Shown: piece by piece, positions 1-64,000 of the stretch | Numbering within the stretch: the first letter of the stretch is position 1 | How the letters are laid out: every line of letters starts with the position of its first letter | DNA from: an uncultured Opitutia bacterium | GTDB taxonomy: Bacteria; Verrucomicrobiota; Verrucomicrobiia; Opitutales; Opitutaceae | Reading direction: 5' to 3' | NCBI GenBank assembly: GCA_903834135.1 | Contig: CAILHZ010000016.1 | Span: forward strand, 62,001 to 126,000 | Length of the DNA stretch: 64,000 nucleotides | Notes under the pieces: generated by a model | Database searches by the model: none | The model's input: only the letters and a program-made list of their open reading frames with translations | What the model was told of the DNA's origin: nothing | Program-made: the position numbers and the translations under genes

Positions 1-442
1 TCATGCCAAGCGGCGTAATAACGGAAGAAGCCCACCTATGAGCAATCCGGTCTAAAGTGGGCTTATCGCAATGATCGTAGTGATCATGGCTAAGTAATAC
101 CGCTGTGATTTTTGGTAGTGACTCCCATGCTATTGCGGGTGCCATGAATCGCTTTGGTCCTACCCAAGAAAATGGTCCTACACGCTCAGAATATACTGGA
201 TCTGTTAAAAAATTTCCCTGTGGCGTTTGGATAAGAAAACTGGAGTGCCCTATGTAGCTTACTTGAATATCATTTCCTACATTGTGTGGCGCAGGGACTA
301 TCTTTTGATGAGTCAGCTTTGGCCAAGGTTTAGGCTTACTGTTTAGTTTCCATCTTAACAGCTCTCTAATGCCATGATGTGACTCACCAAGCTTATTCGA
401 GAATTTTTTCCCATTGAAGTGATCAGAGATGGCGGGTGACAT
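1..442 (-). CDS. Metallo-beta-lactamase-fold hydrolase, 3' end cut by window edge
   Basis: The minus-strand frame is open from an ATG at 442 to the window edge, giving about 147 residues of the N-terminal part. It reads DPVYSERVGPFSWVGPKRF and then SHDHYDHCD, the HxHxDH metal-binding motif of the metallo-beta-lactamase fold. The spacing and the DPVxSxRxGPxxxxGPKRF lead-in match the NAPE-PLD/UlaG-like family, which hydrolyses phosphodiester or lactone substrates. There is no evident signal peptide, so it is probably cytoplasmic. The real substrate cannot be told from this part. It is divergent from rsmD. Confidence 0.8.
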   Translation of the reverse strand, partial: MSPAISDHFNGKKFSNKLGESHHGIRELLRWKLNSKPKPWPKLTHQKIVPAPHNVGNDIQVSYIGHSSFLIQTPQGNFLTDPVYSERVGPFSWVGPKRFMAPAIAWESLPKITAVLLSHDHYDHCDKPTLDRIAHRWASSVITPLGM

Positions 443-474
443 AGTAGCTTAAGAGGTACAGTGTGCATTAGCTT

Positions 475-488
475 TTGCAGTTCTGCAA
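475..488. promoter_or_regulatory. Perfect inverted repeat in the divergent promoter region
   Basis: TTGCAG-TT-CTGCAA is a perfect 6+6 palindrome between the divergent metallo-beta-lactamase gene and rsmD. It is followed directly by a second palindrome, GCAATTGC. The position would suit an operator, but no regulator can be named. Confidence 0.3.
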
Positions 489-538
489 TTGCGAGACATA
501 CTTAAACTCTTATTTTTTAATCTCACTTTATAGATCCT

Positions 539-1105
539 ATGCGTATTAGTGGTGGTATAGCTCGTGGCATTCCTTTAAGCGTTCCGAAAACTCGTGACGT
601 CAGACCTGCTACGGACCGCTTACGGCAAGCCGTATTCTCAAGCATTGCGGGTTGGCTACCAGGTGTTCGCTTTCTTGATCTTTTTGCAGGCAGTGGCGCG
701 TATGGCCTTGAGGCATTAAGTCGTGGAGCAATAAGCGGCGTTTTTGTTGAACAAGACACAAAGACTATTCCACATCTCGAACAAAACATAAAAGCTGTAT
801 GTAAGAGTATGGGCAGTGATCCAAAACTACTTTCTGTGATTACAGCAGATGCCACCGAAGTACCGTTAGGAAATGGCGAGTTACCAGATTTAATTTTTAT
901 TGATCCGCCTTACGATATGATCATTGGTGCAGCAGAACCGATGTTTGCAAAATTAACTCAAGCGCTAGCAAACAAACCTGACGCTATTGTAATTTTTGAA
1001 ATGCCTGGAGACTTTATTCTAAACCCTCCAGGTTGGGAGCAAATTAAACGCCTAGGTCAAGGCGTTAAACAACCCACTGCTGTATTCTTTAGAAAAATAC
1101 TTTAA
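539..1105 (+). CDS. rsmD: 16S rRNA (guanine966-N2)-methyltransferase RsmD
   Basis: This 188-residue protein has the usual RsmD length. It methylates N2 of G966 in 16S rRNA using SAM, acting on the assembled small subunit. Family markers seen are RPATDRLRQAVFSSI at about 22-36, the SAM-binding motif FLDLFAGSGAYGLEALSRG at 45-63, and the catalytic motif IDPPY with D122-Y125. The start at 539 is the only ATG consistent with the conserved MRISGG N-terminus. No Shine-Dalgarno sequence is visible. It converges on rsmE with a 1-bp gap (stops at 1105 and 1107). Confidence 0.95.
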   Translation: MRISGGIARGIPLSVPKTRDVRPATDRLRQAVFSSIAGWLPGVRFLDLFAGSGAYGLEALSRGAISGVFVEQDTKTIPHLEQNIKAVCKSMGSDPKLLSVITADATEVPLGNGELPDLIFIDPPYDMIIGAAEPMFAKLTQALANKPDAIVIFEMPGDFILNPPGWEQIKRLGQGVKQPTAVFFRKIL

Positions 1106-1106
1106 G

Positions 1107-1820
1107 TCACATTAAACCTAGTGCGGCTTTGATGATACTCACACTTGCTACACAGGCAGTCTCAGTTCTGAGCACACGCTCTCCTAAGTGACAAAGCTGG
1201 GTATTCGTAGAGCGAAATAAATTTCTCTCGCTCAAACTCCAACCTCTCTCAGATCCAATTGCAATGACACACGGTGGACTCAGTTTTGCCTGGGATAAAG
1301 CTTCAGGAGACTCGTAATTATCTAACGCTATTTTTGTGGTATTTAAATCAATACTATTCCAAACCTCCTCTAAAGACTGATTAAAAATAACTTCTGGTAA
1401 TCGAGTACAAAAAGCTTGTTCAGCACCGCTTCTAATTTGTTTTTTATATTCACCCGTACTCCATAAAGTACTCATTGCGTAACTAGGATCTGCTTTTTCT
1501 GTGGAAACGAAATATAGTGTTTTAACTCCGAGTGCTGCAGCTTCAGATAAAATTTTACGCGCTGTCTGAGGTCTAGGCATACCGATTACAAGAGTAATAG
1601 GATCTAAAGCTTGTGGCATCTGTCCCCAAACAAACTTAAGATTAAGTCCTGCTTCACTTTGAGATACGATTGAAGCCTTTCCGCGTGGTCCATTCAGAAG
1701 ACCAACATCAAACTCTTCACCGATCTGTCTTTTTAAAATATCTGTTATGTGAACCGATCTTACATCTGTTAGCGGCAAAGCAGTTTGAATTTCCTGGGAA
1801 TCAAAAAGTATTATATTCAC
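1107..1820 (-). CDS. rsmE: 16S rRNA (uracil1498-N3)-methyltransferase RsmE
   Basis: This 237-residue SPOUT methyltransferase modifies U1498 of 16S rRNA. The C-terminal knot is recognised from IAIGSERGWSLSERN (about 186-200; the usual form is IGPEGGxxxxE, so the centre is SER rather than PEG) and LGERVLRTETA (212-222). The start is GTG at 1820. The gene follows xseA on the same strand after a 13-bp gap and probably shares its transcript. Confidence 0.93.
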   Translation of the reverse strand: MNIILFDSQEIQTALPLTDVRSVHITDILKRQIGEEFDVGLLNGPRGKASIVSQSEAGLNLKFVWGQMPQALDPITLVIGMPRPQTARKILSEAAALGVKTLYFVSTEKADPSYAMSTLWSTGEYKKQIRSGAEQAFCTRLPEVIFNQSLEEVWNSIDLNTTKIALDNYESPEALSQAKLSPPCVIAIGSERGWSLSERNLFRSTNTQLCHLGERVLRTETACVASVSIIKAALGLM

Positions 1821-1833
1821 AGGAATATGTATG

Positions 1834-3129
1834 CTAGTCCTTAGCTACCTTTAAATCGATCTTACCGTCTGAGAATTCTGCGGATAATTTTTGAGTAGCC
1901 TTAATTCCTTTTTTACGAATCACTGGCAGACCTTCTTCATCACGAACAATAACAAAACCTCGATTCAATACCGAGGCGGGACTTGCAGCTTCAAGACGCT
2001 TATGCAAAGACTCGATACGTTGACGTGCTAATGGTAAGCGCAGTTCGGGAGATGCTCTCTCTAGCCTATTTTTTACTCTGACCAAGCGTTGGCTTGGTTG
2101 ATTTAAAGCACTGCGAAGCACTGCCGTTAAGCGGTTTGATAAATCGTCGAGTTTAAGCCACCCTCTCTCAACCCTAGCCGCAGGCGCTAATAAGCGAAGC
2201 CGTGACCTTGCATGATCTAGTCTCTGAAATTCTTGCTCTAAGCGGTTTTCTGCTGCTTCAACCAGTGCAGTACTCGCATGATCAACTCGCTCTAAGCAGG
2301 ACACAAATTCACTAGAAATTAATTCTGCTGCTGCACTTGGTGTTTCAGCACGTACGTCTGCTGCAAAATCAGTAAGTGTAAAATCAATTTCATGCCCTAC
2401 TGCAGAAATAATAGGAACACTTGAAGCTGCAACGGCTCGCACAAGGACCTCTTCATTAAATGCCCATAAATCTTCAATACTACCACCGCCTCTACCTATG
2501 ACTAAAAGATCAAAGATATTTTGCTCTTCAGCAATTTTAAGCATTTCAACCATTTCCTCTGCCGCACCTTGACCCTGCACTTTAGCGGGCAGTATTACAA
2601 TGCGGCCTCGCCAATTACGTCTTACTAAGATCTTAAGGAAATCCTGCACCGCAGCTCCCGTTGGTGAAGTAATAAAACCAACGACTGAAGGCATCTTCGG
2701 GATACTTCTTTTTTTGTCTGTATCAAATAATCCTTCAGCTGCTAATTTTTTCTTAAGCGCTTCGAGTTCACGCTGCAACTTGCCTTGGCCATCATCTACA
2801 ACGATTCTAACCACAAGCTGATATTGGCCACGAGCTTCGTAAACTCCGACCTCACCAAAAGCAATTACCTGAAGGCCATCTTTGAGTTGAACGGTTTGAC
2901 GCATCGCGTCCCCACGAAATAACACTGCACTTATTTGTGCACCCGCATCTTTAAGTGAAAAATAAATATGCCCACTTGCTTGCGAGCGAATATTAGAGAC
3001 TTCGCCTTTTATCCAACAGGGCTTAATGGCACTAGTGATGACCGCTTTAAGTCTACGCGTAAATTCAGAGACTGTCTCAGGACGATCCTTTGCCAAAGCA
3101 CCACTTTCTTCAGATAAATCTAAACTCAT
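1834..3129 (-). CDS. xseA: Exodeoxyribonuclease VII large subunit
   Basis: The 431-residue protein has the XseA architecture: an N-terminal OB-fold (about 35-75, WIKGEVSNIRSQASGHIYFSLKD), the catalytic domain with VGFITSPTGAAVQDFL and the Gly-rich RGGGSIEDLWAFNEE, and a long coiled-coil C-terminal half. With the small subunit it degrades single-stranded DNA to oligonucleotides. The small subunit gene xseB is not next to it here. Its ATG overlaps the stop of the VTT-domain gene (ATGA at 3126-3129), so the two are probably translationally coupled. Confidence 0.95.
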   Translation of the reverse strand: MSLDLSEESGALAKDRPETVSEFTRRLKAVITSAIKPCWIKGEVSNIRSQASGHIYFSLKDAGAQISAVLFRGDAMRQTVQLKDGLQVIAFGEVGVYEARGQYQLVVRIVVDDGQGKLQRELEALKKKLAAEGLFDTDKKRSIPKMPSVVGFITSPTGAAVQDFLKILVRRNWRGRIVILPAKVQGQGAAEEMVEMLKIAEEQNIFDLLVIGRGGGSIEDLWAFNEEVLVRAVAASSVPIISAVGHEIDFTLTDFAADVRAETPSAAAELISSEFVSCLERVDHASTALVEAAENRLEQEFQRLDHARSRLRLLAPAARVERGWLKLDDLSNRLTAVLRSALNQPSQRLVRVKNRLERASPELRLPLARQRIESLHKRLEAASPASVLNRGFVIVRDEEGLPVIRKKGIKATQKLSAEFSDGKIDLKVAKD

Positions 3130-3803
3130 ACTTTAGGTTTAGATTTAGCCATGTGATGCCTAACAAGATGTGAAGCAGCAGCCAGTGCAGCAAATAAACT
3201 AATACAAATCATAGCCAATTTACCGCGACCCCCAAGGAGTGCTTCACCAAAAATAATGAAGGCACTTGTATAGCTCCAAGAGACAAGACACGAAATGAAC
3301 ATGTACCGACCGAAGGGTGCATCTGCCAAGCCGAGTAAATAATTTTGGATGAAAAAGGGAACCCCTGGTGTAACGCGCATCAGTACAATAAAGTCAGTCA
3401 GATCTGCTGCATCAAAAGACGGCATTTTATAACCTAAGCGTTCGATTAATTTTAAAATGAATGGTCTGAGTGCTCTACGTGCTAACCAATAGGTTATAAA
3501 TAAATTTGTTGTAACAGCAGCTAATCCTAAGATTACCACTAGGGGCATTCCTAACTGTGCGCCAAACGCTCTTCCCACGGGAAGCGAGAACGCAAGCATA
3601 GGAACTCCAGCAACTGGAAATAATGCCATCGCAGTAAAAAATACAATCGGCCCACAGGCTTGGAGTAAGGAAATACCCCAATCAATGCGTCCTTTGATAT
3701 TTATTCCGCGCAATAAAAGTAACCCTACAACACCAGCAACTAAGACAAGCACTCCTAGTTTAATGAGTGTTTTCTTACGTTCTGCAGCTTTTATGTCAGC
3801 CAT
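3126..3803 (-). CDS. TVP38/TMEM64 (VTT-domain) membrane protein
   Basis: This 225-residue integral membrane protein belongs to the SNARE-associated/VTT family (DedA relatives). A TM segment lies at about 14-32, followed by several more. The signature VTT segment RVTPGVPFFIQNYLLGLADAPFGRYMFIS sits in the second half. Members are implicated in lipid scrambling or membrane homeostasis; the substrate here is unknown. The tail HHMAKSKPKV is basic. It overlaps xseA by 4 bp and lies downstream of gloA on the same strand. Confidence 0.85.
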   Translation of the reverse strand: MADIKAAERKKTLIKLGVLVLVAGVVGLLLLRGINIKGRIDWGISLLQACGPIVFFTAMALFPVAGVPMLAFSLPVGRAFGAQLGMPLVVILGLAAVTTNLFITYWLARRALRPFILKLIERLGYKMPSFDAADLTDFIVLMRVTPGVPFFIQNYLLGLADAPFGRYMFISCLVSWSYTSAFIIFGEALLGGRGKLAMICISLFAALAAASHLVRHHMAKSKPKV

Positions 3804-3812
3804 GATAATTAC

Positions 3813-4190
3813 TTAGCTATGCTGAATTAATTCCACTTCATAACCTTCTGGTGCATCAATAAAAGCTATCACAGAGCCGCTTGAACTTTTTGAAGGGCCA
3901 TCACTGAGTACAAATCCCTTAGTCTTAAGTTCAGCAACAAAGCTCTCCATATTATCTACAGCAAAAGCCAAGTGCATCAAATCAGGCTGCACCTGAACCA
4001 GAGGGCTATTAGGTAGCTGGCAGATCTCAATTTCTTCTTCACTGTTTGGAGTCTTTAAAAACGCTAGTTGAGCACCACGAGGTGAGGTATGCCGACGTGA
4101 GACCTTAAGTCCTAACGCCTGCTCATAAAAGCTAACCGTACGTTCAAGATCGTTAACCCGCATGCGTGTATGAAGAAGCTTTTTTACCAT
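3813..4190 (-). CDS. gloA: Lactoylglutathione lyase (glyoxalase I), VOC family
   Basis: At 125 residues this is a standard small glyoxalase I. It has two beta-alpha-beta-beta-beta modules and the four metal-ligand positions of GloA: H7, E55, H73 and E120. The N-terminal KLLHTRMRVNDLERTVSFYEQALG and C-terminal GYEVELIQ are family signatures. It would convert the methylglyoxal-glutathione hemithioacetal to S-lactoylglutathione in the cytoplasm. It is the first gene of a likely minus-strand operon with the VTT protein, xseA and rsmE. Confidence 0.85.
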   Translation of the reverse strand: MVKKLLHTRMRVNDLERTVSFYEQALGLKVSRRHTSPRGAQLAFLKTPNSEEEIEICQLPNSPLVQVQPDLMHLAFAVDNMESFVAELKTKGFVLSDGPSKSSSGSVIAFIDAPEGYEVELIQHS

Positions 4191-4338
4191 CGCTTATCAG
4201 TGGCTGAAATTTTGCCTCATCTCAATGCCATATCGTGGGTAAGTCCTCTTAGGCCATGTACTCTAGGATTTAGTAGAGCTTAACTAGGTATTAAATTACG
4301 TAAATTAATGTCTATAAGCATTTAATACATAGATGCAT

Positions 4339-4386
4339 CTCTCAACAAGGAGGCTATTTCTAGCCTTACCTTACATCTCTTGAGAG
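4339..4386 (-). other. Nested stem-loop abutting the 3' end of tRNA-Leu
   Basis: Three consecutive inverted repeats are nested here: CTCTCAA/TTGAGAG (4339-4345 with 4380-4386), AAGG/CCTT (4347-4350 with 4369-4372) and AGGCTA/TAGCCT (4351-4356 with 4361-4366). On the minus strand the apical loop is a GAAA tetraloop. The outer stem ends exactly at the base next to the tRNA discriminator. It could be the tRNA trailer, a terminator without a U-tract, or a processing signal. Confidence 0.5.
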
Positions 4387-4469
4387 TGCCCGAGGCCGGA
4401 CTCGAACCGGCACGTCCTTACGAACAGGGGATTTTAAGTCCACAGTGTCTACCATTTCACCACTCGGGC
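4387..4469 (-). tRNA. tRNA-Leu (anticodon UAA)
   Basis: Read on the minus strand, the 83-nt gene starts GCCCGAG and ends CTCGGGC plus discriminator A, a 7-bp acceptor stem. The T arm is GCCGG-TTCGAGT-CCGGC. A long variable arm and anticodon loop CTTAAAA (anticodon TAA, UUA codons) identify a class II leucine tRNA. CCA is not encoded. The anticodon stem GTGGA/TCCCC contains one U-C mismatch. Confidence 0.93.
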
Positions 4470-4631
4470 TTCAACGAGAGGCTACTAGGATTACTCCTAA
4501 TAACCCCGTGGTTTGATAGTTCCTCGGTTTTTTTGGAAAAAGGCGACAATTTTTTGCATAAGTAAGCCCCTAAGTTGCATCTTTTTTATTCGTAGAGGCT
4601 CATCCTATCGAGTAAACCCATTTTACCCCCG

Positions 4632-6053
4632 ATGCTACACCTTCCCTTGCCCTTTCTGGCCTTAGGGCCTTTTTCGATTTTAGCCCTCAGTATTGCCTTT
4701 ATTGTAGCCTCAATCGCTGTTTTTAGAGTCCATGCCTTCTTTGCGATGATGAGTGCAGCCGTTTTGGTCTCCATTCTTTCATTAGCAAATAAACCCGGTC
4801 CCCACGTCTTTAGTCAGGCGATTACTTCAGTTACGACAGCTTTTGGGACGACAGCTGGAAGCCTTGGGTTTACTTTAGCCTTAGCTGCTGTGATCGGCAT
4901 ATCACTAATGGAAAGTGGCGCTGCAGATAAAATTGTTCGCTGCTTAATTCGAGTCTTTGGTGAAAGTAATGCAGGTATCGCACTGCTTGTATGTTCATTT
5001 GTCTTAGCAGGCCCTGTTTTTATAGATACTGTATTCATGCTCTTACTGCCACTTGCGAGAGCTCTAAGTGTAAGAACAGGAAAAAATTCTCTCTACTTTG
5101 TCTTAGCTACAAGCTGCGGTGGAATTATCACTAACGGTACAGTTCCTCCCGCCCCAGGGCCTTTGTATGTTGCAGAGCATTTGAAAATCAATCTCTTCAT
5201 TGCGATATGCGCGGGTATTATATTTGGTATCATACCAGCAATCGCCGCATTAATTGGTGCACGCTGGTTTGATAAGCGCATGCCAATTCCGATGCGCGCA
5301 ACAAAGGGAGAATCTCTTGAGTCTTTAACTACTGCTGCCAATCGCCCAGAATCAGAACTTCCTAGTTTTTTAATTTCCATATCCCCGATTGCCATACCCT
5401 TTGCATTAATTGCAATCGCATCAACATTAGGAATCGTACATTCACTAGCAGGCACCTTAGGACAATCTGTAACTTCTAGCCTGCTACTTCTTGGGGATAA
5501 ACATATTGCTCTATTTATTGGAGCAGTAATCGCTGTAAGTTTAAATGTAAGTCAAAGAAAACTGGGTTGGAGAAAAGCAGGAACTGTACTTTCATCTCCA
5601 TTAGAAACAGCAGCTGTTATTATTTTAATTATTGCTGCAGGAAGCGCATACGGCGAATCCATTAAAGCTGCAGGCTTGGGTGATGCAGTACGAAGCGCTG
5701 CAGGTGGTCATGCAATTAACTACGTCTTTTTTGCCTGGCTAATTGCTGTGGTACTACGCGGCGCTCAGGGTTCTGCCACAGTAGCCGTCATTGCTTCAAC
5801 AGGTATAATTAGCTCCATTGCAGGCCCAGCTGGTTTTGGAGTACACCCTCTTTACATACTACTCGCTGTTGGGTATGGCTCAAAGGCTATGTCTTGGATG
5901 AATGATGCTGGATTTTGGCTAGTAAGCCGAACCGGTGGCCTAACCCAAAGTGAAGCCCTACGCAGCTGGTCTATTCTAGCTACAGCCGTATCAATTATCG
6001 GCTTACTTGAAGTATTAGCCGTATCGAGTTTTTTCCCACATTTACCTTTCTAA
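4632..6053 (+). CDS. GntP-family gluconate/glycerate-type permease
   Basis: The 473-residue protein is almost wholly hydrophobic, with about 12-14 membrane segments. It resembles GntP permeases in the ISLMESGAADKIVRCLI segment, the VFIDTVFMLLLPLARAL segment and the TNGTVPPAPGPLYVAE segment (GntP: HGFLPPHPGP). The family imports gluconate, glycerate or related sugar acids with protons. A glycerate kinase lies further on at 13139, so glycerate is a possible substrate, but this is inference. The ATG at 4632 has no Shine-Dalgarno sequence. Confidence 0.85.
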   Translation: MLHLPLPFLALGPFSILALSIAFIVASIAVFRVHAFFAMMSAAVLVSILSLANKPGPHVFSQAITSVTTAFGTTAGSLGFTLALAAVIGISLMESGAADKIVRCLIRVFGESNAGIALLVCSFVLAGPVFIDTVFMLLLPLARALSVRTGKNSLYFVLATSCGGIITNGTVPPAPGPLYVAEHLKINLFIAICAGIIFGIIPAIAALIGARWFDKRMPIPMRATKGESLESLTTAANRPESELPSFLISISPIAIPFALIAIASTLGIVHSLAGTLGQSVTSSLLLLGDKHIALFIGAVIAVSLNVSQRKLGWRKAGTVLSSPLETAAVIILIIAAGSAYGESIKAAGLGDAVRSAAGGHAINYVFFAWLIAVVLRGAQGSATVAVIASTGIISSIAGPAGFGVHPLYILLAVGYGSKAMSWMNDAGFWLVSRTGGLTQSEALRSWSILATAVSIIGLLEVLAVSSFFPHLPF

Positions 6054-6098
6054 ATAGTTTAGCAGATCTCACACGCTAAAGTCTGGCGTTTTGTACAA

Positions 6099-6118
6099 GA
6101 TCTGATCATCATCAGATC
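6099..6118. promoter_or_regulatory. Perfect 8-bp hairpin upstream of the pyrophosphatase gene
   Basis: GATCTGAT-CATC-ATCAGATC is a perfect inverted repeat with a 4-nt loop in the 92-bp gap between the GntP gene and hppA. It lies just before the AGGAGG-like site of hppA. There is no U-tract, so it is a weak terminator candidate or an operator. Confidence 0.4.
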
Positions 6119-6145
6119 AAAGAACACGGAGGATGTATATCCACT

Positions 6146-8587
6146 GTGTTAACCCCAAACCCCAGATTCAATATGATACCGAAACGTTGTTGGTCATACG
6201 TAGCTGCTGCATATGCATTTTTAACTGTTGGTTCATTGCATGCAAGCGAGGCGGAAATTAACATACCTGATCTACATCAGGTCTCCTTTCTTGGAGGATC
6301 ATTAAGTGGGCTTACACTGCTGCATTACGGCTTAGTCGTATGTCTTTTAGCAGGCCTATTTGGTTTAGTTGAATATTTCGAAATACGAAATCTTCCTGTC
6401 CATAAATCCATGAGTGAAGTCTCAACACTCATCTGGGAGACCTGCAAAACATACCTTCAACAACAGGGTAAATTTCTGTTAGTCTTATGGGCTCTAATAG
6501 CTGTATGTATTGCCTACTATTTTGGAGCTCTTTCAGGGATGAAAACGTCGTCCGTTATTATTGTTCTATTATCCTCAGTCTTAGGTATTCTAGGCAGCTA
6601 CGGCGTAGCTTGGTTTGGAATTCGCATCAACACGGTTGCAAACTCTAGAGCCGCGTTCTGTGCATTACGCGGAAACCCGTTAAGCACATTACTCATTCCG
6701 CTTCGCTCAGGAATGAGTGTAGGTCTGTTACTAGTAGCAACAGAACTCTTTTTCATGATTTGCATACTTGCATTCCTACCTAAGGAATTAGCAGGTGCAT
6801 GTTTTATTGGCTTTGCTATCGGGGAATCCCTAGGTGCTTCAGCACTTCGTATTTGTGGTGGTATCTTCACTAAAATTGCTGATATCGGTGCAGATTTAAT
6901 GAAGATCATTTTCAAACTTGCTGAAGACGATCCACGTAATCCAGGCGTAATCGCTGACTGCACAGGAGATAATGCAGGTGATTCCGTTGGTCCAACTGCA
7001 GACGGGTTTGAAACATACGGCGTCACAGGCGTGGCCCTAATAGCATTCTTGGCACTCGCACTTGCTGGAAATCCCTCATTAGGAGCAACCCTCATTATAT
7101 GGATCTTCGCTATGCGAATCCTAATGGTAATCACATCCCTGTTGAGTTATTTTATAAATAATTCACTTAGCCGTGCACTCTACGGCTCATCGCGTGATTT
7201 TAATCTCGAACATCCGCTTACAAATCTTGTTTGGATTACCTCTATTGTTTCAATTGCAGTAACATTTATCGCAAGTAAGATACTGCTTGGAGACCTTCCA
7301 CACATGAGTGGCTTATGGTGGGTGCTTTCATGTGTTATTTCACTCGGAACATTGGCTGGAGCACTTATTCCTGAATTTACGAAAGCCTTTACCTCGACAA
7401 ATAGTCGCCATGTAAAAGAAATCGTAAGCTCATCTGATCACGGTGGTGCATCATTAAATATCCTATCAGGGCTAGTAGCAGGTAACTTCTCTGCTTTTTG
7501 GCAAGGACTAGTCATTTTAGCACTCATGTTCAGTGCTTGGAGATTTTCCTTAAATCCAAGTTTTGAATCTATCATGCCAATTGAATACGTATTTGCTGCA
7601 CCTATTTTTGCTTTCGGATTAGTTGCATTTGGGTTCTTAGGTATGGGACCTGTAACAATTGCTGTAGATAGCTTTGGACCTGTGACAGACAACGCACAGT
7701 CCGTATACGAACTTTCTCGCATTGAAAGCCTTCCTTCAATCTCTGAAGAGATTGAACACGACTTCGGCTTTAAACCCGATTTCGAAAATGCCAAACATCA
7801 ACTCGAAAAAGCAGATGGCGCAGGCAACACCTTTAAAGCTACAGCTAAACCTGTTCTGATAGGAACAGCTGTTGTAGGAGCAACTACAATGGTCTTTGGC
7901 ATTATTATCATGCTTCAGAAGATATACCCTGATACGATTGAGCGTCTGTCTTTAGTACACCCGGAAGCAATTATGGGACTATTAATGGGTGGCTCTGTAA
8001 TCTACTGGTTTACAGGAGCAAGCACCCAAGCAGTTGTAACCGGCGCCTACCGTGCTGTTGTGTATATTAAAGAAAATATGAACCTAGAGGAAACTTCAGC
8101 AGCTACGGCACATTCTAAAGAAGTAGTACGTATCTGCACGCTATATTCTCAAGCAGGGATGATAAATATCTTTATCGTTATTTTCTGTCTCTCGCTCTCA
8201 CTAGCTTTATTCAACGCGTTCTTTTTTATCTCATATTTAATTGCGATCGCATTCTTTGGTCTTTTCCAAGCTATCTTCATGGCCAATGCAGGTGGTGCTT
8301 GGGATAATGCAAAGAAGGTGGTCGAAGTTGACCTTAGACAAAAAGGAACCCCTCTTCATGCAGCTACTGTTGTGGGTGATACCGTGGGCGATCCATTTAA
8401 AGACACCTCGTCTGTTTCACTTAATCCAGTGATTAAATTTACGACCCTGTTTGGTCTACTCGCTGTAGAAATTGGTGTGAAAATGGATTCCACTACTAAA
8501 CTAGTCATAGGATCAGGACTGTTTATAATCGCACTGATCTTTGCCTACCGCAGCTTTTATTCGATGCGGATTCCAGCGCAAAAATAA
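6146..8587 (+). CDS. hppA: Membrane-bound ion-translocating pyrophosphatase, divergent
   Basis: At 813 residues with about 16 membrane segments this is a membrane pyrophosphatase, coupling PPi hydrolysis to H+ or Na+ export. Seen motifs are EDDPRNP (260-266), GDNAGDSVGPTADGFETYG, DSFGPVTDNAQS, GNTFKATAK (560-568) and GDTVGDPFKDTS near the C-terminus. K564 sits where K+-independent enzymes carry lysine. The DX3DX3KXE motif is altered: D246 and D250 are kept, but the following residues are LMKIIF. The GTG at 6146 is preceded by CGGAGG at 12-13 bp. An ATG 9 codons on would begin a signal-peptide-like stretch (IPKRCWSYVAAAYAF...). The protein ends at a strong terminator. Confidence 0.93.
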   Translation: MLTPNPRFNMIPKRCWSYVAAAYAFLTVGSLHASEAEINIPDLHQVSFLGGSLSGLTLLHYGLVVCLLAGLFGLVEYFEIRNLPVHKSMSEVSTLIWETCKTYLQQQGKFLLVLWALIAVCIAYYFGALSGMKTSSVIIVLLSSVLGILGSYGVAWFGIRINTVANSRAAFCALRGNPLSTLLIPLRSGMSVGLLLVATELFFMICILAFLPKELAGACFIGFAIGESLGASALRICGGIFTKIADIGADLMKIIFKLAEDDPRNPGVIADCTGDNAGDSVGPTADGFETYGVTGVALIAFLALALAGNPSLGATLIIWIFAMRILMVITSLLSYFINNSLSRALYGSSRDFNLEHPLTNLVWITSIVSIAVTFIASKILLGDLPHMSGLWWVLSCVISLGTLAGALIPEFTKAFTSTNSRHVKEIVSSSDHGGASLNILSGLVAGNFSAFWQGLVILALMFSAWRFSLNPSFESIMPIEYVFAAPIFAFGLVAFGFLGMGPVTIAVDSFGPVTDNAQSVYELSRIESLPSISEEIEHDFGFKPDFENAKHQLEKADGAGNTFKATAKPVLIGTAVVGATTMVFGIIIMLQKIYPDTIERLSLVHPEAIMGLLMGGSVIYWFTGASTQAVVTGAYRAVVYIKENMNLEETSAATAHSKEVVRICTLYSQAGMINIFIVIFCLSLSLALFNAFFFISYLIAIAFFGLFQAIFMANAGGAWDNAKKVVEVDLRQKGTPLHAATVVGDTVGDPFKDTSSVSLNPVIKFTTLFGLLAVEIGVKMDSTTKLVIGSGLFIIALIFAYRSFYSMRIPAQK

Positions 8588-8602
8588 AGTCTTTTCAAAC
8601 GC

Positions 8603-8637
8603 AAAGTCCCTGCTTTTAAAGCGAGGGACTTTTTTTA
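8603..8637. terminator. Bidirectional rho-independent terminator
   Basis: AAAGTCCCT (8603-8611) pairs with AGGGACTTT (8624-8632). An inner GCTTT/AAAGC pair extends the stem and a T-run follows. The minus-strand copy also ends in T-rich sequence close to the stop of the LacI-type gene, so it may serve both converging genes. Confidence 0.85.
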
Positions 8638-9684
8638 GGCACTTTTGACACGTGCTGTAGAATCCCCTTTAATCAACGGAGCAGGAAGCATCATATCAAT
8701 AAAGGTATCGCTTTCTTCTCCTGTACTTTGAAGGACAAGACGAGCCGCCGCTTCACCTAATTTTTCGGGAGACGTTCCAGCAGCCGTTACATAAGGCTTT
8801 TGCATAGTAGCAACAGCTGAGGCATCTGCACTGGCAATACTAAGGTCATCAGGGACAAGCAGTCCTTCTCTTTCAAATGCCTTAAGTGCTCCTTGAGCCA
8901 TAAGAGTATTGTAACACACAAAGGCCGTCGGAAATTCTTTATCTTTACGATGCTTAAGCATCGTATGCGCAGCCTCAAAACCTTCTGCTCTGTCTGCTTG
9001 CTCAAGCGTTATGGTATAGCGTGCATCCAACTCAATATTAGCTACACTCAGTGCTGCCTTGAAGGCATTGAAGCGTGATTCATGACGCCCTAAATCTACG
9101 TTGCCACCTAACCAACCTATGCGGCGATGACCAAGCCCTACGAGATGAACTACGAGAGCTTCGAGAGCTTGTGGCTCATTACCAACAACACTGTGACAGA
9201 TACCAGGGTAACGTGCAGAATTGGCTACGATACGTTTTTCGAAACGCCTTAAATCATTTAAAAAAGCAGCCTCTACTTCACCCATTAAAACGATGCCACG
9301 AAAACGGTGACCTTCAGTAAAAAACTTTCCTAATCGTGCTCTATTTAAAGTATCTTCAGAGCCCATAAACACCGTAGAATAACCACGTTCAATCAGCGCA
9401 TTATGTAAACCTTGCTCTACTTGAAGAAAGTAATTTCCCGGACTACTGCGCTTTAAAGAACTGCGATAAATAACTCCGATTTGATCCGCAATACTTTCTG
9501 CAGACGCAGCAGAACTCATTCCCTTAGGCCGATATCCTTTCTTAGTAGCTATCGCCCAAATACGGTCGTAAGTCTCTGCATTAATTCCCTGCCTTCTCCC
9601 ATTGAGTACAAGCGAAACTAATGCCTGCGATATACCCAACTCTTTTGCTAACTGCGTTTGGGATATTTTTTTAGTTCTAGCCAC
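8635..9684 (-). CDS. LacI-family transcriptional regulator
   Basis: About 349 residues. The N-terminal HTH reads ISQTQLAKELGISQALVSLVLNGRRQGINAETYDRIWAIA, a typical LacI domain with hinge, followed by a periplasmic-binding-protein-like sensor domain (IGVIYRSSLK..., HRRIGWLGGN, TAFVCYN). The family represses sugar-use operons until the ligand binds. The start is set at GTG 9684: a GGAG lies 7 bp upstream and the protein then begins MARTKKISQTQ, as in relatives. An upstream TTG at 9708 would add 8 unlikely residues. Its target may be the neighbouring minus-strand operon, but no operator was identified. Confidence 0.88.
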   Translation of the reverse strand: MARTKKISQTQLAKELGISQALVSLVLNGRRQGINAETYDRIWAIATKKGYRPKGMSSAASAESIADQIGVIYRSSLKRSSPGNYFLQVEQGLHNALIERGYSTVFMGSEDTLNRARLGKFFTEGHRFRGIVLMGEVEAAFLNDLRRFEKRIVANSARYPGICHSVVGNEPQALEALVVHLVGLGHRRIGWLGGNVDLGRHESRFNAFKAALSVANIELDARYTITLEQADRAEGFEAAHTMLKHRKDKEFPTAFVCYNTLMAQGALKAFEREGLLVPDDLSIASADASAVATMQKPYVTAAGTSPEKLGEAAARLVLQSTGEESDTFIDMMLPAPLIKGDSTARVKSA

Positions 9685-9744
9685 AAGACAACTCCATACA
9701 TTTACCAAAAAAACGCAATTACTAGAATAGGTATTAAAATTGCC

Positions 9745-11130
9745 TTATTTATAGAGCCAAAATGCACGTGTTTTTTGCTGATATAAAGCGTCCTCTGCCT
9801 GCCAGCGTTTCATATAAGCTTCTATATCAATACGGGATCCTCGCTGGGCTAGCTCATGAAAAAATGTACTAGAACCTACATGCTTAATAAACCCATCCGA
9901 TGCCACCTTACTAGCCAGAGCATAAGGATTTTTACCGTCATACTTACAGGTGAGTTTCATCATGTAGAAATTAAGCTCTGTGGGGCGCCATAAATCCCAA
10001 TCAGCAACTTCAATAAACAAACCCTGTCCGGACTTGCTTGCCTGCGTTGTTGGAACACTGACTAAGCGGTACTGTAGTCCCGGAATATTAAAATTCTCGA
10101 GATCCTTCTTTAAGACGTCTGTTTTAATATTCTGATTATAAATACCTCGAAATGGATATTGAGTTCCCACGCCACTAGAAAAATGACCCATGATAGTTCC
10201 AAGGCCAGTCATAGGATAACCCATCACAGCTGCAAATGTTGGAATATTTGTAGATGTTTTAATCCAGGTTAATCCAGTATCAGGCCAACGCATTTTGCGC
10301 TGCCATCCCACCATAGGAATAACAGTTAAATGTCCTTTAACACGTGAGATTTCAGGAATGCGTAGAATTCCTGGTGTCTCTTTTACAAAGCGCGCTAGTT
10401 CCCCAATTGTTAAGCCGTGCACGTAAGGAACAGGAAATTCATTAACAAGTGCAGCTCCTATCCAAGGCGCATCAAGTAAAGGACCATCCACTTTAAGACC
10501 ACCCAAAGGATTAGGACGATCAAGCACTACAACATCTACATTGTTCTCAAAACAACCCTCCATCGCCTGCTTCATTGCACCTGTGAAGGTATAACTTCTA
10601 ACTCCAATATCTTGCAGATCTATCACAAGTACATCGATTCCTTTTAATTGAGCCTTCGTTGGACGGTGCGTTCTACCATTATAGAGTGAAAAAATAGGCA
10701 GACCTGTTATTGCATCTTTATGGTCTGGATAAATAGTAGAGGCACTAAGTTCATCATAAACTCCATGCTCAGTTCCAAATAAAGCAACAAGCTTAACCCC
10801 TGGTGCATGCCTAAGGACATCAACTGCACTGACACCACGACGATTAGCTCCAGCAGGATGGGTAAGAAGCCCTACACGCTTACCTTGTAAAATTAAAAAA
10901 TGACCCGCTTCGAGTACATCTAATCCTGTAAGAACTGAGGAAGGTGCTTCTACATGTAGTGTAGAGCTACTCTTTGATTTATTCTCAATCGCAGCAGAAT
11001 AGCTAGAGCTAGAGGCAGGTGCTAATTTTGCGCCAGGTGTCTGCGTAGCATGACATCCGCACAATGACATTAAAATCATTAGGCATAAACCGCGGATTAT
11101 TAAGCTACGAAACCGAAAAGGATGTACCAT
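9745..11130 (-). CDS. NamZ-like (DUF1343) exo-beta-N-acetylmuramidase lipoprotein
   Basis: The DUF1343 family includes NamZ, which releases N-acetylmuramic acid from peptidoglycan fragments. Seen: the GKRVGLLTHPAG start of the domain, ALFGTEHGVYDE, TGLPIFSLYNGRTHRPT and LKGIDVLVIDLQDIGVRSYTFTGAM, all in family order. The ATG at 11130 gives MVHPFRFRSLIIRGLCLMILMSLCGC, a lipoprotein signal peptide with Cys as lipidation site; a TTG at 11178 would extend it into the upstream TPR gene and is unlikely. It probably acts in the periplasm on cell-wall fragments. It follows the TMTC-like gene closely. Confidence 0.85.
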   Translation of the reverse strand: MVHPFRFRSLIIRGLCLMILMSLCGCHATQTPGAKLAPASSSSYSAAIENKSKSSSTLHVEAPSSVLTGLDVLEAGHFLILQGKRVGLLTHPAGANRRGVSAVDVLRHAPGVKLVALFGTEHGVYDELSASTIYPDHKDAITGLPIFSLYNGRTHRPTKAQLKGIDVLVIDLQDIGVRSYTFTGAMKQAMEGCFENNVDVVVLDRPNPLGGLKVDGPLLDAPWIGAALVNEFPVPYVHGLTIGELARFVKETPGILRIPEISRVKGHLTVIPMVGWQRKMRWPDTGLTWIKTSTNIPTFAAVMGYPMTGLGTIMGHFSSGVGTQYPFRGIYNQNIKTDVLKKDLENFNIPGLQYRLVSVPTTQASKSGQGLFIEVADWDLWRPTELNFYMMKLTCKYDGKNPYALASKVASDGFIKHVGSSTFFHELAQRGSRIDIEAYMKRWQAEDALYQQKTRAFWLYK

Positions 11131-11155
11131 AGTAAGATGTGCTCTTAAGAAAGCG

Positions 11156-13012
11156 TCACAGTCTAGGCGCGCCGTCAAGCAGAGCTCTCACATCAGTTAG
11201 ACCTTTTTGAGCTGGAACACACCTCGGATCTAAACGTAAGGCTATTTCAAACTGCTCAATAGACTCCTTTAACTTACCTTCTAATCTATACGTATTCCCA
11301 AGATTAATATGCGCATCTACAATCATAGGATTTTTAGTGATGACCGTCAAAAATTGCTCTTCTGCTTCAGGATAGCGGCCTAATTCAAGAAGAACTCCTC
11401 CACGATTATCCTGAGCCTCAAGAAAATTAGGCTTTAGGTGTGCTGCAGTTGTAAACTCAACAAGAGCCTCATTAAGACGTCCTAGACCCACGAGCACATT
11501 TCCTAAGTTATAATGCGCTTTGCTATACGTGGGGTTCTGTTTAATGGCTGCCTCAAACTCAGCAATTGCTTCATCATATCTATTAAGGTCAGTGAAGGTA
11601 TTACCCAAATTATAATGAGCTTGTTCTGTATTAGGTCCATACTTAATGGCCGCTTGATACTCAGAAATAGCTTCTTGAGGCTTTCCAGATTCAGCCAAAA
11701 GTTTACCTAGATTATAATGAGCATAACCATTCTGTGGTCTTTTAAGAACCGTGTCTTGATAAAGCCCAATGACCGTTGAGTAATCTTGGTTGCGCGCATA
11801 ACTTCTTAAACCAAGAGCAGCACTAAGTATAAGAGCTATAACAATAATTAGCTTTAGTGAGATTTTTTGAAAACTACGTCTGAGTAAAAAGTACCCGCCG
11901 CACACAAGAAGTGAGATTACAGATAAAAGTGGTAGATACATCCGATGTTCCGCTAATATCTGCCTATTTCCAGGCATCACTGAAGTAGGTGCAAGAATTG
12001 CAAAAAAGAACAGTGCAAGTAGACCAATCCAAGAGCGCTTAACTAAATAATATGCGCTAACAACAACCAAGCTCATTAGAAATAAAACATATGGAATAAT
12101 AGTAACAAAGTGCTCAACCCACTGTACCCCATAGTCAAATACGAGATTTTTTGGCCAGAAAACTAACGCAAGATAATGCCACATCGCTTCAAACTGAGTC
12201 TTCCAATAGGTCCAGGGCGAAATATCAATACCAAATCCAGACGTACCACCTCTTGTTCCAGTACCCAGCGCAAGAAAAAGCAGCACGCAGGCACTTACAG
12301 TCAAAGCGAGATAGTAAAGAGATCGTTTCTTTAACGCATCCTTCAGCGATAACTCATTTATAATCCAATCATAAACTAAAATAATAAGTGGTGCAGAAAT
12401 CATCACTTCCTTCGAAGCCATACCCGCTAAGCAAGCTGCAACAGATGAGATAATCCATCCTGCACTCTGTTTAGTTTCTGTACCGCGTATAAAGCAGTAA
12501 AGACTCGCCAGATAAAAAAGCCCCATCAGTGACTCTGCACGTTGAATAACATAGGTCACAGACTCTGTCTGTAGTGGATGCAGTGCCCACATAAGCGCTA
12601 CAGAAAAACCAAGCCCTAGGGCTTCACTTGTATGCAAACCTAATCCCCTTAAACGCAGTAGAGTACGTCTCACAATACCCAAAACAAATAAGGATGCACT
12701 AGAATGTATAATTAGATTTAGCAGATGATAGCTCCACACTTCGGTTCCACTAATCGCATAATTAAGCGCTAGAGATAAATTCACTAAAGGCCTACCCTCA
12801 ACGGTGATTCCTTTACCATGCGGAGGTGACAGTACCTGCCTAAAGTCTAAGAGACTGTGTATCGTAGGATTTTCTAGAATTGCCGGAATATCATCAAAAA
12901 CAAAGGGTCCAAAATAACTGTTTTGATACACGCTAAAAATCGCGACTATAATACCTAGACTAGCCCAAAAGCTGCCATAAGATTTCCTTGTACTGTTTAG
13001 AGGCGATACCAC
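11156..13012 (-). CDS. TMTC-like polytopic membrane protein with C-terminal TPRs
   Basis: The 618-residue protein has about 10-12 membrane helices in residues 15-410, then at least five TPR units (about 430-610, each beginning AHYNLGN or similar). The N-terminal FVFDDIPAILENPTIHS, the GRPLVNLSLALNYAISGTEVWSYHLLN segment and the LQTESVTYVIQRAESLMG segment resemble TMTC/DUF1736-type proteins, some of which are O-mannosyltransferases with a GT-C fold. The DD pair in the first loop is the position of a catalytic acid in GT-C enzymes. The start is GTG at 13012. A longer paralogue lies at 14309-16384. Confidence 0.8.
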   Translation of the reverse strand: MVSPLNSTRKSYGSFWASLGIIVAIFSVYQNSYFGPFVFDDIPAILENPTIHSLLDFRQVLSPPHGKGITVEGRPLVNLSLALNYAISGTEVWSYHLLNLIIHSSASLFVLGIVRRTLLRLRGLGLHTSEALGLGFSVALMWALHPLQTESVTYVIQRAESLMGLFYLASLYCFIRGTETKQSAGWIISSVAACLAGMASKEVMISAPLIILVYDWIINELSLKDALKKRSLYYLALTVSACVLLFLALGTGTRGGTSGFGIDISPWTYWKTQFEAMWHYLALVFWPKNLVFDYGVQWVEHFVTIIPYVLFLMSLVVVSAYYLVKRSWIGLLALFFFAILAPTSVMPGNRQILAEHRMYLPLLSVISLLVCGGYFLLRRSFQKISLKLIIVIALILSAALGLRSYARNQDYSTVIGLYQDTVLKRPQNGYAHYNLGKLLAESGKPQEAISEYQAAIKYGPNTEQAHYNLGNTFTDLNRYDEAIAEFEAAIKQNPTYSKAHYNLGNVLVGLGRLNEALVEFTTAAHLKPNFLEAQDNRGGVLLELGRYPEAEEQFLTVITKNPMIVDAHINLGNTYRLEGKLKESIEQFEIALRLDPRCVPAQKGLTDVRALLDGAPRL

Positions 13013-13138
13013 GTGTTCGTAGCCTAAGGAACTCTCTAGGCATTGAGCAATCCCCAGCTTAGAAAAACCTCACTTTAAGTCTCACATACCGTAGTTTTGG
13101 TTTTGCCTATTCCTTTAAGCTGCCTGTTATCCTAAGAC

Positions 13139-14302
13139 ATGCGAATTCTGATAGCCTTTGATAAATTCAAAGACGCACTGAGTGCGCATGATGCGTGCCG
13201 TGCTGCTGCTGAAGCACTAAGCCATATCAACCCAGATTTTGAAATCGATCTATGTCCACTCGCTGATGGAGGAGATGGTTTTCAGGCAATCCTAACTGAC
13301 TCTGTTCTAGGAGAACACATCACTTACTTAGTGGATGGACCTAGAGGAGGTCTAACGGAAGCTACCCTAGGTATTGTAAAATCAGCTTCCCTGTCAGATG
13401 CAACTCGTAGTCTTTTAAAACTTCAGAAAACTCCAGCATCTAATGAGTCTGTCATTGCTGTAATTGAGATGGCATCTGCGAGTGGACTTAGTCTTTTACC
13501 AGAAAACTTACGAGACCCCTGGCAAACAAGCTCTCAGGGAACAGGCCAACTCCTACTCATAGCTAAAGAGTTAAACGCTGAAGCAATTGTTCTAGGCGTT
13601 GGAGGTAGCGCTACGCATGACCTAGGCTTCGGCGCTTTATCGGCATTGGGACTTAATTTCTTAAGAGAAGACGGCTCACGTATTAATAACCCAATTCCTA
13701 AAGTCTGGAACCAGATTAGTACCATTACAGGTTCAGTACCTGAACTGCCCCCATTACGCATTGCCTGCGATGTCACCAATACACTGCTTGGTCCACGCGG
13801 AGCTGCCACAGTGTATGCACCGCAAAAAGGACTTCCCAAAGATGAAATCCAAAAACTGGAACTAGAAACATCCAAAGCAGCAAAACAGTTGTGCCGCGCG
13901 TTATCTCAAGACGAAAAGCTAGTAGCGGTTCCAGGATCAGGTGCAGCAGGAGGTATTTGCTTCGGACTTATGGCTGCTGCAAAAGCAGAACTAGTTCCTG
14001 GATTTAATCTCGTCTCAATGTGGCTAAATCTCGAAAAACGCATAAAGACTGCAGATATGATTATAACGGGTGAAGGAAGATTTGATCAGAGTTCTCTAGA
14101 AGGAAAAGGACCAGGCGCGATCCTTGAATTGGCTAAAGTAATGAATAAAAAAATTCATATTTTTGCAGGAGAAGTAAAGCCTACCCCAACAGACTTTATT
14201 CATCAAATAACTCAAGTTGGTTCGCCGCTAGCAGAGGCACTTAAAAATACAGAGACAAATCTTAAGCAAAGTATCGCACACGTATTCAAACATACTGTGT
14301 AG
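13139..14302 (+). CDS. Glycerate kinase (GarK/GlxK family)
   Basis: The 387-residue protein fits glycerate kinase family PF02595. The N-terminal MRILIAFDKFKDALSAHDA, CPLADGGDGFQA, GVGGSATHDLGFGALSALG and GEGRFDQSSLEGKGPG are hallmark stretches. It phosphorylates glycerate with ATP, usually to 2-phosphoglycerate, feeding glycolysis. It sits between two minus-strand TMTC-like genes and is the only plus-strand gene there. A -10-like TATCCT ends 5 bp before the ATG, so the mRNA leader must be very short. Confidence 0.92.
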   Translation: MRILIAFDKFKDALSAHDACRAAAEALSHINPDFEIDLCPLADGGDGFQAILTDSVLGEHITYLVDGPRGGLTEATLGIVKSASLSDATRSLLKLQKTPASNESVIAVIEMASASGLSLLPENLRDPWQTSSQGTGQLLLIAKELNAEAIVLGVGGSATHDLGFGALSALGLNFLREDGSRINNPIPKVWNQISTITGSVPELPPLRIACDVTNTLLGPRGAATVYAPQKGLPKDEIQKLELETSKAAKQLCRALSQDEKLVAVPGSGAAGGICFGLMAAAKAELVPGFNLVSMWLNLEKRIKTADMIITGEGRFDQSSLEGKGPGAILELAKVMNKKIHIFAGEVKPTPTDFIHQITQVGSPLAEALKNTETNLKQSIAHVFKHTV

Positions 14303-14308
14303 AAAAAA

Positions 14309-16384
14309 TTAAGGATTCTGTTTCTTAAGTGCTGATCTAACTTCAATGAGATTGGCTTGGATGCTTACTTCACTAGGATTTTGCTTTAGTGCCTGCAAAA
14401 GCATCTGCTCAGATTCTTTCAATCTTCCTAGATTAAAATATAAAATACCAAGATTATTTACTGCATCTAAAAAATTAGGCTTAAGTAAAATGGCCCTTTG
14501 AAAGTGCTGTATAGCCTCTTGTTTTTTATCTAATTCTACAAATAAGTTACCAATATTATACTCAGCAGTGGGATAGTTTGGCTTTAGACTTATCGCTGAT
14601 TCATAGGCCTGTACCGCCTCTTGCCTACGATTTAAAGCAACTAAGGAATTACCCATATTGTAATAAGCACTCGGCAAATCAGATTTAACTCGAAGTGCTT
14701 GTTTGTATGAATCAATTGCTAAGTCATGTTTATCAAGTGATGCATAGGCATTACCACGGTTATAATACGCTTCAGCGTAATCAGGTTTCTGTGCAACAGC
14801 TTGATTAAAATAGTTAATCCCAACTTCCGCATCATTACGTTTCACACATACGACTCCATAGCTATTAAGAGCATCAGGATAAGTCGGGAAAAGTCGTAAC
14901 GCTTCTTGAATATGCACCAACGCCTGCGTGTCTTGATTGTGTCTTAAATATAGCAGGGCAACTTCTTCTTGGGCTAAGTAAAGTGATGGATTAATATTAA
15001 TTGCTAGCATGTACTCCTTAAGCGCTTCTGAATCGTTTGCTTGTGCAACATATTCCTCAGCTAGCATGGTGTGCGCTAAGGCATTGAGTGGTTTTTTTGC
15101 AACAGTGTCCTGCCACATCCCAAGAGGTGACTGATACACCGCATTTCGCATATAGGTCAAAGCGCCGAAACTAATGCTAATTAACATTAGAAAAATAACA
15201 AGAAACTGAAACACCATATGTTGTTTCAAGTATTTTTTCCAAAGCAGATAGCAGATCCAAACAAGCAATGCCATCACTGCTGCAAGAGGCAGATACATAC
15301 GGTGCTCCACAATCATTTGGCTAGTACCAGGTACAAGACTAGTCGGTGAAAGAATGCAAAAAAACCATGCACCTAAAAATCCTAGTTTTGGTTTGTATAT
15401 ATAAGCCCAGACAGAAGCTATAAGTAGCGGAACTAAAACGAGTGCCCAAGGTAACCACTGGCTTAACTCATTTGACGTAAAAGTTCCGTATTCAAACACA
15501 AGCGGATTTGGCCACAAAGAAAGCTTAAGGTAGCGAATAATCGCTTCACACTGTGTCTTGCCATACTGCATCCAAGGCACTCCTGTACCAAAACCAATTG
15601 TTCCCCCGCGATTACCACCACTTCTAATCACGAGCAAAACAAGTACACCCCAGCTTAATACTAAACCTAAATAGTAGTGAGTTCTTTTTGTTAACGCCTG
15701 CTTTAAATTTCCAGAAATAAAACTTCGGTCTAAGAAAAGAACAAGCAAGGGAGCACTTACCATGACCTCTTTTGTCGCCATGCCTAAAAAAGAAAACACA
15801 ACTGAAAGACTTAACCATAAAGCAGAGTCCGTCTCTTTCTCTACAGCGCGAAGAAAACAATAAAAAGTCCCTAGAAAGAAAAAACCCATAAGCGACTCAG
15901 CACGCTGAATCACGTAGGTAACTGCCTCAGTTTGCAGAGGATGCACAGTCCAAAGAAGAGCAATTAAGAAACTAAGCCATAGCACTTCATTATCAGTAAG
16001 TAAAAATCCTAAAGCTATTCGTTTTAGAACTCTTCGAGCTATTCCAAATAAAAAAAGCCCGCTTAAAATATGTACAAAAATATTAACACAGTGATAGCTC
16101 CACACCTCAGTTCCACTAATCGCATAATTAAGTGCCAAGGATAAATTAAGAATCGGTCTACTCTGTACCGTGACATGAGCACGTGTAGAAAAAATATCCC
16201 CTAGTGCTGCTAGATGCCTAATTGTCGGATTGCCTGCAATCGAAGAGGCGTCATCGAGTAAAAATACTCCGTGAATACTATTCGCGTAGGCTAAAACCCC
16301 AGCTAGTACGGTAAGTAAAGCAAGCACCCAAGGCCTAAAAAAACCCTCGGCTAAATTAGAATTAGCGGAGGGTTTAAACGACAT
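14309..16384 (-). CDS. TMTC-like polytopic membrane protein with eight TPRs
   Basis: This 691-residue paralogue of the protein at 11156 shares GRP/SRPILNLSLALNYAISGTEVWSYH, LQTEAVTYVIQRAESLMGFF and GTSQMIVEHRMYLPL almost word for word. It has about 10-12 membrane helices (20-420) and roughly eight TPRs (435-690), three more than its partner. The FLLDDASSIAGNPTIRHL loop keeps the DD pair. It is likely a GT-C-type glycosyltransferase or an assembly protein with periplasmic TPRs; the reaction is unproven. Its stop is 6 bp from that of the glycerate kinase. Confidence 0.8.
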   Translation of the reverse strand: MSFKPSANSNLAEGFFRPWVLALLTVLAGVLAYANSIHGVFLLDDASSIAGNPTIRHLAALGDIFSTRAHVTVQSRPILNLSLALNYAISGTEVWSYHCVNIFVHILSGLFLFGIARRVLKRIALGFLLTDNEVLWLSFLIALLWTVHPLQTEAVTYVIQRAESLMGFFFLGTFYCFLRAVEKETDSALWLSLSVVFSFLGMATKEVMVSAPLLVLFLDRSFISGNLKQALTKRTHYYLGLVLSWGVLVLLVIRSGGNRGGTIGFGTGVPWMQYGKTQCEAIIRYLKLSLWPNPLVFEYGTFTSNELSQWLPWALVLVPLLIASVWAYIYKPKLGFLGAWFFCILSPTSLVPGTSQMIVEHRMYLPLAAVMALLVWICYLLWKKYLKQHMVFQFLVIFLMLISISFGALTYMRNAVYQSPLGMWQDTVAKKPLNALAHTMLAEEYVAQANDSEALKEYMLAININPSLYLAQEEVALLYLRHNQDTQALVHIQEALRLFPTYPDALNSYGVVCVKRNDAEVGINYFNQAVAQKPDYAEAYYNRGNAYASLDKHDLAIDSYKQALRVKSDLPSAYYNMGNSLVALNRRQEAVQAYESAISLKPNYPTAEYNIGNLFVELDKKQEAIQHFQRAILLKPNFLDAVNNLGILYFNLGRLKESEQMLLQALKQNPSEVSIQANLIEVRSALKKQNP

Positions 16385-16403
16385 ACCTACTAAATACTAA
16401 ATT

Positions 16404-18029
16404 TTAGAATTTAGATCCATCTTTCTTTGTACCACAAAGGCTGACTTCAATGCCTAGTTCAGCAGCAAGTGCTGCTTTAGTGTAAAGAGCCATGTCGGCA
16501 TCCTGGGAAGATTCAGCATAGGCAACTTGGATGTGGTTAGCTTTGTGACGAGCCATCATTTGATCACGGGATACACCATATGTCACTGCATGCATAATTG
16601 GCCACTGCACAGTCGTTTCTTTCCAACGACGATCTGTTTCTTGCTTAGGTAGCGTTATGACTTTAGCACGGCCTAGATCCATCTTAAGGCGTCCGTTTTC
16701 AATAAAAACACGGCTCCAGACGATTTCACCTGGCTTTGCTATACCACGCACAGTTCCTCCGCCTAATTTAAAATACATGGGTGGCTGTCTCAGTGAATCT
16801 GTTCCCTTGTAACCACCAATGTGATGCGCAGGAGGAGCACTGCCGGAAATTAAAAATACCCATACATATTCATCGGTAGTACCACTCTTATCCCAATCAC
16901 CCCACCTTAAATCGTGGAGTGTATTTTCGACAGGTTGCCCTAAGGCAGTGTGCACACGCTGAGTAAGCAGTCCATCAAGGCCAGCACACTCATCCACTTC
17001 GTTAAAATGAGTTAATGGCTCACCTTTTTTAATTACCTTGCCCAAGGCATTTTTTACGGGAGGTCTGTCGGAATTATTTAAAATACCTTCTACAAGATCA
17101 GATGCAGGCAATAAATCTTTTAGCCCTTGTTGATACTGTATACCAATAGTATCACAGCCGAAAGTATCTGCAATGCGCAGCGCAGCAACGTAAGTCTTAC
17201 ACTGCAAGAGTACCTGTTTGAGCGTTAATTCTGTAGCTTCATTTTTTCCAAAATGGAAAGTCATGCCTTTAGTAACGAGCCATTTATAAACAGCTTTTGC
17301 TTCCTTATCACTAACCTGAGTCGACTCATAATAGAGAGCAGACTGTGATAAACGCTCTTTATATACACCAGTCTGGAAAAGTAGCTCATCAGGAATGATG
17401 GCATTATACATACCCATACAGCCTTCATCAAAAATACCCATGATGGCTTTACTCTTCTTTAAGACATGGGCTAAAGCGCTAGCGACACGTTTAGCATTCT
17501 GAGGTACACTTGCTTTACCCAGTGCTTTTACGTGAGCTGTTTTATGCTTAACTGAACCTGTCTTAAGCCAGGTCTTTAAACCTGCTACAAAAGCCTCATC
17601 GGTAAAATCTTCACTCCATAGCGTGGAATACTTCACTCCAGCCTTTGTTAACGAGCCGTTCAAATTAAGCATACCCACTAAGCCAGGCCAAGTACCGCTC
17701 CAATTTGCTACAGTAAGAATTGGTCCACGGTGCGAGATTAGCCCATGTAAAACGTGATGGGAATACTGCCATACAGCTTCCGCTACAATAAGTGGCGCAT
17801 CAGGATTAATACGACTAAACACGTCCATACCCTCTTTTTGGGAACTAATGAAGCCGTGCTTTACCTTAGCATTATAGCCATGAGCTCTCACAAGCTTAGA
17901 ACCAAGCTGAGCAAGTGCCTTAGCTAAGGCTGCCTCCATTTGTTTTTGGGCCGGCCAGCACACTTCATTGGCTGAATGACGGAGATCACCGTTAGCAACA
18001 AGTTGGATTATTTTACCTGATTTACGCAT
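16404..18029 (-). CDS. L-fucose/L-arabinose isomerase-like protein
   Basis: This 541-residue cytoplasmic protein has no signal peptide. The N-terminal part ([44 protein letters not shown]) and the C-terminal part ([52 protein letters not shown]) resemble the FucI/AraA-like fold. Such proteins interconvert aldoses and ketoses. No substrate can be assigned; it is longer than AraA and shorter than E. coli FucI. It follows the BON-domain gene by 6 bp and probably shares its transcript. Confidence 0.7.
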
Positions 18030-18035
18030 AAAAAA

Positions 18036-18446
18036 TTATTTTAGAAATAACTGAGCTTTCAGATGATGAACACCCTCTGTATCCATCGCAGCTGACACAG
18101 CTTTGTTAAGTAACGCTTCAGACGCCACATGGCCTTTTAAAGTTACATCACTATGATCAACCTCAATTTGTATATCGGCTGCAGATAAATCATGGTCTAA
18201 AAGAAATTTGCCTTTGATTACAGCAAGGATTCGAGCATCCGTTAATCCCACTCCAGCACTTGCTGCCTTATCTCTGACAACTTCACCTGTTTTAACTAAA
18301 TCCACCCTGACTTCATCAGCACTTACATGCATTTTCTTCATCTGCTCAATAAGCACTTCTTTAGGCTTATTCTCGTTTTGGTCATACAAGTGCATACAAT
18401 AACCACCTAGGGTAATTCCAAGGACTAAAATAAACAGAGATTTCAT
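18036..18446 (-). CDS. Exported BON-domain protein
   Basis: The 136-residue protein has an N-terminal hydrophobic segment (MKSLFILVLGITLGGYCMHLY) and a C-terminal BON domain of about 70 residues: LTDARILAVIKGKFLLDHDLSAADIQIEVDHSDVTLKGHV...AVSAAMDTEGV. BON domains bind lipid surfaces and typically sit in the periplasm (OsmY-like stress proteins). The stretch between the two parts is charged. It is 6 bp upstream of the isomerase-like gene, though no functional link is evident. Confidence 0.85.
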   Translation of the reverse strand: MKSLFILVLGITLGGYCMHLYDQNENKPKEVLIEQMKKMHVSADEVRVDLVKTGEVVRDKAASAGVGLTDARILAVIKGKFLLDHDLSAADIQIEVDHSDVTLKGHVASEALLNKAVSAAMDTEGVHHLKAQLFLK

Positions 18447-18555
18447 GTGTTATAAGGTTTTATGCTATACAAACTGAGCATTTCACGAGGATCGATTAAA
18501 AAATACGTTTCTTGAACCTAAGCTCAACATAGTTTAGTTCTTTTCCTTAACTCGT

Positions 18556-19332
18556 ATGACAAAACCTACTGCACTTGTCACAGGCGCCTCCCGAGGCATT
18601 GGTCGGGGCATTGCTTTAGAGCTCTCCAAAGCAGGCTACCGTGTAGCCATTAACTACGCTTCCAATGAAGTAGCGGCTCAAGAAGTCCTTACCCTTATCA
18701 CCCAAAGCGGTGGTGAAGGCTTCATTGTTAAAGCGGATATCGCGAAAGCTTCAGAAAGACAATCTCTCGTGCAAGAAGTCCTCGCCCAGTTTGGCCGCTT
18801 AGATCTTCTAGTTAATAATGCGGGTGTTGCACCTACAGTAAGAGCTGACCTTCTAGATGCGACAGAGGAAAGCTTTGACCGTTTAGTGAGTATTAATCTC
18901 AAAGGGCCTTACTTACTGACTCAGCAAATTGCTAAGCAGATGCTTAAACAAAATAAAGGGCTATCAGGACAACGGGGCCTCATTGTTAATATTACATCAA
19001 TTTCAGCATACACAGCATCCATAAACCGCGGCGATTATTGCATGGTGAAAGCTGGCTTATCGATGATGACTAAACTCTTTGCAGACCGTTTAGCAGAAGA
19101 CGCTATTAATGTTTTTGAAATTAGACCCGGTATTATTGCAACAGACATGACAGGTGCCGTTAAAGCAAAGTACGACAAACTGATTTTAGAAGATGGCATT
19201 ACCCCAATTAAACGCTGGGGCACTCCCGATGATGTCGGCCTTGCTGTGCGAGCAATCGCAGAAAATAGATTCCCTTTTTCAACTGGCGCAATCCTTGATG
19301 TGGATGGGGGCTTCCATATCCGTAAGCTTTAA
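18556..19332 (+). CDS. Short-chain dehydrogenase/reductase (3-ketoacyl-ACP reductase-like)
   Basis: At 258 residues this is a classical SDR. The cofactor motif is [13 protein letters not shown] near the N-terminus and NNAG follows at about 91-94. The catalytic Ser lies in [10 protein letters not shown] and the Tyr-x-x-x-Lys in GDYCMVKAG. The C-terminal [15 protein letters not shown] is typical of verrucomicrobial SDRs annotated as 3-ketoacyl-ACP reductase. The substrate could equally be a sugar alcohol. It is followed after 14 bp by the RlmM-like gene. Confidence 0.88.
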
Positions 19333-19346
19333 TTTTTAATTTTACC

Positions 19347-20351
19347 ATGCTTTGCACCTGCCAGCCGGGTTTCGAATCGTTACTTGGCCTCGAGATGGGA
19401 GCCTTAGGCTTTGCCACACAAGAAATAGGACCAGGTTGGGTACTATCGAATGCACCTACACCTACGCCAATGCCTGAGGTTGCATTTGCTTATTTAATTT
19501 TTAATTCACCGGTAGAGATTCAGGCTGATTCAGTAAACGCGCTTGCTCAGAAAGTGCTCGATTACTTTATGAAAGCATTAGGTCCTACACGTATTGATGA
19601 AGCGTGGCCTTGCGTATGGCAATTTGAAGCAGAACTTGTTGGTCTAGGACGCCGCGTAAGTGCCGTAGAAGCAGCATTCCTAGAAATGCTAAAAAAACGC
19701 ATGTCTCGTTTAGCAAAGCTAGCGGTCAATGCTACACCAAGAGAATCTGGAGATGTGAAAGGCCTATTTGTTCGATTTGTAGATTTTGGCCGTGCCTACG
19801 TTTCATTCGAAGCTTTTTCTAATGGGCAAAAGCGTATGGCAGATGATGACTACGCTCCTTCCCGCTCTTATTTAAAAGTAGAAGAAGCATATGTTGTCTT
19901 AGGTATTGATCCTAAAGAAAACGAAACAGTCGTTGATCTTGGTGCTGCTCCAGGCGGATGGAGCTACAGTGCTGCGCGCCATGGAGCTAAGGTGATCGCT
20001 GTAGATAACGGTCCTCTTAAAGCGGGTGCTCTTAATAACGATTTAATTGAACATGTCCTAGCAGATGCATTTGGCTATTGTCCTCCGGACAACGCACAAG
20101 TGGATTGGCTTTTTTGCGATTTAGTAGAAGACCCAAACCACGTACTGGATAATCTTATTACGCCTTGGCTAACCAAGGGCTGGTGTAAGCGCTTCGTCAT
20201 CAATTTCAAATTTGGTCGTGCTGATCCAATTGCTCTTCTAAAACAATTAAGATCACCTACCTCACCTTTTGTAACACACGCAAAGTATTTTAAAATCCGC
20301 CATCTATTCCATGACCGTGAAGAATTCACCGTTGTTGGATCAACTGTTTAA
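19347..20351 (+). CDS. RlmM-like 23S rRNA 2'-O-ribose methyltransferase
   Basis: The 334-residue protein begins with the RlmM-type MLCTCQPGFESLLGLEM and continues with a THUMP-like part. The Rossmann domain has VVDLGAAPGGWSYSAARHGAKVIAVDNGPL and VDWLFCDLVEDPN, ending with FVINFKFGR, whose Lys fits the K-D-K-E catalytic tetrad. E. coli RlmM methylates C2498 of 23S rRNA. The next gene is also an RNA methyltransferase, 12 bp on, suggesting a small RNA-modification operon. Confidence 0.82.
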   Translation: MLCTCQPGFESLLGLEMGALGFATQEIGPGWVLSNAPTPTPMPEVAFAYLIFNSPVEIQADSVNALAQKVLDYFMKALGPTRIDEAWPCVWQFEAELVGLGRRVSAVEAAFLEMLKKRMSRLAKLAVNATPRESGDVKGLFVRFVDFGRAYVSFEAFSNGQKRMADDDYAPSRSYLKVEEAYVVLGIDPKENETVVDLGAAPGGWSYSAARHGAKVIAVDNGPLKAGALNNDLIEHVLADAFGYCPPDNAQVDWLFCDLVEDPNHVLDNLITPWLTKGWCKRFVINFKFGRADPIALLKQLRSPTSPFVTHAKYFKIRHLFHDREEFTVVGSTV

Positions 20352-20363
20352 CCTTCATTCTTC

Positions 20364-21200
20364 ATGGAAACTCCTCGCTACAGTCGCGAAATACGCGAAC
20401 CCGCATCAGAACCTATACAGTCTCGTCCAAACGAGCTTAGACTGTGTGGAGTATCCGCGGTGCGTGCTCGTTTCCAAAAAGATCCCGACTCATTTAGACG
20501 TCTGTATTTTGATTACGAAACAGGACGTAAATTAGGGATCATGAGCAAGGCCTTAGCTGCAGGTCGAAAGATTTACCGCTGTGTAGAAACTGAAGAATTA
20601 GAAAAATTATCTGGTACGGTCCATCACGGCGGTGTTGTTGCAGTTGTTGCTCCACCTCCACTCGAAGGCGTAGAAGCAGCAGATACGATTAAATGGGCAA
20701 AACGTTTAGACCCAATTCTGGTTCTCGATTCAATTGGTAACGCTCATAATCTAGGAGCGATTGCAAGAACAGCCGCCTTCTTTGGCGTACCTCGTATTGT
20801 CATTCCTGATCATCCTGGTGCGGCTAAACCTAATGACGCTGCATACCGTGTCGCTGAGGGCGGACTTGAGCATGTTGAAGTGCGTATGGTTAGTTCGCTT
20901 CCGGGTTTCCTACTTGGTCTTAAAGAAGCTGGTTATACTGTTATTGGAACTTCCGTTAAAAAAGAAGCTGGTAAAGCACCCCAGACACTAGAGCGTATTT
21001 CTGAGAAAACTTTAGGTAAAGCAGTGGCTCTTATTCTAGGAAATGAAGAACGTGGACTAGCACCTGATGTTGCTGCTGCGTGTAGCGATCTTGTGATGAT
21101 TCCAGGTCAAGGCACCGTAGAATCACTCAATGTATCTGCAGCTGCCGCAGTACTTATTTGGGAATTAATGGGAAGCCGCGCTAGCAGCAGAAGAAGGTAA
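20364..21200 (+). CDS. TrmH/SpoU-family RNA 2'-O-methyltransferase
   Basis: The 278-residue SPOUT enzyme has an N-terminal substrate-binding part (ELRLCGVSAVRARFQKDPDSFRRLYFDYE) and the three SpoU motifs: DSIGNAHNLGAIARTAAFFG, LILGNEERGLAPDV and IPGQGTVESLNVSAAAAVLIWE. The Asn and Arg of motif 1 and Ser-Leu-Asn of motif 3 are intact, so it should be active. It methylates ribose 2'-OH in tRNA or rRNA; the site is not predictable from sequence alone. Confidence 0.88.
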   Translation: METPRYSREIREPASEPIQSRPNELRLCGVSAVRARFQKDPDSFRRLYFDYETGRKLGIMSKALAAGRKIYRCVETEELEKLSGTVHHGGVVAVVAPPPLEGVEAADTIKWAKRLDPILVLDSIGNAHNLGAIARTAAFFGVPRIVIPDHPGAAKPNDAAYRVAEGGLEHVEVRMVSSLPGFLLGLKEAGYTVIGTSVKKEAGKAPQTLERISEKTLGKAVALILGNEERGLAPDVAAACSDLVMIPGQGTVESLNVSAAAAVLIWELMGSRASSRRR

Positions 21201-21263
21201 AGCAGCGGGCATAAATCTCATATTATAAAGTAAATTTTTTCCAAAAAAACAGGCATTGAAGTG

Positions 21264-21674
21264 AAATTTTAAAATAGCATTCTCCAATCTGCCACAATCG
21301 TTTGACGGACTTTAAAAATTACGTTCACAACGTCCTATTTATGACGGCGTAAGCTATGATAATACCGTTCTTGTGATTAATTGCCTTGCTGGTCAAAAAC
21401 TAAACAAGGATCACGATGATTATTTACTTTTGCTCTCAGGTTTAGTCCAAAGATACGAAACTGACACTCTAACACAAAGGCCTAAAATTTCAGGCCTATA
21501 GATGCTCAAGTATATACGTAATGAGAATGAGCTCACAAAAGACAACCTAGCAAAGACCTAAGACGTAGATAGATCTCAAACATACCGCATTATAAGCGGG
21601 TCCGAAGCCTAACGACTACACACATCAAATTACTCAATGAGCAATTTGATGTAAGTGCAGATTTATTCGTTTAA
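21264..21674 (+). pseudogene. Decayed HigA-family antitoxin (XRE helix-turn-helix)
   Basis: In the 491-bp gap between the SpoU gene and the GH2 gene, frame-joined translation gives an ordered HigA-like protein: NLPQSFDGL, RPIYDGVSYDNT, CLAGQKLNKDHDDYLLLLSGL, VQRYETDT, MLKYIRNENELTKDNLAK, DVDRSQTYRIISGS and, after a frameshift near 21609, LTTTHIKLLNEQFDVSADLFV. In-frame stops lie at 21313, 21499 and 21559 and no start codon survives. The helix-turn-helix order and C-terminal VSADLFV fit type II antitoxins. No toxin remnant was found in the 60 bp upstream. Confidence 0.8.
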
Positions 21675-21675
21675 A

Positions 21676-21693
21676 ATTTGGTCTTAGCCAAAT
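21676..21693 (-). terminator. Possible terminator of the GH2 gene
   Basis: ATTTGG (21676-21681) and CCAAAT (21688-21693) form a 6-bp stem with a 6-nt loop. On the minus strand the stem is followed by TTTTAAA, and it touches the stop codon of the GH2 gene. The stem is short, so support is moderate. Confidence 0.45.
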
Positions 21694-24600
21694 CAGTTCG
21701 CTTTAGGTGTAACCTGCTTTGCAAAAATTACGTACATCAAAGCATCCTTGATTGTTGGATCTTCAACATTCGAACCAAAGGTAATCGTTTCATCCTGAGT
21801 CGCCTTACGACGGAATAGCGTTAAGCTTTGACCCTTAAGTGTAATCTTATCTTTAGATGCTTTAAATTGGCTTGTTAGCCAATTTGGCCTTGGCAAACGA
21901 TCATCATGAGCAACCCACAACGTCGTTCCTGCAGGAACACCCACAACAACAAAATCAAGTGCACTGTAGTGTGAATCAGCATCACCTGCTTGTACCCAGT
22001 CAGCTCCAAGAAGTGACTTAGGTAAGTCACTAAACGCGTAATCGCGATCAACGTAAGCATTACGTTCATTAGCTACTTTTGTTTCAACATGCGCAATTGA
22101 TGTAGGTCCTGAATAAGAGAATGCCTTAATATACTTTCCAGGTTGAACCACTGCAGGTGTACTAGCCGTTGTATTTTTACCTACAATTTGCTCATAGCTT
22201 TCTTGTGCAGGAAAAGTTGGATGCACATTAGGCAATTTAGCTTTAATCGTTGCAGGCAGTACAGCAGACATACCGCCAAAGACCTGTGCAGGTAAGCTAT
22301 GGAGTATAATTTCTGCAGATTTCAATCCTGCTGACTGTGCTTTAACAGTGATTTCCCCTACTTCTAAAGTAGACCGAAGTGCTACACGGTTAACACCAGC
22401 CTCGAGATCAAGATAGGTATTATTAATTGAACCTGGTTTTGCACTATTCCAGCCACCACGCCAAATAACAGGTCCTTTATAGGTAAAATCAACACGTTGT
22501 TGAAACGTTGGGCAGCGTGTTCCTTTAGCGTCAACTGCTTCAACATCGATTAAGAATACATCTGAACCATCAGCCTTAAATCCTGCAGGTCCCATAATTC
22601 CCCTCATGCGAAGGCCAACAGCAGGCCCTGCCGTACGAATTACAAAAGGAGCACCCCAAGCATTTCCCTTATACGTTGCTACTGCCCTAATTTCTCCTGG
22701 TTCAAAGGAAACATTTGCAAAGGTAAATAAAAACCGATCAGAAACTTTACCATGTCCAAGAGAGTGGCCATTTACAAATAGTTGTACATCATCTCCATTG
22801 GAGGCGACGTAGACAGTTTTCTTTGTGCCTTCAGGATAGTTCCAGTGCCCAATGATGTGTGTTTGTGGCGTTGAATTAAACATTACTTTCGTTACGTAGT
22901 AGGCTTCCTTAGGAAGGCGAACACCGTCGACTTCACCGCTATTACGCGCTGTTTCTAAATCAACACGGCCACCGCTAGTTGAGTCAGAGAAAATCCAATT
23001 ACCACCACCGGAATTATTCGGTGCTCCTAATTTGCGCACATATTGAGCCACTTGATGTACAGCAAAGTCTTCCGAATCAAAAGGCTGATAGGCCTGCTGT
23101 TTAGCACCAGGATAACCAAATGTAGGTGGTGTTTTATTATCCCAAATACGACGAGGCGATTCCTCACGGTCGTACTCACCTTCAACAACAGGGAGCGATG
23201 CAATCTCACGACCTCCTTCAGTACCAATACCTACATCCATATATTTAGCATCCGTTTGATCTGCTCTACGGTAGGACTCGGCACGTCCTCCATGTGGATC
23301 ATATGTTTGGAAAATCTTACGCATTTCAATAGCGTGAGCTTTGCTTACTTTTTGATTACCGGCTTCCCAAATAAGAATCGAAGGATGATTGCGGTAATAA
23401 ATAATTAAATCTCTAAAAGCTTGGGTTCTAATTTTCCATGCAGCACCAACTGTGTCGGCTTCTCCGTCAACACCAGGCTGATCAGTAATAAGTCCGAATT
23501 GATCAGCAGTAGTGATCATAATAGGTGCACCTGAAGCATGCCCCCAACGCATAAAGTTACTGCCAGCCTGCTTCATTAAAAGCATGGTATACTCGTGCAG
23601 CCAATCAGGCTGCGCTGTTCCTAATCCAGGCCACTCATCAGTCGGGCGCTGGCCCCAGCCATGAAGTTTAACATGATGGCCGTTGATGAAAAATCCGTAG
23701 TCAGTCGTAAACACTGCGTTACGTATACCATATGGGATAGTCACGGAATCGACTACTTGGCCCGAGACATTCACCTGGCAAACGACACTATATAAGTAGG
23801 GATAACTAGGCTCCCATAGCTGAGGCTTATCAATAACACCTGTAAGAAGTACTTTAGCTTTTGCTCCAGCAGCGACTGCCTGTGTTTGGTGAAGTACTAA
23901 AACTGCTTTACCTGAGGTATCCTTAACGGAAACAGTGATTTCTGCGTTGGCTGCTTCTAGTCTGCTATTTTCTACAGGAATTTCTGCAGAAAATTGCGCT
24001 GACTGATCTGTAATATGTTCAGCATATACATAAGGTCCCTCTGTCTGTAAGAAATCGTAGAGCGGTAATGAGATATGTAAGGGATCAGTTACATGTAAAA
24101 ACACATTACGGTAGATCCCACCATGTGTGGGGTGCCACCTCGAGTGATTCCAAGGAATTTGATTAGGCTGAATTTTATCTTCGTCTTCAGGAATGAGTGC
24201 GTTCACCTGCGCTTCGATCTTAGCTAGGTTTTGTTCCTCTTTTACTGGATCGATCAAAAACCGATTATCACACATGACAGCCAGCACATTGGCTTTATCG
24301 TCTTTATTGAGGTAAGGGGTTAAATCAAAGCCAAATGGTACAAAGCCATTTTTACATACACCTAAGTAATTTCCGTTTAAGTAGACTTCGCCAAATTGAC
24401 GTACTCCTTCAAATTCTACGTACACTTTCTTACCCTTAAGTGATGGAGGTAGAGTAAACGTCTTACGGTACCAGGTGCGACCACCCCACATTGCATTCTC
24501 ACCGGACATATCGGAGTGACCTTGATGGTAGAAGGTATCCACATCGTTGTAGGTATGAGGTGCTGATACAGTCGTCCAAGCACTGTCATTATAAGTAACT

Positions 24601-24773
24601 GCAGCTGCTGCGACACCCGGATCCTGTTTTATGAATTTCCAGTCTGGGTTAAAATTGAGGATAACTCGGTCACTTCCGAAACTGAGTAAAGCCTTTGATA
24701 ATAAAAGACTTATGAATAATTTCTTTAAGACATCCTTAGAGAAAAATCCCTGACAGGGGTTATGAGACAACAT
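21693..24773 (-). CDS. Exported GH2-family protein with altered acid/base site
   Basis: The 1026-residue protein has a signal peptide (KKLFISLLLSKALLSFGS), a GH2 sugar-binding domain (about 45-170, WYRKTFTLP, FEGVRQFGEVYLNG), an Ig-like domain, the TIM barrel (about 360-590) and further beta-rich C-terminal domains. The family cleaves beta-galactosides or beta-glucuronides. The usual NE acid/base pair reads N473-Q474 (IWEAGNQ). Candidate nucleophiles are E531 or E533 (VVEGEYD). The barrel motif is RWGHASG rather than RxSHNP. It may use another residue or may not be hydrolytic. A TATAAA-like box lies shortly upstream of the ATG. Confidence 0.85.
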   Translation of the reverse strand: MLSHNPCQGFFSKDVLKKLFISLLLSKALLSFGSDRVILNFNPDWKFIKQDPGVAAAAVTYNDSAWTTVSAPHTYNDVDTFYHQGHSDMSGENAMWGGRTWYRKTFTLPPSLKGKKVYVEFEGVRQFGEVYLNGNYLGVCKNGFVPFGFDLTPYLNKDDKANVLAVMCDNRFLIDPVKEEQNLAKIEAQVNALIPEDEDKIQPNQIPWNHSRWHPTHGGIYRNVFLHVTDPLHISLPLYDFLQTEGPYVYAEHITDQSAQFSAEIPVENSRLEAANAEITVSVKDTSGKAVLVLHQTQAVAAGAKAKVLLTGVIDKPQLWEPSYPYLYSVVCQVNVSGQVVDSVTIPYGIRNAVFTTDYGFFINGHHVKLHGWGQRPTDEWPGLGTAQPDWLHEYTMLLMKQAGSNFMRWGHASGAPIMITTADQFGLITDQPGVDGEADTVGAAWKIRTQAFRDLIIYYRNHPSILIWEAGNQKVSKAHAIEMRKIFQTYDPHGGRAESYRRADQTDAKYMDVGIGTEGGREIASLPVVEGEYDREESPRRIWDNKTPPTFGYPGAKQQAYQPFDSEDFAVHQVAQYVRKLGAPNNSGGGNWIFSDSTSGGRVDLETARNSGEVDGVRLPKEAYYVTKVMFNSTPQTHIIGHWNYPEGTKKTVYVASNGDDVQLFVNGHSLGHGKVSDRFLFTFANVSFEPGEIRAVATYKGNAWGAPFVIRTAGPAVGLRMRGIMGPAGFKADGSDVFLIDVEAVDAKGTRCPTFQQRVDFTYKGPVIWRGGWNSAKPGSINNTYLDLEAGVNRVALRSTLEVGEITVKAQSAGLKSAEIILHSLPAQVFGGMSAVLPATIKAKLPNVHPTFPAQESYEQIVGKNTTASTPAVVQPGKYIKAFSYSGPTSIAHVETKVANERNAYVDRDYAFSDLPKSLLGADWVQAGDADSHYSALDFVVVGVPAGTTLWVAHDDRLPRPNWLTSQFKASKDKITLKGQSLTLFRRKATQDETITFGSNVEDPTIKDALMYVIFAKQVTPKAN

Positions 24774-24887
24774 GGCAATAATTTATATATATTAATATGC
24801 CGCTCCAGCAAATTCGTTGCAAAAAACAAACGTACGATAACTTCAGAATTGCCTCTCACATGGACGCATCATTTCATCAGGTTCCTC

Positions 24888-24893
24888 TATAAT
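24888..24893 (+). promoter_or_regulatory. -10 element of the cytochrome b562-like gene
   Basis: A perfect TATAAT lies 11 bp upstream of the ATG at 24905, so transcription would begin about 5 nt before the start codon. No convincing -35 hexamer is seen at 16-18 bp. Confidence 0.5.
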
Positions 24894-24904
24894 ATCCCTA
24901 AATA

Positions 24905-25369
24905 ATGAAACTGCACATCTCTGCACTGCTCCTTCTTTTAGGCATCGCTATTGCGATTCCTGTAACCCAAGCAGAGGAGGCAGCGCCTGCTGCTTCTGCT
25001 GCAAAAAAAGCTAAAACAGATCTCGAAAAAGCGATGTCCACAATTGGACGCGCTAATCGCCAATTAAAGAAACAAATCAAAGACGCATCAAAGAATGAGT
25101 CTTCTTTAGAATTAGTTGCCAAACTGCGCGAAGGTGCAGAAGCATCTTTGAAACTAATCCCCGCTAAAGCACAAGATTTGCCAGCTGATGAACGCGACGC
25201 TTTTACATCCAAGTATAAAGCTTCAATGAAAGACTTTCTTGCTGGCGTTTCAAAACTAGAAGCAGACTTAAAGGCAAACGACAATGCCGCAGCTGATGCC
25301 GACTTAAAGAATCTTAATTCACAAGAAAAAGACGGTCACAAGGCATACCGCCGTCCTGAAAAAGAATAA
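24905..25369 (+). CDS. Cytochrome b562-like periplasmic protein
   Basis: The 154-residue protein has a clear signal peptide (HISALLLLLGIAIAIPVTQAEE) and a helical, Lys/Ala-rich mature part of four-helix-bundle length. It aligns by eye with cytochrome b562: TDLEKAM supplies the axial Met (the M of ADLEDNM in E. coli), KLREGAEASLKLIPAK matches helix 2, and DGHKAYRR near the C-terminus supplies the axial His. If right, it binds heme b non-covalently and carries electrons in the periplasm. It is monocistronic, with its own terminator. Confidence 0.7.
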   Translation: MKLHISALLLLLGIAIAIPVTQAEEAAPAASAAKKAKTDLEKAMSTIGRANRQLKKQIKDASKNESSLELVAKLREGAEASLKLIPAKAQDLPADERDAFTSKYKASMKDFLAGVSKLEADLKANDNAAADADLKNLNSQEKDGHKAYRRPEKE

Positions 25370-25389
25370 GACTACCTTTTCGCTTAACC

Positions 25390-25422
25390 AAAGACGCTCC
25401 TTAAACAGGGCGTCTTTTTTTT
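25390..25422 (+). terminator. Rho-independent terminator
   Basis: AAAGACGC (25390-25397) pairs with GCGTCTTT (25410-25417), followed by further T residues to 25422. It terminates the b562-like gene and lies just beyond the stop of the converging oxidoreductase gene. Confidence 0.85.
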
Positions 25423-25433
25423 GCTCATAATTA

Positions 25434-26429
25434 TTATTCTTTGCCAGCAGCGGCCAAACTATCAAGCACTTCTGAATTTCGTAATGATTCCTTAAGACTA
25501 AATAAAGGAACTGTGTTAGAACGAATACAGGAAGCAAAATCCTCAACCTCGCGGCAGTAGCGGTCACTTTCAGGTACACGCACGAGCGTTTTATTTTCAC
25601 CAATGGTCAATGTCATTGGGTCTGGTGAATCAAAAAAAGTTTCTGGGATTTCAAGAGACCCAAGAGTTCCTATGATTTCAGAGAAGACTCTTTTTTGTGC
25701 GTTAAAGCCAGAATTCAGTGAAGCAACTAAACCAGAACTGTACTTAAGTGTTCCTGAAAAAAGCATATCCACTCCACCCTGCTTAACAAAGGAAGCTGTT
25801 ACAAAAATCGGCTTTGCTCCACCAGGAGCTGCTTGCTCTACGTAATCTGCAACCATACCAGCAAAGTTAATTGGGTAGCACCCTACATCATATAAAGAGC
25901 CGCCGCCTAACTCTGGCTTCAATTTAATGGATAATGGATTAGCTAAAAGAAATCTAAAACTAGACCCAATAAATTTAATTTCACCTAGCACCCCAGTGCG
26001 CAAAATTTCCATTACCATCTTTGTGCGCTCGGTATAGCGGTACATGAAAGCTTCCATTAATAAAACTTTATTAGCTGCACAAAATTCAATCATCTCTGAG
26101 CATTCAGCTGAATTTAGCGCAAGAGGCTTCTCACATAAAATATGCTTACCCGCTTTAGCCGCTTTAAGCACCCACTGCTTATGCATCGCATTAGGCAGTG
26201 GGATATAAACAGCCTCAACATGAGGATCATTTAAGATAGCATCATATCCGACATAGGTTTTAACGTCGCCAAACTTGTTTTGGCACTCCTGTAATTTAGA
26301 CGCATCTCTGGAGGCTATCGCATAAAACTCTGAATTAACTGAGCGCCTCATTGCTGGGATGAGCGACTCGCGCGCAATCTTCGCATAGCCTAAAACACCC
26401 CAACGCACTCTGTTATGAGACGAAGTCAT
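25434..26429 (-). CDS. Gfo/Idh/MocA-family oxidoreductase
   Basis: The 331-residue cytoplasmic enzyme has an N-terminal Rossmann fold (WGVLGYAKIARESLIPAM, SRDASKLQECQNKFG) and the catalytic EKPLALN motif (Lys in EKP). LMEAFMYRYTERTKMVMEIL resembles D-xylose dehydrogenase and dihydrodiol dehydrogenase relatives. It would oxidise a sugar or cyclic diol with NAD(P)+. No genes for the pathway are adjacent. Confidence 0.87.
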   Translation of the reverse strand: MTSSHNRVRWGVLGYAKIARESLIPAMRRSVNSEFYAIASRDASKLQECQNKFGDVKTYVGYDAILNDPHVEAVYIPLPNAMHKQWVLKAAKAGKHILCEKPLALNSAECSEMIEFCAANKVLLMEAFMYRYTERTKMVMEILRTGVLGEIKFIGSSFRFLLANPLSIKLKPELGGGSLYDVGCYPINFAGMVADYVEQAAPGGAKPIFVTASFVKQGGVDMLFSGTLKYSSGLVASLNSGFNAQKRVFSEIIGTLGSLEIPETFFDSPDPMTLTIGENKTLVRVPESDRYCREVEDFASCIRSNTVPLFSLKESLRNSEVLDSLAAAGKE

Positions 26430-26502
26430 AGTATAAATAAAACCTGATTTAAATCGCTTGTCAGTTGCATTCTATACACGCACTTCAAAATTACTGATAC
26501 TT

Positions 26503-26524
26503 AGGCTATTCTAAGTTATAGCCT
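26503..26524 (-). terminator. Hairpin at the 3' end of the sigma-like gene
   Basis: AGGCTAT (26503-26509) pairs with ATAGCCT (26518-26524) around an 8-nt loop. The stem touches the stop codon of the sigma-like gene. A U-tract is absent, so it is a weak terminator or a stabilising 3' hairpin. Confidence 0.4.
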
Positions 26525-27546
26525 TAGGCTTGTGCACTTTCGCACAAAGTATTGAGATAATCTAATATAGCCTCAGGCAAAGAACCAATATCTCGCATAC
26601 AGGCGAGCATTACGCGTGTTTCTGGTTTAATCATAGTGCGGTAGTAATGTCTTAAAGTCTCAATTACTTCATTATCAGCTAATGATGAATCAGGCTCTGG
26701 TGCAGGATCACTCAGTGCATAATCAAACGAATGCGCCGCCTCATCATTAGAGTAATTAGTATTAATCGATACAGCGATAGGGACTTGTTGACTGTTGATC
26801 ACGGTATCAACTCCCACCCGTAACTCTTTAGCCAGATCCTCAACACTAAGAGGCGGAAGTCCATTTGCCTCACGTTCAGCCTGGATACGCTCAGTTTTGG
26901 ATTTAATCCTCTGTTGATTGATTGGAAAGGTTACAACCGACTGAAGCTTTTGCCTACCACGAGTAATTTGAAACTTAATCCAATAATTAGCAAAATAACC
27001 AAATCTTACAGCTTTTACGGTAGGTACATAGCGATCCACAGCATCGAGTAGACCTTTTCTTGCGTCACTGCAGCGCTCATCATAGGTGCCACCGCTTTCG
27101 TGTTTGGCGACACTAAATGCCAGACCCAAATTAGCATCTAAAAGACTATTACGATAATCGATGATGCGTGTTGTACATTCCTCTAGTCTCTTGGTCTTTG
27201 TGGTACTTTTAGCACATGCAATACTTGCAATTTCAATATAGCTACCAACAGGAATAGATTTCAAAAGCCATGTAGCTAGAATCTTCTTAAATGACTTACC
27301 CATCTTAGATGCATTTAAAAGCTGGGATAATTTCCTTCTGCGCGAGTAATTCAAGCGAGATACCCTCCAGTTAAGCGACTTATCACCCTTTTGTATACCC
27401 TTTACACCCATTCTGGGCATAGCCTCTAGCCACTGCTTAATTGCATGGGGCTGATCCGATAGCAGATCAGTCATAGAACACTGAAGTATGAAGAACTCAT
27501 GAAACCGTCTTGCATTTTGAGTATATAACGGAGGATTTTTCATCAC
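26524..27546 (-). CDS. Sigma-70-like protein lacking region 4.2
   Basis: The 340-residue protein has an unrecognised basic N-terminal part (1-125), then a sigma-70 region 2-like segment (131-206): RNSLLDANLGLAFSVAKH, ARKGLLDAVDRYVPT and RFGYFANYWIKFQITRGRQ. The last replaces the FSTYAxWWIRQAI stretch of ordinary sigma factors. Region 3-like sequence follows (RIKSKTERIQAEREANGLPPLSVEDLAKELRV). The chain ends about 20 residues after ETRVMLACMRD, where region 4.1 would lead into the -35-binding HTH, and no other frame continues it. Start: GTG 27546 or ATG 27543 with no Shine-Dalgarno; M25 is an alternative. It is divergent from a surface-protein operon. Confidence 0.7.
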   Translation of the reverse strand: MMKNPPLYTQNARRFHEFFILQCSMTDLLSDQPHAIKQWLEAMPRMGVKGIQKGDKSLNWRVSRLNYSRRRKLSQLLNASKMGKSFKKILATWLLKSIPVGSYIEIASIACAKSTTKTKRLEECTTRIIDYRNSLLDANLGLAFSVAKHESGGTYDERCSDARKGLLDAVDRYVPTVKAVRFGYFANYWIKFQITRGRQKLQSVVTFPINQQRIKSKTERIQAEREANGLPPLSVEDLAKELRVGVDTVINSQQVPIAVSINTNYSNDEAAHSFDYALSDPAPEPDSSLADNEVIETLRHYYRTMIKPETRVMLACMRDIGSLPEAILDYLNTLCESAQA

Positions 27547-27627
27547 GATAATATAGCACGTTCCAACTGTACCCCCTTTACGAACGCAAACTAAGTCATA
27601 AATGTTTATAAATATACGTCTATGTCG

Positions 27628-27645
27628 TGTGTTTTAAAATACACA
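27628..27645. promoter_or_regulatory. Inverted repeat between sigma-like gene and surface operon
   Basis: TGTGT-N8-ACACA with an AT-only spacer lies in the 110-bp divergent intergenic region, 12 bp upstream of the ATG at 27657. The location suits an operator for either gene. Confidence 0.3.
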
Positions 27646-27656
27646 TACAGTAATCA

Positions 27657-29291
27657 ATGCGAGGTAGTCTAAGCACTTGCTTTAATAGGTGTGTGAATAC
27701 ATCTCAAATCAAGGTGCAACGCCTAGCTTTACTCACTCTAGCGCTACTATCACCTCAGGTACGTGCTAATATCAGTGCGCCTGCAAATGAATCAAACAAG
27801 CAAGCTAGTGTTGCGCTATGGTCAAATGCAAATCCTACAGCCCTAGAGCAAGATGCTCTCGAGCACATCAATCGTCTACGTCACAATCCTGTTACTGAAT
27901 TAACACGGATTTTTGCCCGTTATTCTTTAGATCCCAAAATTACTGCGCTACTTAAGCCCTATCAACAGCGTGGCTTAAGTGGCCAACTCGAATCACTCGA
28001 TATCACAGCAGCCAGACTCCTTGCCACAATTTCAGCGGAATATGATTCGCGTAAAAAAGTACTCTTAATGAGTGCAGCGCCACTATGCTTATACCCTCTT
28101 TTCAAGCAGCGTGCTACAAATCTAAGAGAGGTGTTTTACTCCTACGAGGTAGCTAGTAAAGTAGCGAATTCGAGCGCTATATTTAATCCTATCTATCCAG
28201 GTACTCAACAACCTCCCACCTATTTATTTAGCCCTATCATTCTCTTTAGTAATACCTATAGCGATATGCCACTGTCATCATGGAGTGGTCCTAACGCTAC
28301 TAACGGCATAGTGACTTTCGGACCGTATGGTGGTAATGAAACCATGGTTACATGGACTGATTTATCAACAGAAGGAGGCATTGATCTAGACGCTTGGTGT
28401 GCTTTTTTATTTTTAAGCCAAGATTATCCAGCATTATTTGCACAGGGACCATACACCCCCAGTTTAGCACTAGGAAATGGACGCTTAGCGGGAGTTGATA
28501 TTTCGAATCGAACAGGAAGTCCTGGTAATGGGGATTTAATTCTCACTATAGATATCGGAGATCCCCAGGCTTTTACCTCGGGTAGTGATTTACCATACGG
28601 CCCAGTAGATACCGTTTTTATTACAGGAGTTGTCTATAATGACTTAAATGTTAACGGGGTATATGACTCAGGTGAGGGCGTCGCTAATGTTAATGTTTCA
28701 ACTCCAACTAGTCCCTACCAGGCAGTCACTTCTATATCCGGCGGTTACTGTATTCCCGTAGCACGCAATACAGGGCAAGTGCTTATTACAATTCAAAGTG
28801 CGTATGGAAATCAGAGCCAAAGCGTAAGTGTGGGTGAGGATAATACAAAAGCAGATTTCTTAATTTATAATCCTTTAAATAATTCACCTCTCACAAATCT
28901 ATCTGCACGATCATTTGTAGGTGGCCCTAATAATCCATTGATAGCTGGGTTTGTTATAGCAGGTAACCAAAACAGTTCAGTCTTGATTAGAGGTGTTGGG
29001 CCAACACTTTCGCAATTTGGTGTTACCGATGCCTTACCAAGCCCCAAACTTATTATTTACAATTCCCAAGGTCAGACAATTGCTCAAAATTCGGGCTGGT
29101 TTACTAACTTAAACGCAAATCAGCTTTCTAGTGTTTTTGCAGAAGTAGGTGCATTCTCTTTACCCAATTCGAGTGCAGACTGTGCACTACTGCTTAACTT
29201 GATTCCAGGGTGTTATACAGCACAAGTGGTGAGCACGAATACATCTACAGGACAAGCAATGATTGAAATTTATCACGTGCCATCAACGTGA
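27657..29291 (+). CDS. Secreted CAP-like/SdrD-like surface protein with Opitutae C-terminal module
   Basis: This 544-residue protein shows three parts. After a signal peptide (QRLALLTLALLSPQVRA), residues about 55-310 start like a CAP/SCP domain (LEQDALEHINRLRHNPVTEL). A SdrD-type B repeat follows (about 325-400, TGVVYNDLNVNGVYDSGEGVANVNV). Residues 410-544 form a module seen repeatedly in Opitutae surface proteins: LSARSFVGG, LIAGFVIAG, SSVLIRGVGPTLSQFGV. ATG 27657 or GTG 27696 could be the start. It overlaps the next gene by 4 bp (GTGA) and should be co-translated with it. The function is probably adhesion or an extracellular enzyme, unproven. Confidence 0.72.
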   Translation: MRGSLSTCFNRCVNTSQIKVQRLALLTLALLSPQVRANISAPANESNKQASVALWSNANPTALEQDALEHINRLRHNPVTELTRIFARYSLDPKITALLKPYQQRGLSGQLESLDITAARLLATISAEYDSRKKVLLMSAAPLCLYPLFKQRATNLREVFYSYEVASKVANSSAIFNPIYPGTQQPPTYLFSPIILFSNTYSDMPLSSWSGPNATNGIVTFGPYGGNETMVTWTDLSTEGGIDLDAWCAFLFLSQDYPALFAQGPYTPSLALGNGRLAGVDISNRTGSPGNGDLILTIDIGDPQAFTSGSDLPYGPVDTVFITGVVYNDLNVNGVYDSGEGVANVNVSTPTSPYQAVTSISGGYCIPVARNTGQVLITIQSAYGNQSQSVSVGEDNTKADFLIYNPLNNSPLTNLSARSFVGGPNNPLIAGFVIAGNQNSSVLIRGVGPTLSQFGVTDALPSPKLIIYNSQGQTIAQNSGWFTNLNANQLSSVFAEVGAFSLPNSSADCALLLNLIPGCYTAQVVSTNTSTGQAMIEIYHVPST

Positions 29292-31261
29292 ATAAAAATT
29301 TCGAGCACCTGCTCAAGCTTTTGAGCCAATGCATTTATTTTAGTTTGATTAGTTTAACATGTCAGGCTCAGGATTTTATGCCGAGCTTAAGCAATGCTCC
29401 TGACACAGGTAAGCCCTATGCAATTTTACCAGCATCAGCCATAAGTGAGCAGTTCTACGGCATTAGCCATGCTGAAAGTTCACTCAGCCTTACTCCTGTA
29501 TCTTTAAATTCAGGGGCTGCTGACATCATTTTAAGCGTGAATATCAATCCTTGGATTTCACGAAGTTCAGAAGGCATATTCTTTGCGGAATATTGGGTCG
29601 AAAAAATTGATCCCTCTACAAATGCAGTATCTGTTGCAAGCTATAGCGGTGTTATCGCAATCAATGTAAATAGTGGCACTTCAGCAAGCGCTTCCTGGAA
29701 TTGGAGTACTGAGCTAAACGCCGTGCAGTACGGCACCACATTCCGAGTCTTCGGATATTGCTATATGTACAACCAAGGAGGCGGGCAGCAGGGAGAATTT
29801 GCACTGTTTTCTTCATTTGGATCAGCACGCGTTTCCTTTCCAAAGCAAATGCCGATGCCTACATCTTCCTCAGCAACAATTGTTTTTGGTCAGACATTCA
29901 CACCCAGTATTAATTCAGACATGGGTCCATATGGTCTAGTTTACCAAATTACAGGGCAAACTCCGTTACTAGACGCAAATAATGCGTGGAATCCTCCCAC
30001 CGCTGGCACCTACACTTTTACAGTAGGTCAATTAAGTGACGCTTCATATTACGGAAATACAAACGATCCTATCTGGGGTAATCTTGAACTAAATTCTACC
30101 CCTTACACTCTCAAAGTCACATCACTTACTACACCCAGTATAAATTCATTTAACGATTCTATAATAGTGGGCACCCCTTGGAGCCCTACCTATACAACTA
30201 CAAGTCCTGATGCTGGACCAGCTGTATTTTGTGTCGTTGGAGAAACAAACTTTGGAACTTCCGGAATACCCACTCAATCATGGACACCCAAAACAGCCGG
30301 CAATTACACCTTCTATGTAGGCCAACAAATTCTTAATTCTAATTATCAGTCTAGTATTAGTGACCCGATACTTGGCGCTATGGTATTAAATTTTACTCCA
30401 TACACAGTTACCGTATTACGAAATTCACAATCAGTCTTATCCACAAATGCTACAGTTACGTTAGGTAATGCCTTCACTCCAACTTTTATCACTAATTCTG
30501 CTTCTGGTTCAGATTTATTTCAGTTTTGTATCATTAATCATACAAATTACGACGGTGGTGGATCACAAAATCAAGGCACATTAGATCCCAGCCAAAACAA
30601 CACATGGGTCCCTAGCTGGACTGCTTCTGAGCCAGGAGTATATTATTTTACAGTAGCAGAAAACGGAAACGATCAGTTTAGCCCATATAATCCGGGTACT
30701 GAATATACCTTAACTGTAAATGCACCGCCAAAACCTGCGCCAGTAGAACCGGTTGTAATACCACAAATACCAGTATCACCGGTTGTAATCACGCCAGTAA
30801 TATCCCAACCCATCACACCTGTGATATTCACACCAGAACCTGTGCCAGCAGTAACAGTAACACAAGTAATTGCACCGCCAGTAATATCCCAACCCACCAC
30901 ACCTGTTACAATTACTCCAACACCTACAACAGTCATTACTCAGGAGATCCCATTTGAACCAGAAGTTGTCACTGCTGTTACTTACACTACACCAGTGACT
31001 CCAACGACACCTATTGCACTAGTCAGTACGCCACCTGTTGTTTTGAAATACGATATTACACGCATTCGCTTCAATTTACCCGGGCATGACGCCTTTATTA
31101 CTGCACCTGGAAAAATGGGCCACATCTCATATATTTGGACTGACCCAAGCCTTCTGAGTATCAAACCTTGGCAAGTTTTCTCAAATCCAACCCAACTTGA
31201 ATGGACCATAAGCAACTTTAAGCTACCTGAAGCTCCTTTGGCTAAAATTTCAAACCACTAA
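29288..31261 (+). CDS. Large secreted protein: three Ig-like repeats, Pro/Val linker, C-terminal module
   Basis: This 657-residue protein is not a recognised family. A signal peptide (LLSQCIYFSLISLTCQAQ) is followed by a unique N-terminal domain (about 30-190) and three related domains of about 95-100 residues, each with TFTP/AFTP-type start, W-x-P-x-TAGxYTFxVG core and YTLxV end (about 195-280, 285-375 and 380-475). A Pro/Val/Thr-rich linker (about 480-590) and a 60-residue C-terminal part follow. The GTG start overlaps the preceding stop by 4 bp. It is likely to extend from the cell surface. Confidence 0.7.
   Translation: MNKNFEHLLKLLSQCIYFSLISLTCQAQDFMPSLSNAPDTGKPYAILPASAISEQFYGISHAESSLSLTPVSLNSGAADIILSVNINPWISRSSEGIFFAEYWVEKIDPSTNAVSVASYSGVIAINVNSGTSASASWNWSTELNAVQYGTTFRVFGYCYMYNQGGGQQGEFALFSSFGSARVSFPKQMPMPTSSSATIVFGQTFTPSINSDMGPYGLVYQITGQTPLLDANNAWNPPTAGTYTFTVGQLSDASYYGNTNDPIWGNLELNSTPYTLKVTSLTTPSINSFNDSIIVGTPWSPTYTTTSPDAGPAVFCVVGETNFGTSGIPTQSWTPKTAGNYTFYVGQQILNSNYQSSISDPILGAMVLNFTPYTVTVLRNSQSVLSTNATVTLGNAFTPTFITNSASGSDLFQFCIINHTNYDGGGSQNQGTLDPSQNNTWVPSWTASEPGVYYFTVAENGNDQFSPYNPGTEYTLTVNAPPKPAPVEPVVIPQIPVSPVVITPVISQPITPVIFTPEPVPAVTVTQVIAPPVISQPTTPVTITPTPTTVITQEIPFEPEVVTAVTYTTPVTPTTPIALVSTPPVVLKYDITRIRFNLPGHDAFITAPGKMGHISYIWTDPSLLSIKPWQVFSNPTQLEWTISNFKLPEAPLAKISNH
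30793..30906 (+). repeat. 30-bp direct repeat in the Pro/Val linker
   Basis: Two 30-bp copies, 30793-30822 and 30877-30906, are 29/30 identical and 84 bp apart (28 codons). Each encodes PVISQP followed by I/T-TPV. They suggest recent tandem expansion of the linker. Confidence 0.8.
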
Positions 31262-31311
31262 AGAAACACGCTCGAAATTAGTGAATGACTCGGTCATGAC
31301 TAAGGTGAACC

Positions 31312-32019
31312 ATGAGTGCTCTTCCTATTCTTAGCGTTAGCGAACTCACCAAAACCTATCCTACTACATCGGGTCCCTTAACAGTGCTTCACACGGTAAG
31401 TTTCGACCTTGAAGCAGGTACTAGCCTAGCGATCGTTGGCCCCAGCGGAAGCGGCAAAACAACACTCCTAGGGCTATGTGCTGGCTTAGATTATCCTTCG
31501 AGTGGCTCAGTCTGTCTCGCTGGCTCAAAATTAGAACAATTAGATGAAGACGGAAGAGCGCGTGTAAGAAATCTGAACGTAGGCTTTGTTTTTCAGAATT
31601 TTCAACTCATCCCAACTCTGAGTGCACGAGAAAATATACTTATTCCCTTAGAATTAAGAGAAGAATCAAATGAAGTTAGAGCGGGCTACGAAGTACTCGC
31701 AGATGAACTCCTTGAGCGCGTGGGCTTGAGTGCACGCGCAAACCACTACCCTATTCAACTTTCGGGAGGCGAACAACAGCGTGTCGCACTGGCACGTGCT
31801 TTTATCAATAATCCTAAAATATTATTCTGCGACGAACCTACTGGGAATTTAGATTCTGAGAATGCAACCGCTATGATCGATTTGATCTTTGGCCTTAATT
31901 TAGAAAAGCAAACCACTTTAGTTCTAGTGACACATGACAGCGATCTGGCAAAAAGGTGTAAGCGTATTTTGCGTTTTCGCAGTGGAAAAATAATTAGCGA
32001 TTCAAATCACTTAGCCTAG
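31312..32019 (+). CDS. LolD/YbbA-type ABC transporter ATP-binding protein
   Basis: The 235-residue ATPase has Walker A GPSGSGKTTLL (about 44-54), the Q-loop VFQNFQLIP, signature LSGGEQQRVALARAF, Walker B ILFCDEPTGNLD and the H-loop VLVTHD. NFQLIPTLSARENI and EPTGNLD are typical of the MacB/LolD/YbbA group, whose partner is an FtsX-like permease. No such permease is adjacent. An AAGGTG lies 5 bp before the ATG, one of the few clear Shine-Dalgarno sites in the window. Confidence 0.92.
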   Translation: MSALPILSVSELTKTYPTTSGPLTVLHTVSFDLEAGTSLAIVGPSGSGKTTLLGLCAGLDYPSSGSVCLAGSKLEQLDEDGRARVRNLNVGFVFQNFQLIPTLSARENILIPLELREESNEVRAGYEVLADELLERVGLSARANHYPIQLSGGEQQRVALARAFINNPKILFCDEPTGNLDSENATAMIDLIFGLNLEKQTTLVLVTHDSDLAKRCKRILRFRSGKIISDSNHLA

Positions 32020-32070
32020 TACGTTTATACGTTTGCAAGGGACTTTATTATAGCTCAAGTCCTTTCAGCG

Positions 32071-33189
32071 ATGCGCTTAAACTCATCTCTTCTGATACCA
32101 CTATTTGTAAGTGCCTTATTGGCACTTAAATTTAATACACCCACCTACGGCCAGGGTGCATCGTCTGATCATACACCGTATTTGATCTCAAGAACCTCGG
32201 AGGATCCAGCAACGCTTATTCACCAAGCAAATAAAGTTTTAAAAACACCAATCACTACACTTCTTGATAGAAAAGGAAGTGCTCCCTCAGGAAATCCTCA
32301 CGATTATTTTAGTTTCGCTCGCTACTGGTGGCCAGATCCCTCTTCTTCCAATGGCCTACCCTACATCCAGCATGATGGTCACGTTAATCAGCACCAAGTA
32401 GATCAAGGCGATGGTCAACGTTTAGGCCATATGATCTCTTCTGTTGAGACACTTTCCCTAGCTTGGTATTCCACCCATAACCCAGAGTATTCCAATCAAG
32501 CAGGCAACTGGCTACGCGCTTGGTTTGTAAATCCAAGCACTAGTATGACACCTAATCTTGAATACTCTCAAATTCACTTAGGTAGGAATAAAAATCACGG
32601 TAATAATGCGGGTGTACTAGATGGAAGAGGTTTATCTAAATTAGTAGACGCTTTACGCATCCTTAAAGACTCGAATGCACTGACTCAAGAAGAGGATAAA
32701 GTAATCACAACTTGGTTTAAATCATATTACACGTGGCTTATGCATTCGAAGTTAGGCAAGGGTGAGCATGCAGCGACCAACAACCACGGAAGCTGGTTCC
32801 TAGTACAAGCTATCTCCATTGCTCGCTACATAGGCGACGATGCAGGTGCACTTAATCTGGCCTTAGAAGATAAGAAACGTATCGAAAATCAAATCGAGCC
32901 TGATGGCAGACAACCACTTGAATTGCGCCGCACAGACGGCTTAAGCTACAGTATATTTAATCTACAGGCTCAACTTTATGTTGCTCAACTGAGTTTACCC
33001 TTAGGAGTCGATCTATGGCACTACACTTCACCTCGAGGTGGCAGCTTAACTAAAGCTATTGAATTTTTAAAACCTTACAACGATGACCCAAGTAAATGGA
33101 AAACAAACCAACTCAAAGGTATGCATCAAGGTTTTCTGGACGATATAGTCAAACAAGCTGCAGCTTTTGATAAAAAGCAGCCTACTTAA
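32071..33189 (+). CDS. Exported alginate lyase family protein
   Basis: The 372-residue protein has a signal peptide (LLIPLFVSALLALKF...YGQGA). The domain fits the PL5-like alginate lyase superfamily (alpha/alpha toroid): SFARYWWPDPS, NNHGSWFLVQAISIARYIG and RRTDGLSYSIFNLQ carry the Asn-His, Arg and Tyr positions expected in that fold. It probably cleaves a uronic-acid polysaccharide in the periplasm, though alginate itself is not proven. It lies between an orphan ABC ATPase and a DUF167 gene. Confidence 0.82.
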   Translation: MRLNSSLLIPLFVSALLALKFNTPTYGQGASSDHTPYLISRTSEDPATLIHQANKVLKTPITTLLDRKGSAPSGNPHDYFSFARYWWPDPSSSNGLPYIQHDGHVNQHQVDQGDGQRLGHMISSVETLSLAWYSTHNPEYSNQAGNWLRAWFVNPSTSMTPNLEYSQIHLGRNKNHGNNAGVLDGRGLSKLVDALRILKDSNALTQEEDKVITTWFKSYYTWLMHSKLGKGEHAATNNHGSWFLVQAISIARYIGDDAGALNLALEDKKRIENQIEPDGRQPLELRRTDGLSYSIFNLQAQLYVAQLSLPLGVDLWHYTSPRGGSLTKAIEFLKPYNDDPSKWKTNQLKGMHQGFLDDIVKQAAAFDKKQPT

Positions 33190-33197
33190 TCTGCACC

Positions 33198-33485
33198 GTG
33201 GCCTTATCCTGCACACTCGCTTTAAAGATAATACCTAACGCCTCACGCTCTCAAATCGTAGGCTGGATGGGGACATCACTTAAAGTGAAAGTAAGTGCAC
33301 CTGCACTTGAGGGAAAAGCTAATGACAGTATCTGCAAATATTTAGCCGAACAACTGGGTCTTCACAGAAATGCTGTTATTTTAGCCCAGGGCAATAAATC
33401 TAGCCTCAAGGTCGTTCGCATTTCTGGACTTGATGCAACTACGGTTAAATCAAGAGTAAATTTAATTTTAGCCAAATCAGATTAG
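33198..33485 (+). CDS. DUF167/YggU-family protein
   Basis: This small 95-residue protein matches the DUF167 fold: LALKIIPNASRSQIVGW, LKVKVSAPALEGKANDSICKYLAEQLGL, AVILAQGNKSSLKVVRISGLD. The family's cellular role is unsettled. The start is GTG at 33198. It follows the lyase gene by 8 bp and ends close to lexA, which is convergent. Confidence 0.88.
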   Translation: MALSCTLALKIIPNASRSQIVGWMGTSLKVKVSAPALEGKANDSICKYLAEQLGLHRNAVILAQGNKSSLKVVRISGLDATTVKSRVNLILAKSD

Positions 33486-33510
33486 AATTATTACAGTACT
33501 TGATACTAAC

Positions 33511-34131
33511 TTATCTGAGCTGTCTTCTAATCAGACCAATTAATACACCTTGGGCTTCAAGCGTTTCTTCAGGAATGAAATCTTTATATTTTTTATTTGC
33601 GGCACGTAATGCAGCACGTCCCCTGACTTGTACTAACTGTTTTAGAGTTGTTGTTGTTCCATCTACAAGAGCTGCAATAATGTCACCCATCTGAGGTTCT
33701 CTCCTTACTAAGATAGCGAGATCGCCATCTAGAATATGTGCATCAATCATTGAATCTCCGCTAACGCGCAGTCCCCACATCTGGTTAGCTTTAGGCGTGT
33801 TAATTCCAAAAAGACCAGGGTTAAAAGGAATAATCTCAACAGGCTCTTGTTCCTGCATAGCTGGAAGCCCAGCAGGAATTGTCCCATAAACAGGAAGATC
33901 AAATAAATGCGTCTGGATTTCTGTGGCCTTTAACCCCCAGACACGTCCCGCCAATTGCTCAATCATGCCTTTGTTGGCTAACGATCTTAAATGTCCCATA
34001 ACCGCAGTCTGACTTGCGAATTGAAAATGCCTTTGAATCTCACGCGTAGAAGGAGGTACCCCTTTCTCAGCTTGGAACGTGCTGATATACTCAAGTACTT
34101 GATGCTGACGTTCGGTTAATAGTCTACTCAT
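33511..34131 (-). CDS. lexA: SOS repressor LexA
   Basis: The 206-residue protein has an N-terminal winged helix (LLTERQHQVLEYISTFQAEKGVPPSTREIQRHF...VMGHLRSLANKGMI) and a C-terminal S24 peptidase fold. Self-cleavage should occur at A87-G88 (TIPAGLP), with Ser127 (SGDSM) and Lys164 (TTTTLKQL) as catalytic dyad. It represses DNA-repair genes until RecA filaments trigger cleavage. The ATG at 34131 is preferred over a TTG at 34146 because the operator palindrome overlaps the latter. Autoregulation is likely. Confidence 0.93.
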   Translation of the reverse strand: MSRLLTERQHQVLEYISTFQAEKGVPPSTREIQRHFQFASQTAVMGHLRSLANKGMIEQLAGRVWGLKATEIQTHLFDLPVYGTIPAGLPAMQEQEPVEIIPFNPGLFGINTPKANQMWGLRVSGDSMIDAHILDGDLAILVRREPQMGDIIAALVDGTTTTLKQLVQVRGRAALRAANKKYKDFIPEETLEAQGVLIGLIRRQLR

Positions 34132-34132
34132 A

Positions 34133-34154
34133 TGAACAGTGTTCAATGAACACT
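34133..34154. promoter_or_regulatory. LexA operator: two overlapping palindromes
   Basis: AGTGTTCAATGAACACT (34138-34154) is a perfect 8+8 palindrome around one base, with TGTTC and GAACA half-sites. It overlaps a second perfect one, TGAACA-G-TGTTCA (34133-34145). Both lie directly before the lexA ATG. This is the expected place and shape for an autoregulatory SOS box. Confidence 0.8.
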
Positions 34155-34189
34155 ATTAAAGACTAAATTACAAGCGCAATCCTCACCGC

Positions 34190-34876
34190 TTAAAACAGCT
34201 CAGGTAATACAATCTCATCTGCCATACACTCAGGACCTTCATTACGTACATTATTAACATAGGTACTTAACCTACGCGCACTCATTTTATCTGGATTATA
34301 ACTCTGGGTTAACCGCTTCACATCGGCTTGATTAAGCGCTTCACCATTTAACCAGTGTTTTGCCGCGTCAGGATTTAAAATAACTGGCATGCGATCATGC
34401 ACACTTCTTACAAGCGCATTAGGCTCCGTCGTTAAAAGACAAAACTGAGCATGTGTATCTACATCTTTTTTTTGCCAAACTCCAGCAAGTGCCATAGCAG
34501 AGTCGTCCTTAAGGGTGAATAAATAAGGCTGTTTACGTTTACCTAAATCTTGAAATTCATAAAATCCGTTCGCTGGAATAATACAGCGAGTAAAAACAAT
34601 CGCTTCTTTAAACGTGGGTAGTTCAGTGACTGTTTCAGAACGGGCATTAGCCAGTACGGAAGATGTTTTTAAAGACTGCGTCTTACTTGTGAAACCCCAC
34701 CGCATACCTTTAAGTACGATACTGCTATTTTCACTAATAATTACTGGGGCTATTTGCGTTAATGCAATATTGTACCGCGGCTTTTGCCATTCAGCTGCAC
34801 TAAGCTTTGCAGCCAACTGTTCAGAGAGTTGATCGATAGCTTTAGTGGGTTCATTTAGAGCGTACCGTACACACAT
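34190..34876 (-). CDS. yedK: SRAP-domain (YedK/HMCES) abasic-site shielding protein
   Basis: The 228-residue protein is the SOS-response-associated peptidase family. After Met removal, Cys2 (MCVRY) is the residue that crosslinks to abasic sites in single-stranded DNA. Other signature stretches are KPRYNIALTQIAPVI, MRWGFTSK, NARSETV, RCIIPANGFYEF and VHDRMPVIL, with the conserved Asn, Glu and His. It lies on the lexA strand; the 58-bp gap to lexA holds the SOS-box palindromes. Whether it is itself LexA-controlled is not shown, as no box is seen upstream of it. Confidence 0.92.
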   Translation of the reverse strand: MCVRYALNEPTKAIDQLSEQLAAKLSAAEWQKPRYNIALTQIAPVIISENSSIVLKGMRWGFTSKTQSLKTSSVLANARSETVTELPTFKEAIVFTRCIIPANGFYEFQDLGKRKQPYLFTLKDDSAMALAGVWQKKDVDTHAQFCLLTTEPNALVRSVHDRMPVILNPDAAKHWLNGEALNQADVKRLTQSYNPDKMSARRLSTYVNNVRNEGPECMADEIVLPELF

Positions 34877-34888
34877 AGCTTCTAAAAA

Positions 34889-35374
34889 TTACTCAATAGG
34901 AGGTATACCCCTACGGAATTCTTCATGTCTAATACGACCACCTGATTCAGCAATGAGGCTTCCGGCAATAAGAGAAGCGATCGCCAAAATAACAACAAGT
35001 CCAGCAAGGAAACGCATTTGAGTAGGTTTTTTATATCCTACTGCAATGGCGGCTAAAGCGATTAGTCCTGTTGCATAAAAAAGCCAACTCCAGTCTTCAG
35101 CCAAGTCACGATGCTGCTTTAAGTAAGCATCACCTACACGATCAGCTAAAGAATAAACACGGTCGTATCCTGCCTCTCCATAGTACGACACAGGCCATAT
35201 CGATAAAGCACACAAGGCAACGAGTGCTAAGCCTATAAAAATAGCGGCTGGTTTATTAAAAACCAAAGCCGCTAAAAGACTTAAAAGACCTATTAACAAA
35301 CCAACAACAGGAAGATGATTAATCAGTACGTGTAAGTACTCAGGCTGTTGGAGAGTCGTTAAAATAGATCCCAT
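34889..35374 (-). CDS. Small polytopic membrane protein (DUF2231-like)
   Basis: The 161-residue protein has about four membrane segments. The N-terminal LHVLINHLPVVGLLIGLLSLLAALV resembles DUF2231-type proteins, with two His near the first helix that could bind heme or metal. EAGYDRVYSLADRVGDAYLKQH lies between helices. The C-terminus RIRHEEFRRGIPPIE is charged. It is 21 bp downstream of a Cys-rich exported protein, so the two probably work together. No function is established. Confidence 0.6.
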   Translation of the reverse strand: MGSILTTLQQPEYLHVLINHLPVVGLLIGLLSLLAALVFNKPAAIFIGLALVALCALSIWPVSYYGEAGYDRVYSLADRVGDAYLKQHRDLAEDWSWLFYATGLIALAAIAVGYKKPTQMRFLAGLVVILAIASLIAGSLIAESGGRIRHEEFRRGIPPIE

Positions 35375-35395
35375 TAGCTATATACAACGTAGTGC

Positions 35396-35767
35396 TTACT
35401 TTTGTAGCACTGCGTTTTCTACCATCTTCATTCCGTTGCGCTCAACGAGCTTACCTGAGACAGTGACTGTTTTTGCAGCAAATGCGACTAGCTCTTCATT
35501 CATTGGCTTATGAGAACCAATAACTAAGTAGAGTTCATTATCAGCAGTTAAAATGCCTACAGGACCACCTGAGCCGATACATTTTGCACAGCAGCCTGCA
35601 TGCTTAGCGCCTTTAGCACCGTGATCAAGATAGCACATTAAATCAACTACTTCACCTGTAACTGCACTTGCCTGATCTGCTGCCATACTTACGCGTGGAG
35701 CTAATAGACCAACTGTTACAACAAGAAGTGCTAAAATTTTTAATAATGATGAGGTAATTGTTTTCAT
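35396..35767 (-). CDS. Exported Cys-rich small protein
   Basis: The ATG at 35767 gives 123 residues. A signal peptide (MKTITSSLLKILALLVVTVGLLAPRVSMAA) is followed by a domain beginning VTGEVVDLMCYLDHGAKGAKHAGCCAKCIGSGGPVGIL. Four Cys and two His in this stretch could bind a metal or heme. The remainder resembles a small beta-barrel (LYLVIGSHKPMNEELVAFAAKTVTVSGKLV). I do not recognise a named family. It is followed by the membrane protein at 34889, likely the same operon. Confidence 0.6.
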   Translation of the reverse strand: MKTITSSLLKILALLVVTVGLLAPRVSMAADQASAVTGEVVDLMCYLDHGAKGAKHAGCCAKCIGSGGPVGILTADNELYLVIGSHKPMNEELVAFAAKTVTVSGKLVERNGMKMVENAVLQK

Positions 35768-35911
35768 ATGATATTGGAATACTACAACAGGATTTCTTGA
35801 GCCTGTCAAACGCCGGGTATTAGTTATTGAGCGTCATGTTGAAACAGCTTACTCTTATGTACGTCTCACCAGCTATACGTTTGCTACGAATTACCCCCTA
35901 TCAAGCCCCTT

Positions 35912-37654
35912 GTGAAATTATTCCTAGTTATCGTCTCTACGTTACTTGTTACGGGCTTAAGCTCTAGCCGAGCAGAGCAAACCTCTAGGGAGGCACCTAT
36001 TGAATTACCAGCAATTGTAGTAACAGATTCTAAGCTACTCCCCCTACCTGAATCGTGGCAGTACGCTAAAACAGGTAATTTTGAAATTCTTTCCAATGCT
36101 TCTGTACGTAAAACAAAATACGTTGTACGCGACTTACTTGAATTTACACGTGCGGTCTCATTTGTATGGCCAGCAATTCAACCTAAAAACGTCCAAACTC
36201 CGCTATTAATTTTATGCGGCGCAAATAACTCATATACCCAATTTGCACCTGCAGAGAATGGCCCTACAACAGCAGGTGGTGCAAGTCTGTCCCTGCGCGA
36301 TAAAGAAAATGCAGCAATTGTAATAGATCTGGCACGATCCTATCTAAATATTCAAAATGAAGATGGTGCCACGCAAATCGAAGTAGACTATACTCAACAA
36401 CTCCACAGGGAGTATGTTCACTTTTTACTCAGCCGAATTGAACAACGCCCTCAGCCTTGGCTAGAAGAGGGGCTAGCACAAATGCTGGCTTCAATGAAGT
36501 ACTCATCTACTTTAATTGAATTCGCCAAACTTCCCGATCCTAACGAAGTCAGTGTAATGCAAGGGATGGCCTTAAGAAATAATCAAATCCAAACAATTGC
36601 TTCATCTGACCCATCATCTGCTGATGCAAACACAATACCCGCTTTTGATCCAGGTCCCGATCAAGATAAGGCTTTCAATACAGCACTTAGTAGACGTGGG
36701 TTTATACCTTTAGATAAAATGTTTTCCGTTAAACGCAGTTCTGAAGAAGCACTCAATACGATTGGCGGTTCCTGGAGTAAGCAGTGTTGGCTATTTGTCC
36801 ACTTGTGCTTGTACGGCGAAAATCAGCGCTACCAAAAATCATTCATTAAATTTATCGTTCGTTCTGAAAAAGAGCCGATCACTGAAGCACTCTTTAAAGA
36901 ATGTTTTAACATGAGCTACAAAGATATGCTCATGGTCTTTCGAGGTTATGTTCAATGGACGTCCTATAAGAGTATAGAAATGCGGCCCAAAGATGGCAAA
37001 AATCCATCCACGAGTGATATTCTTATTAGAGATGCAACGGACGCGGAAGTCGGTCGAATGAAAGGTGAAGCACTCAGAATGGCAGGTCATCCTCATGAAG
37101 CTCACCTTGCTTTGATTGCACCGTATATTCGTGGAGCTATTGATACCGATTTGATTGCTTCAATTGGCCTAGACGAACTTGCAGCAGGCGATTCAACACG
37201 AGCTGCAAAATTTCTCGAAAAAGCAACCTTGGCTAAAACAAGTCGTGCACGTGCATATCTTGAACTTGGAAAACTTCGCCTTAAGGAAGCTGTAGTTAAG
37301 CCTGAAGGCCCAAATGCAAAATTAAGTGATAGGCAACTCATGCGTGTACTTGATCCTCTTTTCCAAGGTCGTTCTTTCCTGCCAGCATTTCCAGAAACCT
37401 ACAGTCTCATAGCCCAGGCTTGGAATAAAGCTTCAGCAATACCAGCTGAGGCAAACCTAAGAGTTGTGGCAAAAGGCTTATCTGTATTTCCACGGAATAC
37501 GGAATTAATCTATAATACTGCTCTATTATATTCTAATAACCATCCTAAGGCAGAAGTTTTAAAATTAGTAGATTACGCGATTAACATCAGCCAGACCGAT
37601 TTCGATAAACAAAGATTTTTAGCGCTAAAAAATAATCTAACAGCTTCTCGTTAA
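35912..37654 (+). CDS. Exported gluzincin-like protein with TPR-like C-terminal half
   Basis: The 580-residue protein has a signal peptide (FLVIVSTLLVTGLSSSRAEQ). Residues 50-350 resemble the DUF1570/gluzincin-type metallopeptidase fold: ALxFVW-like segment, then HREYVHFLL (165-173) and PWLEEGLAQML (182-192). The expected HExxH is changed to R166-E167-Y-V-H170, with a His one position too early. The C-terminal half (about 370-570) is helical and TPR-like. It may be a non-catalytic homologue or use an unusual zinc site. It is followed by an M28 peptidase gene. Confidence 0.65.
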   Translation: MKLFLVIVSTLLVTGLSSSRAEQTSREAPIELPAIVVTDSKLLPLPESWQYAKTGNFEILSNASVRKTKYVVRDLLEFTRAVSFVWPAIQPKNVQTPLLILCGANNSYTQFAPAENGPTTAGGASLSLRDKENAAIVIDLARSYLNIQNEDGATQIEVDYTQQLHREYVHFLLSRIEQRPQPWLEEGLAQMLASMKYSSTLIEFAKLPDPNEVSVMQGMALRNNQIQTIASSDPSSADANTIPAFDPGPDQDKAFNTALSRRGFIPLDKMFSVKRSSEEALNTIGGSWSKQCWLFVHLCLYGENQRYQKSFIKFIVRSEKEPITEALFKECFNMSYKDMLMVFRGYVQWTSYKSIEMRPKDGKNPSTSDILIRDATDAEVGRMKGEALRMAGHPHEAHLALIAPYIRGAIDTDLIASIGLDELAAGDSTRAAKFLEKATLAKTSRARAYLELGKLRLKEAVVKPEGPNAKLSDRQLMRVLDPLFQGRSFLPAFPETYSLIAQAWNKASAIPAEANLRVVAKGLSVFPRNTELIYNTALLYSNNHPKAEVLKLVDYAINISQTDFDKQRFLALKNNLTASR

Positions 37655-37720
37655 AAACAGATATGCTTGATTTGCTGATTTGATAAATTGCCACATCTTA
37701 TTAGGTATACACCTAATCTC

Positions 37721-39121
37721 ATGCCATTTATTCGAAAAATAGCTTACACTAAATCGTTTAGTTTTATAACCGGACTGGCCTTAGCCGTATCCTTAGTGCG
37801 TGGAGCTAATCAAGAGCATCAAGCAGATGTTATTAATAGCATTTATGCAGAAGCACTTGTTCACGGCACAGCCATGGATAATCTTACTCAACTGGTTACA
37901 CAATATCCGGGTCGCCTAAGCGGCTCCGAAAACTTACAAGGTTCGATCAGTTGGGCAGAAACCACCCTGCAAGGGCTAAAGCTTGATCGTATAGTTCAAC
38001 AACCTGTCATGGTGCCTCACTGGGTACGCGGCAAAGCTGAGCAATTTAGTTTTACCACGGAAGACATAGTGACTGCTTTAAATGGCGTTGCGCTGGGAGG
38101 ATCCTCAGCAACTCCAGATAATGGTTTAGATGCTGCAGTCATTGAAGTAAGTTCTTATGTAGAACTCCAAGCTCTAGGAGCTAAAGCTAATGGAAAAATT
38201 GTTTTCATTAATGGAGGTATAAATCCCACTACGTATTTAACCTTGGAGGGTTACAGTCATGCAGTAATCGCACGTACACGGGGGCCTGCCACTGCAGGAT
38301 CCTTAGGGGCTGTCGCTACACTCGTACGCTCTATGACCTTAGCTCGAGATGACGTACCACATACAGGAGCAACTCTATTTCCTCCAGGAAGTAAACGCAT
38401 TCCTGCTGCCGCACTTTCAATGGTATCAGCAGACCGCTTGCACGATGCGTTACTAAAAGACCCAAATCTAAAATTACATATCGCAATACATGCACAAACT
38501 TTACCAGATACAGCCTCAGCAAATGTCATAGCTGAAATCAAAGGCAGTGAATTTCCTAATCAAGTAATTGTAGTAGGCGGACATCTCGATTCTTGGGATA
38601 TATCACCAGGTGCACATGATGATGGAACAGGTATTGTACAATCCATTGAAGTGCTACGTATTTTCAAAGCTTTAGGCATTAAACCAAGACATACCTTGCG
38701 ATGCGTCCTATTCGTGAACGAAGAAAACGGATCCGCAGGGGCAAACGCTTATGCCGCTGCTGCTAGACAGGCAACTGAAAGACATATCTTTGCACTTGAA
38801 ACTGATACAGGTGGGTTTGATCCAAAAGGATTTAATCTTAGTAATACCAATAAAGATGCAGCTTCAAGAGCACAAAAATGGATGCCCCTACTCAACCCTC
38901 ATGGCATTTCTTTTATTGCTACTGGCGGAGCAGGTGCAGATGTTTCACCACTCGCCACACTGGGAGCAGTTGTAGGCGAAATACGCCCAGATTCACAACG
39001 CTACTTCGATTATCATCATTCGATTAAAGATACATTAGATCACGTTAATGCTCGCGAACTAGAATTAGGTGCAGCAGGACTTGCTTCTTTAATTTGGCTT
39101 GAGGACACTGAAGGCCTTTAA
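37721..39121 (+). CDS. Exported M28-family aminopeptidase/carboxypeptidase Q-like
   Basis: About 466 residues from the ATG at 37721, which gives signal peptide AYTKSFSFITGLALAVSLVRGA; a TTG at 37688 is less likely. The zinc ligands of M28 are seen in VVGGHLDSWDISPGAHDDGTG (His, Asp), VNEENGSAGANAYA (Glu-Glu), ALETDTGGFDP and FDYHHSIKDTLDHVN (His). It has a PA domain inserted (about 130-220). The enzyme would remove terminal residues from peptides in the periplasm. It follows the gluzincin-like gene and precedes an esterase gene by 6 bp. Confidence 0.88.
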   Translation: MPFIRKIAYTKSFSFITGLALAVSLVRGANQEHQADVINSIYAEALVHGTAMDNLTQLVTQYPGRLSGSENLQGSISWAETTLQGLKLDRIVQQPVMVPHWVRGKAEQFSFTTEDIVTALNGVALGGSSATPDNGLDAAVIEVSSYVELQALGAKANGKIVFINGGINPTTYLTLEGYSHAVIARTRGPATAGSLGAVATLVRSMTLARDDVPHTGATLFPPGSKRIPAAALSMVSADRLHDALLKDPNLKLHIAIHAQTLPDTASANVIAEIKGSEFPNQVIVVGGHLDSWDISPGAHDDGTGIVQSIEVLRIFKALGIKPRHTLRCVLFVNEENGSAGANAYAAAARQATERHIFALETDTGGFDPKGFNLSNTNKDAASRAQKWMPLLNPHGISFIATGGAGADVSPLATLGAVVGEIRPDSQRYFDYHHSIKDTLDHVNARELELGAAGLASLIWLEDTEGL

Positions 39122-39127
39122 AACCTA

Positions 39128-39757
39128 GTGAAACTCCACGATTCAACTAATGCGCTGCACTTTGGTTCAGCTTTAAATAAAGCTAAAGGCTTACTAATAC
39201 TAATCCATGGAAGAGGTTCGTGTGCTGAAGATATAGCTGGGCTTGCAGATACAATAAGTGCCGACGGCTTTGCATGCATTGCACCAAATGCAGAAAATTC
39301 AACATGGTATCCCCAGAGATTTCTAGCCCCCCTTGAACAAAACGAGCCATGGCTATCAAGTGCTTTAGAACTAATTGATACGCTACGTCTAGAAGGGATT
39401 AATGCAGGAATTCCTAATGAGAGAATTGCCTTAATTGGTTTCTCACAAGGAGCGTGTCTAAGTCTTGAATATGCTTATCGTAATCCAATGCAGCTTGGCT
39501 TTATTGCGGGCTTAAGTGGGGCACTAATTGGTCCTTTAGATCTATCTAGAAAATCTGTTGATCTTAAAAAAACACCCGTTCTTTTAGGCTGTGCTGAAGC
39601 TGATGGGCATATTCCCCTAGCTTATGTAGAGCAGAGTGCTTTGCTACTAACTGAGATGAATGCAACTGTGACAAAACAGATTTACCCAGGTAGCTCTCAC
39701 ACACTATTTGCCCCAGAAATACACTGGATTAAGACTCAGCTTTCTGAGCTAAAGTAG
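39128..39757 (+). CDS. Alpha/beta hydrolase, carboxylesterase/phospholipase type
   Basis: This 209-residue cytoplasmic protein has the small-carboxylesterase layout. The oxyanion part is LILIHGRGSCAEDIAGLA; the nucleophile Ser lies in GFSQGAC; Asp in AEADGHIPLAYV; His in GSSHTLF. It hydrolyses short acyl esters. The start is GTG at 39128, 6 bp after the peptidase stop, so it is probably co-transcribed with it. Confidence 0.85.
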   Translation: MKLHDSTNALHFGSALNKAKGLLILIHGRGSCAEDIAGLADTISADGFACIAPNAENSTWYPQRFLAPLEQNEPWLSSALELIDTLRLEGINAGIPNERIALIGFSQGACLSLEYAYRNPMQLGFIAGLSGALIGPLDLSRKSVDLKKTPVLLGCAEADGHIPLAYVEQSALLLTEMNATVTKQIYPGSSHTLFAPEIHWIKTQLSELK

Positions 39758-39762
39758 AGCCG

Positions 39763-40212
39763 TTAACCGAAAAGTTCGGTTACTTTCTTTTTACGATACT
39801 CAAAGATATGCTTAAGTTGGCGCTTTACCCAAAGCCAATGAGCAATTTCACCAAAGATGCCGTAACCTAGAGAGTATGTGACTTTATCAGTCATAAGAAC
39901 ACCCCCTTCATGAGCAGTAAGACGGTGTTCGTGATACCATAGCCGATATGGCCCAATCCGTTGTTCATCAACAAAGTAGACACCTTCATGTACATGTCTA
40001 ATTTCAGTAAGCCAACTCAACTTGATACCGGGAAGAATGCGTATCCGGTATGCTATCATTTGTCCGGTATACATAGGTCCTGGTTCACCTTTAATCTCAA
40101 AATGCATCTCGGGAGGTGTTAGCTCGTTTAGATTTTTAGGATTACAAAAATACTCCCAGACCTTGGCAGGCGTAGCGGAAATAAACTGAATATTATGCAA
40201 CTCATGAATCAT
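39763..40212 (-). CDS. SRPBCC-family (START-like) ligand-binding protein
   Basis: About 149 residues starting MIHELHNIQFISATPAKVWEYFCNPKNLNELTPPEMHFEIKG. This is the SRPBCC/polyketide-cyclase-like helix-grip fold. VYFVDEQRIGPYRLWYHEHRLTAHEGGVLMTDKVTYSLGYGIFG is the conserved core of a group common in bacteria of unknown function. The ATG at 40212 is preferred to a TTG at 40233. It probably binds a hydrophobic ligand. Confidence 0.8.
   Translation of the reverse strand: MIHELHNIQFISATPAKVWEYFCNPKNLNELTPPEMHFEIKGEPGPMYTGQMIAYRIRILPGIKLSWLTEIRHVHEGVYFVDEQRIGPYRLWYHEHRLTAHEGGVLMTDKVTYSLGYGIFGEIAHWLWVKRQLKHIFEYRKKKVTELFG
39764..39792 (+). terminator. Rho-independent terminator overlapping a convergent gene
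   Basis: TAACCGAA (39764-39771) pairs with TTCGGTTA (39775-39782) around AAG, then CTTTCTTTTT follows. The stem includes the last codons and stop of the convergent SRPBCC gene (V-T-E-L-F-G-stop), so the same bases serve coding and termination. Confidence 0.7.
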
Positions 40213-40309
40213 AGTATTTAATGGATCTAACAATAGAGGATTTGCAACTTTTACACTAAATTCAAACCTTCACATTTTATTTATAGTACGCTACTTTGAA
40301 TACATCCCC

Positions 40310-42160
40310 ATGTCATCCAAATATAGCCTAATCACAGCACTAGGTCTGACGCTTGCGTCAGTTTCATTCGCAAACCAAGCGACTATCAATCCAGAACCAC
40401 GAGAAGTTCTTAATCTCGATGGTAAATGGAACGCAATCGTAGACCCCTACGATACCGGCTACTACAACTACCGCATGCAACCCTTAGATGAAGTAGAACA
40501 ACCAGATGTTCCACGTTCACAAATTGGATTTTATAAAGATAAATCTCCTAAATCAAAAAATGATTTTCTCGAATATAGTTTTGATCACAGTTCAACCCTA
40601 ACAGTTCCCAAAGACTGGAATACCCAAGATCAAAAACTCTTCCTTTACGAAGGAGCTATTTGGTATCGTAAATTATTTAATTTTTCGGTCAAAACAGATA
40701 CCCATGTTTTCTTACACATAGGTGCTGCTAATTACCAATCTCAGGTTTATCTCAATGGCCTTAAGATAGCTGAACATACGGGAGGCTTCACACCCTATGA
40801 CGTTGAGGTAACAGATAAAATTAAAGCAGATCGCAATTCCTTAGTCATTCGCGTGATTAATCGCAGACTTAAAGAAGGTGTTCCAACGATAAATACCGAT
40901 TGGTGGAATTATGGTGGACTCACACGTTCTGTTTATCTCTACGAAACGCCGAAATCTTATTTTTCCAATTACAACGTTCAGCTCAATCGTGAAGATCCAA
41001 CAAAGATTGAAGTAAGTGCTGATTTAGCGGGCGCAAATTCGGGCTCTGTCTCATTTGATATACCTGAACTCAAAGTACATGCCACGGCTCAAACAGACGC
41101 TAATGGCCATGCCTCAATTGAAGTATCTACCCCAGATAGCTTAGTTAAGTGGTGCCCAGAAAATCCCAAATTATATGAGGTCTGCCTTAACTCAGGCTCA
41201 GACAAAGTATGTGAGAAAATTGGCTTCCGCACGATTCAGGTCAAAGGAACCGATATTTTATTAAACGGTAAACCTATATTTCTGAGGGGTATTTGTATCC
41301 ACGAAGAAAACCCAGTCCGCGGTGGTCGTGCATATTCCACTGAAGATTCACGCCTACTTCTAGGTTGGGCTAAGGAACTTAACTGTAATTTTGCTCGTTT
41401 AGCACACTACCCTCATAATGAACATATGGCTCAAGTTGCTGATGAACTTGGCATATTACTATGGGAAGAAATACCAGTCTATTGGACAATTGCCTGGGAG
41501 AATGCTGAAACCCTTAAGAACGCTCAAAATCAACTTACAGAACTCATCACCCGCGATCATAACAGAGCTAGCGTAATTGTCTGGTCTGTAGCCAACGAAA
41601 CGCCAGTAAGTGAAGCGCGTAACACCTTTTTACACACATTACTTGTTCAAGCCCACACATTAGATAACTCACGTCTAGTTTCATGCGCTATGGAAGTAAG
41701 GACCAAGGAAGATCCAAATCTTAAAATCGTAGATGATCCATTCGGAGTATACACAGATATCTTAAGCTTCAACGAATATGTCGGTTGGTATAGTGGAAAT
41801 AACAGTGTGATTTCTAAAATCAAATGGCAGCTTAAGTACGCTAAACCAGTTGTGATTACTGAAACGGGAGCTGAAGGCCTACAAGGCTATCATGCAGATG
41901 TAGAGACCCGCTTTGGTGAAGAATATCAGGCTGAATTTTACCGCCAGACTATTCCTATGCTTCGCAAAATTGATACCCTACGAGGCATTTGTCCTTGGAT
42001 CCTAACAGACTTTAGGTCTCCAAAACGCCTGCTACCAAATGTTCAAGACGGTTGGAACAGAAAAGGCCTTATAGGTGAAAATGGTAATAAAAAGGAAGCA
42101 TTCCATGTGCTCGCTTCTTTCTACCAGCAGATTCGGGATAACGGCTACGAAACTAAGTAA
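40310..42160 (+). CDS. Exported GH2 beta-glucuronidase/beta-galactosidase-like enzyme
   Basis: The 616-residue protein has a signal peptide (LITALGLTLASVSFANQ) and three GH2 modules: sugar-binding (about 35-215), Ig-like (215-310) and TIM barrel (315-610). Catalytic residues are intact: acid/base E430 in WSVANE, nucleophile E518 in VITETG, plus the RLAHYPH motif (363-369). The WNYGGLTRSVYLYE stretch is typical of beta-glucuronidase-like members. It should act in the periplasm on beta-linked glycans. Compare the GH2 at 21693, whose acid/base position is Gln. Confidence 0.9.
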   Translation: MSSKYSLITALGLTLASVSFANQATINPEPREVLNLDGKWNAIVDPYDTGYYNYRMQPLDEVEQPDVPRSQIGFYKDKSPKSKNDFLEYSFDHSSTLTVPKDWNTQDQKLFLYEGAIWYRKLFNFSVKTDTHVFLHIGAANYQSQVYLNGLKIAEHTGGFTPYDVEVTDKIKADRNSLVIRVINRRLKEGVPTINTDWWNYGGLTRSVYLYETPKSYFSNYNVQLNREDPTKIEVSADLAGANSGSVSFDIPELKVHATAQTDANGHASIEVSTPDSLVKWCPENPKLYEVCLNSGSDKVCEKIGFRTIQVKGTDILLNGKPIFLRGICIHEENPVRGGRAYSTEDSRLLLGWAKELNCNFARLAHYPHNEHMAQVADELGILLWEEIPVYWTIAWENAETLKNAQNQLTELITRDHNRASVIVWSVANETPVSEARNTFLHTLLVQAHTLDNSRLVSCAMEVRTKEDPNLKIVDDPFGVYTDILSFNEYVGWYSGNNSVISKIKWQLKYAKPVVITETGAEGLQGYHADVETRFGEEYQAEFYRQTIPMLRKIDTLRGICPWILTDFRSPKRLLPNVQDGWNRKGLIGENGNKKEAFHVLASFYQQIRDNGYETK

Positions 42161-42176
42161 TCGTACGAAAAGATGG

Positions 42177-42206
42177 GCCGGATTAAGATTTTCATTTTAA
42201 TCCGGC
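42177..42206 (+). terminator. Terminator-like hairpin after the GH2 gene
   Basis: GCCGGATTAA (42177-42186) pairs perfectly with TTAATCCGGC (42197-42206), 10 bp with a 10-nt loop. Only a weak T-rich tail follows. It separates the GH2 gene from the multiheme cytochrome gene. Confidence 0.7.
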
Positions 42207-42225
42207 ATGCTTTACTTAGAGCTGC

Positions 42226-44427
42226 TTGAAGCTCACCCCGTTTACACGACTGATTTTAAAACTAGGGATACTCTTAGGGGTAACGTGTGTTTTGCTGTCT
42301 CGTGGGCTTAATGCAGAAGTAATTACAGACACAAACTACGGTAGAAAGTCTGAAGATTGCCGATCCTGTCATAGTTCAATCTATGAATCATGGAATAAGT
42401 CTCATCATGCGCTAGCGCATAGAGCAGTTGATTTAAGAGATGACTCACAAGCTTTTGAAAAGCTACACGATATCTTAATCGAAGGCGTACATTATCACAG
42501 TAAAATCACTGAAGGTACTGTATCAATTACAGAAAATAGACTTAGTGGGACGCCTTACACGTACTTAGCTGCATTCGTGATGGGGACTTCCCCACTTCGA
42601 CAATATATTATTCCGACTGGAAACGGTCGCTACCAGGCTAATGAGCTAGCTTACGATCCTCACAAGAAAGAGTGGTTTAACGTATTTGGATCTGAACACC
42701 GTCTTCCAGGTGAATGGGGCCAGTGGCAAGGAAGGGGAATGAATTGGAATTCCATGTGCGCTCAGTGTCATTTAACAGATTTTTCTAAAAACTATAATCC
42801 TTTAACAGATAGCTACAGCTCACATTGGACTGAACATGGCGTGGGTTGCATTCAGTGCCACGGTGATCTTGATAAAGATCATGCTAAAAAGAAATCAACT
42901 AACAAAGGCGATCAAACCTCTCTAATAGCAAAGCGCAAAATAGAGATTGAAACCTGTGCCCCTTGCCATGCTCGCAATGAAGCACTTACGGGGGAGCCTA
43001 GAGCTGGAATGAAGTATTCAGACCACTTCAGACTTACTTTACCTACAGAAGCTTCAACTTTTTATCCTGATGGCCAGATGAAAGATGAAGACTTTAATTG
43101 GACGTCATTTCAAACAAGTCGCATGGGAGGAAAAGCTTCTGTAAGCTGTTTAGATTGCCATGATCCGCATTCAAATAAAACACTCCTTAGTGCTTCTAAT
43201 AATGCGCTTTGTTTACAGTGTCACGTAGCCAATAACCTACGTAATGCGCCAGTTATAGACCCGGTTTCGCACTCTCACCACATTGCTGGTAGTACAGGTA
43301 ATTTATGCATAAATTGTCACATGCCTACGACGACTTACATGCAGCGCGATCCACGCCATGATCACGGCTTTTTACGACCTGACCCACTTCTAACAAAAGA
43401 ATTAGGTATACCTAATGCGTGTAACAAATGCCACTCAGAGAAGTCAGTGGACTGGCAAATTGCTGCCACAAATACTTGGTACGGTGTAAAAATGGATTCA
43501 CGTCAGCGTTCACGCGCACGTGCTATTAACGCAGCTCAAAAAGGGATTGATCACTCTGAGGATGCTTTACTTAAACTCATTGTAACTGAAGACATACCTG
43601 CATGGAGAGCAACGCTTATACTGCTCACACGTCCCTGGGCTGTAGAACCATCTGTGCGATCGATTGTAACTGCACTGCTTAAGGATGAAGATCCGCTAGT
43701 ACGCTCTGCTGCTGTACAAGTACTAGGCACACAGGGCGATCTTCTAGATACACTCACTCCTTACCTTAAAGATGAATCTCGTTTAGTCCGTGTAGATACT
43801 GAGTGGGCTTTGTCATCACACTTAGAAGATACGTCCAAAGAAAGGAAAGAATTAAATGCTTACCTTGCAGTCAGCTCTGATCAACCTGCAGGCCAAGTAC
43901 GCATCGCTGAAGATCTTTTCAACCGGGGCCATATCGCCGAATCAGAAGTGCCACTAAGAAAAGCAATATTATGGGACAGTAATGCTGCTGAAGCGCATCA
44001 CACACTAGGCCTGGTACTCGATAATCTAAATCGACAAGCAGAAGCTGCAGAAAGTCTTTGGCGAGCTGCTGACCTCGATTCCCGTAATGCTGTTTTTGCA
44101 CTTCAAGCAGGCTTAGAGTTTGCAGGATCTAGTAAAGTTAAAGAGGCAGAGAAGGCACTGAAGGAGGCTGTTCTTCGTGATCCCGGCCTTGACCGCGCTT
44201 GGTATAACTTAGGCCTTTTACTGAACCAGGACAGGTCTACACATGAAGCCTTAGATGCACTAGCCCATGCAGAACAGGCTGCACCAGGCATAGCCGATTA
44301 TCCCTATGCCGTAGCAACAATTCTATGGCAACAAGGTGACCATATTTCTGCTAAGCTTGCAGCAAAGAGAGCTCTTTCTATTGATCCAAATCACAGAGGA
44401 GCTCGCTCACTTATAAACGAACATTGA
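42226..44427 (+). CDS. Exported octaheme cytochrome c with HEAT-like and TPR C-terminal parts
   Basis: This 733-residue protein has a signal peptide (LILKLGILLGVTCVLLSRGLNA) and eight CxxCH heme sites, in order CRSCH, CAQCH, CIQCH, CAPCH, CLDCH, CLQCH, CINCH, CNKCH, all in the N-terminal 410 residues. SIYESWNKSHHALAH follows the first site, as in cytochrome c554/nitrite-reductase-like multihemes. Residues about 440-540 look like HEAT repeats (LLKLIVTEDIPAWRATLILL) and 560-730 like TPRs. It probably relays electrons in the periplasm. The start is TTG at 42226, as no ATG is in frame before the signal peptide. Confidence 0.85.
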   Translation: MKLTPFTRLILKLGILLGVTCVLLSRGLNAEVITDTNYGRKSEDCRSCHSSIYESWNKSHHALAHRAVDLRDDSQAFEKLHDILIEGVHYHSKITEGTVSITENRLSGTPYTYLAAFVMGTSPLRQYIIPTGNGRYQANELAYDPHKKEWFNVFGSEHRLPGEWGQWQGRGMNWNSMCAQCHLTDFSKNYNPLTDSYSSHWTEHGVGCIQCHGDLDKDHAKKKSTNKGDQTSLIAKRKIEIETCAPCHARNEALTGEPRAGMKYSDHFRLTLPTEASTFYPDGQMKDEDFNWTSFQTSRMGGKASVSCLDCHDPHSNKTLLSASNNALCLQCHVANNLRNAPVIDPVSHSHHIAGSTGNLCINCHMPTTTYMQRDPRHDHGFLRPDPLLTKELGIPNACNKCHSEKSVDWQIAATNTWYGVKMDSRQRSRARAINAAQKGIDHSEDALLKLIVTEDIPAWRATLILLTRPWAVEPSVRSIVTALLKDEDPLVRSAAVQVLGTQGDLLDTLTPYLKDESRLVRVDTEWALSSHLEDTSKERKELNAYLAVSSDQPAGQVRIAEDLFNRGHIAESEVPLRKAILWDSNAAEAHHTLGLVLDNLNRQAEAAESLWRAADLDSRNAVFALQAGLEFAGSSKVKEAEKALKEAVLRDPGLDRAWYNLGLLLNQDRSTHEALDALAHAEQAAPGIADYPYAVATILWQQGDHISAKLAAKRALSIDPNHRGARSLINEH

Positions 44428-44508
44428 TTTTAGTACACTAGCCAAACGATAAAGGTACTTAGCAGCCAAGCAGATCAATTTAGATATCACGTAGAAATTA
44501 GATAAAGT

Positions 44509-47500
44509 ATGAAAATCATAAAACCCCACGCCTCTAAAAGATTATTTTCAGTATCAAGTTTTCTTACAGCTATAGCGGTTGTAAGTTCGCTTTACGCATC
44601 ACACCAATTGGCTAGCGAAGCAGTATTCCCATTAAAGTTAATTCAACGAAACGCTATATCTGCTGGAGATGACCATAGCCTTGGAATACTCAGCGATGGC
44701 TCAATAATAGCTTGGGGATACGCTTACCACGGAAGGTCTACACCTCCACAAGGTGTACATGACGCAGTTGGAGTTATTGCAGGCTCAAAATTTAGTTTAG
44801 CCCTACGTTCTAACGGAACTGTAGTTGCCTGGGGAGAGAATGCGAATGGACGAGCCACTCCTCCTGAAAACTTACACGATGTCATAGCCATTGCTGCGGG
44901 TCCTAACCACGCACTTGCACTAAGGGCAAACGGAACTGTCGTTGGATGGGGTGACGATAGTGATGATAAAACTACACCGCCTGATGGATTAGACCACGTT
45001 GTTGCTATCGCAGCAGCTGCTACATATAGCGTAGCACTAAAGGATGATGGATCAGTTATTCAATGGGGCAAAGTTGCAAGCCCAGTCCCTGAGAATTTAG
45101 GCCACGTTGTTGCTATTGCAGCAGGGAAAAATTTCACACTAGCTTTGAGATCAAATGGAACAGTAGTAGGATGGGGAGATTCATTTTATAGCCAGTCTAC
45201 TCCACCCGCTGATGCCGTTCATGTGGTTGATATTGCTGCATGTGAGGAATCAGCTGTAGCACTTAAAGATGACGGATCACTTATTGGTTGGGGAAGAGGC
45301 AAACACCCTAGTCCAGAGGTTCGCAATATTGTTGCAGTCTCTATAGGCGCTACGCACGGCCTAGCCCTTTCATCAGATGGTAAAGCTTATGGCTGGGGGT
45401 TTAATTACAAAGGTAAAGCACATCCACCTGAGCAGACCCAATTCGCTACATTAAAAACATCGAGTCTAGTTCTAGCAAGTACGGGCGTAGCAGATTCTCA
45501 CCCAGAAGAATTAGTTGACCCAATGATAGCTGCTCAAGTTGAAAATCCTGATATTAGTCATGGCTCGGATATGCCTGGGCCTTGCTTACCACACGCTTCA
45601 GTTTATCCGAGCCCAGAAACATTTAATCCTCCACCAAGTGGGTATAGACCCTCAGAGCCTATCGTAGGATTTGCACAACTGCACACCTTAGGCACGGGTG
45701 GAAACCCATCTTATGGTCATTTTTTAATCACTCCACGCATTGGTTTATATGATATTTCACAGGAGTATCCGTCTACAAAAAGTCACGAGGTAGCTAAAGC
45801 CTACAAATATGATGTGGATTTATTACGTGACGCGATTCACGTAGAAATCGCTCCTTCAATTCATAGCGCTATTTATGCATTCACTTTCCCAAGCAGTGAA
45901 AATGCTCATTTAACTTTGGATGTCTCACGCAAGGTAGGTGGTGACATAGCACTTGATGAGGGATCAGTCGAAGTGGATCCACAAACAGGAACTATTACAG
46001 GAGGTGGCATTTATTCTAAAAATTATAATCCGCAGCCATTCCATTTATACTTTGCTGCAAAAATTAGTTCTTCCCCTCTTGAATCGGGTACCTGGAAAGG
46101 TGAAAAAATTAGCATGGGAGTCTCACACGCGGCAGCACGTGGTCAATCTTTGGGAGCAATCTTACGTTTGAGTACAAAATCAAACCAGCCTGTGTATATG
46201 AAGATAGCTGTTTCATTTTCGTCAGTAGAAAAAGCTAAATTCTGGTTAGATAATGAAATTCCAGACTGGGATATTACTAAGGTCGAAGCTAAGGCTAAAG
46301 CAATTTGGCATGACGATCTTACTCGGCTATCACTGGAAGGAGCATCTAAAGATGTAGAAAGAAAGATTTTCACCGCTTACTGGCACGCGATGATACAACC
46401 TAGAAACAGAACAGGTGACGTAATGGGTTTTGATCCAAACAAACAGCTTTGGGATGATCATTACACGCTATGGGATACATGGCAGACACTCTTTCCTTTT
46501 CTATCAATCATGGATCCACAAACTGTGACTGATAACGTTAATGCGTTTATAAATCGCTACGAGCATAACGATTCGAAATATGTAGCTGAAGCATTCATTG
46601 ATGCCCACGAATTTAAAATTGGCCAAGGCGGCAACGAAACAGATAATGTAATTGCAGATGCATTTGCTCGTAAGATCCCTGGAGTAGACTGGAATAAAGC
46701 CTACGAAATATTAAAACACGACGCAGATAATGCACGCACCGCGTGGTACCGTGATCATGGCTGGGTCGCTAGTGACGAAAAAACTGATTACAGTTATCGC
46801 ATGAAATCAGGTTCAGGCACACTAGCCTTTTCCTACAACGATTACCTGACAGCCCAGGTCGCCCTAGCTCTTGGCCATAAAGAAGACTATGATCACTACC
46901 TAGCACGTTCACATAATTGGGTGAACGTGTTTGATCCTGCAGCTTCAGGCGAAGGCTTCAGTAACTTTGTTAGAGCACGAAGTAAAACAGGTGAATTTTC
47001 AAAAATTATTCCAACCAAAGGCTACAATACCGACTTTTATGAAGGAACGAGTTGGGAATTTTCATTTTCGGTACTCGGCGATACTGAAGGTTTAATTCAA
47101 ACCATGGGCGGCAAAGATATGTTTATTAAGCGCCTGATATACGCTTTAAAACACAACTATATTGATTTCACAAACGAGCCTTCCTTTAGAATTCCTTGGC
47201 TTTTTAATGCAGTTAATCGACCTTACCTTACATCGTACTGGGCAAATCAATTCCTTCAAAAGTATCCCGGAAATTATCTACCGGGAGATGACGACTCAGC
47301 AGCGATGAGCACACTGTATATATTCCTGAATGCAGGAATATTTCCATTAGCAGGCAAAGACATTTACTACCTACATGGAGGACGCGTTCCAAAACTATCA
47401 ATGCATCTAACAAACGGAAAGACTTTCACGATTATATCCGATGGTGCATCTGAAAATAATATCTACATCCAGAAGGCTTTCTTAAACGCTACACCGCTAA

Positions 47501-47646
47501 ATGATCCTATTATTCATCATTCAGATATTATGTCTGGAGGAGTGTTAAAATTTATCATGGGACCAGCCCCATCTGCATGGGGAACTAATGGCGAGTTCGA
47601 CCTTAATGAAGCTATCGAACAGACTAAGCCTCTTCCTAAAGGATGA
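44509..47646 (+). CDS. Fusion of RCC1-type beta-propeller and GH92 alpha-mannosidase
   Basis: The 1045-residue protein has a signal-like N-terminus (SVSSFLTAIAVVSSLYAS). Residues about 45-325 contain RCC1 blades of about 45 residues, with repeated GxxHxLALRxNGTVVGWGD. From about 340 it is a GH92 exo-alpha-mannosidase: HGSDMPGP, QLHTLGTGGNPSYGH, LWDDHYTLWDTWQTLFP, NVIADAFARKIPGVDW, YEGTSWEFSF (E845), NEPSFRIPWLFN and GDDDSAAMS (D927-D929). The acidic residues fit the inverting, calcium-dependent GH92 site. A propeller-GH92 fusion is not one I know. Confidence 0.87.
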   Translation: MKIIKPHASKRLFSVSSFLTAIAVVSSLYASHQLASEAVFPLKLIQRNAISAGDDHSLGILSDGSIIAWGYAYHGRSTPPQGVHDAVGVIAGSKFSLALRSNGTVVAWGENANGRATPPENLHDVIAIAAGPNHALALRANGTVVGWGDDSDDKTTPPDGLDHVVAIAAAATYSVALKDDGSVIQWGKVASPVPENLGHVVAIAAGKNFTLALRSNGTVVGWGDSFYSQSTPPADAVHVVDIAACEESAVALKDDGSLIGWGRGKHPSPEVRNIVAVSIGATHGLALSSDGKAYGWGFNYKGKAHPPEQTQFATLKTSSLVLASTGVADSHPEELVDPMIAAQVENPDISHGSDMPGPCLPHASVYPSPETFNPPPSGYRPSEPIVGFAQLHTLGTGGNPSYGHFLITPRIGLYDISQEYPSTKSHEVAKAYKYDVDLLRDAIHVEIAPSIHSAIYAFTFPSSENAHLTLDVSRKVGGDIALDEGSVEVDPQTGTITGGGIYSKNYNPQPFHLYFAAKISSSPLESGTWKGEKISMGVSHAAARGQSLGAILRLSTKSNQPVYMKIAVSFSSVEKAKFWLDNEIPDWDITKVEAKAKAIWHDDLTRLSLEGASKDVERKIFTAYWHAMIQPRNRTGDVMGFDPNKQLWDDHYTLWDTWQTLFPFLSIMDPQTVTDNVNAFINRYEHNDSKYVAEAFIDAHEFKIGQGGNETDNVIADAFARKIPGVDWNKAYEILKHDADNARTAWYRDHGWVASDEKTDYSYRMKSGSGTLAFSYNDYLTAQVALALGHKEDYDHYLARSHNWVNVFDPAASGEGFSNFVRARSKTGEFSKIIPTKGYNTDFYEGTSWEFSFSVLGDTEGLIQTMGGKDMFIKRLIYALKHNYIDFTNEPSFRIPWLFNAVNRPYLTSYWANQFLQKYPGNYLPGDDDSAAMSTLYIFLNAGIFPLAGKDIYYLHGGRVPKLSMHLTNGKTFTIISDGASENNIYIQKAFLNATPLNDPIIHHSDIMSGGVLKFIMGPAPSAWGTNGEFDLNEAIEQTKPLPKG

Positions 47647-47651
47647 GGCTT
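47626..47651. terminator. Hairpin over the stop codon of the RCC1-GH92 gene
   Basis: AAGCCTC (47626-47632) pairs with GAGGCTT (47645-47651), with inner TCC/GGA pairs. The TGA stop lies in the stem. The hairpin is close to the end of the convergent TonB receptor gene. Confidence 0.45.
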
Positions 47652-47662
47652 TGCTAAGGCTC

Positions 47663-49711
47663 TCAATACTTTAAGGTAAGCTGTGCACCCACGGTTACTG
47701 GTGCGCCAGGAACACCGTGGCCAACCCCAGGAATGATAAGCGCGTAATAGCCTTCATTGGTTATATTGCTACTAAAGACGAAAATTTGGTAACGATCAGT
47801 ATCGTAACCAAGCTTTGCGTTTAAGAGCATGTAAGCGTTTTGTGCGTAACGTGAACTCTGCTGTTCGTTGTAATACGTCTTACCGGTTGCTGAAGCATCC
47901 ACCCCAGCAAAAAAGCCCTGATGCGGATGATAGGTTATATCTAAATTAGCGTTATAGGTAGGCGCATAAGGAGCACGATCTCCAGAGTAATTAATTCCAG
48001 TCAAAGGATCATTAAATTGAGTAAGTGTAATGTCTGTGATTCCTAATACTCCCGTTACTGTCCAAGCTGAAGCAGGATGATAACTGACTTCTAATTCACC
48101 CCCTAATGAGTGTGCTTTTGGAGCATTTGCTACAATATAAGCAGGCACACTAAAGGATCGCTCAATTTGATAATTCTTAATCAGATAGTCGTAGGCTCTT
48201 AAAGCAAAAGTGAATTCACCTTTATTTACAGAGTGATCAATTCCAGCCTCGAAAGCTTGCGTGTGCTCAGCTGCAAATGGACTTAAGCTTAATACTTCAG
48301 TGAAACCAGAAAATCCACCCGGCTTTGCTCCTGTTGAAATCGACAAAGTCGCATTCGTGTCTTGGTCGATAGTTCTCTTAAGTTCAAGTTTTGGTAAAAA
48401 AGCATTGTAGGTTCCTGAAGAAGTTAAGCCGAGCGCAGGATTAGGGATCTTTTCAGCACGGCTGAAATCCTTGACGTTTGATTCTAATCTTAAGCCAGCT
48501 ATTAATTCCCAGCCTGGAGACAAGGTGTATCCAAGTTGCCCGAAAACAGCCATTGTCTTAGATTTGATCGCATAGCTTGTTGTTTGGTAAGGAATGTAAG
48601 TGTAGATTGTACGTACAAGATATTCATCTGTCTTAGCATCCGAGAACCATGCACCTACTTGACCCGTAAAACCGTCAGTTGGGAACAGCGCATAGTGCAA
48701 TTCCTCGTTCCATGTTTTCTGCTTTTGATGAATTGTTGAATCAAGTGCAGGTGGTAAAACCAAATAGTTAGAGTAAGGATCCATCCCCCAATCTGTATAG
48801 CTCGTTACTGTAGTTAGTTTACCATGTGTCGTATTAAATACGCCCTTAAGTGCTGCACCTAAACTATTAATATCAGTAACTCCCTCAACAACACGACTGA
48901 CACTAAATAAAGGTCCACTAAGTGGAACTAAAGGTTGAGCTCCGTCGCGTATACGAGACTCGAGTAGCTGAAATGAAATTTCTGTAGTTGAGTTTGGCCT
49001 CCAGCGCGTACGCGTTGATAGTGTGGATTGCTCCTGATTATCCACCCGTTGACCAAGTAAGGTATTAGAAATATAACCTGCTCGTGATGTGTAGCCTACA
49101 CTTACAATTGAATCTGCCGTAGCTGTAGCCCCAGTCCACGATTCAACTTCCGCTGAGCGAGCTGAATGATTTCCACCTAAAAGTGAAACTACTCCACCGG
49201 CCTGAGACATTCCTAGTGCTTGATTCATTACAATGACACCACCTTCTCCTACTCTTCCAAAAAGACTTTCCTGTTGAGGTCCCCGGTAAACCGATGAACT
49301 CACAAAGCCTAATAGCGAAGTCGGATTCATAAAGCTGCTAGCAAGCGGTATGTCGCCAAAATAAACAGTTACAGCTGGATCACTAAAATAGGGTGTATTT
49401 GAAAGACCCCGTAAGGCAAATAAACTACCGTAGGAACCAGCACCAGAGCTACTGATGTTTAAACCAGCCACACCATGAGATAAAGCGTCCCAGCCTAAAC
49501 CAGTAATAGGTGTATCTTGCTCAAAGGCTAATTGAGTGACTCCACTTGCATCTGCTTTGAGTTGAGGCGCCTCAACAACAACACTGGGTGCTCTTAGAAT
49601 TGGTCCCTGAGTTACCTGGGAGAATCCAGTAACTTGGAAATAAGTTGCAGCGAAAATAAGCGCTACTACAGGAATAAAATGGGAAATACCGCGATTTAAA
49701 ACAAAAGACAT
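47663..49711 (-). CDS. TonB-dependent outer-membrane receptor
   Basis: The 682-residue protein has a signal peptide (HFIPVVALIFAATYFQVTGFSQ), a plug domain (about 45-165: LNISSSGAGSYGSLFALRGLSNTPYF, VTVYFGDIPLASSF, VYRGPQQESLFGRVGEGGVIVMNQ) and a 22-strand-type barrel ending in an aromatic residue (AQLTLKY). TonB receptors import glycans, siderophores or cobalamin. The neighbouring GH92 gene, convergent, suggests a glycan ligand but is not proof. No carboxypeptidase-like N-terminal domain of SusC type is present. Confidence 0.9.
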   Translation of the reverse strand: MSFVLNRGISHFIPVVALIFAATYFQVTGFSQVTQGPILRAPSVVVEAPQLKADASGVTQLAFEQDTPITGLGWDALSHGVAGLNISSSGAGSYGSLFALRGLSNTPYFSDPAVTVYFGDIPLASSFMNPTSLLGFVSSSVYRGPQQESLFGRVGEGGVIVMNQALGMSQAGGVVSLLGGNHSARSAEVESWTGATATADSIVSVGYTSRAGYISNTLLGQRVDNQEQSTLSTRTRWRPNSTTEISFQLLESRIRDGAQPLVPLSGPLFSVSRVVEGVTDINSLGAALKGVFNTTHGKLTTVTSYTDWGMDPYSNYLVLPPALDSTIHQKQKTWNEELHYALFPTDGFTGQVGAWFSDAKTDEYLVRTIYTYIPYQTTSYAIKSKTMAVFGQLGYTLSPGWELIAGLRLESNVKDFSRAEKIPNPALGLTSSGTYNAFLPKLELKRTIDQDTNATLSISTGAKPGGFSGFTEVLSLSPFAAEHTQAFEAGIDHSVNKGEFTFALRAYDYLIKNYQIERSFSVPAYIVANAPKAHSLGGELEVSYHPASAWTVTGVLGITDITLTQFNDPLTGINYSGDRAPYAPTYNANLDITYHPHQGFFAGVDASATGKTYYNEQQSSRYAQNAYMLLNAKLGYDTDRYQIFVFSSNITNEGYYALIIPGVGHGVPGAPVTVGAQLTLKY

Positions 49712-49867
49712 ACAGTGGGACTAAAATAGATAAATTTTAATAAAGAGAACACCAAATAAAGAAACTTATGACTCTAAGTGCTTAGACGGCTTAAAGCCCA
49801 TAGAGTTACTTACTTGTGACTAATTGAACCCATAATAAGTTATTTTCAATAACCTTAAATACAGGTA

Positions 49868-49896
49868 TTGCCCCAACAGCTAAAACGGTCTAAATT
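49868..49896 (+). promoter_or_regulatory. Promoter of the YebC gene, leaderless arrangement
   Basis: TTGCCC (49868-49873) and TAAATT (49891-49896) are 17 bp apart. The ATG follows 8 bp after the -10 element, so transcription should start at or within a few bases of the start codon. No Shine-Dalgarno site exists. Confidence 0.5.
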
Positions 49897-49904
49897 ATTA
49901 TGTT

Positions 49905-50636
49905 ATGGGACGTCAATGGCTTCATGCAAAACGCGCAATCGTAAACCTTAAAAAAGGTCAAACGGTAGGCAAAATTGTTAAAGAAATCACAGTCGCATCT
50001 AAATTAGGTGGACCCGATCCAGCAGCTAACGCCCGTTTGTTTGCTGCACTTGAAAAAGCACGCAAAGCTAGCGTCACTCGTGATGCAATTGAACGTGCTA
50101 TCAAAAAAGGCTCCGGCGTAGGTGAAGATAAGACTTCATTAGAGCATGTTGTTTTCGAAGGCTACGCTCCACATAAAGTTCCAGTCATTGTTGAAGTATA
50201 CACTGACAATCATCAGCGTACGGCTCCTGAAATTAGATTCCTTTTTAAAACAGGCGTACTCGGTCAAGGCGGTAGTAATAAATTCCTTTTTGATCATGTG
50301 GGAATTGTTGAAGCTCACCACCCTGACGCATCTACAGACCTAGAAACAGCAGCCATTGAAGCAGGAGCAAACGACTTCGAATCACTTGGCCATGAGCAGA
50401 ATGATGATATCCCAGAAGGTCATGCAGGCCTACGACTCACTACCGAGCGTACAGCAGTTCACGCGGTCACTGTATGGCTAAAGCAACATGGTTGGGTTGT
50501 TGTAACAAGTGAACTTGGTTATCTTGCTAAAAGCTTTCCTGAACTTGATGACGCCGCACGCGCTCAAGTCGGTGAATTCCTCCAAGCTATTGAAGATAAT
50601 GACGATGTTCAGCGTGTTTGGGCTGCGGTTAAATAA
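49905..50636 (+). CDS. YebC/PmpR-family regulator (TACO1-like)
   Basis: The 243-residue protein matches the three-domain YebC/TACO1 family: KKGQTVGKIVKEITVASKLGGPDPAANARLFAALEKARKASVTRDAIERAIKKGSG, then HVVFEGYAPHKVPVIVEVYTDNHQRTAPEIRFLF and a third domain ending in EDNDDVQRVW. Family members act in transcription or translation, including relief of ribosome stalling. The N-terminus MGRQWLHAKRA is the YebC start MAGHSKW-like segment in altered form. Confidence 0.88.
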   Translation: MGRQWLHAKRAIVNLKKGQTVGKIVKEITVASKLGGPDPAANARLFAALEKARKASVTRDAIERAIKKGSGVGEDKTSLEHVVFEGYAPHKVPVIVEVYTDNHQRTAPEIRFLFKTGVLGQGGSNKFLFDHVGIVEAHHPDASTDLETAAIEAGANDFESLGHEQNDDIPEGHAGLRLTTERTAVHAVTVWLKQHGWVVVTSELGYLAKSFPELDDAARAQVGEFLQAIEDNDDVQRVWAAVK

Positions 50637-50793
50637 ACCAGTTTAGTAGACGAGTTATCTAGGCAAAATATAGTGATGGTTAACCGTTGAATAAATCAGC
50701 CATTGCCCCATGGCCTATAGATCTATCGGTTGTTGATGTTACTTTACTCTACAATGCAGTGTTAGCACAAGTTACCGGACCTTATTTTCCCCC

Positions 50794-52134
50794 TTGAATC
50801 AATCTTCGTCTCAACCTTGGTGGCGCGAGCTGAACAGAACACACTGGCTGGTCTTTGCAACAGCCTGTGCCGCGTGGTTATTCGACTGTCTTGACCAGCA
50901 ACTCTTCAACTTAGCACGCGATGCGGCTATGGATGACTTGGTTATCGATAAAGCAAGAGCTGCAGAATTTGCATCCTACACAACATCGATATTTTTGTTA
51001 GGTTGGGCAGCTGGAGGTCTTACCCTTGGCGCATTAGGGGATCGATACGGACGAGCACGCATGCTCACCGTATCTGTACTCATTTATTCTGTATGCACCG
51101 GTCTTAATGCCTTTGCTTCAACATATACTCAATTTTGCGCTTATCGTTTTATTACAGGAGTAGGTATTGGTGGCGTATTTGGTCTATCAGTAGCATTGAT
51201 CGCTGACTCTTTGCCAGATCGCAGCAGATCTCCTGCCCTAGTTTTACTTCAATCGCTTTCGGCTGCTGGAAATATATCAGCTGCCTTTTTAGGGATGTAT
51301 ATAGGCTCCTCAAAGGCACTCCTATTTGGTCTGCATCCATGGCAAGCAATGTTTGTATTAGGAACAATCCCAGCTTTTATAAGTGTCTTTGTTCTATACC
51401 GAATTAAAGAACCGATTAAATGGGTAGAAGCGAAGGCAGCGGGTATTAAAACTGGAATACGATTCGGATCCTACTTTGTACTCCTAGGTAATAAAAAATG
51501 GAGAACTAACGCACTACTAGGACTAGCTATATGTAGTGTGGGTATCATTGGCCTTTGGGGTATTGGAAATTTCCATCCACGTATTGTTCGCTCGGTAGTT
51601 GAGCAACATTTAGCAACCAAACATCTCTCCGATACACAAATGGCGAGTGCAAAGGCGTATTGGAGTTCTGTAGCAATGCTTCTGCAAAATATTGGAGCTT
51701 TTTTTGGGATCACAGTGCTGGCTAAATTTGCAGAAGCAAAAGGAAGAAAACCTGCTTTTACTCTAGCACTAATTCTATCTTTTATAGCTACCCTTATGGT
51801 ATTTAAAGGCCTTAGAGAGTTTAACCAAATATTCTGGATGATTCCTATTATGGGATTTTGCCAGAACTCCATTATGGGACTTTATTCAATTTATCTTCCT
51901 GAACTTTTCCCGACAAGCCTAAGGAGTACTGGTACAAGTTTCGCCTATAACTTCGGCCGTATCGCTGCCGCTAGCGCTCCTTTCACGATCGGTGTTATTA
52001 CACGCAGTCTAGGAGGAAATATTGAGGGTTTTCGCACAGCTGGAAGCTGGGTAAGTTTAATTTTGTTTGCCGGTCTATTTATAGTTCCATTCTTGCCAGA
52101 AACTAAAGGCTTACCTTTACCTGAAGAAAATTAA
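50794..52134 (+). CDS. MFS transporter (sugar or organic acid:H+ symporter type)
   Basis: The 446-residue protein has 12 membrane helices. The loop 2-3 motif is GALGDRYGRARM, and the loop 8-9 counterpart is AEAKGRKPAF. The N-terminal HWLVFATACAAWLFDCLDQQLFNLA and RFITGVGIGGVFGLSVALIAD resemble aromatic-acid or metabolite symporters. The start is TTG at 50794; a stop lies in frame upstream and no ATG is available. Its stop is 2 bp from the PVC cytochrome ATG, so they form one operon and the transporter may carry the oxidation product. Confidence 0.88.
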   Translation: MNQSSSQPWWRELNRTHWLVFATACAAWLFDCLDQQLFNLARDAAMDDLVIDKARAAEFASYTTSIFLLGWAAGGLTLGALGDRYGRARMLTVSVLIYSVCTGLNAFASTYTQFCAYRFITGVGIGGVFGLSVALIADSLPDRSRSPALVLLQSLSAAGNISAAFLGMYIGSSKALLFGLHPWQAMFVLGTIPAFISVFVLYRIKEPIKWVEAKAAGIKTGIRFGSYFVLLGNKKWRTNALLGLAICSVGIIGLWGIGNFHPRIVRSVVEQHLATKHLSDTQMASAKAYWSSVAMLLQNIGAFFGITVLAKFAEAKGRKPAFTLALILSFIATLMVFKGLREFNQIFWMIPIMGFCQNSIMGLYSIYLPELFPTSLRSTGTSFAYNFGRIAAASAPFTIGVITRSLGGNIEGFRTAGSWVSLILFAGLFIVPFLPETKGLPLPEEN

Positions 52135-52136
52135 TC

Positions 52137-54692
52137 ATGCGCATTATTAGCATTCTCTTTGCACTGTTACTTGGGACATCCCTACACGCACAATTAGGAG
52201 ATACCCTTGATAAACCAGGAGTCATCCAAAGCTCTTTAGTGCCAAAATCACTGATACCGCCTGCGATACCACTATCACCGAAAGAGGCTTTAAAGTCATT
52301 TAAAGTACAAAAAGGCTATCATCTCGAACTCGTCGCTAGTGAACCACTTATTGAAGATCCTGTAGCTATTCAATTCGGTCCTGATGGACGGTGCTGGGTT
52401 GTAGAATTACGTGGATACATGCTCGACTTTGATGCAACAGGAGAAGATATGCCAACGGGCCGCATAGTGGTGTTATCGGATCGCGATGAAAACGGTCAAT
52501 ATACAAAAAGTACCGTATTCGTTGATAATATTATAATGCCTCGAGCACTTCAGTTAGTCGCAGACGGAGTACTTGTAGGAGCACCACCGTACCTTAAATT
52601 TTGGCGTGACTCCAACGGCAAAGGCAAAGCTGACTCTGGACTTCTAATTGCAGATGATTTCGGAATTCAAGTTGATCCAAAAAGACCTGAATTAGCAAAT
52701 CCAGAGCGATCCCCTAACAGTATGCTTTGGGCACTCGATAATTGGATATATAGTGCAGGTTACACAAAAAAATTTAAGTACTTTAAAGGCCAATGGTCCA
52801 CAGGACAGACAACCTTTCGTGGAGAATGGGGCTTAAGCCAAGATAACTTTGGTCATCTGTATCATAATTCAAACAGCGACCAACTTAGAGCAGATGTCAT
52901 CCCTTCTCTTTATCTAGGAAGAAATCCAAACTACTCTAGGGCTTTAGGAACTAATGTCTTGGTGGCAGAGAATCAACTTGTCTGGCCGATACGTGTCACA
53001 CCAGGAACAAACCGGGCATATCGTCCCGAGACTATGCGCGATGGAAAATTAAAGGAGTTCACGGCAGCGTGTGCACCTTGGATATACCGTGCTAGTGACT
53101 TGCCTGCAGAATTCTACGGCAATGCGTTTGTATGCGAACCGGCAGCTAATCTAATCAAGAGAAACATCGTATCGTATCCTAACGGAACAGTTGCCTCAAA
53201 GGAGGCGTATTTTAAAGAAGAGTTTATAGCATCTGTAGATGAAAGATTTAGACCAGTAAATCTTACAACAGGGCCAGACGGAGGACTCTACATTGTTGAT
53301 TTTTACCGAGGTCTAATTGAAGACAAAATCTCCTTAACAAGTTACTTAAGAAGCCAAGCCGAAGATCGCGATTTAACAAAAAATCCGCACATGGGACGCA
53401 TTTACCGTGTTGTAGCCGACAATCAGAAGCCTAAAGCATTCCCGAGGTTAGATCTTGAATCAACCACACAATTAGTTGCCGAATTATCAGAAACAAATGC
53501 ATGGAGAAGCGAAACTGCACAGCGCTTACTCATCGAAAAAGCTGATGATTCAATTCTTCCACTGTTACGTCATCAAGCGCTATATGATTCATCAGCGTCA
53601 GGTCGTCTACATGCATTATGCACACTCGAAGGCTTATCTGGCTCTGATAGCTCCACCCTGACTGGATGCTTAAGAGATCCAGAAGCGTATGTACGCACTG
53701 CAGCTTTAAGAATAAGTGAACCGTTATTAAAAGGTGGACAAAATTCCGAACTTTTAGCTGCTGTACTCAAATTAAAAGATGATCTATCCAACGAAGTTCA
53801 ACAACAACTCGTATTAACCCTGGGTGAAATAGGAGATCTTAAGCTTGATCTAGTGAGTGCTTCGATAGCAAAAGCTAATCCAAATAATACATACATTCTA
53901 GATGCTTTATTTTCAGGAATTTATGGACGCGAATACGCGTTACTTGATGCACTTGTAAAAGATCCATCGTTTAAGGAAGCAACGCTTCAGAATCATAAAA
54001 TTATAAGTGGTTTAGCTAAAGGCACGACAAATTCTCGTAACACTCAGAATGTAACTAAACTTATCTTACTTACCTCAATAAGTAATGAATTTCAGAGCCA
54101 AGCCATGATTGAAGGAATTGCTTCCTCAACTGAAGTATCTCCATTAAAGCAGCTCACATTACCTAACGAATCTCCTGAACTTATATCGATTGTAGAAAGA
54201 ACTAATCCAACAACAAAGACTGCGTTGAATCGAATTAATCGATCAATTGTTTGGGCAGGTAAAAAAGGAGCTATTGCTGCTTATGTCCCTCCAGCACTCA
54301 CCTCTGCAGAGCAAAAACGTTTCGAGACTGGCCGCACACTCTTTACTGGAACGTGTAGCGCATGCCATCAAACACACGGTAGAGGGCTAGAAGGTTTAGC
54401 TCCACCACTCGCTGAATCTGAATGGGTAAATGGCCCTGCAACACGCATGATACGTGTGGCAATAAACGGGGCGCATGGTCCGATCAAGGTAGCAGGACGA
54501 TCGTACAATCTAGACATGCCTCCGTTTGGAATCCTGAGTGACGAACAAATCGCTTGTATTCTCACCTATGCAAGGCGTGAGTGGGGTAATACCGGGACAC
54601 CTGTAGATACAGGGCTAGTAACACAAATTCGTAAAACAATTGGCGATCGTAAAGAACCTTGGACTCAACCTGAATTACTTAAAATTAAGTAA
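52137..54692 (+). CDS. PVC-type dehydrogenase with C-terminal cytochrome c domain
   Basis: The 851-residue protein has a signal peptide (ISILFALLLGTSLHAQ), a beta-propeller dehydrogenase-like domain (about 45-420, GYHLELVASEPLIEDPVAIQFGPDGRCWVVELRGY, NSNSDQLRADVIPS), HEAT-like repeats (430-690) and a cytochrome c domain with CSACH (740-744) and MPPFGILSDEQIACILTY. This arrangement belongs to proteins described from Planctomycetes/Verrucomicrobia as membrane-bound dehydrogenase plus Pirellula-type heme domain. It probably oxidises a sugar in the periplasm. A close paralogue lies at 55852. Confidence 0.88.
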   Translation: MRIISILFALLLGTSLHAQLGDTLDKPGVIQSSLVPKSLIPPAIPLSPKEALKSFKVQKGYHLELVASEPLIEDPVAIQFGPDGRCWVVELRGYMLDFDATGEDMPTGRIVVLSDRDENGQYTKSTVFVDNIIMPRALQLVADGVLVGAPPYLKFWRDSNGKGKADSGLLIADDFGIQVDPKRPELANPERSPNSMLWALDNWIYSAGYTKKFKYFKGQWSTGQTTFRGEWGLSQDNFGHLYHNSNSDQLRADVIPSLYLGRNPNYSRALGTNVLVAENQLVWPIRVTPGTNRAYRPETMRDGKLKEFTAACAPWIYRASDLPAEFYGNAFVCEPAANLIKRNIVSYPNGTVASKEAYFKEEFIASVDERFRPVNLTTGPDGGLYIVDFYRGLIEDKISLTSYLRSQAEDRDLTKNPHMGRIYRVVADNQKPKAFPRLDLESTTQLVAELSETNAWRSETAQRLLIEKADDSILPLLRHQALYDSSASGRLHALCTLEGLSGSDSSTLTGCLRDPEAYVRTAALRISEPLLKGGQNSELLAAVLKLKDDLSNEVQQQLVLTLGEIGDLKLDLVSASIAKANPNNTYILDALFSGIYGREYALLDALVKDPSFKEATLQNHKIISGLAKGTTNSRNTQNVTKLILLTSISNEFQSQAMIEGIASSTEVSPLKQLTLPNESPELISIVERTNPTTKTALNRINRSIVWAGKKGAIAAYVPPALTSAEQKRFETGRTLFTGTCSACHQTHGRGLEGLAPPLAESEWVNGPATRMIRVAINGAHGPIKVAGRSYNLDMPPFGILSDEQIACILTYARREWGNTGTPVDTGLVTQIRKTIGDRKEPWTQPELLKIK

Positions 54693-54697
54693 TTAGG

Positions 54698-55855
54698 TTA
54701 CTGGGAAGCAGGCACGGCAACCATATCTAGGCCAAAATTAACACCTGGCCTAGCAAAAGCTGAGACTCCTATAGCTGAGGCTGCAGGAGCTCTTAAGGGA
54801 TCAAAATACACTCCACGTAAATCACTTAATGCGGTGCGTACTTTAGGATCACCTACATAGTAGGTTGCTTTGACTAGATTGCGGTAGCTTGAACCTGAGT
54901 AGTAAAGTACAGAGCCTAGTCTCTCAAATACACGTAATAATTGTTCAGTTGAGCTGTTGATTAGATCCGACTGGATTTGCCCCACAAAAATTAGTGGTGT
55001 ACCTGCTTTAACACGAACAAAGCTGCTATACCTCGGTGATTTGTGAAGCCATGGGAAATACCAATATGTTACAGATTCAGTATCTGTTGGTATCAGATAT
55101 CCCGAGGCCACCATTTCGATTTCGGCTGGATAATCACCAATCCACTCAATAAAAACTACCGGCGGAGCAGATCCATTAAAGGCCAATTCAATTTCATGAA
55201 TAATATCAGCATGATTTAAACCAGGTTTAATAAATGCCTTAAGTTGTACACAATCTTTTGGAGCTAATCCTAAGTGCGTTAGACTACGTGTAAGTCCAAT
55301 TAAGGTTAAACGAATAGCCGCCATTGGATCAGGGCCTTTTTCAGCTTGGCCAGAGATAAACACTTTAGCTCCCTTAGGAAGAATAGATGCATTGACGTCT
55401 ATTCGCGTTACTTGACTTACGCTTGTGTCTGAAACAGCGACTGCTTCACAACAAAGAAGTGCCTTTTCATTAGAAAGCTGTGTTCGAACGATCGTAACTG
55501 CAGGCATTACGCCTGAAAACTGTCGTTTAATTTCTATATCAAGTAAATCAAGCTGCAGTTCATTTGTAATATAAAACGTTAACCTGACCACGTGCTGAAG
55601 ACTGCTACCTGACTTAACTAGTTCAGACTTTAGTTCTGTAATTAAAGAACTGGACTGTACTGCACTGTCATGATCGAGATTGTTTGGATAAATCTGGCCA
55701 GTAAATACGAGCGGTAGATCAGCCACACGTACTGCATCTGCCCCTACATTACCGGCTTGAGTAAAGCGGTGTAGAGATTCCTTACTTTCTACATTTTTAC
55801 TGCAACCGATAGTTATCAACCAACCATATGCAGCTAGTAATAAAATTCTTTTCAT
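54698..55855 (-). CDS. Lipoprotein with three tandem RidA/YjgF-like domains
   Basis: The ATG at 55855 gives 385 residues with signal LLLAAYGWLITIGC and lipidated Cys18. Three RidA-like domains follow: about 40-142 (DLPLVFTGQIYP...CCEAVAV), 149-253 (AKVFISGQAEKG...IEMVASGY) and 270-382 (GTPLIFVGQIQSD...LDMVAVP). The catalytic Arg of RidA (in PARSCVEV) is replaced in all three (V120, V233, A359), and only domain 2 keeps the Glu (E245). It is therefore unlikely to be a standard imine deaminase. It overlaps the preceding PVC cytochrome by 4 bp (ATGA). Confidence 0.82.
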   Translation of the reverse strand: MKRILLLAAYGWLITIGCSKNVESKESLHRFTQAGNVGADAVRVADLPLVFTGQIYPNNLDHDSAVQSSSLITELKSELVKSGSSLQHVVRLTFYITNELQLDLLDIEIKRQFSGVMPAVTIVRTQLSNEKALLCCEAVAVSDTSVSQVTRIDVNASILPKGAKVFISGQAEKGPDPMAAIRLTLIGLTRSLTHLGLAPKDCVQLKAFIKPGLNHADIIHEIELAFNGSAPPVVFIEWIGDYPAEIEMVASGYLIPTDTESVTYWYFPWLHKSPRYSSFVRVKAGTPLIFVGQIQSDLINSSTEQLLRVFERLGSVLYYSGSSYRNLVKATYYVGDPKVRTALSDLRGVYFDPLRAPAASAIGVSAFARPGVNFGLDMVAVPASQ

Positions 55856-58458
55856 TTTGCCGCAGTATCTAATTGAGCTAACTCGGTATCGGTCCACGCA
55901 TTTACCCGACTTACAATAATACGGCGCATAAGCGCTACATCCGCTGGATTAACCGCTGAAGCATTATTACCAAAAGAACGTCTTACATAGGTAAGAACTC
56001 CAGCCAGTTGCTCATCAGACATTGAAGCTAAAGGCGGCATAGCGGCTGGTAAACCAGGAGTCCCTTCTTTACCTTTAAGTACAATACGTATTGCTGAATC
56101 AGCTGAAACAGCATTTGCCCAACGACCCTCTTTTAAAGCAGGCGCAACTCCAGCTTTGCCTAAACCATCAGGCTGATGACATGCAGCACAAAGACCATAG
56201 GTAACACCACCTTGATCGAATAATTTCTTTTGCTCTATAGTTAATGCAGCCACAGGCGGTCTCGCTGCTTTTCTAGCTAATCGTACACGAATAGATACTG
56301 CCATCGACTTAGCCTTATCACGTACGATTACATCAGGTGAATGCACAGCAATTTCTTCTAGTTTATCCGCACTTAGCACTACACCTGAGATTTTTGTAGC
56401 ACCTGCAAATAAAGCAAAACGCGCCGATTGAGGCAGTGTAGTATCACATAATGCTGAAGTAAGGGCCTGCACACCCTCTTTGCCTGAAACAATAAGATGA
56501 ACAGATAAATCCTCAAGCAGTGGAGACGATCCAAACAAGTTACCATGGTTAGCATGTATTAAGGATTCAATTCTCGCGAGAACCTCTGTCTCATGACCAC
56601 GCAAGCCAATCAGAATACTATCATTAATTGAAGGATGCTCATTTGCTCGCGCTAATATCGACCACAATAAATTTAAAGATGAAGAATCTGAAGTACCAGA
56701 TAAACTGAGTGCAATTTGCGTAAGTACAATCGGAGTCTCACTCTCTACGCGCTCATTTAACTTTTTAATTAGAGCTACACCATCGGATGAACGTAAAATT
56801 GCTTCCCCAGTCTGAATAGAAGCAACACGTACATGTTCATCCATATCGTTAATTCCGATTTCAAGATCCTTTACTGATATAAGTCCTAATCCTTCAAGAC
56901 ACCAAAGAGCAGAAACACGATCTCTTGGTAATGTAGCGTGCGATAAGCGCTCTCTTAATAATAATCCAAAGGCTGGATCATGTGATTCAACGATTAATCG
57001 CTGTGCAGTATCACGCGTCCAACCATTCGAATTCTCTAAAAGCGATATAAGCTGCTCATGTGAAGCATGTGTAAAATCTGGAGTTTTTCCAAGTGTGCCC
57101 TTGTCGTAAACAATTCTATAAATACGTCCCATCCCCCAGAGTGGACTATTCAGTCTTCTATCGAGAATTTGGTTTTTTAAGTAAGTTGTAGCAAACTGAT
57201 AGCCTTCAAGCATACCACGATAATAATCTACTACATATAATGCTCCATCAGGCCCATTTGCTGTATAAACAGGTCTAAAGCGCTCATCTGTTGATGTCAG
57301 GAAATCTATTCCTTGGTATGCATTAACAGCACTTAAACGACCTTCAGCCTCTACAATAATATCTCGCTTAACGAGATTACCTGCAGGTTCTGGAACAAAG
57401 GCATTCCCATTAAAACTCTTGGGAAAATTATCTCCGCGATATATAACAGGTGCAGATGCAGCCGTAAATACAGCCAAGGTTGCATCAGCACGTAACTGAG
57501 CTTTCTGGTATCCTCGATTTACACCAGGTGTAGGACGTGAGGGCCATGTGGATTGATCTGTAGCGATTTGAAAATTCGATCCGTAAAGCGGAATGCGACG
57601 ATCCTGTTTTGCGGCATAATGCGAAGGTACAAAATCACCACGTAATTGATCACTGTTAGAATCATAAAAAAGTCTCCCAAAATCATCTTGTGAAATGCCC
57701 CATTGCCCAAGAGCTGGCATTGGTTCTTTTTTCCATACACCTGCAAATTCCCTCCAGCGTAATTTGTAACTGGCATTATAAAGCCAATTATCACGACCCC
57801 ACAAAAGTCCGTTAGCGCTAGCCTCTATATTTTCAGGAGTGCCGTAGTCATTAGCTAAGAGTACTTTTTCGTGCATGCGTCCATCGCCAACCGTATCCTT
57901 TGTTAACCATAGATTTGGTGGATCACCCACAACAACTTGATCTCGAACAAAAGCTATCGCACGAGGTACATTCATATGATCCCAGTACACAGTCCTTTTA
58001 TCATAAACACCGTCGTGATGCGTTGATTCTAAGTAAACAACTCTACCGTCAGGCCGATCAGGCAGGGGCTTACCTTTTTCTAAATATATAGGGAGCTCTT
58101 TAATTATCTCAGCATTATAGGCACCTAATTCTGCAACCCAAAGTCTTCCACGTGAATCAAACGCCATCATCACGGGATCGTGAACCATGGGTTCTGATGC
58201 AACTGCTTCAATATGAAAGCCAGGCGGTAATATAAAAGTCTTGAGTGCTTCCTGCACCGATAGCGCCTCTTTAGTAGGCAACATGATATCAGGATTTGGC
58301 GGTCTTTGAGCCTCATCGTTTGGATGATCGCCAAGCTGGGCTAAAGCTAAAGTACTGCCCTTAAAAATTAAAATAAGTGCAAATAAATAGTTGGGCCAGA
58401 AACGCCATTTAATGGTCTGCATGAGATAATATAAAGATACTTTTAAACTAATTCCCAT
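55852..58458 (-). CDS. PVC-type dehydrogenase with C-terminal cytochrome c domain
   Basis: This 868-residue paralogue of the gene at 52137 has a hydrophobic signal (FWPNYLFALILIFKGSTLALAQ) and the same order: dehydrogenase propeller (GFHIEAVASEPMVHDPVMMAFDSRGRLWVAELGAY, SNSDQLRGDFVPSHY), HEAT-like repeats and a cytochrome c domain with CAACH (757-761) and MPPLASMSDEQLAGVLTYVRR. The start is ATG 58458 (AGG 6-8 bp upstream) or M13 at 58422. Its stop overlaps the triple-RidA lipoprotein gene, so the two are probably made together. Confidence 0.88.
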   Translation of the reverse strand: MGISLKVSLYYLMQTIKWRFWPNYLFALILIFKGSTLALAQLGDHPNDEAQRPPNPDIMLPTKEALSVQEALKTFILPPGFHIEAVASEPMVHDPVMMAFDSRGRLWVAELGAYNAEIIKELPIYLEKGKPLPDRPDGRVVYLESTHHDGVYDKRTVYWDHMNVPRAIAFVRDQVVVGDPPNLWLTKDTVGDGRMHEKVLLANDYGTPENIEASANGLLWGRDNWLYNASYKLRWREFAGVWKKEPMPALGQWGISQDDFGRLFYDSNSDQLRGDFVPSHYAAKQDRRIPLYGSNFQIATDQSTWPSRPTPGVNRGYQKAQLRADATLAVFTAASAPVIYRGDNFPKSFNGNAFVPEPAGNLVKRDIIVEAEGRLSAVNAYQGIDFLTSTDERFRPVYTANGPDGALYVVDYYRGMLEGYQFATTYLKNQILDRRLNSPLWGMGRIYRIVYDKGTLGKTPDFTHASHEQLISLLENSNGWTRDTAQRLIVESHDPAFGLLLRERLSHATLPRDRVSALWCLEGLGLISVKDLEIGINDMDEHVRVASIQTGEAILRSSDGVALIKKLNERVESETPIVLTQIALSLSGTSDSSSLNLLWSILARANEHPSINDSILIGLRGHETEVLARIESLIHANHGNLFGSSPLLEDLSVHLIVSGKEGVQALTSALCDTTLPQSARFALFAGATKISGVVLSADKLEEIAVHSPDVIVRDKAKSMAVSIRVRLARKAARPPVAALTIEQKKLFDQGGVTYGLCAACHQPDGLGKAGVAPALKEGRWANAVSADSAIRIVLKGKEGTPGLPAAMPPLASMSDEQLAGVLTYVRRSFGNNASAVNPADVALMRRIIVSRVNAWTDTELAQLDTAAK

Positions 58459-58532
58459 TCAAACCTAAATGTCTCAAAATAATGCATTTTCAGAGCGAAA
58501 CTGATTGCCTACACCCCCTATTACAAGGCACC

Positions 58533-58538
58533 TATAAT
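58533..58538 (+). promoter_or_regulatory. -10 element of the NagA-like gene
   Basis: A perfect TATAAT ends 5 bp before the GTG start at 58544, so the mRNA would begin at or within the start codon. A TTGCCT lies further upstream (58505-58510), with a 22-bp spacer. Confidence 0.45.
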
Positions 58539-58543
58539 GGTAC

Positions 58544-59452
58544 GTGAGAGGCTTATTCGATATTCAAGTTAATGGGTACGCTGGAATCGATTTTCAGCGC
58601 GAACCCACACAACAGCAAATCCGTCATGCTTGTGATAAATTAAAGGAACACGGCACTGATCGCATACTCGCTACCTTTATCACAGACAAACCAGGGTCTT
58701 TTGAGTTAAAACTTAAAACGTTTGAGTCCTACCGCAAAGCAGACCCCGTAATCAAACAAATGATCGTGGGGTACCATTTAGAGGGACCTTACTTAAGTGC
58801 TGAACCAGGTTTTTGTGGTGCGCACCCCGCAGAGTTAATGAAAGACCCGTCAATTGCTGAATTCAAAGTATGGCAAGATGCAGCAGGTGGTTCAATCAGG
58901 CTAGTAACTTTAGCACCAGAGAGACCAGGATCGTTTGATTTCATATCTGAACTTACACGCTCAGGTGTTCGTGTTTCGCTTGGTCACACAAACGCTTCTG
59001 AAGAGCAAATTGATCTATCGATCAAAGCAGGTGCTACTTTATGCACACATTTAGGTAATGGATGCCCTGCTCTACTACACAGGCACGATAATATCATACA
59101 AAGACTGGTTGCACGCGATGAACTTACGGCATGCTTCATCCCTGACGGTATTCACTTACCTCCCCACGTTCTTAAAAATTTATATAAAGTAAAACCTGCA
59201 TCTAAAGTTATTATTACTACTGATGCGATGGCAGCGGCAGGAGCTGTTCCAGGCAAATACAGTCTTGGCCATCTTGAAATGGAAGTAGGCGAAGATCATG
59301 TAGTAAGAATGCCAGGTGCTAAGACTTTTGCAGGCAGTGCACTAACACTTAATAAAGGCGTAGAAAACTCCGCACTTTGGCTCGGTCTCTCCTCTGCGCA
59401 AGCAATTGATCTAGCATCGAAAATTCCAGCACACGTTTTAGGCTATTCTTAA
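58544..59452 (+). CDS. NagA-like amidohydrolase without the usual beta-domain
   Basis: The 302-residue protein is the TIM-barrel core of N-acetylglucosamine-6-phosphate deacetylase: GLFDIQVNGYAGIDF, GYHLEGPYL (metal Glu), SLGHTNAS (His), THLGNGCPAL (His), IPDGIHL and ITTDAMAAAG (catalytic Asp). It begins where NagA normally enters the barrel, and lacks about 50 N-terminal residues and the C-terminal return of the beta-sandwich. The GTG start is fixed by a TAA 9 bp upstream. It would deacetylate an amino-sugar phosphate, or a related substrate. Confidence 0.85.
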   Translation: MRGLFDIQVNGYAGIDFQREPTQQQIRHACDKLKEHGTDRILATFITDKPGSFELKLKTFESYRKADPVIKQMIVGYHLEGPYLSAEPGFCGAHPAELMKDPSIAEFKVWQDAAGGSIRLVTLAPERPGSFDFISELTRSGVRVSLGHTNASEEQIDLSIKAGATLCTHLGNGCPALLHRHDNIIQRLVARDELTACFIPDGIHLPPHVLKNLYKVKPASKVIITTDAMAAAGAVPGKYSLGHLEMEVGEDHVVRMPGAKTFAGSALTLNKGVENSALWLGLSSAQAIDLASKIPAHVLGYS

Positions 59453-59457
59453 GATTC

Positions 59458-60450
59458 ATGAAAACACCCCAATTCACATTTGCATCTATTTTCATCTTAC
59501 TGCTTTCAGCGACCCTAGGCTTCGCAGAGCCCGAGCTTAAAATTGGAGTTATTGGTCTAGATACATCACATGCTATTGAATTTGCTAAATTATTTAATGA
59601 TCCAGCAGATGAAAATCATATACCTGGCGCACATATCGTATGTGCATTTCCAGGAGGTAGTCCCGACGTAGTCTTGAGTGCTAGCCGCGTTAAAGGTTTT
59701 ACAGAACAGATGCGTACAAAATATGGTGTTAAAATAGTTAGCACCATTGATGAAGTCGTAAAAGCAAGTGACGCTATTATGATTTTAAGTGTCGACGGGC
59801 GCACTCACCTAGCTCAAGCCAAGCAAGTATTTGGTTCCGGTAAACCTGTTTTTATTGATAAGCCACTAGGTGGAAATTTAGCCCAAGTACTCGAAATTAC
59901 AGAACTAGCGAAAAAAACAGATACTCCTTTATTTAGCGCCTCATCACTTCGCTACACATCGGGTTTGGCAAAATTAAAGACACAAAAAATTGGTCGTATG
60001 CTTGGGGCGATTTCTTATGGCCCTGCTCATATAGAACCCCATCACCCAGATTTGTATTTTTATGGCATCCATGCCACTGAAGCACTTTTCACTTTAATGG
60101 GTCCGGGTTGTATTTCAGTTAGCAGAACTCACACTCAAGATAGCGATGTTGTAACAGGAGTGTGGAAAGACGGAAGAACAGGCGTAGTTTACGGATTCCG
60201 TGAGGGAAAATCAGTATACCGAGTTACAGTATTTGGAACAAAAGGCGTTTACGATCAAGAAGACGGTAAAGATTATTCGGGATTAATTACACACGTCTTA
60301 ACCTTTTTTAGAACTCGGGTATCGCCAGTGCCTATAGCCGAGACAATAGAAATTATGGCGTTTATGGAAGCTGCCGATACTAGTAAGAAACTAGACGGGA
60401 AATCCGTGTTACTATCAGAGACCTTAGCGGAAAATACTCCTAAGCAATAA
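59458..60450 (+). CDS. Exported Gfo/Idh/MocA-type oxidoreductase
   Basis: The 330-residue protein has a Sec signal peptide (FASIFILLLSATLGFAEPE) followed by a Rossmann fold, KIGVIGLDTSHAIEFAKLFND, of a Gfo/Idh group where the GxGxxG is loosened to GVIGLDTSH. DKPLGGN replaces EKP with the catalytic Lys kept. An exported member should carry tightly bound NAD(P), as known for glucose-fructose oxidoreductase. It follows the NagA-like gene by 5 bp and faces the isomerase gene. Confidence 0.82.
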   Translation: MKTPQFTFASIFILLLSATLGFAEPELKIGVIGLDTSHAIEFAKLFNDPADENHIPGAHIVCAFPGGSPDVVLSASRVKGFTEQMRTKYGVKIVSTIDEVVKASDAIMILSVDGRTHLAQAKQVFGSGKPVFIDKPLGGNLAQVLEITELAKKTDTPLFSASSLRYTSGLAKLKTQKIGRMLGAISYGPAHIEPHHPDLYFYGIHATEALFTLMGPGCISVSRTHTQDSDVVTGVWKDGRTGVVYGFREGKSVYRVTVFGTKGVYDQEDGKDYSGLITHVLTFFRTRVSPVPIAETIEIMAFMEAADTSKKLDGKSVLLSETLAENTPKQ

Positions 60451-60478
60451 GGTATAAAGCCACTAGGCTTTATATACC
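60451..60478. terminator. Convergent hairpin between oxidoreductase and isomerase
   Basis: GGTATAAAGCC (60451-60461) pairs with GGCTTTATATACC (60466-60478) with a 2-nt bulge and 4-nt loop. It spans the gap and runs into the stop codon of the minus-strand isomerase gene. There is no long U-tract, so termination is likely but not certain. Confidence 0.5.
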
Positions 60479-61354
60479 TAAATCTTTGCGGATTTCATTC
60501 ATCATAACAGAAAACATCTTTCCGTATCGGATATATGATTCTCTTCTGACTTCAGGTGTAGCCTGAGGAGCACCCGCATGAATGATACTAGCTACATGAG
60601 GTTCAATTGTAATTGAGCCACGGTAACCCGATTTAAGTAAATTAGTTAAGATTCGCCTAACTTCTGCATCTCCTTCTCCTGGCATCGTAAAGAGGGAGCT
60701 CTTACCACCCGCTGGATTTTTCTTACAGTCCTTCACATGCACGTGATTAATAAATGGCTTAACAGCATTATAATAATCCCAGGCGTCGAGTCCGTAAGCC
60801 ACGGTGTTCCCGATATCAAAAAGAACTCCCACCGAAGGATGATTTACACGCTCATGAAATTCTTTTGCATGCGCAGGACTTAAACCACCCCATCCTTCAC
60901 AATTTTCATGAAGTAAGGTGATTCCTCCCTCAGCGGCTAATGTTGCAAGAATCTTATATCTTCTGATGGACTCATCACGCCACGCATCAAGACTTACATC
61001 ACCTCTTACCCAACTCATTGTCCTGATGAAAGGAGTACCCACGCGCTTCATGCGTGGAATAACTGCCTTAAGTTCACTCTCATCTAATGAAAAGTCTCCA
61101 GTAATAGGTCTACTCCAATTACCTATACTTGATGCAAATGCAGTCACACGCATTGCTGCCTCATCTAGCTTGAGTGCAACATCTTCAAATTCAGAATCAG
61201 TAATTTGCCAGGATGTTTGTTTACCACCCACTAATCTCAACTCTGTAGCATTCCAGCCAATAGCCTGATTTGCACTGATTTGCCCTAGCAAATCATCCGA
61301 TGCCTCATCAGCAAGTCCAGAGAGAGTAAGTGCAGCAATAGGTAACCTATTCAT
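60470..61354 (-). CDS. Sugar phosphate isomerase/epimerase (xylose-isomerase-like TIM barrel)
   Basis: The 294-residue cytoplasmic protein has the AP_endonuc_2-type barrel. Metal ligands are seen in LLHENCEGWGG (Glu), VGVLFDIGNTVAYG (Asp), INHVHVKDCKKN (His) and ITIEPHV (Glu). Such enzymes epimerise or isomerise sugars, inositols or keto-sugars. The upstream neighbours, exported oxidoreductase and amidohydrolase, suggest catabolism of an oxidised sugar. The substrate is unknown. Confidence 0.85.
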   Translation of the reverse strand: MNRLPIAALTLSGLADEASDDLLGQISANQAIGWNATELRLVGGKQTSWQITDSEFEDVALKLDEAAMRVTAFASSIGNWSRPITGDFSLDESELKAVIPRMKRVGTPFIRTMSWVRGDVSLDAWRDESIRRYKILATLAAEGGITLLHENCEGWGGLSPAHAKEFHERVNHPSVGVLFDIGNTVAYGLDAWDYYNAVKPFINHVHVKDCKKNPAGGKSSLFTMPGEGDAEVRRILTNLLKSGYRGSITIEPHVASIIHAGAPQATPEVRRESYIRYGKMFSVMMNEIRKDLGI

Positions 61355-61413
61355 TTAAATAAAAAGCCATCACTGCCATTAATCAGCAAGTAAGTTTATG
61401 CAAAAAGTGCAGC

Positions 61414-62352
61414 TTACCCAATATCGTTAAAATTAAACATTTTCTTTGCGTTCAAATAGAGAATCTTACGAAGCACTGGTTCTGGAATCCCCAAAGAACG
61501 CCACATAGCAAACTTTTCTACACTCGAACACGTAAGTCCGACACCCGTTCTGCATGAACAGTCTGAACCAAACAGTAGCTTGTCTTGATGACGCTCAACA
61601 AAGGATTTACCAAAATCAGGCTGCCTTAAAAGAGCATTAGTTCCTGAACCAGCAGATACATCACCATAAAAATTAGGGTAATCTGTTAACCAACGATCTG
61701 TTAATCCACCAGGTGTGATATGTGTTTTAGGATAAAGACCGTCCTTAGCAGAAAAATTTTTATCTACATAGCACCAGAAAGTCATGGCGTGGCCGATAAA
61801 TTTAACAGTTGGGAACCTTTCTAGCACTCGGTGAAATCGTTCGAATCCAACATTGTACATTCCTTCTTGGAAATGCATGAGTACAGGAACACCACGATCA
61901 CGTGCTAATTCAGCAACTTTTATAATATAATCTGAATCACACTCTACCTTATCCTTTAATTCACCAATACCAATAGCCCCCTTATCTAAGTAACGTTCAA
62001 TTTCTTTTACTGCGCCTGGTGCATTTACATCGTCATTAGAAAAATATTCAAATTCTCCACCAGGGTGCTTTTGAACAAATTCATAAGTATGCCCAACAGG
62101 CATAACACCCGCTGCTAGTTGATTGGAACGACCTGCAGGTAATAAAATTGTTTTTGTAATTTTATTAATACGCTGATGATGAAATAACTGCTCATCTGTG
62201 CGACCAGAGAAAGGTGTATGTTGATGAATATCAATAATAGGGATAGCGCCAGCTTGTGTCGCCCCATGCACTAAGCACTGTGTGCCAATAAGCCCAAGAG
62301 CAGTCGTTGCTAGAAAGTCACGACGCGTATATTTATTTGGTGATAAATTCAT
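61414..62352 (-). CDS. Tat-exported amidohydrolase (amidohydro-rel TIM barrel)
   Basis: The 312-residue protein has a twin-arginine signal (TRRDFLATTALGLIGTQCLVHGA). The amidohydrolase-2 fold shows DIHQHT (HxH), a Glu in MHFQEGMYN, GHAMTFW (His) and LLFGSDCS (Asp). Its relatives are metal-dependent lactonases, decarboxylases or deacylases. Tat export suggests folding or metal loading in the cytoplasm before transport. It is 60 bp from the isomerase gene on the same strand. Confidence 0.85.
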   Translation of the reverse strand: MNLSPNKYTRRDFLATTALGLIGTQCLVHGATQAGAIPIIDIHQHTPFSGRTDEQLFHHQRINKITKTILLPAGRSNQLAAGVMPVGHTYEFVQKHPGGEFEYFSNDDVNAPGAVKEIERYLDKGAIGIGELKDKVECDSDYIIKVAELARDRGVPVLMHFQEGMYNVGFERFHRVLERFPTVKFIGHAMTFWCYVDKNFSAKDGLYPKTHITPGGLTDRWLTDYPNFYGDVSAGSGTNALLRQPDFGKSFVERHQDKLLFGSDCSCRTGVGLTCSSVEKFAMWRSLGIPEPVLRKILYLNAKKMFNFNDIG

Positions 62353-62380
62353 TTAAAAAATTCTGTTCGATTTAGTGAAT

Positions 62381-62417
62381 AAAAAAAGCAATCGATCTAC
62401 AAGATACGATTGCTTTT
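62381..62417 (-). terminator. Rho-independent terminator of the right-hand TonB receptor
   Basis: AAAAGCAATCG (62384-62394) and CGATTGCTTTT (62407-62417) form an 11-bp stem around a 12-nt loop. On the minus strand it is followed by T residues, as expected after the receptor gene ending at 62441. Confidence 0.85.
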
Positions 62418-62440
62418 AAATATTAAGAATTAAAAAACTC

Positions 62441-64000
62441 TTAGAATGTAAGTGTATTAGTCCACACCCATTGGCGAGGAATACCATTTATTGTACCAAT
62501 GAGTGGTCCAACCCAACCTGTTGTTGGATTAGGTAAAATAAGCACTCCATAGTGATTAAACATGTTATTGATATTTAGCTGACTAGATATTGGAAGCTTA
62601 CCTAATTTCCATGAATAACCTGCAATCAAATTAAAGGTGGTCATGTTAGGTAGCATATATACCGTACGTCCCGCCTTAGTAGGATCAGCCGCAACGCCAT
62701 TTGGATAATAATAAAATCCTCTATTTTGCCTACTTAAAGATAAAGTTCCACCAAGCCTAATACCTTTAGTAAAGCCCTGATCAAACGAATACATTGCCGT
62801 AGCGATTGCACTATACTTTGGATAACCAACCGTTTTATCGCCTGCAATGGATACCGGAATTATACCAGGAGGAGGTATTATGGCATTAGGAGCAATTTGT
62901 AACTTGGATATAGGAAGTCCGTTTGCTCCAGTTAAAATAGCTCCATGCACAGGATCGATTTGTTGAAGTACATACCTAAGGGATGTATTGCCAATAACAG
63001 AGGTTATGAGTGCTGGTTGGGCGTAATACGGACTCGTTGTCGTATTCATCATAGCAATCGTAAGCGGTATCGCACCTGCTGTTGTCGATGCTACAACTGG
63101 AGTCTTTGAATTGTACGTTGGTAAAACGTACACGGGAGTACCGTCAGCATAGGTTACATTTCCTGCAGCATTTGCGTTAAACTGATCGTTATAAAGCTGA
63201 CCGTATGAAACATTACTTCCAATCGTACCGTCAGTCTCCGCGGCTGAGATTCTAATCCTTATGTTTTTAGTAGGAGCTGCAGTAAATACTGCCTGCACGC
63301 CTTGACTCTTACGATCAACGTTAATGTATACGCTTGCATTGCCATAACCACCATTTAAGCCAGCTGTAGGGTTAATATCTAATTCTAGCGTACTTGTTAT
63401 AGCATACTGCTCGTTACTGGATTGCGTTGCAAAATATGCGATTGTGCCCGAATAACGACCATCAGGTGTTGATAACTTTATACCTGTCTCGGCACCAAAT
63501 CCTTTAGCAGTTAATGGAGGATTACCATAAGGGTCGTTTGCTTGAGCAACTGGAGGATTATACGAGTCAGAACCATTAACATACATATGCAAAGTTTTGC
63601 TCAGTTCATAACTCATACCTAAGCTAAAACTTGTTGGTTTTTGTTTAATAATCACCGTTGCTTGATTGTCGGTGCTGTTTTTTGGAGGTACCGCTGCTCC
63701 TTGATTCATCTGCTCGCGGTAGAAATTCTGCAGACGAATTCCGGATAATATTTCTAAGCGATCATTGAAAAGTGATAGCGTATTAGCTGCAAAAATAGCT
63801 GAAGAAATTGTATGCCGAACGAGATATCCGCGACCACCAAGCGCAAGTCCAAGTGGATTATTAAGGGACATCTTGTTCTTATCAGAAATATTACCTTGCT
63901 GTCTTACGTAGGTGTTACCTGCATACGTAATTACATTTTGGAAAGGCTTCCAAAGCGGATCCTTAATCGGTCCATTTTGCACAGTCCACACTTCACGTAC
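62441..64000 (-). CDS. TonB-dependent receptor, 5' end beyond window
   Basis: The minus-strand frame stays open to the right edge (V-R-E precedes the internal GTG at 63991), so the N-terminal signal and plug are missing. What is seen is a receptor barrel of more than 515 residues: RLEILSGIRLQNFYREQ, SFSLGMSYELSKTLHMYVNGSDSYNP, GAETGIKLSTPDGRYSGTIAYF, LNINNMFNHYG and a C-terminal aromatic (TNTLTF). The style is of the large Opitutae TonB receptors. It is separated from the amidohydrolase gene by a terminator. Confidence 0.87.
   Translation of the reverse strand, partial: VREVWTVQNGPIKDPLWKPFQNVITYAGNTYVRQQGNISDKNKMSLNNPLGLALGGRGYLVRHTISSAIFAANTLSLFNDRLEILSGIRLQNFYREQMNQGAAVPPKNSTDNQATVIIKQKPTSFSLGMSYELSKTLHMYVNGSDSYNPPVAQANDPYGNPPLTAKGFGAETGIKLSTPDGRYSGTIAYFATQSSNEQYAITSTLELDINPTAGLNGGYGNASVYINVDRKSQGVQAVFTAAPTKNIRIRISAAETDGTIGSNVSYGQLYNDQFNANAAGNVTYADGTPVYVLPTYNSKTPVVASTTAGAIPLTIAMMNTTTSPYYAQPALITSVIGNTSLRYVLQQIDPVHGAILTGANGLPISKLQIAPNAIIPPPGIIPVSIAGDKTVGYPKYSAIATAMYSFDQGFTKGIRLGGTLSLSRQNRGFYYYPNGVAADPTKAGRTVYMLPNMTTFNLIAGYSWKLGKLPISSQLNINNMFNHYGVLILPNPTTGWVGPLIGTINGIPRQWVWTNTLTF

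Follow-up and report, generated by a model that had tools for sequence, protein, structure and literature searches.

Sigma-70 proteins bind the -35 element through their region 4.2, and a sigma-like protein that stops short of this part raises the question of what it could regulate, and how. One such protein, here called sigma A, is encoded in a 64,000-nucleotide stretch of DNA from an uncultured Opitutia bacterium (the window; G000:C16:62001-126000, from a genome of 2.65 Mb in 26 contigs). Its gene lies opposite two genes for secreted proteins, SP1 and SP2 (Table 1). The initial annotation, made from the letters of the window, had suggested that sigma A might be a dedicated regulator that recognises only the -10 element or works with another partner, possibly controlling the two secreted proteins.

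Table 1. Features of the window around the sigma A gene (positions count from the first letter of the window).
Feature	Position	Strand	Remarks
Sigma-like gene (sigma A)	26524..27546	-	339 aa from ATG 27543; GTG 27546 is an alternative start
Weak motif-like site AACGTGCTATATT	27550..27562	-	6 nt before the sigma A ATG; not above background (rank 143/5253)
Palindrome of the initial annotation GTGTGTTTTAAAATACAC	27627..27644	.	At chance level
Extended -10-like motif CACTTGCTTTAAT	27674..27686	+	6 nt before GTG 27693 (SP1)
SP1, secreted protein	27693..29291	+	532 aa with the revised GTG as start; start in the ORF list 27657
SP2, second secreted protein	29288..31261	+	Overlaps the SP1 stop
LolD-like ABC ATPase	31312..32019	+	After SP2; conserved neighbour; no motif seen at this gene

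Sigma A is a genuine gene. The resemblance to sigma-70 regions 2 and 3 that had been noticed by eye was borne out by several searches. The best NCBIfam match (E = 4.4e-10, residues 115-313) was to RpoD-type models, far under their curated cut-offs, and sequence matches in the PDB were to SigA/HrdB (E = 2.6e-10). A profile of the sigma A family aligned to RpoD with 96.7% probability in hhalign, pairing residues 131-311 of the window's protein with residues 376-558 of E. coli RpoD. Foldseek matches of an AlphaFold model were RNA-polymerase sigma chains (best E = 1.9e-7), for a model whose mean pLDDT is just 51; it is usable in regions 2-3 alone (about residues 130-250), and its N- and C-terminal parts are uninformative. 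A Pfam search with the sigma A protein returned zero matches, and sigma A is absent from the nine Sigma70_r2 matches in its own genome. The protein is laid out as a novel N-terminus (residues 1-125), sigma region 2 (about 126-200) and region 3 (about 205-255), with region 4.2 absent. By hhalign, residues 1-125 are unrelated to any RpoD N-terminus, and an impression by eye that they hold region 1.2 and the non-conserved region of RpoD found no support there. Literature searches returned no publication on this family.

A full-length sigma A is present in 7 of 252 same-family genomes, its own included. Four of these carriers belong to the window's genus, g1 (G000, G009, G011 and G012), and three to genus g7 (G112, G119 and G125); all are draft genomes, few in number and related to each other. 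The count leaves out an ordinary RpoS-like match in G101 (8.8e-16) and a broken remnant of sigma A in G125:C124, which exists besides that genome's full-length copy. In a search of fifty-seven relatives, three of the twelve other genomes of the same genus had a full-length homologue (36-40% identity) with an identical end point, and of 223 genomes drawn from across the order, the window's own genome was the sole match. Viral scans, considered with a phage origin in mind, returned ordinary sigma factors or nothing, and we rejected that origin; a scan of genome contigs for sigma A gave one ordinary sigma only.

The chain ends in SAQA, as had been described, and the region 4.2 helix-turn-helix is absent from the window's protein and from the six other full-length relatives (7/7). 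The initial annotation had named homologues with a full region 4 at this site as the sign of a recent truncation. We sought them in the 252 genomes and saw none, and because no full-length relative has region 4.2, a recent truncation is ruled out. The final sixty or so residues showed no measurable similarity to sigma region 4 (hhalign E = 0.21; shuffle z -0.5 to 1.9), so the label 'region 4.1', which the initial annotation had applied here, is positional only and we drop it. A collapsed region 4.2 in the same tail is plausible by eye and failed both comparisons.

Its patchy distribution, together with the degenerate copy in G125:C124, would also suit a decaying and functionless remnant of an RpoD paralogue. 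The reading frame is nevertheless open in 7/7 copies, many positions are invariant between the two genera, and dN/dS for the three g7 pairs was 0.18-0.22 for the complete gene, falling to 0-0.10 in its core. These values largely refute the remnant, which we find hardly credible.

The two divergent ORFs are real, with orthologues in other genomes. SP1 is better started at GTG 27693, where it has a signal peptide and a motif 6 nt upstream; this start widens the divergent gap to about 146 bp, from the 110 bp first reported. The inverted repeat noted within it had to be abandoned as an operator, since 24% of shuffled sequences reached equal quality. SP2 orthologues follow SP1 in G009, G012, G066, G112 and G119, and the LolD-like ABC ATPase keeps its position in G012 (69% identity). 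Full-length SP1, defined as a match over most of a 667-position model (two joined pieces in the window's own genome), occurs in 6/252 genomes; about 139 others match just its common C-terminal domains. Five genomes carry both sigma A and full-length SP1, out of seven and six, respectively. The sixth SP1 genome is G066, and G011 and G125 have sigma A with full-length SP1 missing. A further gene, P210, occurs in four of the 252 genomes, all four with sigma A.

By reading the upstream sequences we saw TTGC-YAYNAT just 5' of the start codons. Genes of the transfer system described below likewise carry an extended -10-like sequence, TTGC-TATNAT, 4-9 nt 5' of their start codons and with no -35 signal. 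In the window's own genome an identical 19 nt (CACTTGCTTTAATAGGTGT) directly precede the start codons of SP1 and of a VirB2-like gene approximately 322 kb away, and two further transfer/pilus genes have TTGCTATTAT before the start codon. Local scans used the pattern [CT]TGC[CT]ANN[AG]T, 4-9 nt before an RTG with an ORF. They gave three matches in G009 (19 kb) and three in G012 (19.5 kb), in both cases a pilin-like gene, P210 and SP1, and sixteen in the G119 set (115 kb including a chromosomal flank, L135, with zero). Control DNA from the same genus (121 kb) contained no match, and none was seen in 15 kb of G066, a genome with SP1-SP2 and pilus genes that lacks sigma A. In the GC-rich carriers, the base after the TG is C far more often than any other (15 vs 0, 0, 4; 5 vs 0, 1, 0; 4 vs 0, 0, 0); no such excess of C shows in the window's own, AT-rich genome (3 vs 2, 2, 5 by regex count).

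Genome-wide, the pattern TTGCYAYNATYN{4,7}RTG matched twelve times each in G119 and G112 (seven inside the element described below), fourteen times in G009, and 0-4 times in nine g1 genomes without sigma A. Counts were 3 in G011, 4 in G012 and 11 in the window's own genome (7 in a reversed control), and some g7 genomes of 8-10 Mb without sigma A reached 8-12. With these carriers low or near the control and the g7 non-carriers so high, raw totals overlap between carriers and non-carriers, and we rejected them as a discriminator. Genes behind the G009 sites include a VirB2-like gene, a secretin, a VirB7-like gene and RAYT-type transposases, as well as one that we take to be ComM. A few unrelated genes in carriers also bear the motif.

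More restrictive searches bear on the identity of the genes behind the motif. A tightened version, TTGCT[AT]T[AT]AT before an ORF, had two sites in 400 kb of other own-genome DNA, one of them, found blind, at the secretin of the pilus system. For a comparison across lineages we built a matrix from thirteen G119 sites only, leaving out of the sixteen pattern matches with an ORF two that lie inside SP2 coding repeats and one at a 68-aa ORF. Applied to the window's own genome (503 kb, 5,253 starts), this matrix placed T4SS-a, T4P-b and the secretin at ranks 1-3, a type IV pilin at rank 6, the VirB2-like gene at rank 14 and SP1, from start 27693, at rank 15; the start of sigma A stayed within background (Table 1). 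On G009 and G012 (2,115 starts), nine of the top eleven were cassette, T4SS or T4P genes, and on controls (2,907 starts) the top scores were 9.8 and then 7.3. Across 42 aligned sites, a set that includes pattern-picked sites in whose picking the upstream columns played no part, no column upstream of -5 rose above 0.29 bits, and a -35 element is therefore absent.

Promoters of the type TGn-TATAAT are known. The motif could be an extended -10 promoter of this ordinary kind, recognised by RpoD or an RpoS-like sigma, with sigma A a passenger of the same mobile system that has an unrelated job; the unrelated motif-bearing genes in carriers would fit, and the tie between protein and motif is one that we infer. 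Such a promoter does not, however, explain the specific C after TG and the preceding T in GC-rich genomes, the motif-free control DNA, or the empty 15 kb of G066, and we regard this account as improbable.

The genomic setting links the motif-bearing genes to DNA transfer. In G119, a segment of about 90 kb has sigma A (C23:74642-75925) near its one end and P210, SP1 and SP2 near the other. The segment carries a tyrosine integrase, a topoisomerase, a TraG/VirB4 ATPase and a type IV pilus set (Pfam Phage_integrase 6e-14; TraG P-loop 1e-27; Topoisom_bac; T2SSE), and weak matches to TrbI and Relaxase, each below its own cut-off. This combination of transfer genes with an integrase, a relaxase and a T4SS ATPase marks the g7 segment as an apparent integrative conjugative element. 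Sigma A is found together with SP1-SP2 in G000, G009 and G012; in the latter two, P210 and a pilin-like gene separate them. G003 and G006 have the adjoining RlmM-SpoU-cyt b562 order without sigma A or SP1-SP2. The other parts of the system lie elsewhere on the window's contig: a VirB2-like gene (an assignment below the Pfam cut-off, E = 0.0028), T4SS-a, VirB4/TraG (intact, 862 codons), a GspF-type gene and a pilin at C16:410.8-420.3 kb, and the secretin, an ATPase and a pilin at C16:219.6-223.6 kb.

The VirB4/TraG ATPase (53-100% identity near full length) was found in 6/252 genomes, and all six carry sigma A. A seventh genome, G136, lacks sigma A, and its match is distant (34%); G125 has sigma A with VirB4 missing. 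The co-occurrence gives a Fisher probability of 2e-11 if genomes are treated as independent, an assumption that does not hold here; inside genus g1 it holds for 4/4 carriers vs 0/9 non-carriers (P = 0.0014), and counted by genus for 2/2 vs 0/47 (P = 8.5e-4). The link of sigma A to the opposite operon is thus stronger and wider than first proposed, extending beyond the two opposite genes to a conjugation/type IV pilus set. Another regulator shared by the element, with the same distribution as sigma A, may be the one that acts on this set.

To see which residues sigma A has kept and lost, we aligned its seven members with E. coli RpoD, RpoD/RpoS-like factors of relatives, four viral sigmas and sigma B, a second sigma-like protein. 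Positions 406, 407 and 409 (E. coli numbering) are core-binding residues of region 2.2. E407 and G408 are lost in 7/7 sigma A proteins (D and A in the window's own) and present in every other aligned sequence with letters there, whether ordinary sigma, sigma B or viral; the acid at 403 is retained in 7/7, and 407 is acidic in one of the seven. Compared with sigma-70 initiation factors, sigma A has the expected homology in regions 2 and 3 and lacks the core-binding residues of region 2.2, which makes standard core binding doubtful. R441 is kept. At 437, 444-445, 455 and 458, positions that contact the -12 and extended -10 bases, the residues are changed (N/H at 455), with Y/F437, QK444-445 and R458 specific to the family. 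In E. coli, F419, Y430, W433 and W434 form the pocket for the flipped -11A (PMC7057261), and these four positions are aromatic in all seven sigma A proteins (Y, F, Y/F and W). With the aromatics kept, the -12 and extended -10 positions changed and 407/408 lost, the DNA face of sigma A is, as judged from the alignment, conserved with altered specificity, and its classic core face damaged.

The loss of core-contact residues in all seven members, and of region 4, would also befit a sigma mimic or decoy: a sigma-derived protein that does not initiate transcription and instead binds the motif DNA or another regulator, serving as repressor, anchor or partner switch. PhyR sets a precedent, its sigma-like domain being degenerate in promoter and core contacts and not initiating, according to PMC8103513. 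Sigma A nevertheless keeps its -10 pocket aromatics and has a -10-like target motif, whereas PhyR is degenerate in both kinds of contact, and a mimic seems to us unlikely.

Sigma B suggests a further arrangement, in which sigma A would provide sigma 2-3 and a second protein sigma 4, like SigO/RsoA. The sigma B gene (326 aa) lies 3.3 kb from sigma A on the same strand in the g7 elements and carries the motif. Its product has a full Sigma70_r4 (E = 2.8e-11) and an unusual region 2.3, and strong matches occur in 3/252 genomes, the three g7 carriers of sigma A. The four g1 genomes, however, have no close sigma B (the best, in G009, is an ordinary RpoS-like protein at 34%), leaving a strong sigma B in just 3/7 carriers, and the shared motif lacks a -35 that a region 4 might bind. 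The extra RpoS-like sigmas of G009, G011 and G012, which we considered as partners, are ordinary sigmas. A two-subunit factor of this kind is in our estimation very unlikely.

A protein without a -35 domain, promoters without a -35 and a shared distribution make a -10-only regulator the best reading. We think it on balance probable, from these comparisons of sequence, that sigma A derives from a sigma factor, depends on the -10 alone and regulates a conjugation/pilus regulon whose genes are dispersed. As first proposed, a dedicated -10-only regulator gains from the shared loss of region 4.2, the co-occurrence and the motif, and is weakened by the loss of core residues in 7/7. Control of the two opposite proteins gains from the motif that SP1 shares with distant transfer/pilus genes, but the target set appears wider and the motif at the regulator's own start is weak. 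Having lost the -35-reading part of its sigma-70 ancestor, sigma A would act on extended -10 promoters (TTGC-TATNAT) without a -35 element, and its targets would be a conjugation-type type IV secretion system, the type IV pilus of that system and SP1-SP2. Regulator and targets sit in one apparent integrative conjugative element in genus g7; in the window's genus the parts of the system are dispersed on the chromosome, with SP1-SP2 opposite the regulator. Sigma A would read the motif itself, and its binding to RNA polymerase would rely on contacts that are altered or added, e.g. by its novel N-terminus, or on a partner. Because just 4-9 nt separate the hexamer from the start codon, the target transcripts are probably nearly leaderless. 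Polymerase binding is the weak point of the -10-only regulator, and with 407/408 gone it is doubtful.

A fuller version would make sigma A a non-phage bacterial sigma that uses the extended -10 only, has a rebuilt polymerase interface and acts as the switch of conjugation and the type IV pilus, its regulon kept intact from a single mobile element to scattered loci and its messages nearly leaderless; we offer it tentatively, as possible and somewhat less than probable. If true, it would be a chromosomally borne non-phage sigma that works without a -35 domain and has a defined motif and gene set, with which the minimal requirement for a sigma factor would become directly testable. In draft genomes, the motif would also help to locate members of a DNA-transfer/pilus system whose genes are otherwise scattered.

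Set beside the RpoD- and RpoS-like sigma-70 factors of its own genome, sigma A aligns in regions 2 and 3 and differs in its missing region 4.2, its unrelated first 125 residues, the loss of E407/G408, and its changed -12 and extended -10 positions. By analogy, the closest working model is bacteriophage T4 gp55, the closest split model SigO-RsoA and the closest mimic PhyR. In PMC7892883, gp55 is described as a late sigma factor, a diverged member of the sigma-70 family with a sigma-2-like part that uses a -10-like element, in a system where the functions of sigma region 4 come from elsewhere (gp33 on the flap) or are missing. Sigma A likewise has sigma-2 homology and no region 4, and its predicted targets lack a -35. 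Unlike gp55, whose acidic residues bind the beta' clamp helices (PMC7892883), it keeps only the acid at 403 with 407/408 lost, and it differs further in its retained region 3 and its large, novel N-terminal part. In the Bacillus subtilis SigO-RsoA pair, sigma 2 and sigma 4 functions sit on separate proteins (PMC8103513). The second sigma-like gene close to sigma A in the g7 elements recalls this pair; unlike it, the window's genus has no second partner gene, and the shared promoter motif is without a -35. PhyR, as described in PMC8103513, resembles sigma A in combining a sigma-like fold with a degenerate core-contact region. Pfam and NCBIfam searches gave no sign of a response-regulator receiver in sigma A, and, in contrast to PhyR, sigma A retains the aromatics that face the -10 DNA.

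The apparent conjugative elements of the second genus that carries sigma A, the sigma-70-like protein without region 4.2, also encode a second sigma-like protein (sigma B), whose gene lies 3.3 kb from that of sigma A. Sigma B has a complete Sigma70_r4 and an unusual region 2.3, in which FHL replaces YWI; among the 252 genomes searched, its strong matches were restricted to the three genomes of this genus with sigma A. In one of these (G125:C124, L051), a broken sigma A gene and the neighbouring 419-aa protein gene are both present as remnants, which suggests that the pair both moves and decays jointly.

SP1 and SP2, the secreted-protein genes opposite sigma A, are directly followed in G066:C15 (L096) by secretin, pilus ATPase, and pilin genes, and this locus adjoins FtsK/TraD-like genes. 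The gene order suggests that SP1–SP2 are pilus-associated. Neither sigma A nor the extended -10-like motif (TTGC-TATNAT) was found at this locus.

The TTGC-TATAAT form precedes start codons of RAYT-type transposase genes at three G009 loci (L246, L256, L278). In the window's own genome, a SixA-like phosphatase gene preceded by AACTTGCTATAAT may be an extra regulon member, or the sequence may occur there by chance. In G009 and G012, the copy of the motif that precedes SP1 and the one that precedes the divergently oriented pilin-like gene together make up a long palindrome, so a single inverted repeat would serve both directions.

Coordinates of sigma B and motif-associated features
Feature	Location	Genome	Strand	Detail
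Long palindrome, SP1/pilin-like gene	L040:7971-8010	G009		
Long palindrome, SP1/pilin-like gene	L042:8451-8496	G012		
Sigma B	L054:13205-14182	G119		326 aa; counterparts in G112, G125
SixA-like phosphatase gene	L298:16772	window's own genome, C16	(-)	AACTTGCTATAAT 5 nt before start

Follow-up and report, generated by a model that had tools for sequence, protein, structure and literature searches.

An Opitutaceae contig encodes an exported protein, here called RID3, that holds three RidA-fold domains in a single chain. Arg105 of RidA is missing from all three domains, and only the middle one has an invariant Glu120. We read RID3 as an exported pseudo-trimer that is not a RidA-type deaminase, that keeps one site, and that takes part in the periplasmic catabolism of an amino-sugar-like compound, a joint reading to which we give an even chance. 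The window (the whole stretch of 64,000 nucleotides that was analysed) contains the gene and its parts as follows.

54698..55855, minus strand: RID3, 385 amino acids, exported, with three RidA-fold domains (open reading frame and translation; PF01042, E 1.2e-18; homologues)
55802..55855, minus strand: RID3 predicted signal peptide with lipobox ITIG-C, residues 1-18 (lipobox pattern; pLDDT <50 at residues 1-25)
55418..55774, minus strand: RidA domain 1 (D1), residues 28-146; position 105 is V120, position 120 is C135; pair R91/E137 kept
55088..55414, minus strand: RidA domain 2 (D2), residues 148-256; S168-G169-Q170 and E245 kept; position 105 is V233; pair K206/E247
54701..55075, minus strand: RidA domain 3 (D3), residues 261-385; position 105 is A359 (invariant Ala), position 120 is G375; pair K329/D377

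In the list of open reading frames the RID3 frame starts 14 codons upstream, at a GTG. From the ATG start the protein begins with the signal peptide MKRILLLAAYGWLITIGC, whose lipobox is followed by a cysteine (ITIG-C), as in bacterial lipoproteins. Nearly all RID3 homologues have a hydrophobic N-terminal segment, mostly an ordinary signal peptide, and the lipobox pattern was found in the window copy, where it is clearest, and in L054, L070 and L039. The initial annotation had described a lipoprotein; this holds for the window copy and fails as a trait of the family, in which the lipobox is not conserved. Membrane anchoring is likewise no trait of the family. A promoter and terminator scan of the RID3 locus gave no signal above chance. 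Composition is even across the locus and thus does not indicate recent foreign DNA.

The proposal of three RidA-fold domains in one chain was confirmed by profiles, alignments and structure prediction. PF01042 matches the window protein in two stretches (Pfam, E 1.2e-18) and its homologue L061 in three, and it matches 21/21 members of an alignment of RID3 homologues. In the AF2 model the strand and helix order of RidA (a b-b-a-b-a-b-b domain) occurs three times, at residues 28-141, 150-251 and 262-380, which together with the PF01042 profile places RID3 in the RidA/YjgF fold superfamily. The model reaches a pLDDT of 88.7 and a pTM of 0.88, and that of a second family member 90.4 and 0.89. When domain profiles were compared, D1 and D3 were linked with 97.6% probability, D1 and D2 with 77%, and D2 and D3 with 20%. 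D2, in the middle, thus stands apart from the other two.

We take the equivalents of AtRidA K136 to be the basic residues found in 28/28 sequences in each domain. The equivalents of AtRidA E182 are acidic in 27/28 (D1), 28/28 (D2) and 28/28 (D3). In AtRidA the K136-E182 salt bridge joins subunits and is needed for assembly (PMC4960622). Additionally, the acidic Glu122 position at the trimer interface, two past Glu120, is kept in all three domains of the window protein. A confident predicted fold (pTM 0.88-0.89) and a charge pair kept in every domain make a single-chain pseudo-trimer likely, so that RID3 would probably pack in the closed manner that the initial annotation had put forward.

Foldseek matched full-length RID3 to chorismatases and AtzD-type enzymes, with TM scores of 0.19-0.27 and rmsd of 16-21 A. 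RID3 domains are therefore placed unlike those of the matched enzymes; a TM below 0.3 is about the value expected from one superposed domain, and the RID3 domains would either run in the opposite order round the axis or differ in arrangement in some other way. By element order, the chorismatases (FkbO 4bps; 5a3k, 5ag3) are the best full-length match and cover all three domains, but the sequence link is weak (4bps, E 0.014), only about one domain superposes (TM 0.24-0.27, rmsd 16-18 A), and the genomic setting differs. Membership of the chorismatases was rejected for want of a profile match and of superposition at these TM values. The cyanuric acid hydrolase/barbiturase AtzD, of the Toblerone fold, likewise has three YjgF-like units per chain, and its active site lies in a central barrel with Ser-Lys dyads (PMC3758960). 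Membership of this family was also rejected, as PF01042 alone matched RID3 up to E 1 and TM was 0.19-0.26. That RID3 is a hydrolase or lyase with a repurposed site, as in chorismatases or cyclic amide hydrolases, gains some weight from both being its best full-length Foldseek matches and from both having left imine chemistry behind as single-chain proteins akin to YjgF (PMC3758960). With TM below 0.3 and no Pfam match to either family, however, we consider such an enzyme improbable.

To define which RidA residues are retained, we counted them in 28 sequences, namely window RID3 and its homologues, mostly 24-48% identical to the window copy. Arg105, a defining residue of the RidA imine deaminases, is absent from 84/84 domains. 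Its position is Ala without exception in D3, V/F/L/Y/A in D1 and L/I/V/A in D2. The initial annotation had noted the replacement of Arg in all three domains; this is so in the window (V120, V233, A359) and extends to 28/28 sequences. It had also assigned the Glu to the middle domain only, which is correct for the window (C135, E245, G375) and for the family: Glu120 is found in 28/28 in D2 and 0/28 in D1 (Ala in 25/28), and in D3 the residue varies. D2 retains Ser30-Gly31-Gln32 (27/28, 28/28, 27/28), D1 retains it in part and D3 has lost it. D3 has conserved residues of its own, S360, R347 (27/28) and Y276, the last at the position of Tyr17, which is aromatic throughout (Tyr in 16, Phe in 12).

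It is highly improbable that RID3 is an ordinary imine or enamine deaminase able to work without the Arg. Serine does replace this residue in ~10% of RidA proteins, but an Arg-to-Ala exchange in RidA nearly abolishes activity (both from PMC4433059), and not one of the 84 RID3 domains has the Arg.

In RID3, conservation clusters on two faces, the Glu face in D2 and the Arg face in D3. These faces can be read together because in TdcF and AtRidA each site is split between adjacent subunits, with Arg105 and residue 107 coming from one and Glu120 from the next (PMC1884159, PMC4960622). The pattern suggests that RID3 has one composite site, formed where the D2 Glu face would meet the D3 Arg face. 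Thus stated from the alignment, one of the three inter-domain clefts is probably kept as a working site, with S168, G169, Q170 and E245 on the Glu120 side of D2, and A359, S360 and Tyr/Phe276 on the Arg105 side of D3; R347 would lie nearby.

The same residues bear on whether RID3 might be a non-catalytic binding or scaffold protein, with a fold retained to pack and to hold a partner or ligand. Arg is lost in all three domains, Glu120 is replaced in two of three, and the invariant Ala at the D3 Arg position is what a binding surface would predict. Against this, S-G-Q and E-I-E in D2, and A-S in D3, are conserved more strictly than packing requires. Glu120 of TdcF also bonds across the subunit interface (PMC1884159), so conservation in D2 is not decisive on this point. 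We regard a scaffold as unlikely, though it deserves more weight than a tolerant deaminase.

Proteins with three RidA domains in one chain have been named before, as 3x-RidA, and presumed to be covalently linked trimers (Niehaus et al. 2015, PMC4433059). RID3, with three tandem-fused RidA domains, has this architecture, as does EF_0115 of Enterococcus faecalis. However, that text files 3x-RidA in the RidA subfamily, whereas RID3 carries an export signal, has no Arg105 in any domain, and scores 39.2 bits on TIGR00004, below the cut-off of 106.25; from EF_0115 it is distinguished by the description given there. RID3 also differs from 3x-RidA in sitting in an Opitutaceae catabolic locus. Rid4-Rid7 resemble RID3 in having the RidA fold without Arg and with Glu kept (in RID3, in D2 only), and their function is unknown (PMC4433059). 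The portion of that paper used here does not describe them as exported or as fused triplets, and RID3 is both. It gives Trp at the Arg position of Rid4 and Rid7, in contrast to V/F/L, L/I/V and A in the three RID3 domains. Relative to 3x-RidA and Rid4-Rid7, what appears new in the RID3 family, judged from sequence, is its export, the absence of Arg from each of the three domains and a Glu kept in one.

Long RID3 matches were found in ~21 of 200 genomes of the window's family, and full-length RID3 was found in 0/10 other genomes of its genus. The relatives with names come from Opitutaceae, from other Verrucomicrobiota MAGs and from one Planctomycetaceae contig (L069). A phylum-wide draw recovered RID3 in 1/388 genomes, namely the window's own. 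The family is therefore narrow, with the Planctomycetaceae contig as an exception. A search of a plasmid collection with RID3 returned 0 matches. In the tree, window RID3 pairs with L050 (94/91) on a long branch. The RID3 copies of L045, L047 and L048 are disrupted by a frameshift or stops, through MAG error or decay, and the cytochrome gene next to the disrupted copy of L045 is likewise disrupted. The window genome has one other PF01042 protein, at L106:1489-2148, on the contig of RID3 and ~30 kb away from it, which retains a PAR-like Arg and Glu.

RID3 is flanked on both sides by genes for PVC-type cytochromes.

55852..58458, minus strand: PVC-type cytochrome (PF23500 DUF7133, HEAT-like, cytochrome c CxxCH), ATGA overlap with RID3
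52137..54692, plus strand: second PVC-type cytochrome, convergent with RID3, as also in L050 and L062

The RID3 start and the stop of the upstream cytochrome gene share an exact ATGA at 55852-55855, so the overlap reported at the outset is real. The partner is exported, with a C-terminal CxxCH domain, and is of PVC type by TIGR02604 and PF23500 (165.5 bits against 122.2, and 291.8 against 27). The ATGA overlap is common to the window and G025/L050 only, and the gene order of the latter equals that of the window (MFS-cytochrome-RID3-cytochrome-NagA-GFO). In G043/L062 a convergent cytochrome lies beside RID3 and the other side is lost at the contig end, and in G195/L045 the order is reversed, with a cytochrome following RID3. 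The remaining RID3 loci have no cytochrome within the stretches read, and the two nearest cytochrome homologues after that of G025 (G154, G139) do not adjoin RID3. A cytochrome lies within 5 kb of RID3 in 4/19 genomes against 1.05 expected (P 0.02); with 6-65 PF23500 genes per genome, this is just weakly above expectation.

These counts bear on the proposal that RID3, as a pseudo-trimer anchored in the membrane, binds what the adjoining cytochrome dehydrogenase produces but does not deaminate it. The overlap in the window and L050, the adjacent and independent pair of L045 in reverse order, the lipobox of the window copy and the loss of Arg all speak for it. Around most RID3 homologues, however, the stretch read contains no cytochrome, the enrichment is weak (P 0.02) among so many PF23500 genes, and the lipobox is not conserved. 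We hold this role to be improbable. The conserved linkage to PVC cytochromes that had been anticipated did not materialise, with most homologues lacking a cytochrome, and linkage as a family trait was rejected, since few loci share the pair. The two cytochromes may have joined the RID3 locus in the window lineage. One overlapping gene pair can thus hint at a partnership that is absent from relatives.

The wider locus contains genes of a catabolic type.

50794..52134, plus strand: MFS transporter, nearest families aromatic acid/H+ and sialate:H+ symport (below cut-offs)
58544..59452, plus strand: NagA-like deacetylase, scoring 201.9 bits where the cut-off is 225.65, with profile positions 1-56 left unmatched
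59458..60450, plus strand: GFO/IDH/MocA oxidoreductase with a signal-peptide-like N-terminal stretch
60470..61354, minus strand: xylose-isomerase-like TIM barrel, PF01261
61414..62352, minus strand: amidohydrolase, PF04909, Tat-like N-terminus
62441..64000, minus strand: TonB-dependent receptor, continuing past the window; whole gene L104:5442-8519

Past the window edge follow a NagB-like gene (113 bits against a cut-off of 236.9), a LacI-type regulator and a PF04734 ceramidase-like hydrolase (G000:C16:129579-130955). This PF04734 gene lies 12 kb from RID3, within the same gene run. A PF04734 gene was found within 5 kb of RID3 in 7/19 positive genomes, where 0.24 would be expected (P 7e-9), the seven cases representing three genera whose genomes are not independent. 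About half of the RID3 loci have no PF04734 gene within the stretch read, in some cases because the contig ends. Close homologues of the PF04734 protein occur in 15/21 RID3-positive and 10/179 negative genomes (P 9e-12), and those of the cytochrome in 12/21 and 15/179 (P 4e-7), with both P values inflated by phylogeny and lifestyle. Additionally, TonB receptors, TetR, GFO/MocA, TIM-barrel isomerase, and NagA- and NagB-like genes recur at RID3 loci.

Other genes were seen around the PF04734 and RID3 genes. Directly after the PF04734 gene of the window genome lies a sulfite-oxidase-like molybdopterin protein (PF00174 and PF03404; L104:11989-13209, G000:C16:130988-132208) with a signal-like N-terminus. 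In L042, L043 and L068, which belong to one genus, a second PF04734 type and a heparinase II/III-like protein with CxxCH come after RID3, and in 2/3 of these loci a DegT/DnrJ aminotransferase lies in between. Near RID3 in L051 and L045, recurrent genes encode sodium:solute symporters and another ceramidase-like protein.

The NagA-like, NagB-like and MFS neighbours, all below their cut-offs, point to an amino-sugar-like substrate, a class read from the neighbouring genes. A precedent is the RidA protein OngD of Pseudoalteromonas, which is essential for the use of oxidised chitin sugars in a role that is unknown; in contrast to RID3, it is a single domain of 127 amino acids and is discussed among cytoplasmic steps (PMC9537276). 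In the pathway we envisage, a TonB receptor would feed a PF04734 amidase-like hydrolase, followed by an exported GFO/MocA oxidoreductase, a TIM-barrel isomerase, and NagA- and NagB-like steps. RID3 would most likely bind, isomerise or hydrolyse a small periplasmic intermediate arising from this exported catabolism of an amino-sugar-like compound. Going further, RID3 could be an exported RidA-fold enzyme with one asymmetric active site, made up of the D2 Glu and the Arg side of D3, in an undescribed periplasmic pathway that oxidises and rearranges an amino sugar or N-acyl sugar before uptake; this more specific version is speculative, and we think it rather unlikely to hold in full. Rid4-Rid7 are without known function, and the RID3 triplet may offer a handle on the RidA fold without imine hydrolysis, one that would combine a single site, one key residue (E245), a candidate substrate class and a recognisable catabolic locus.
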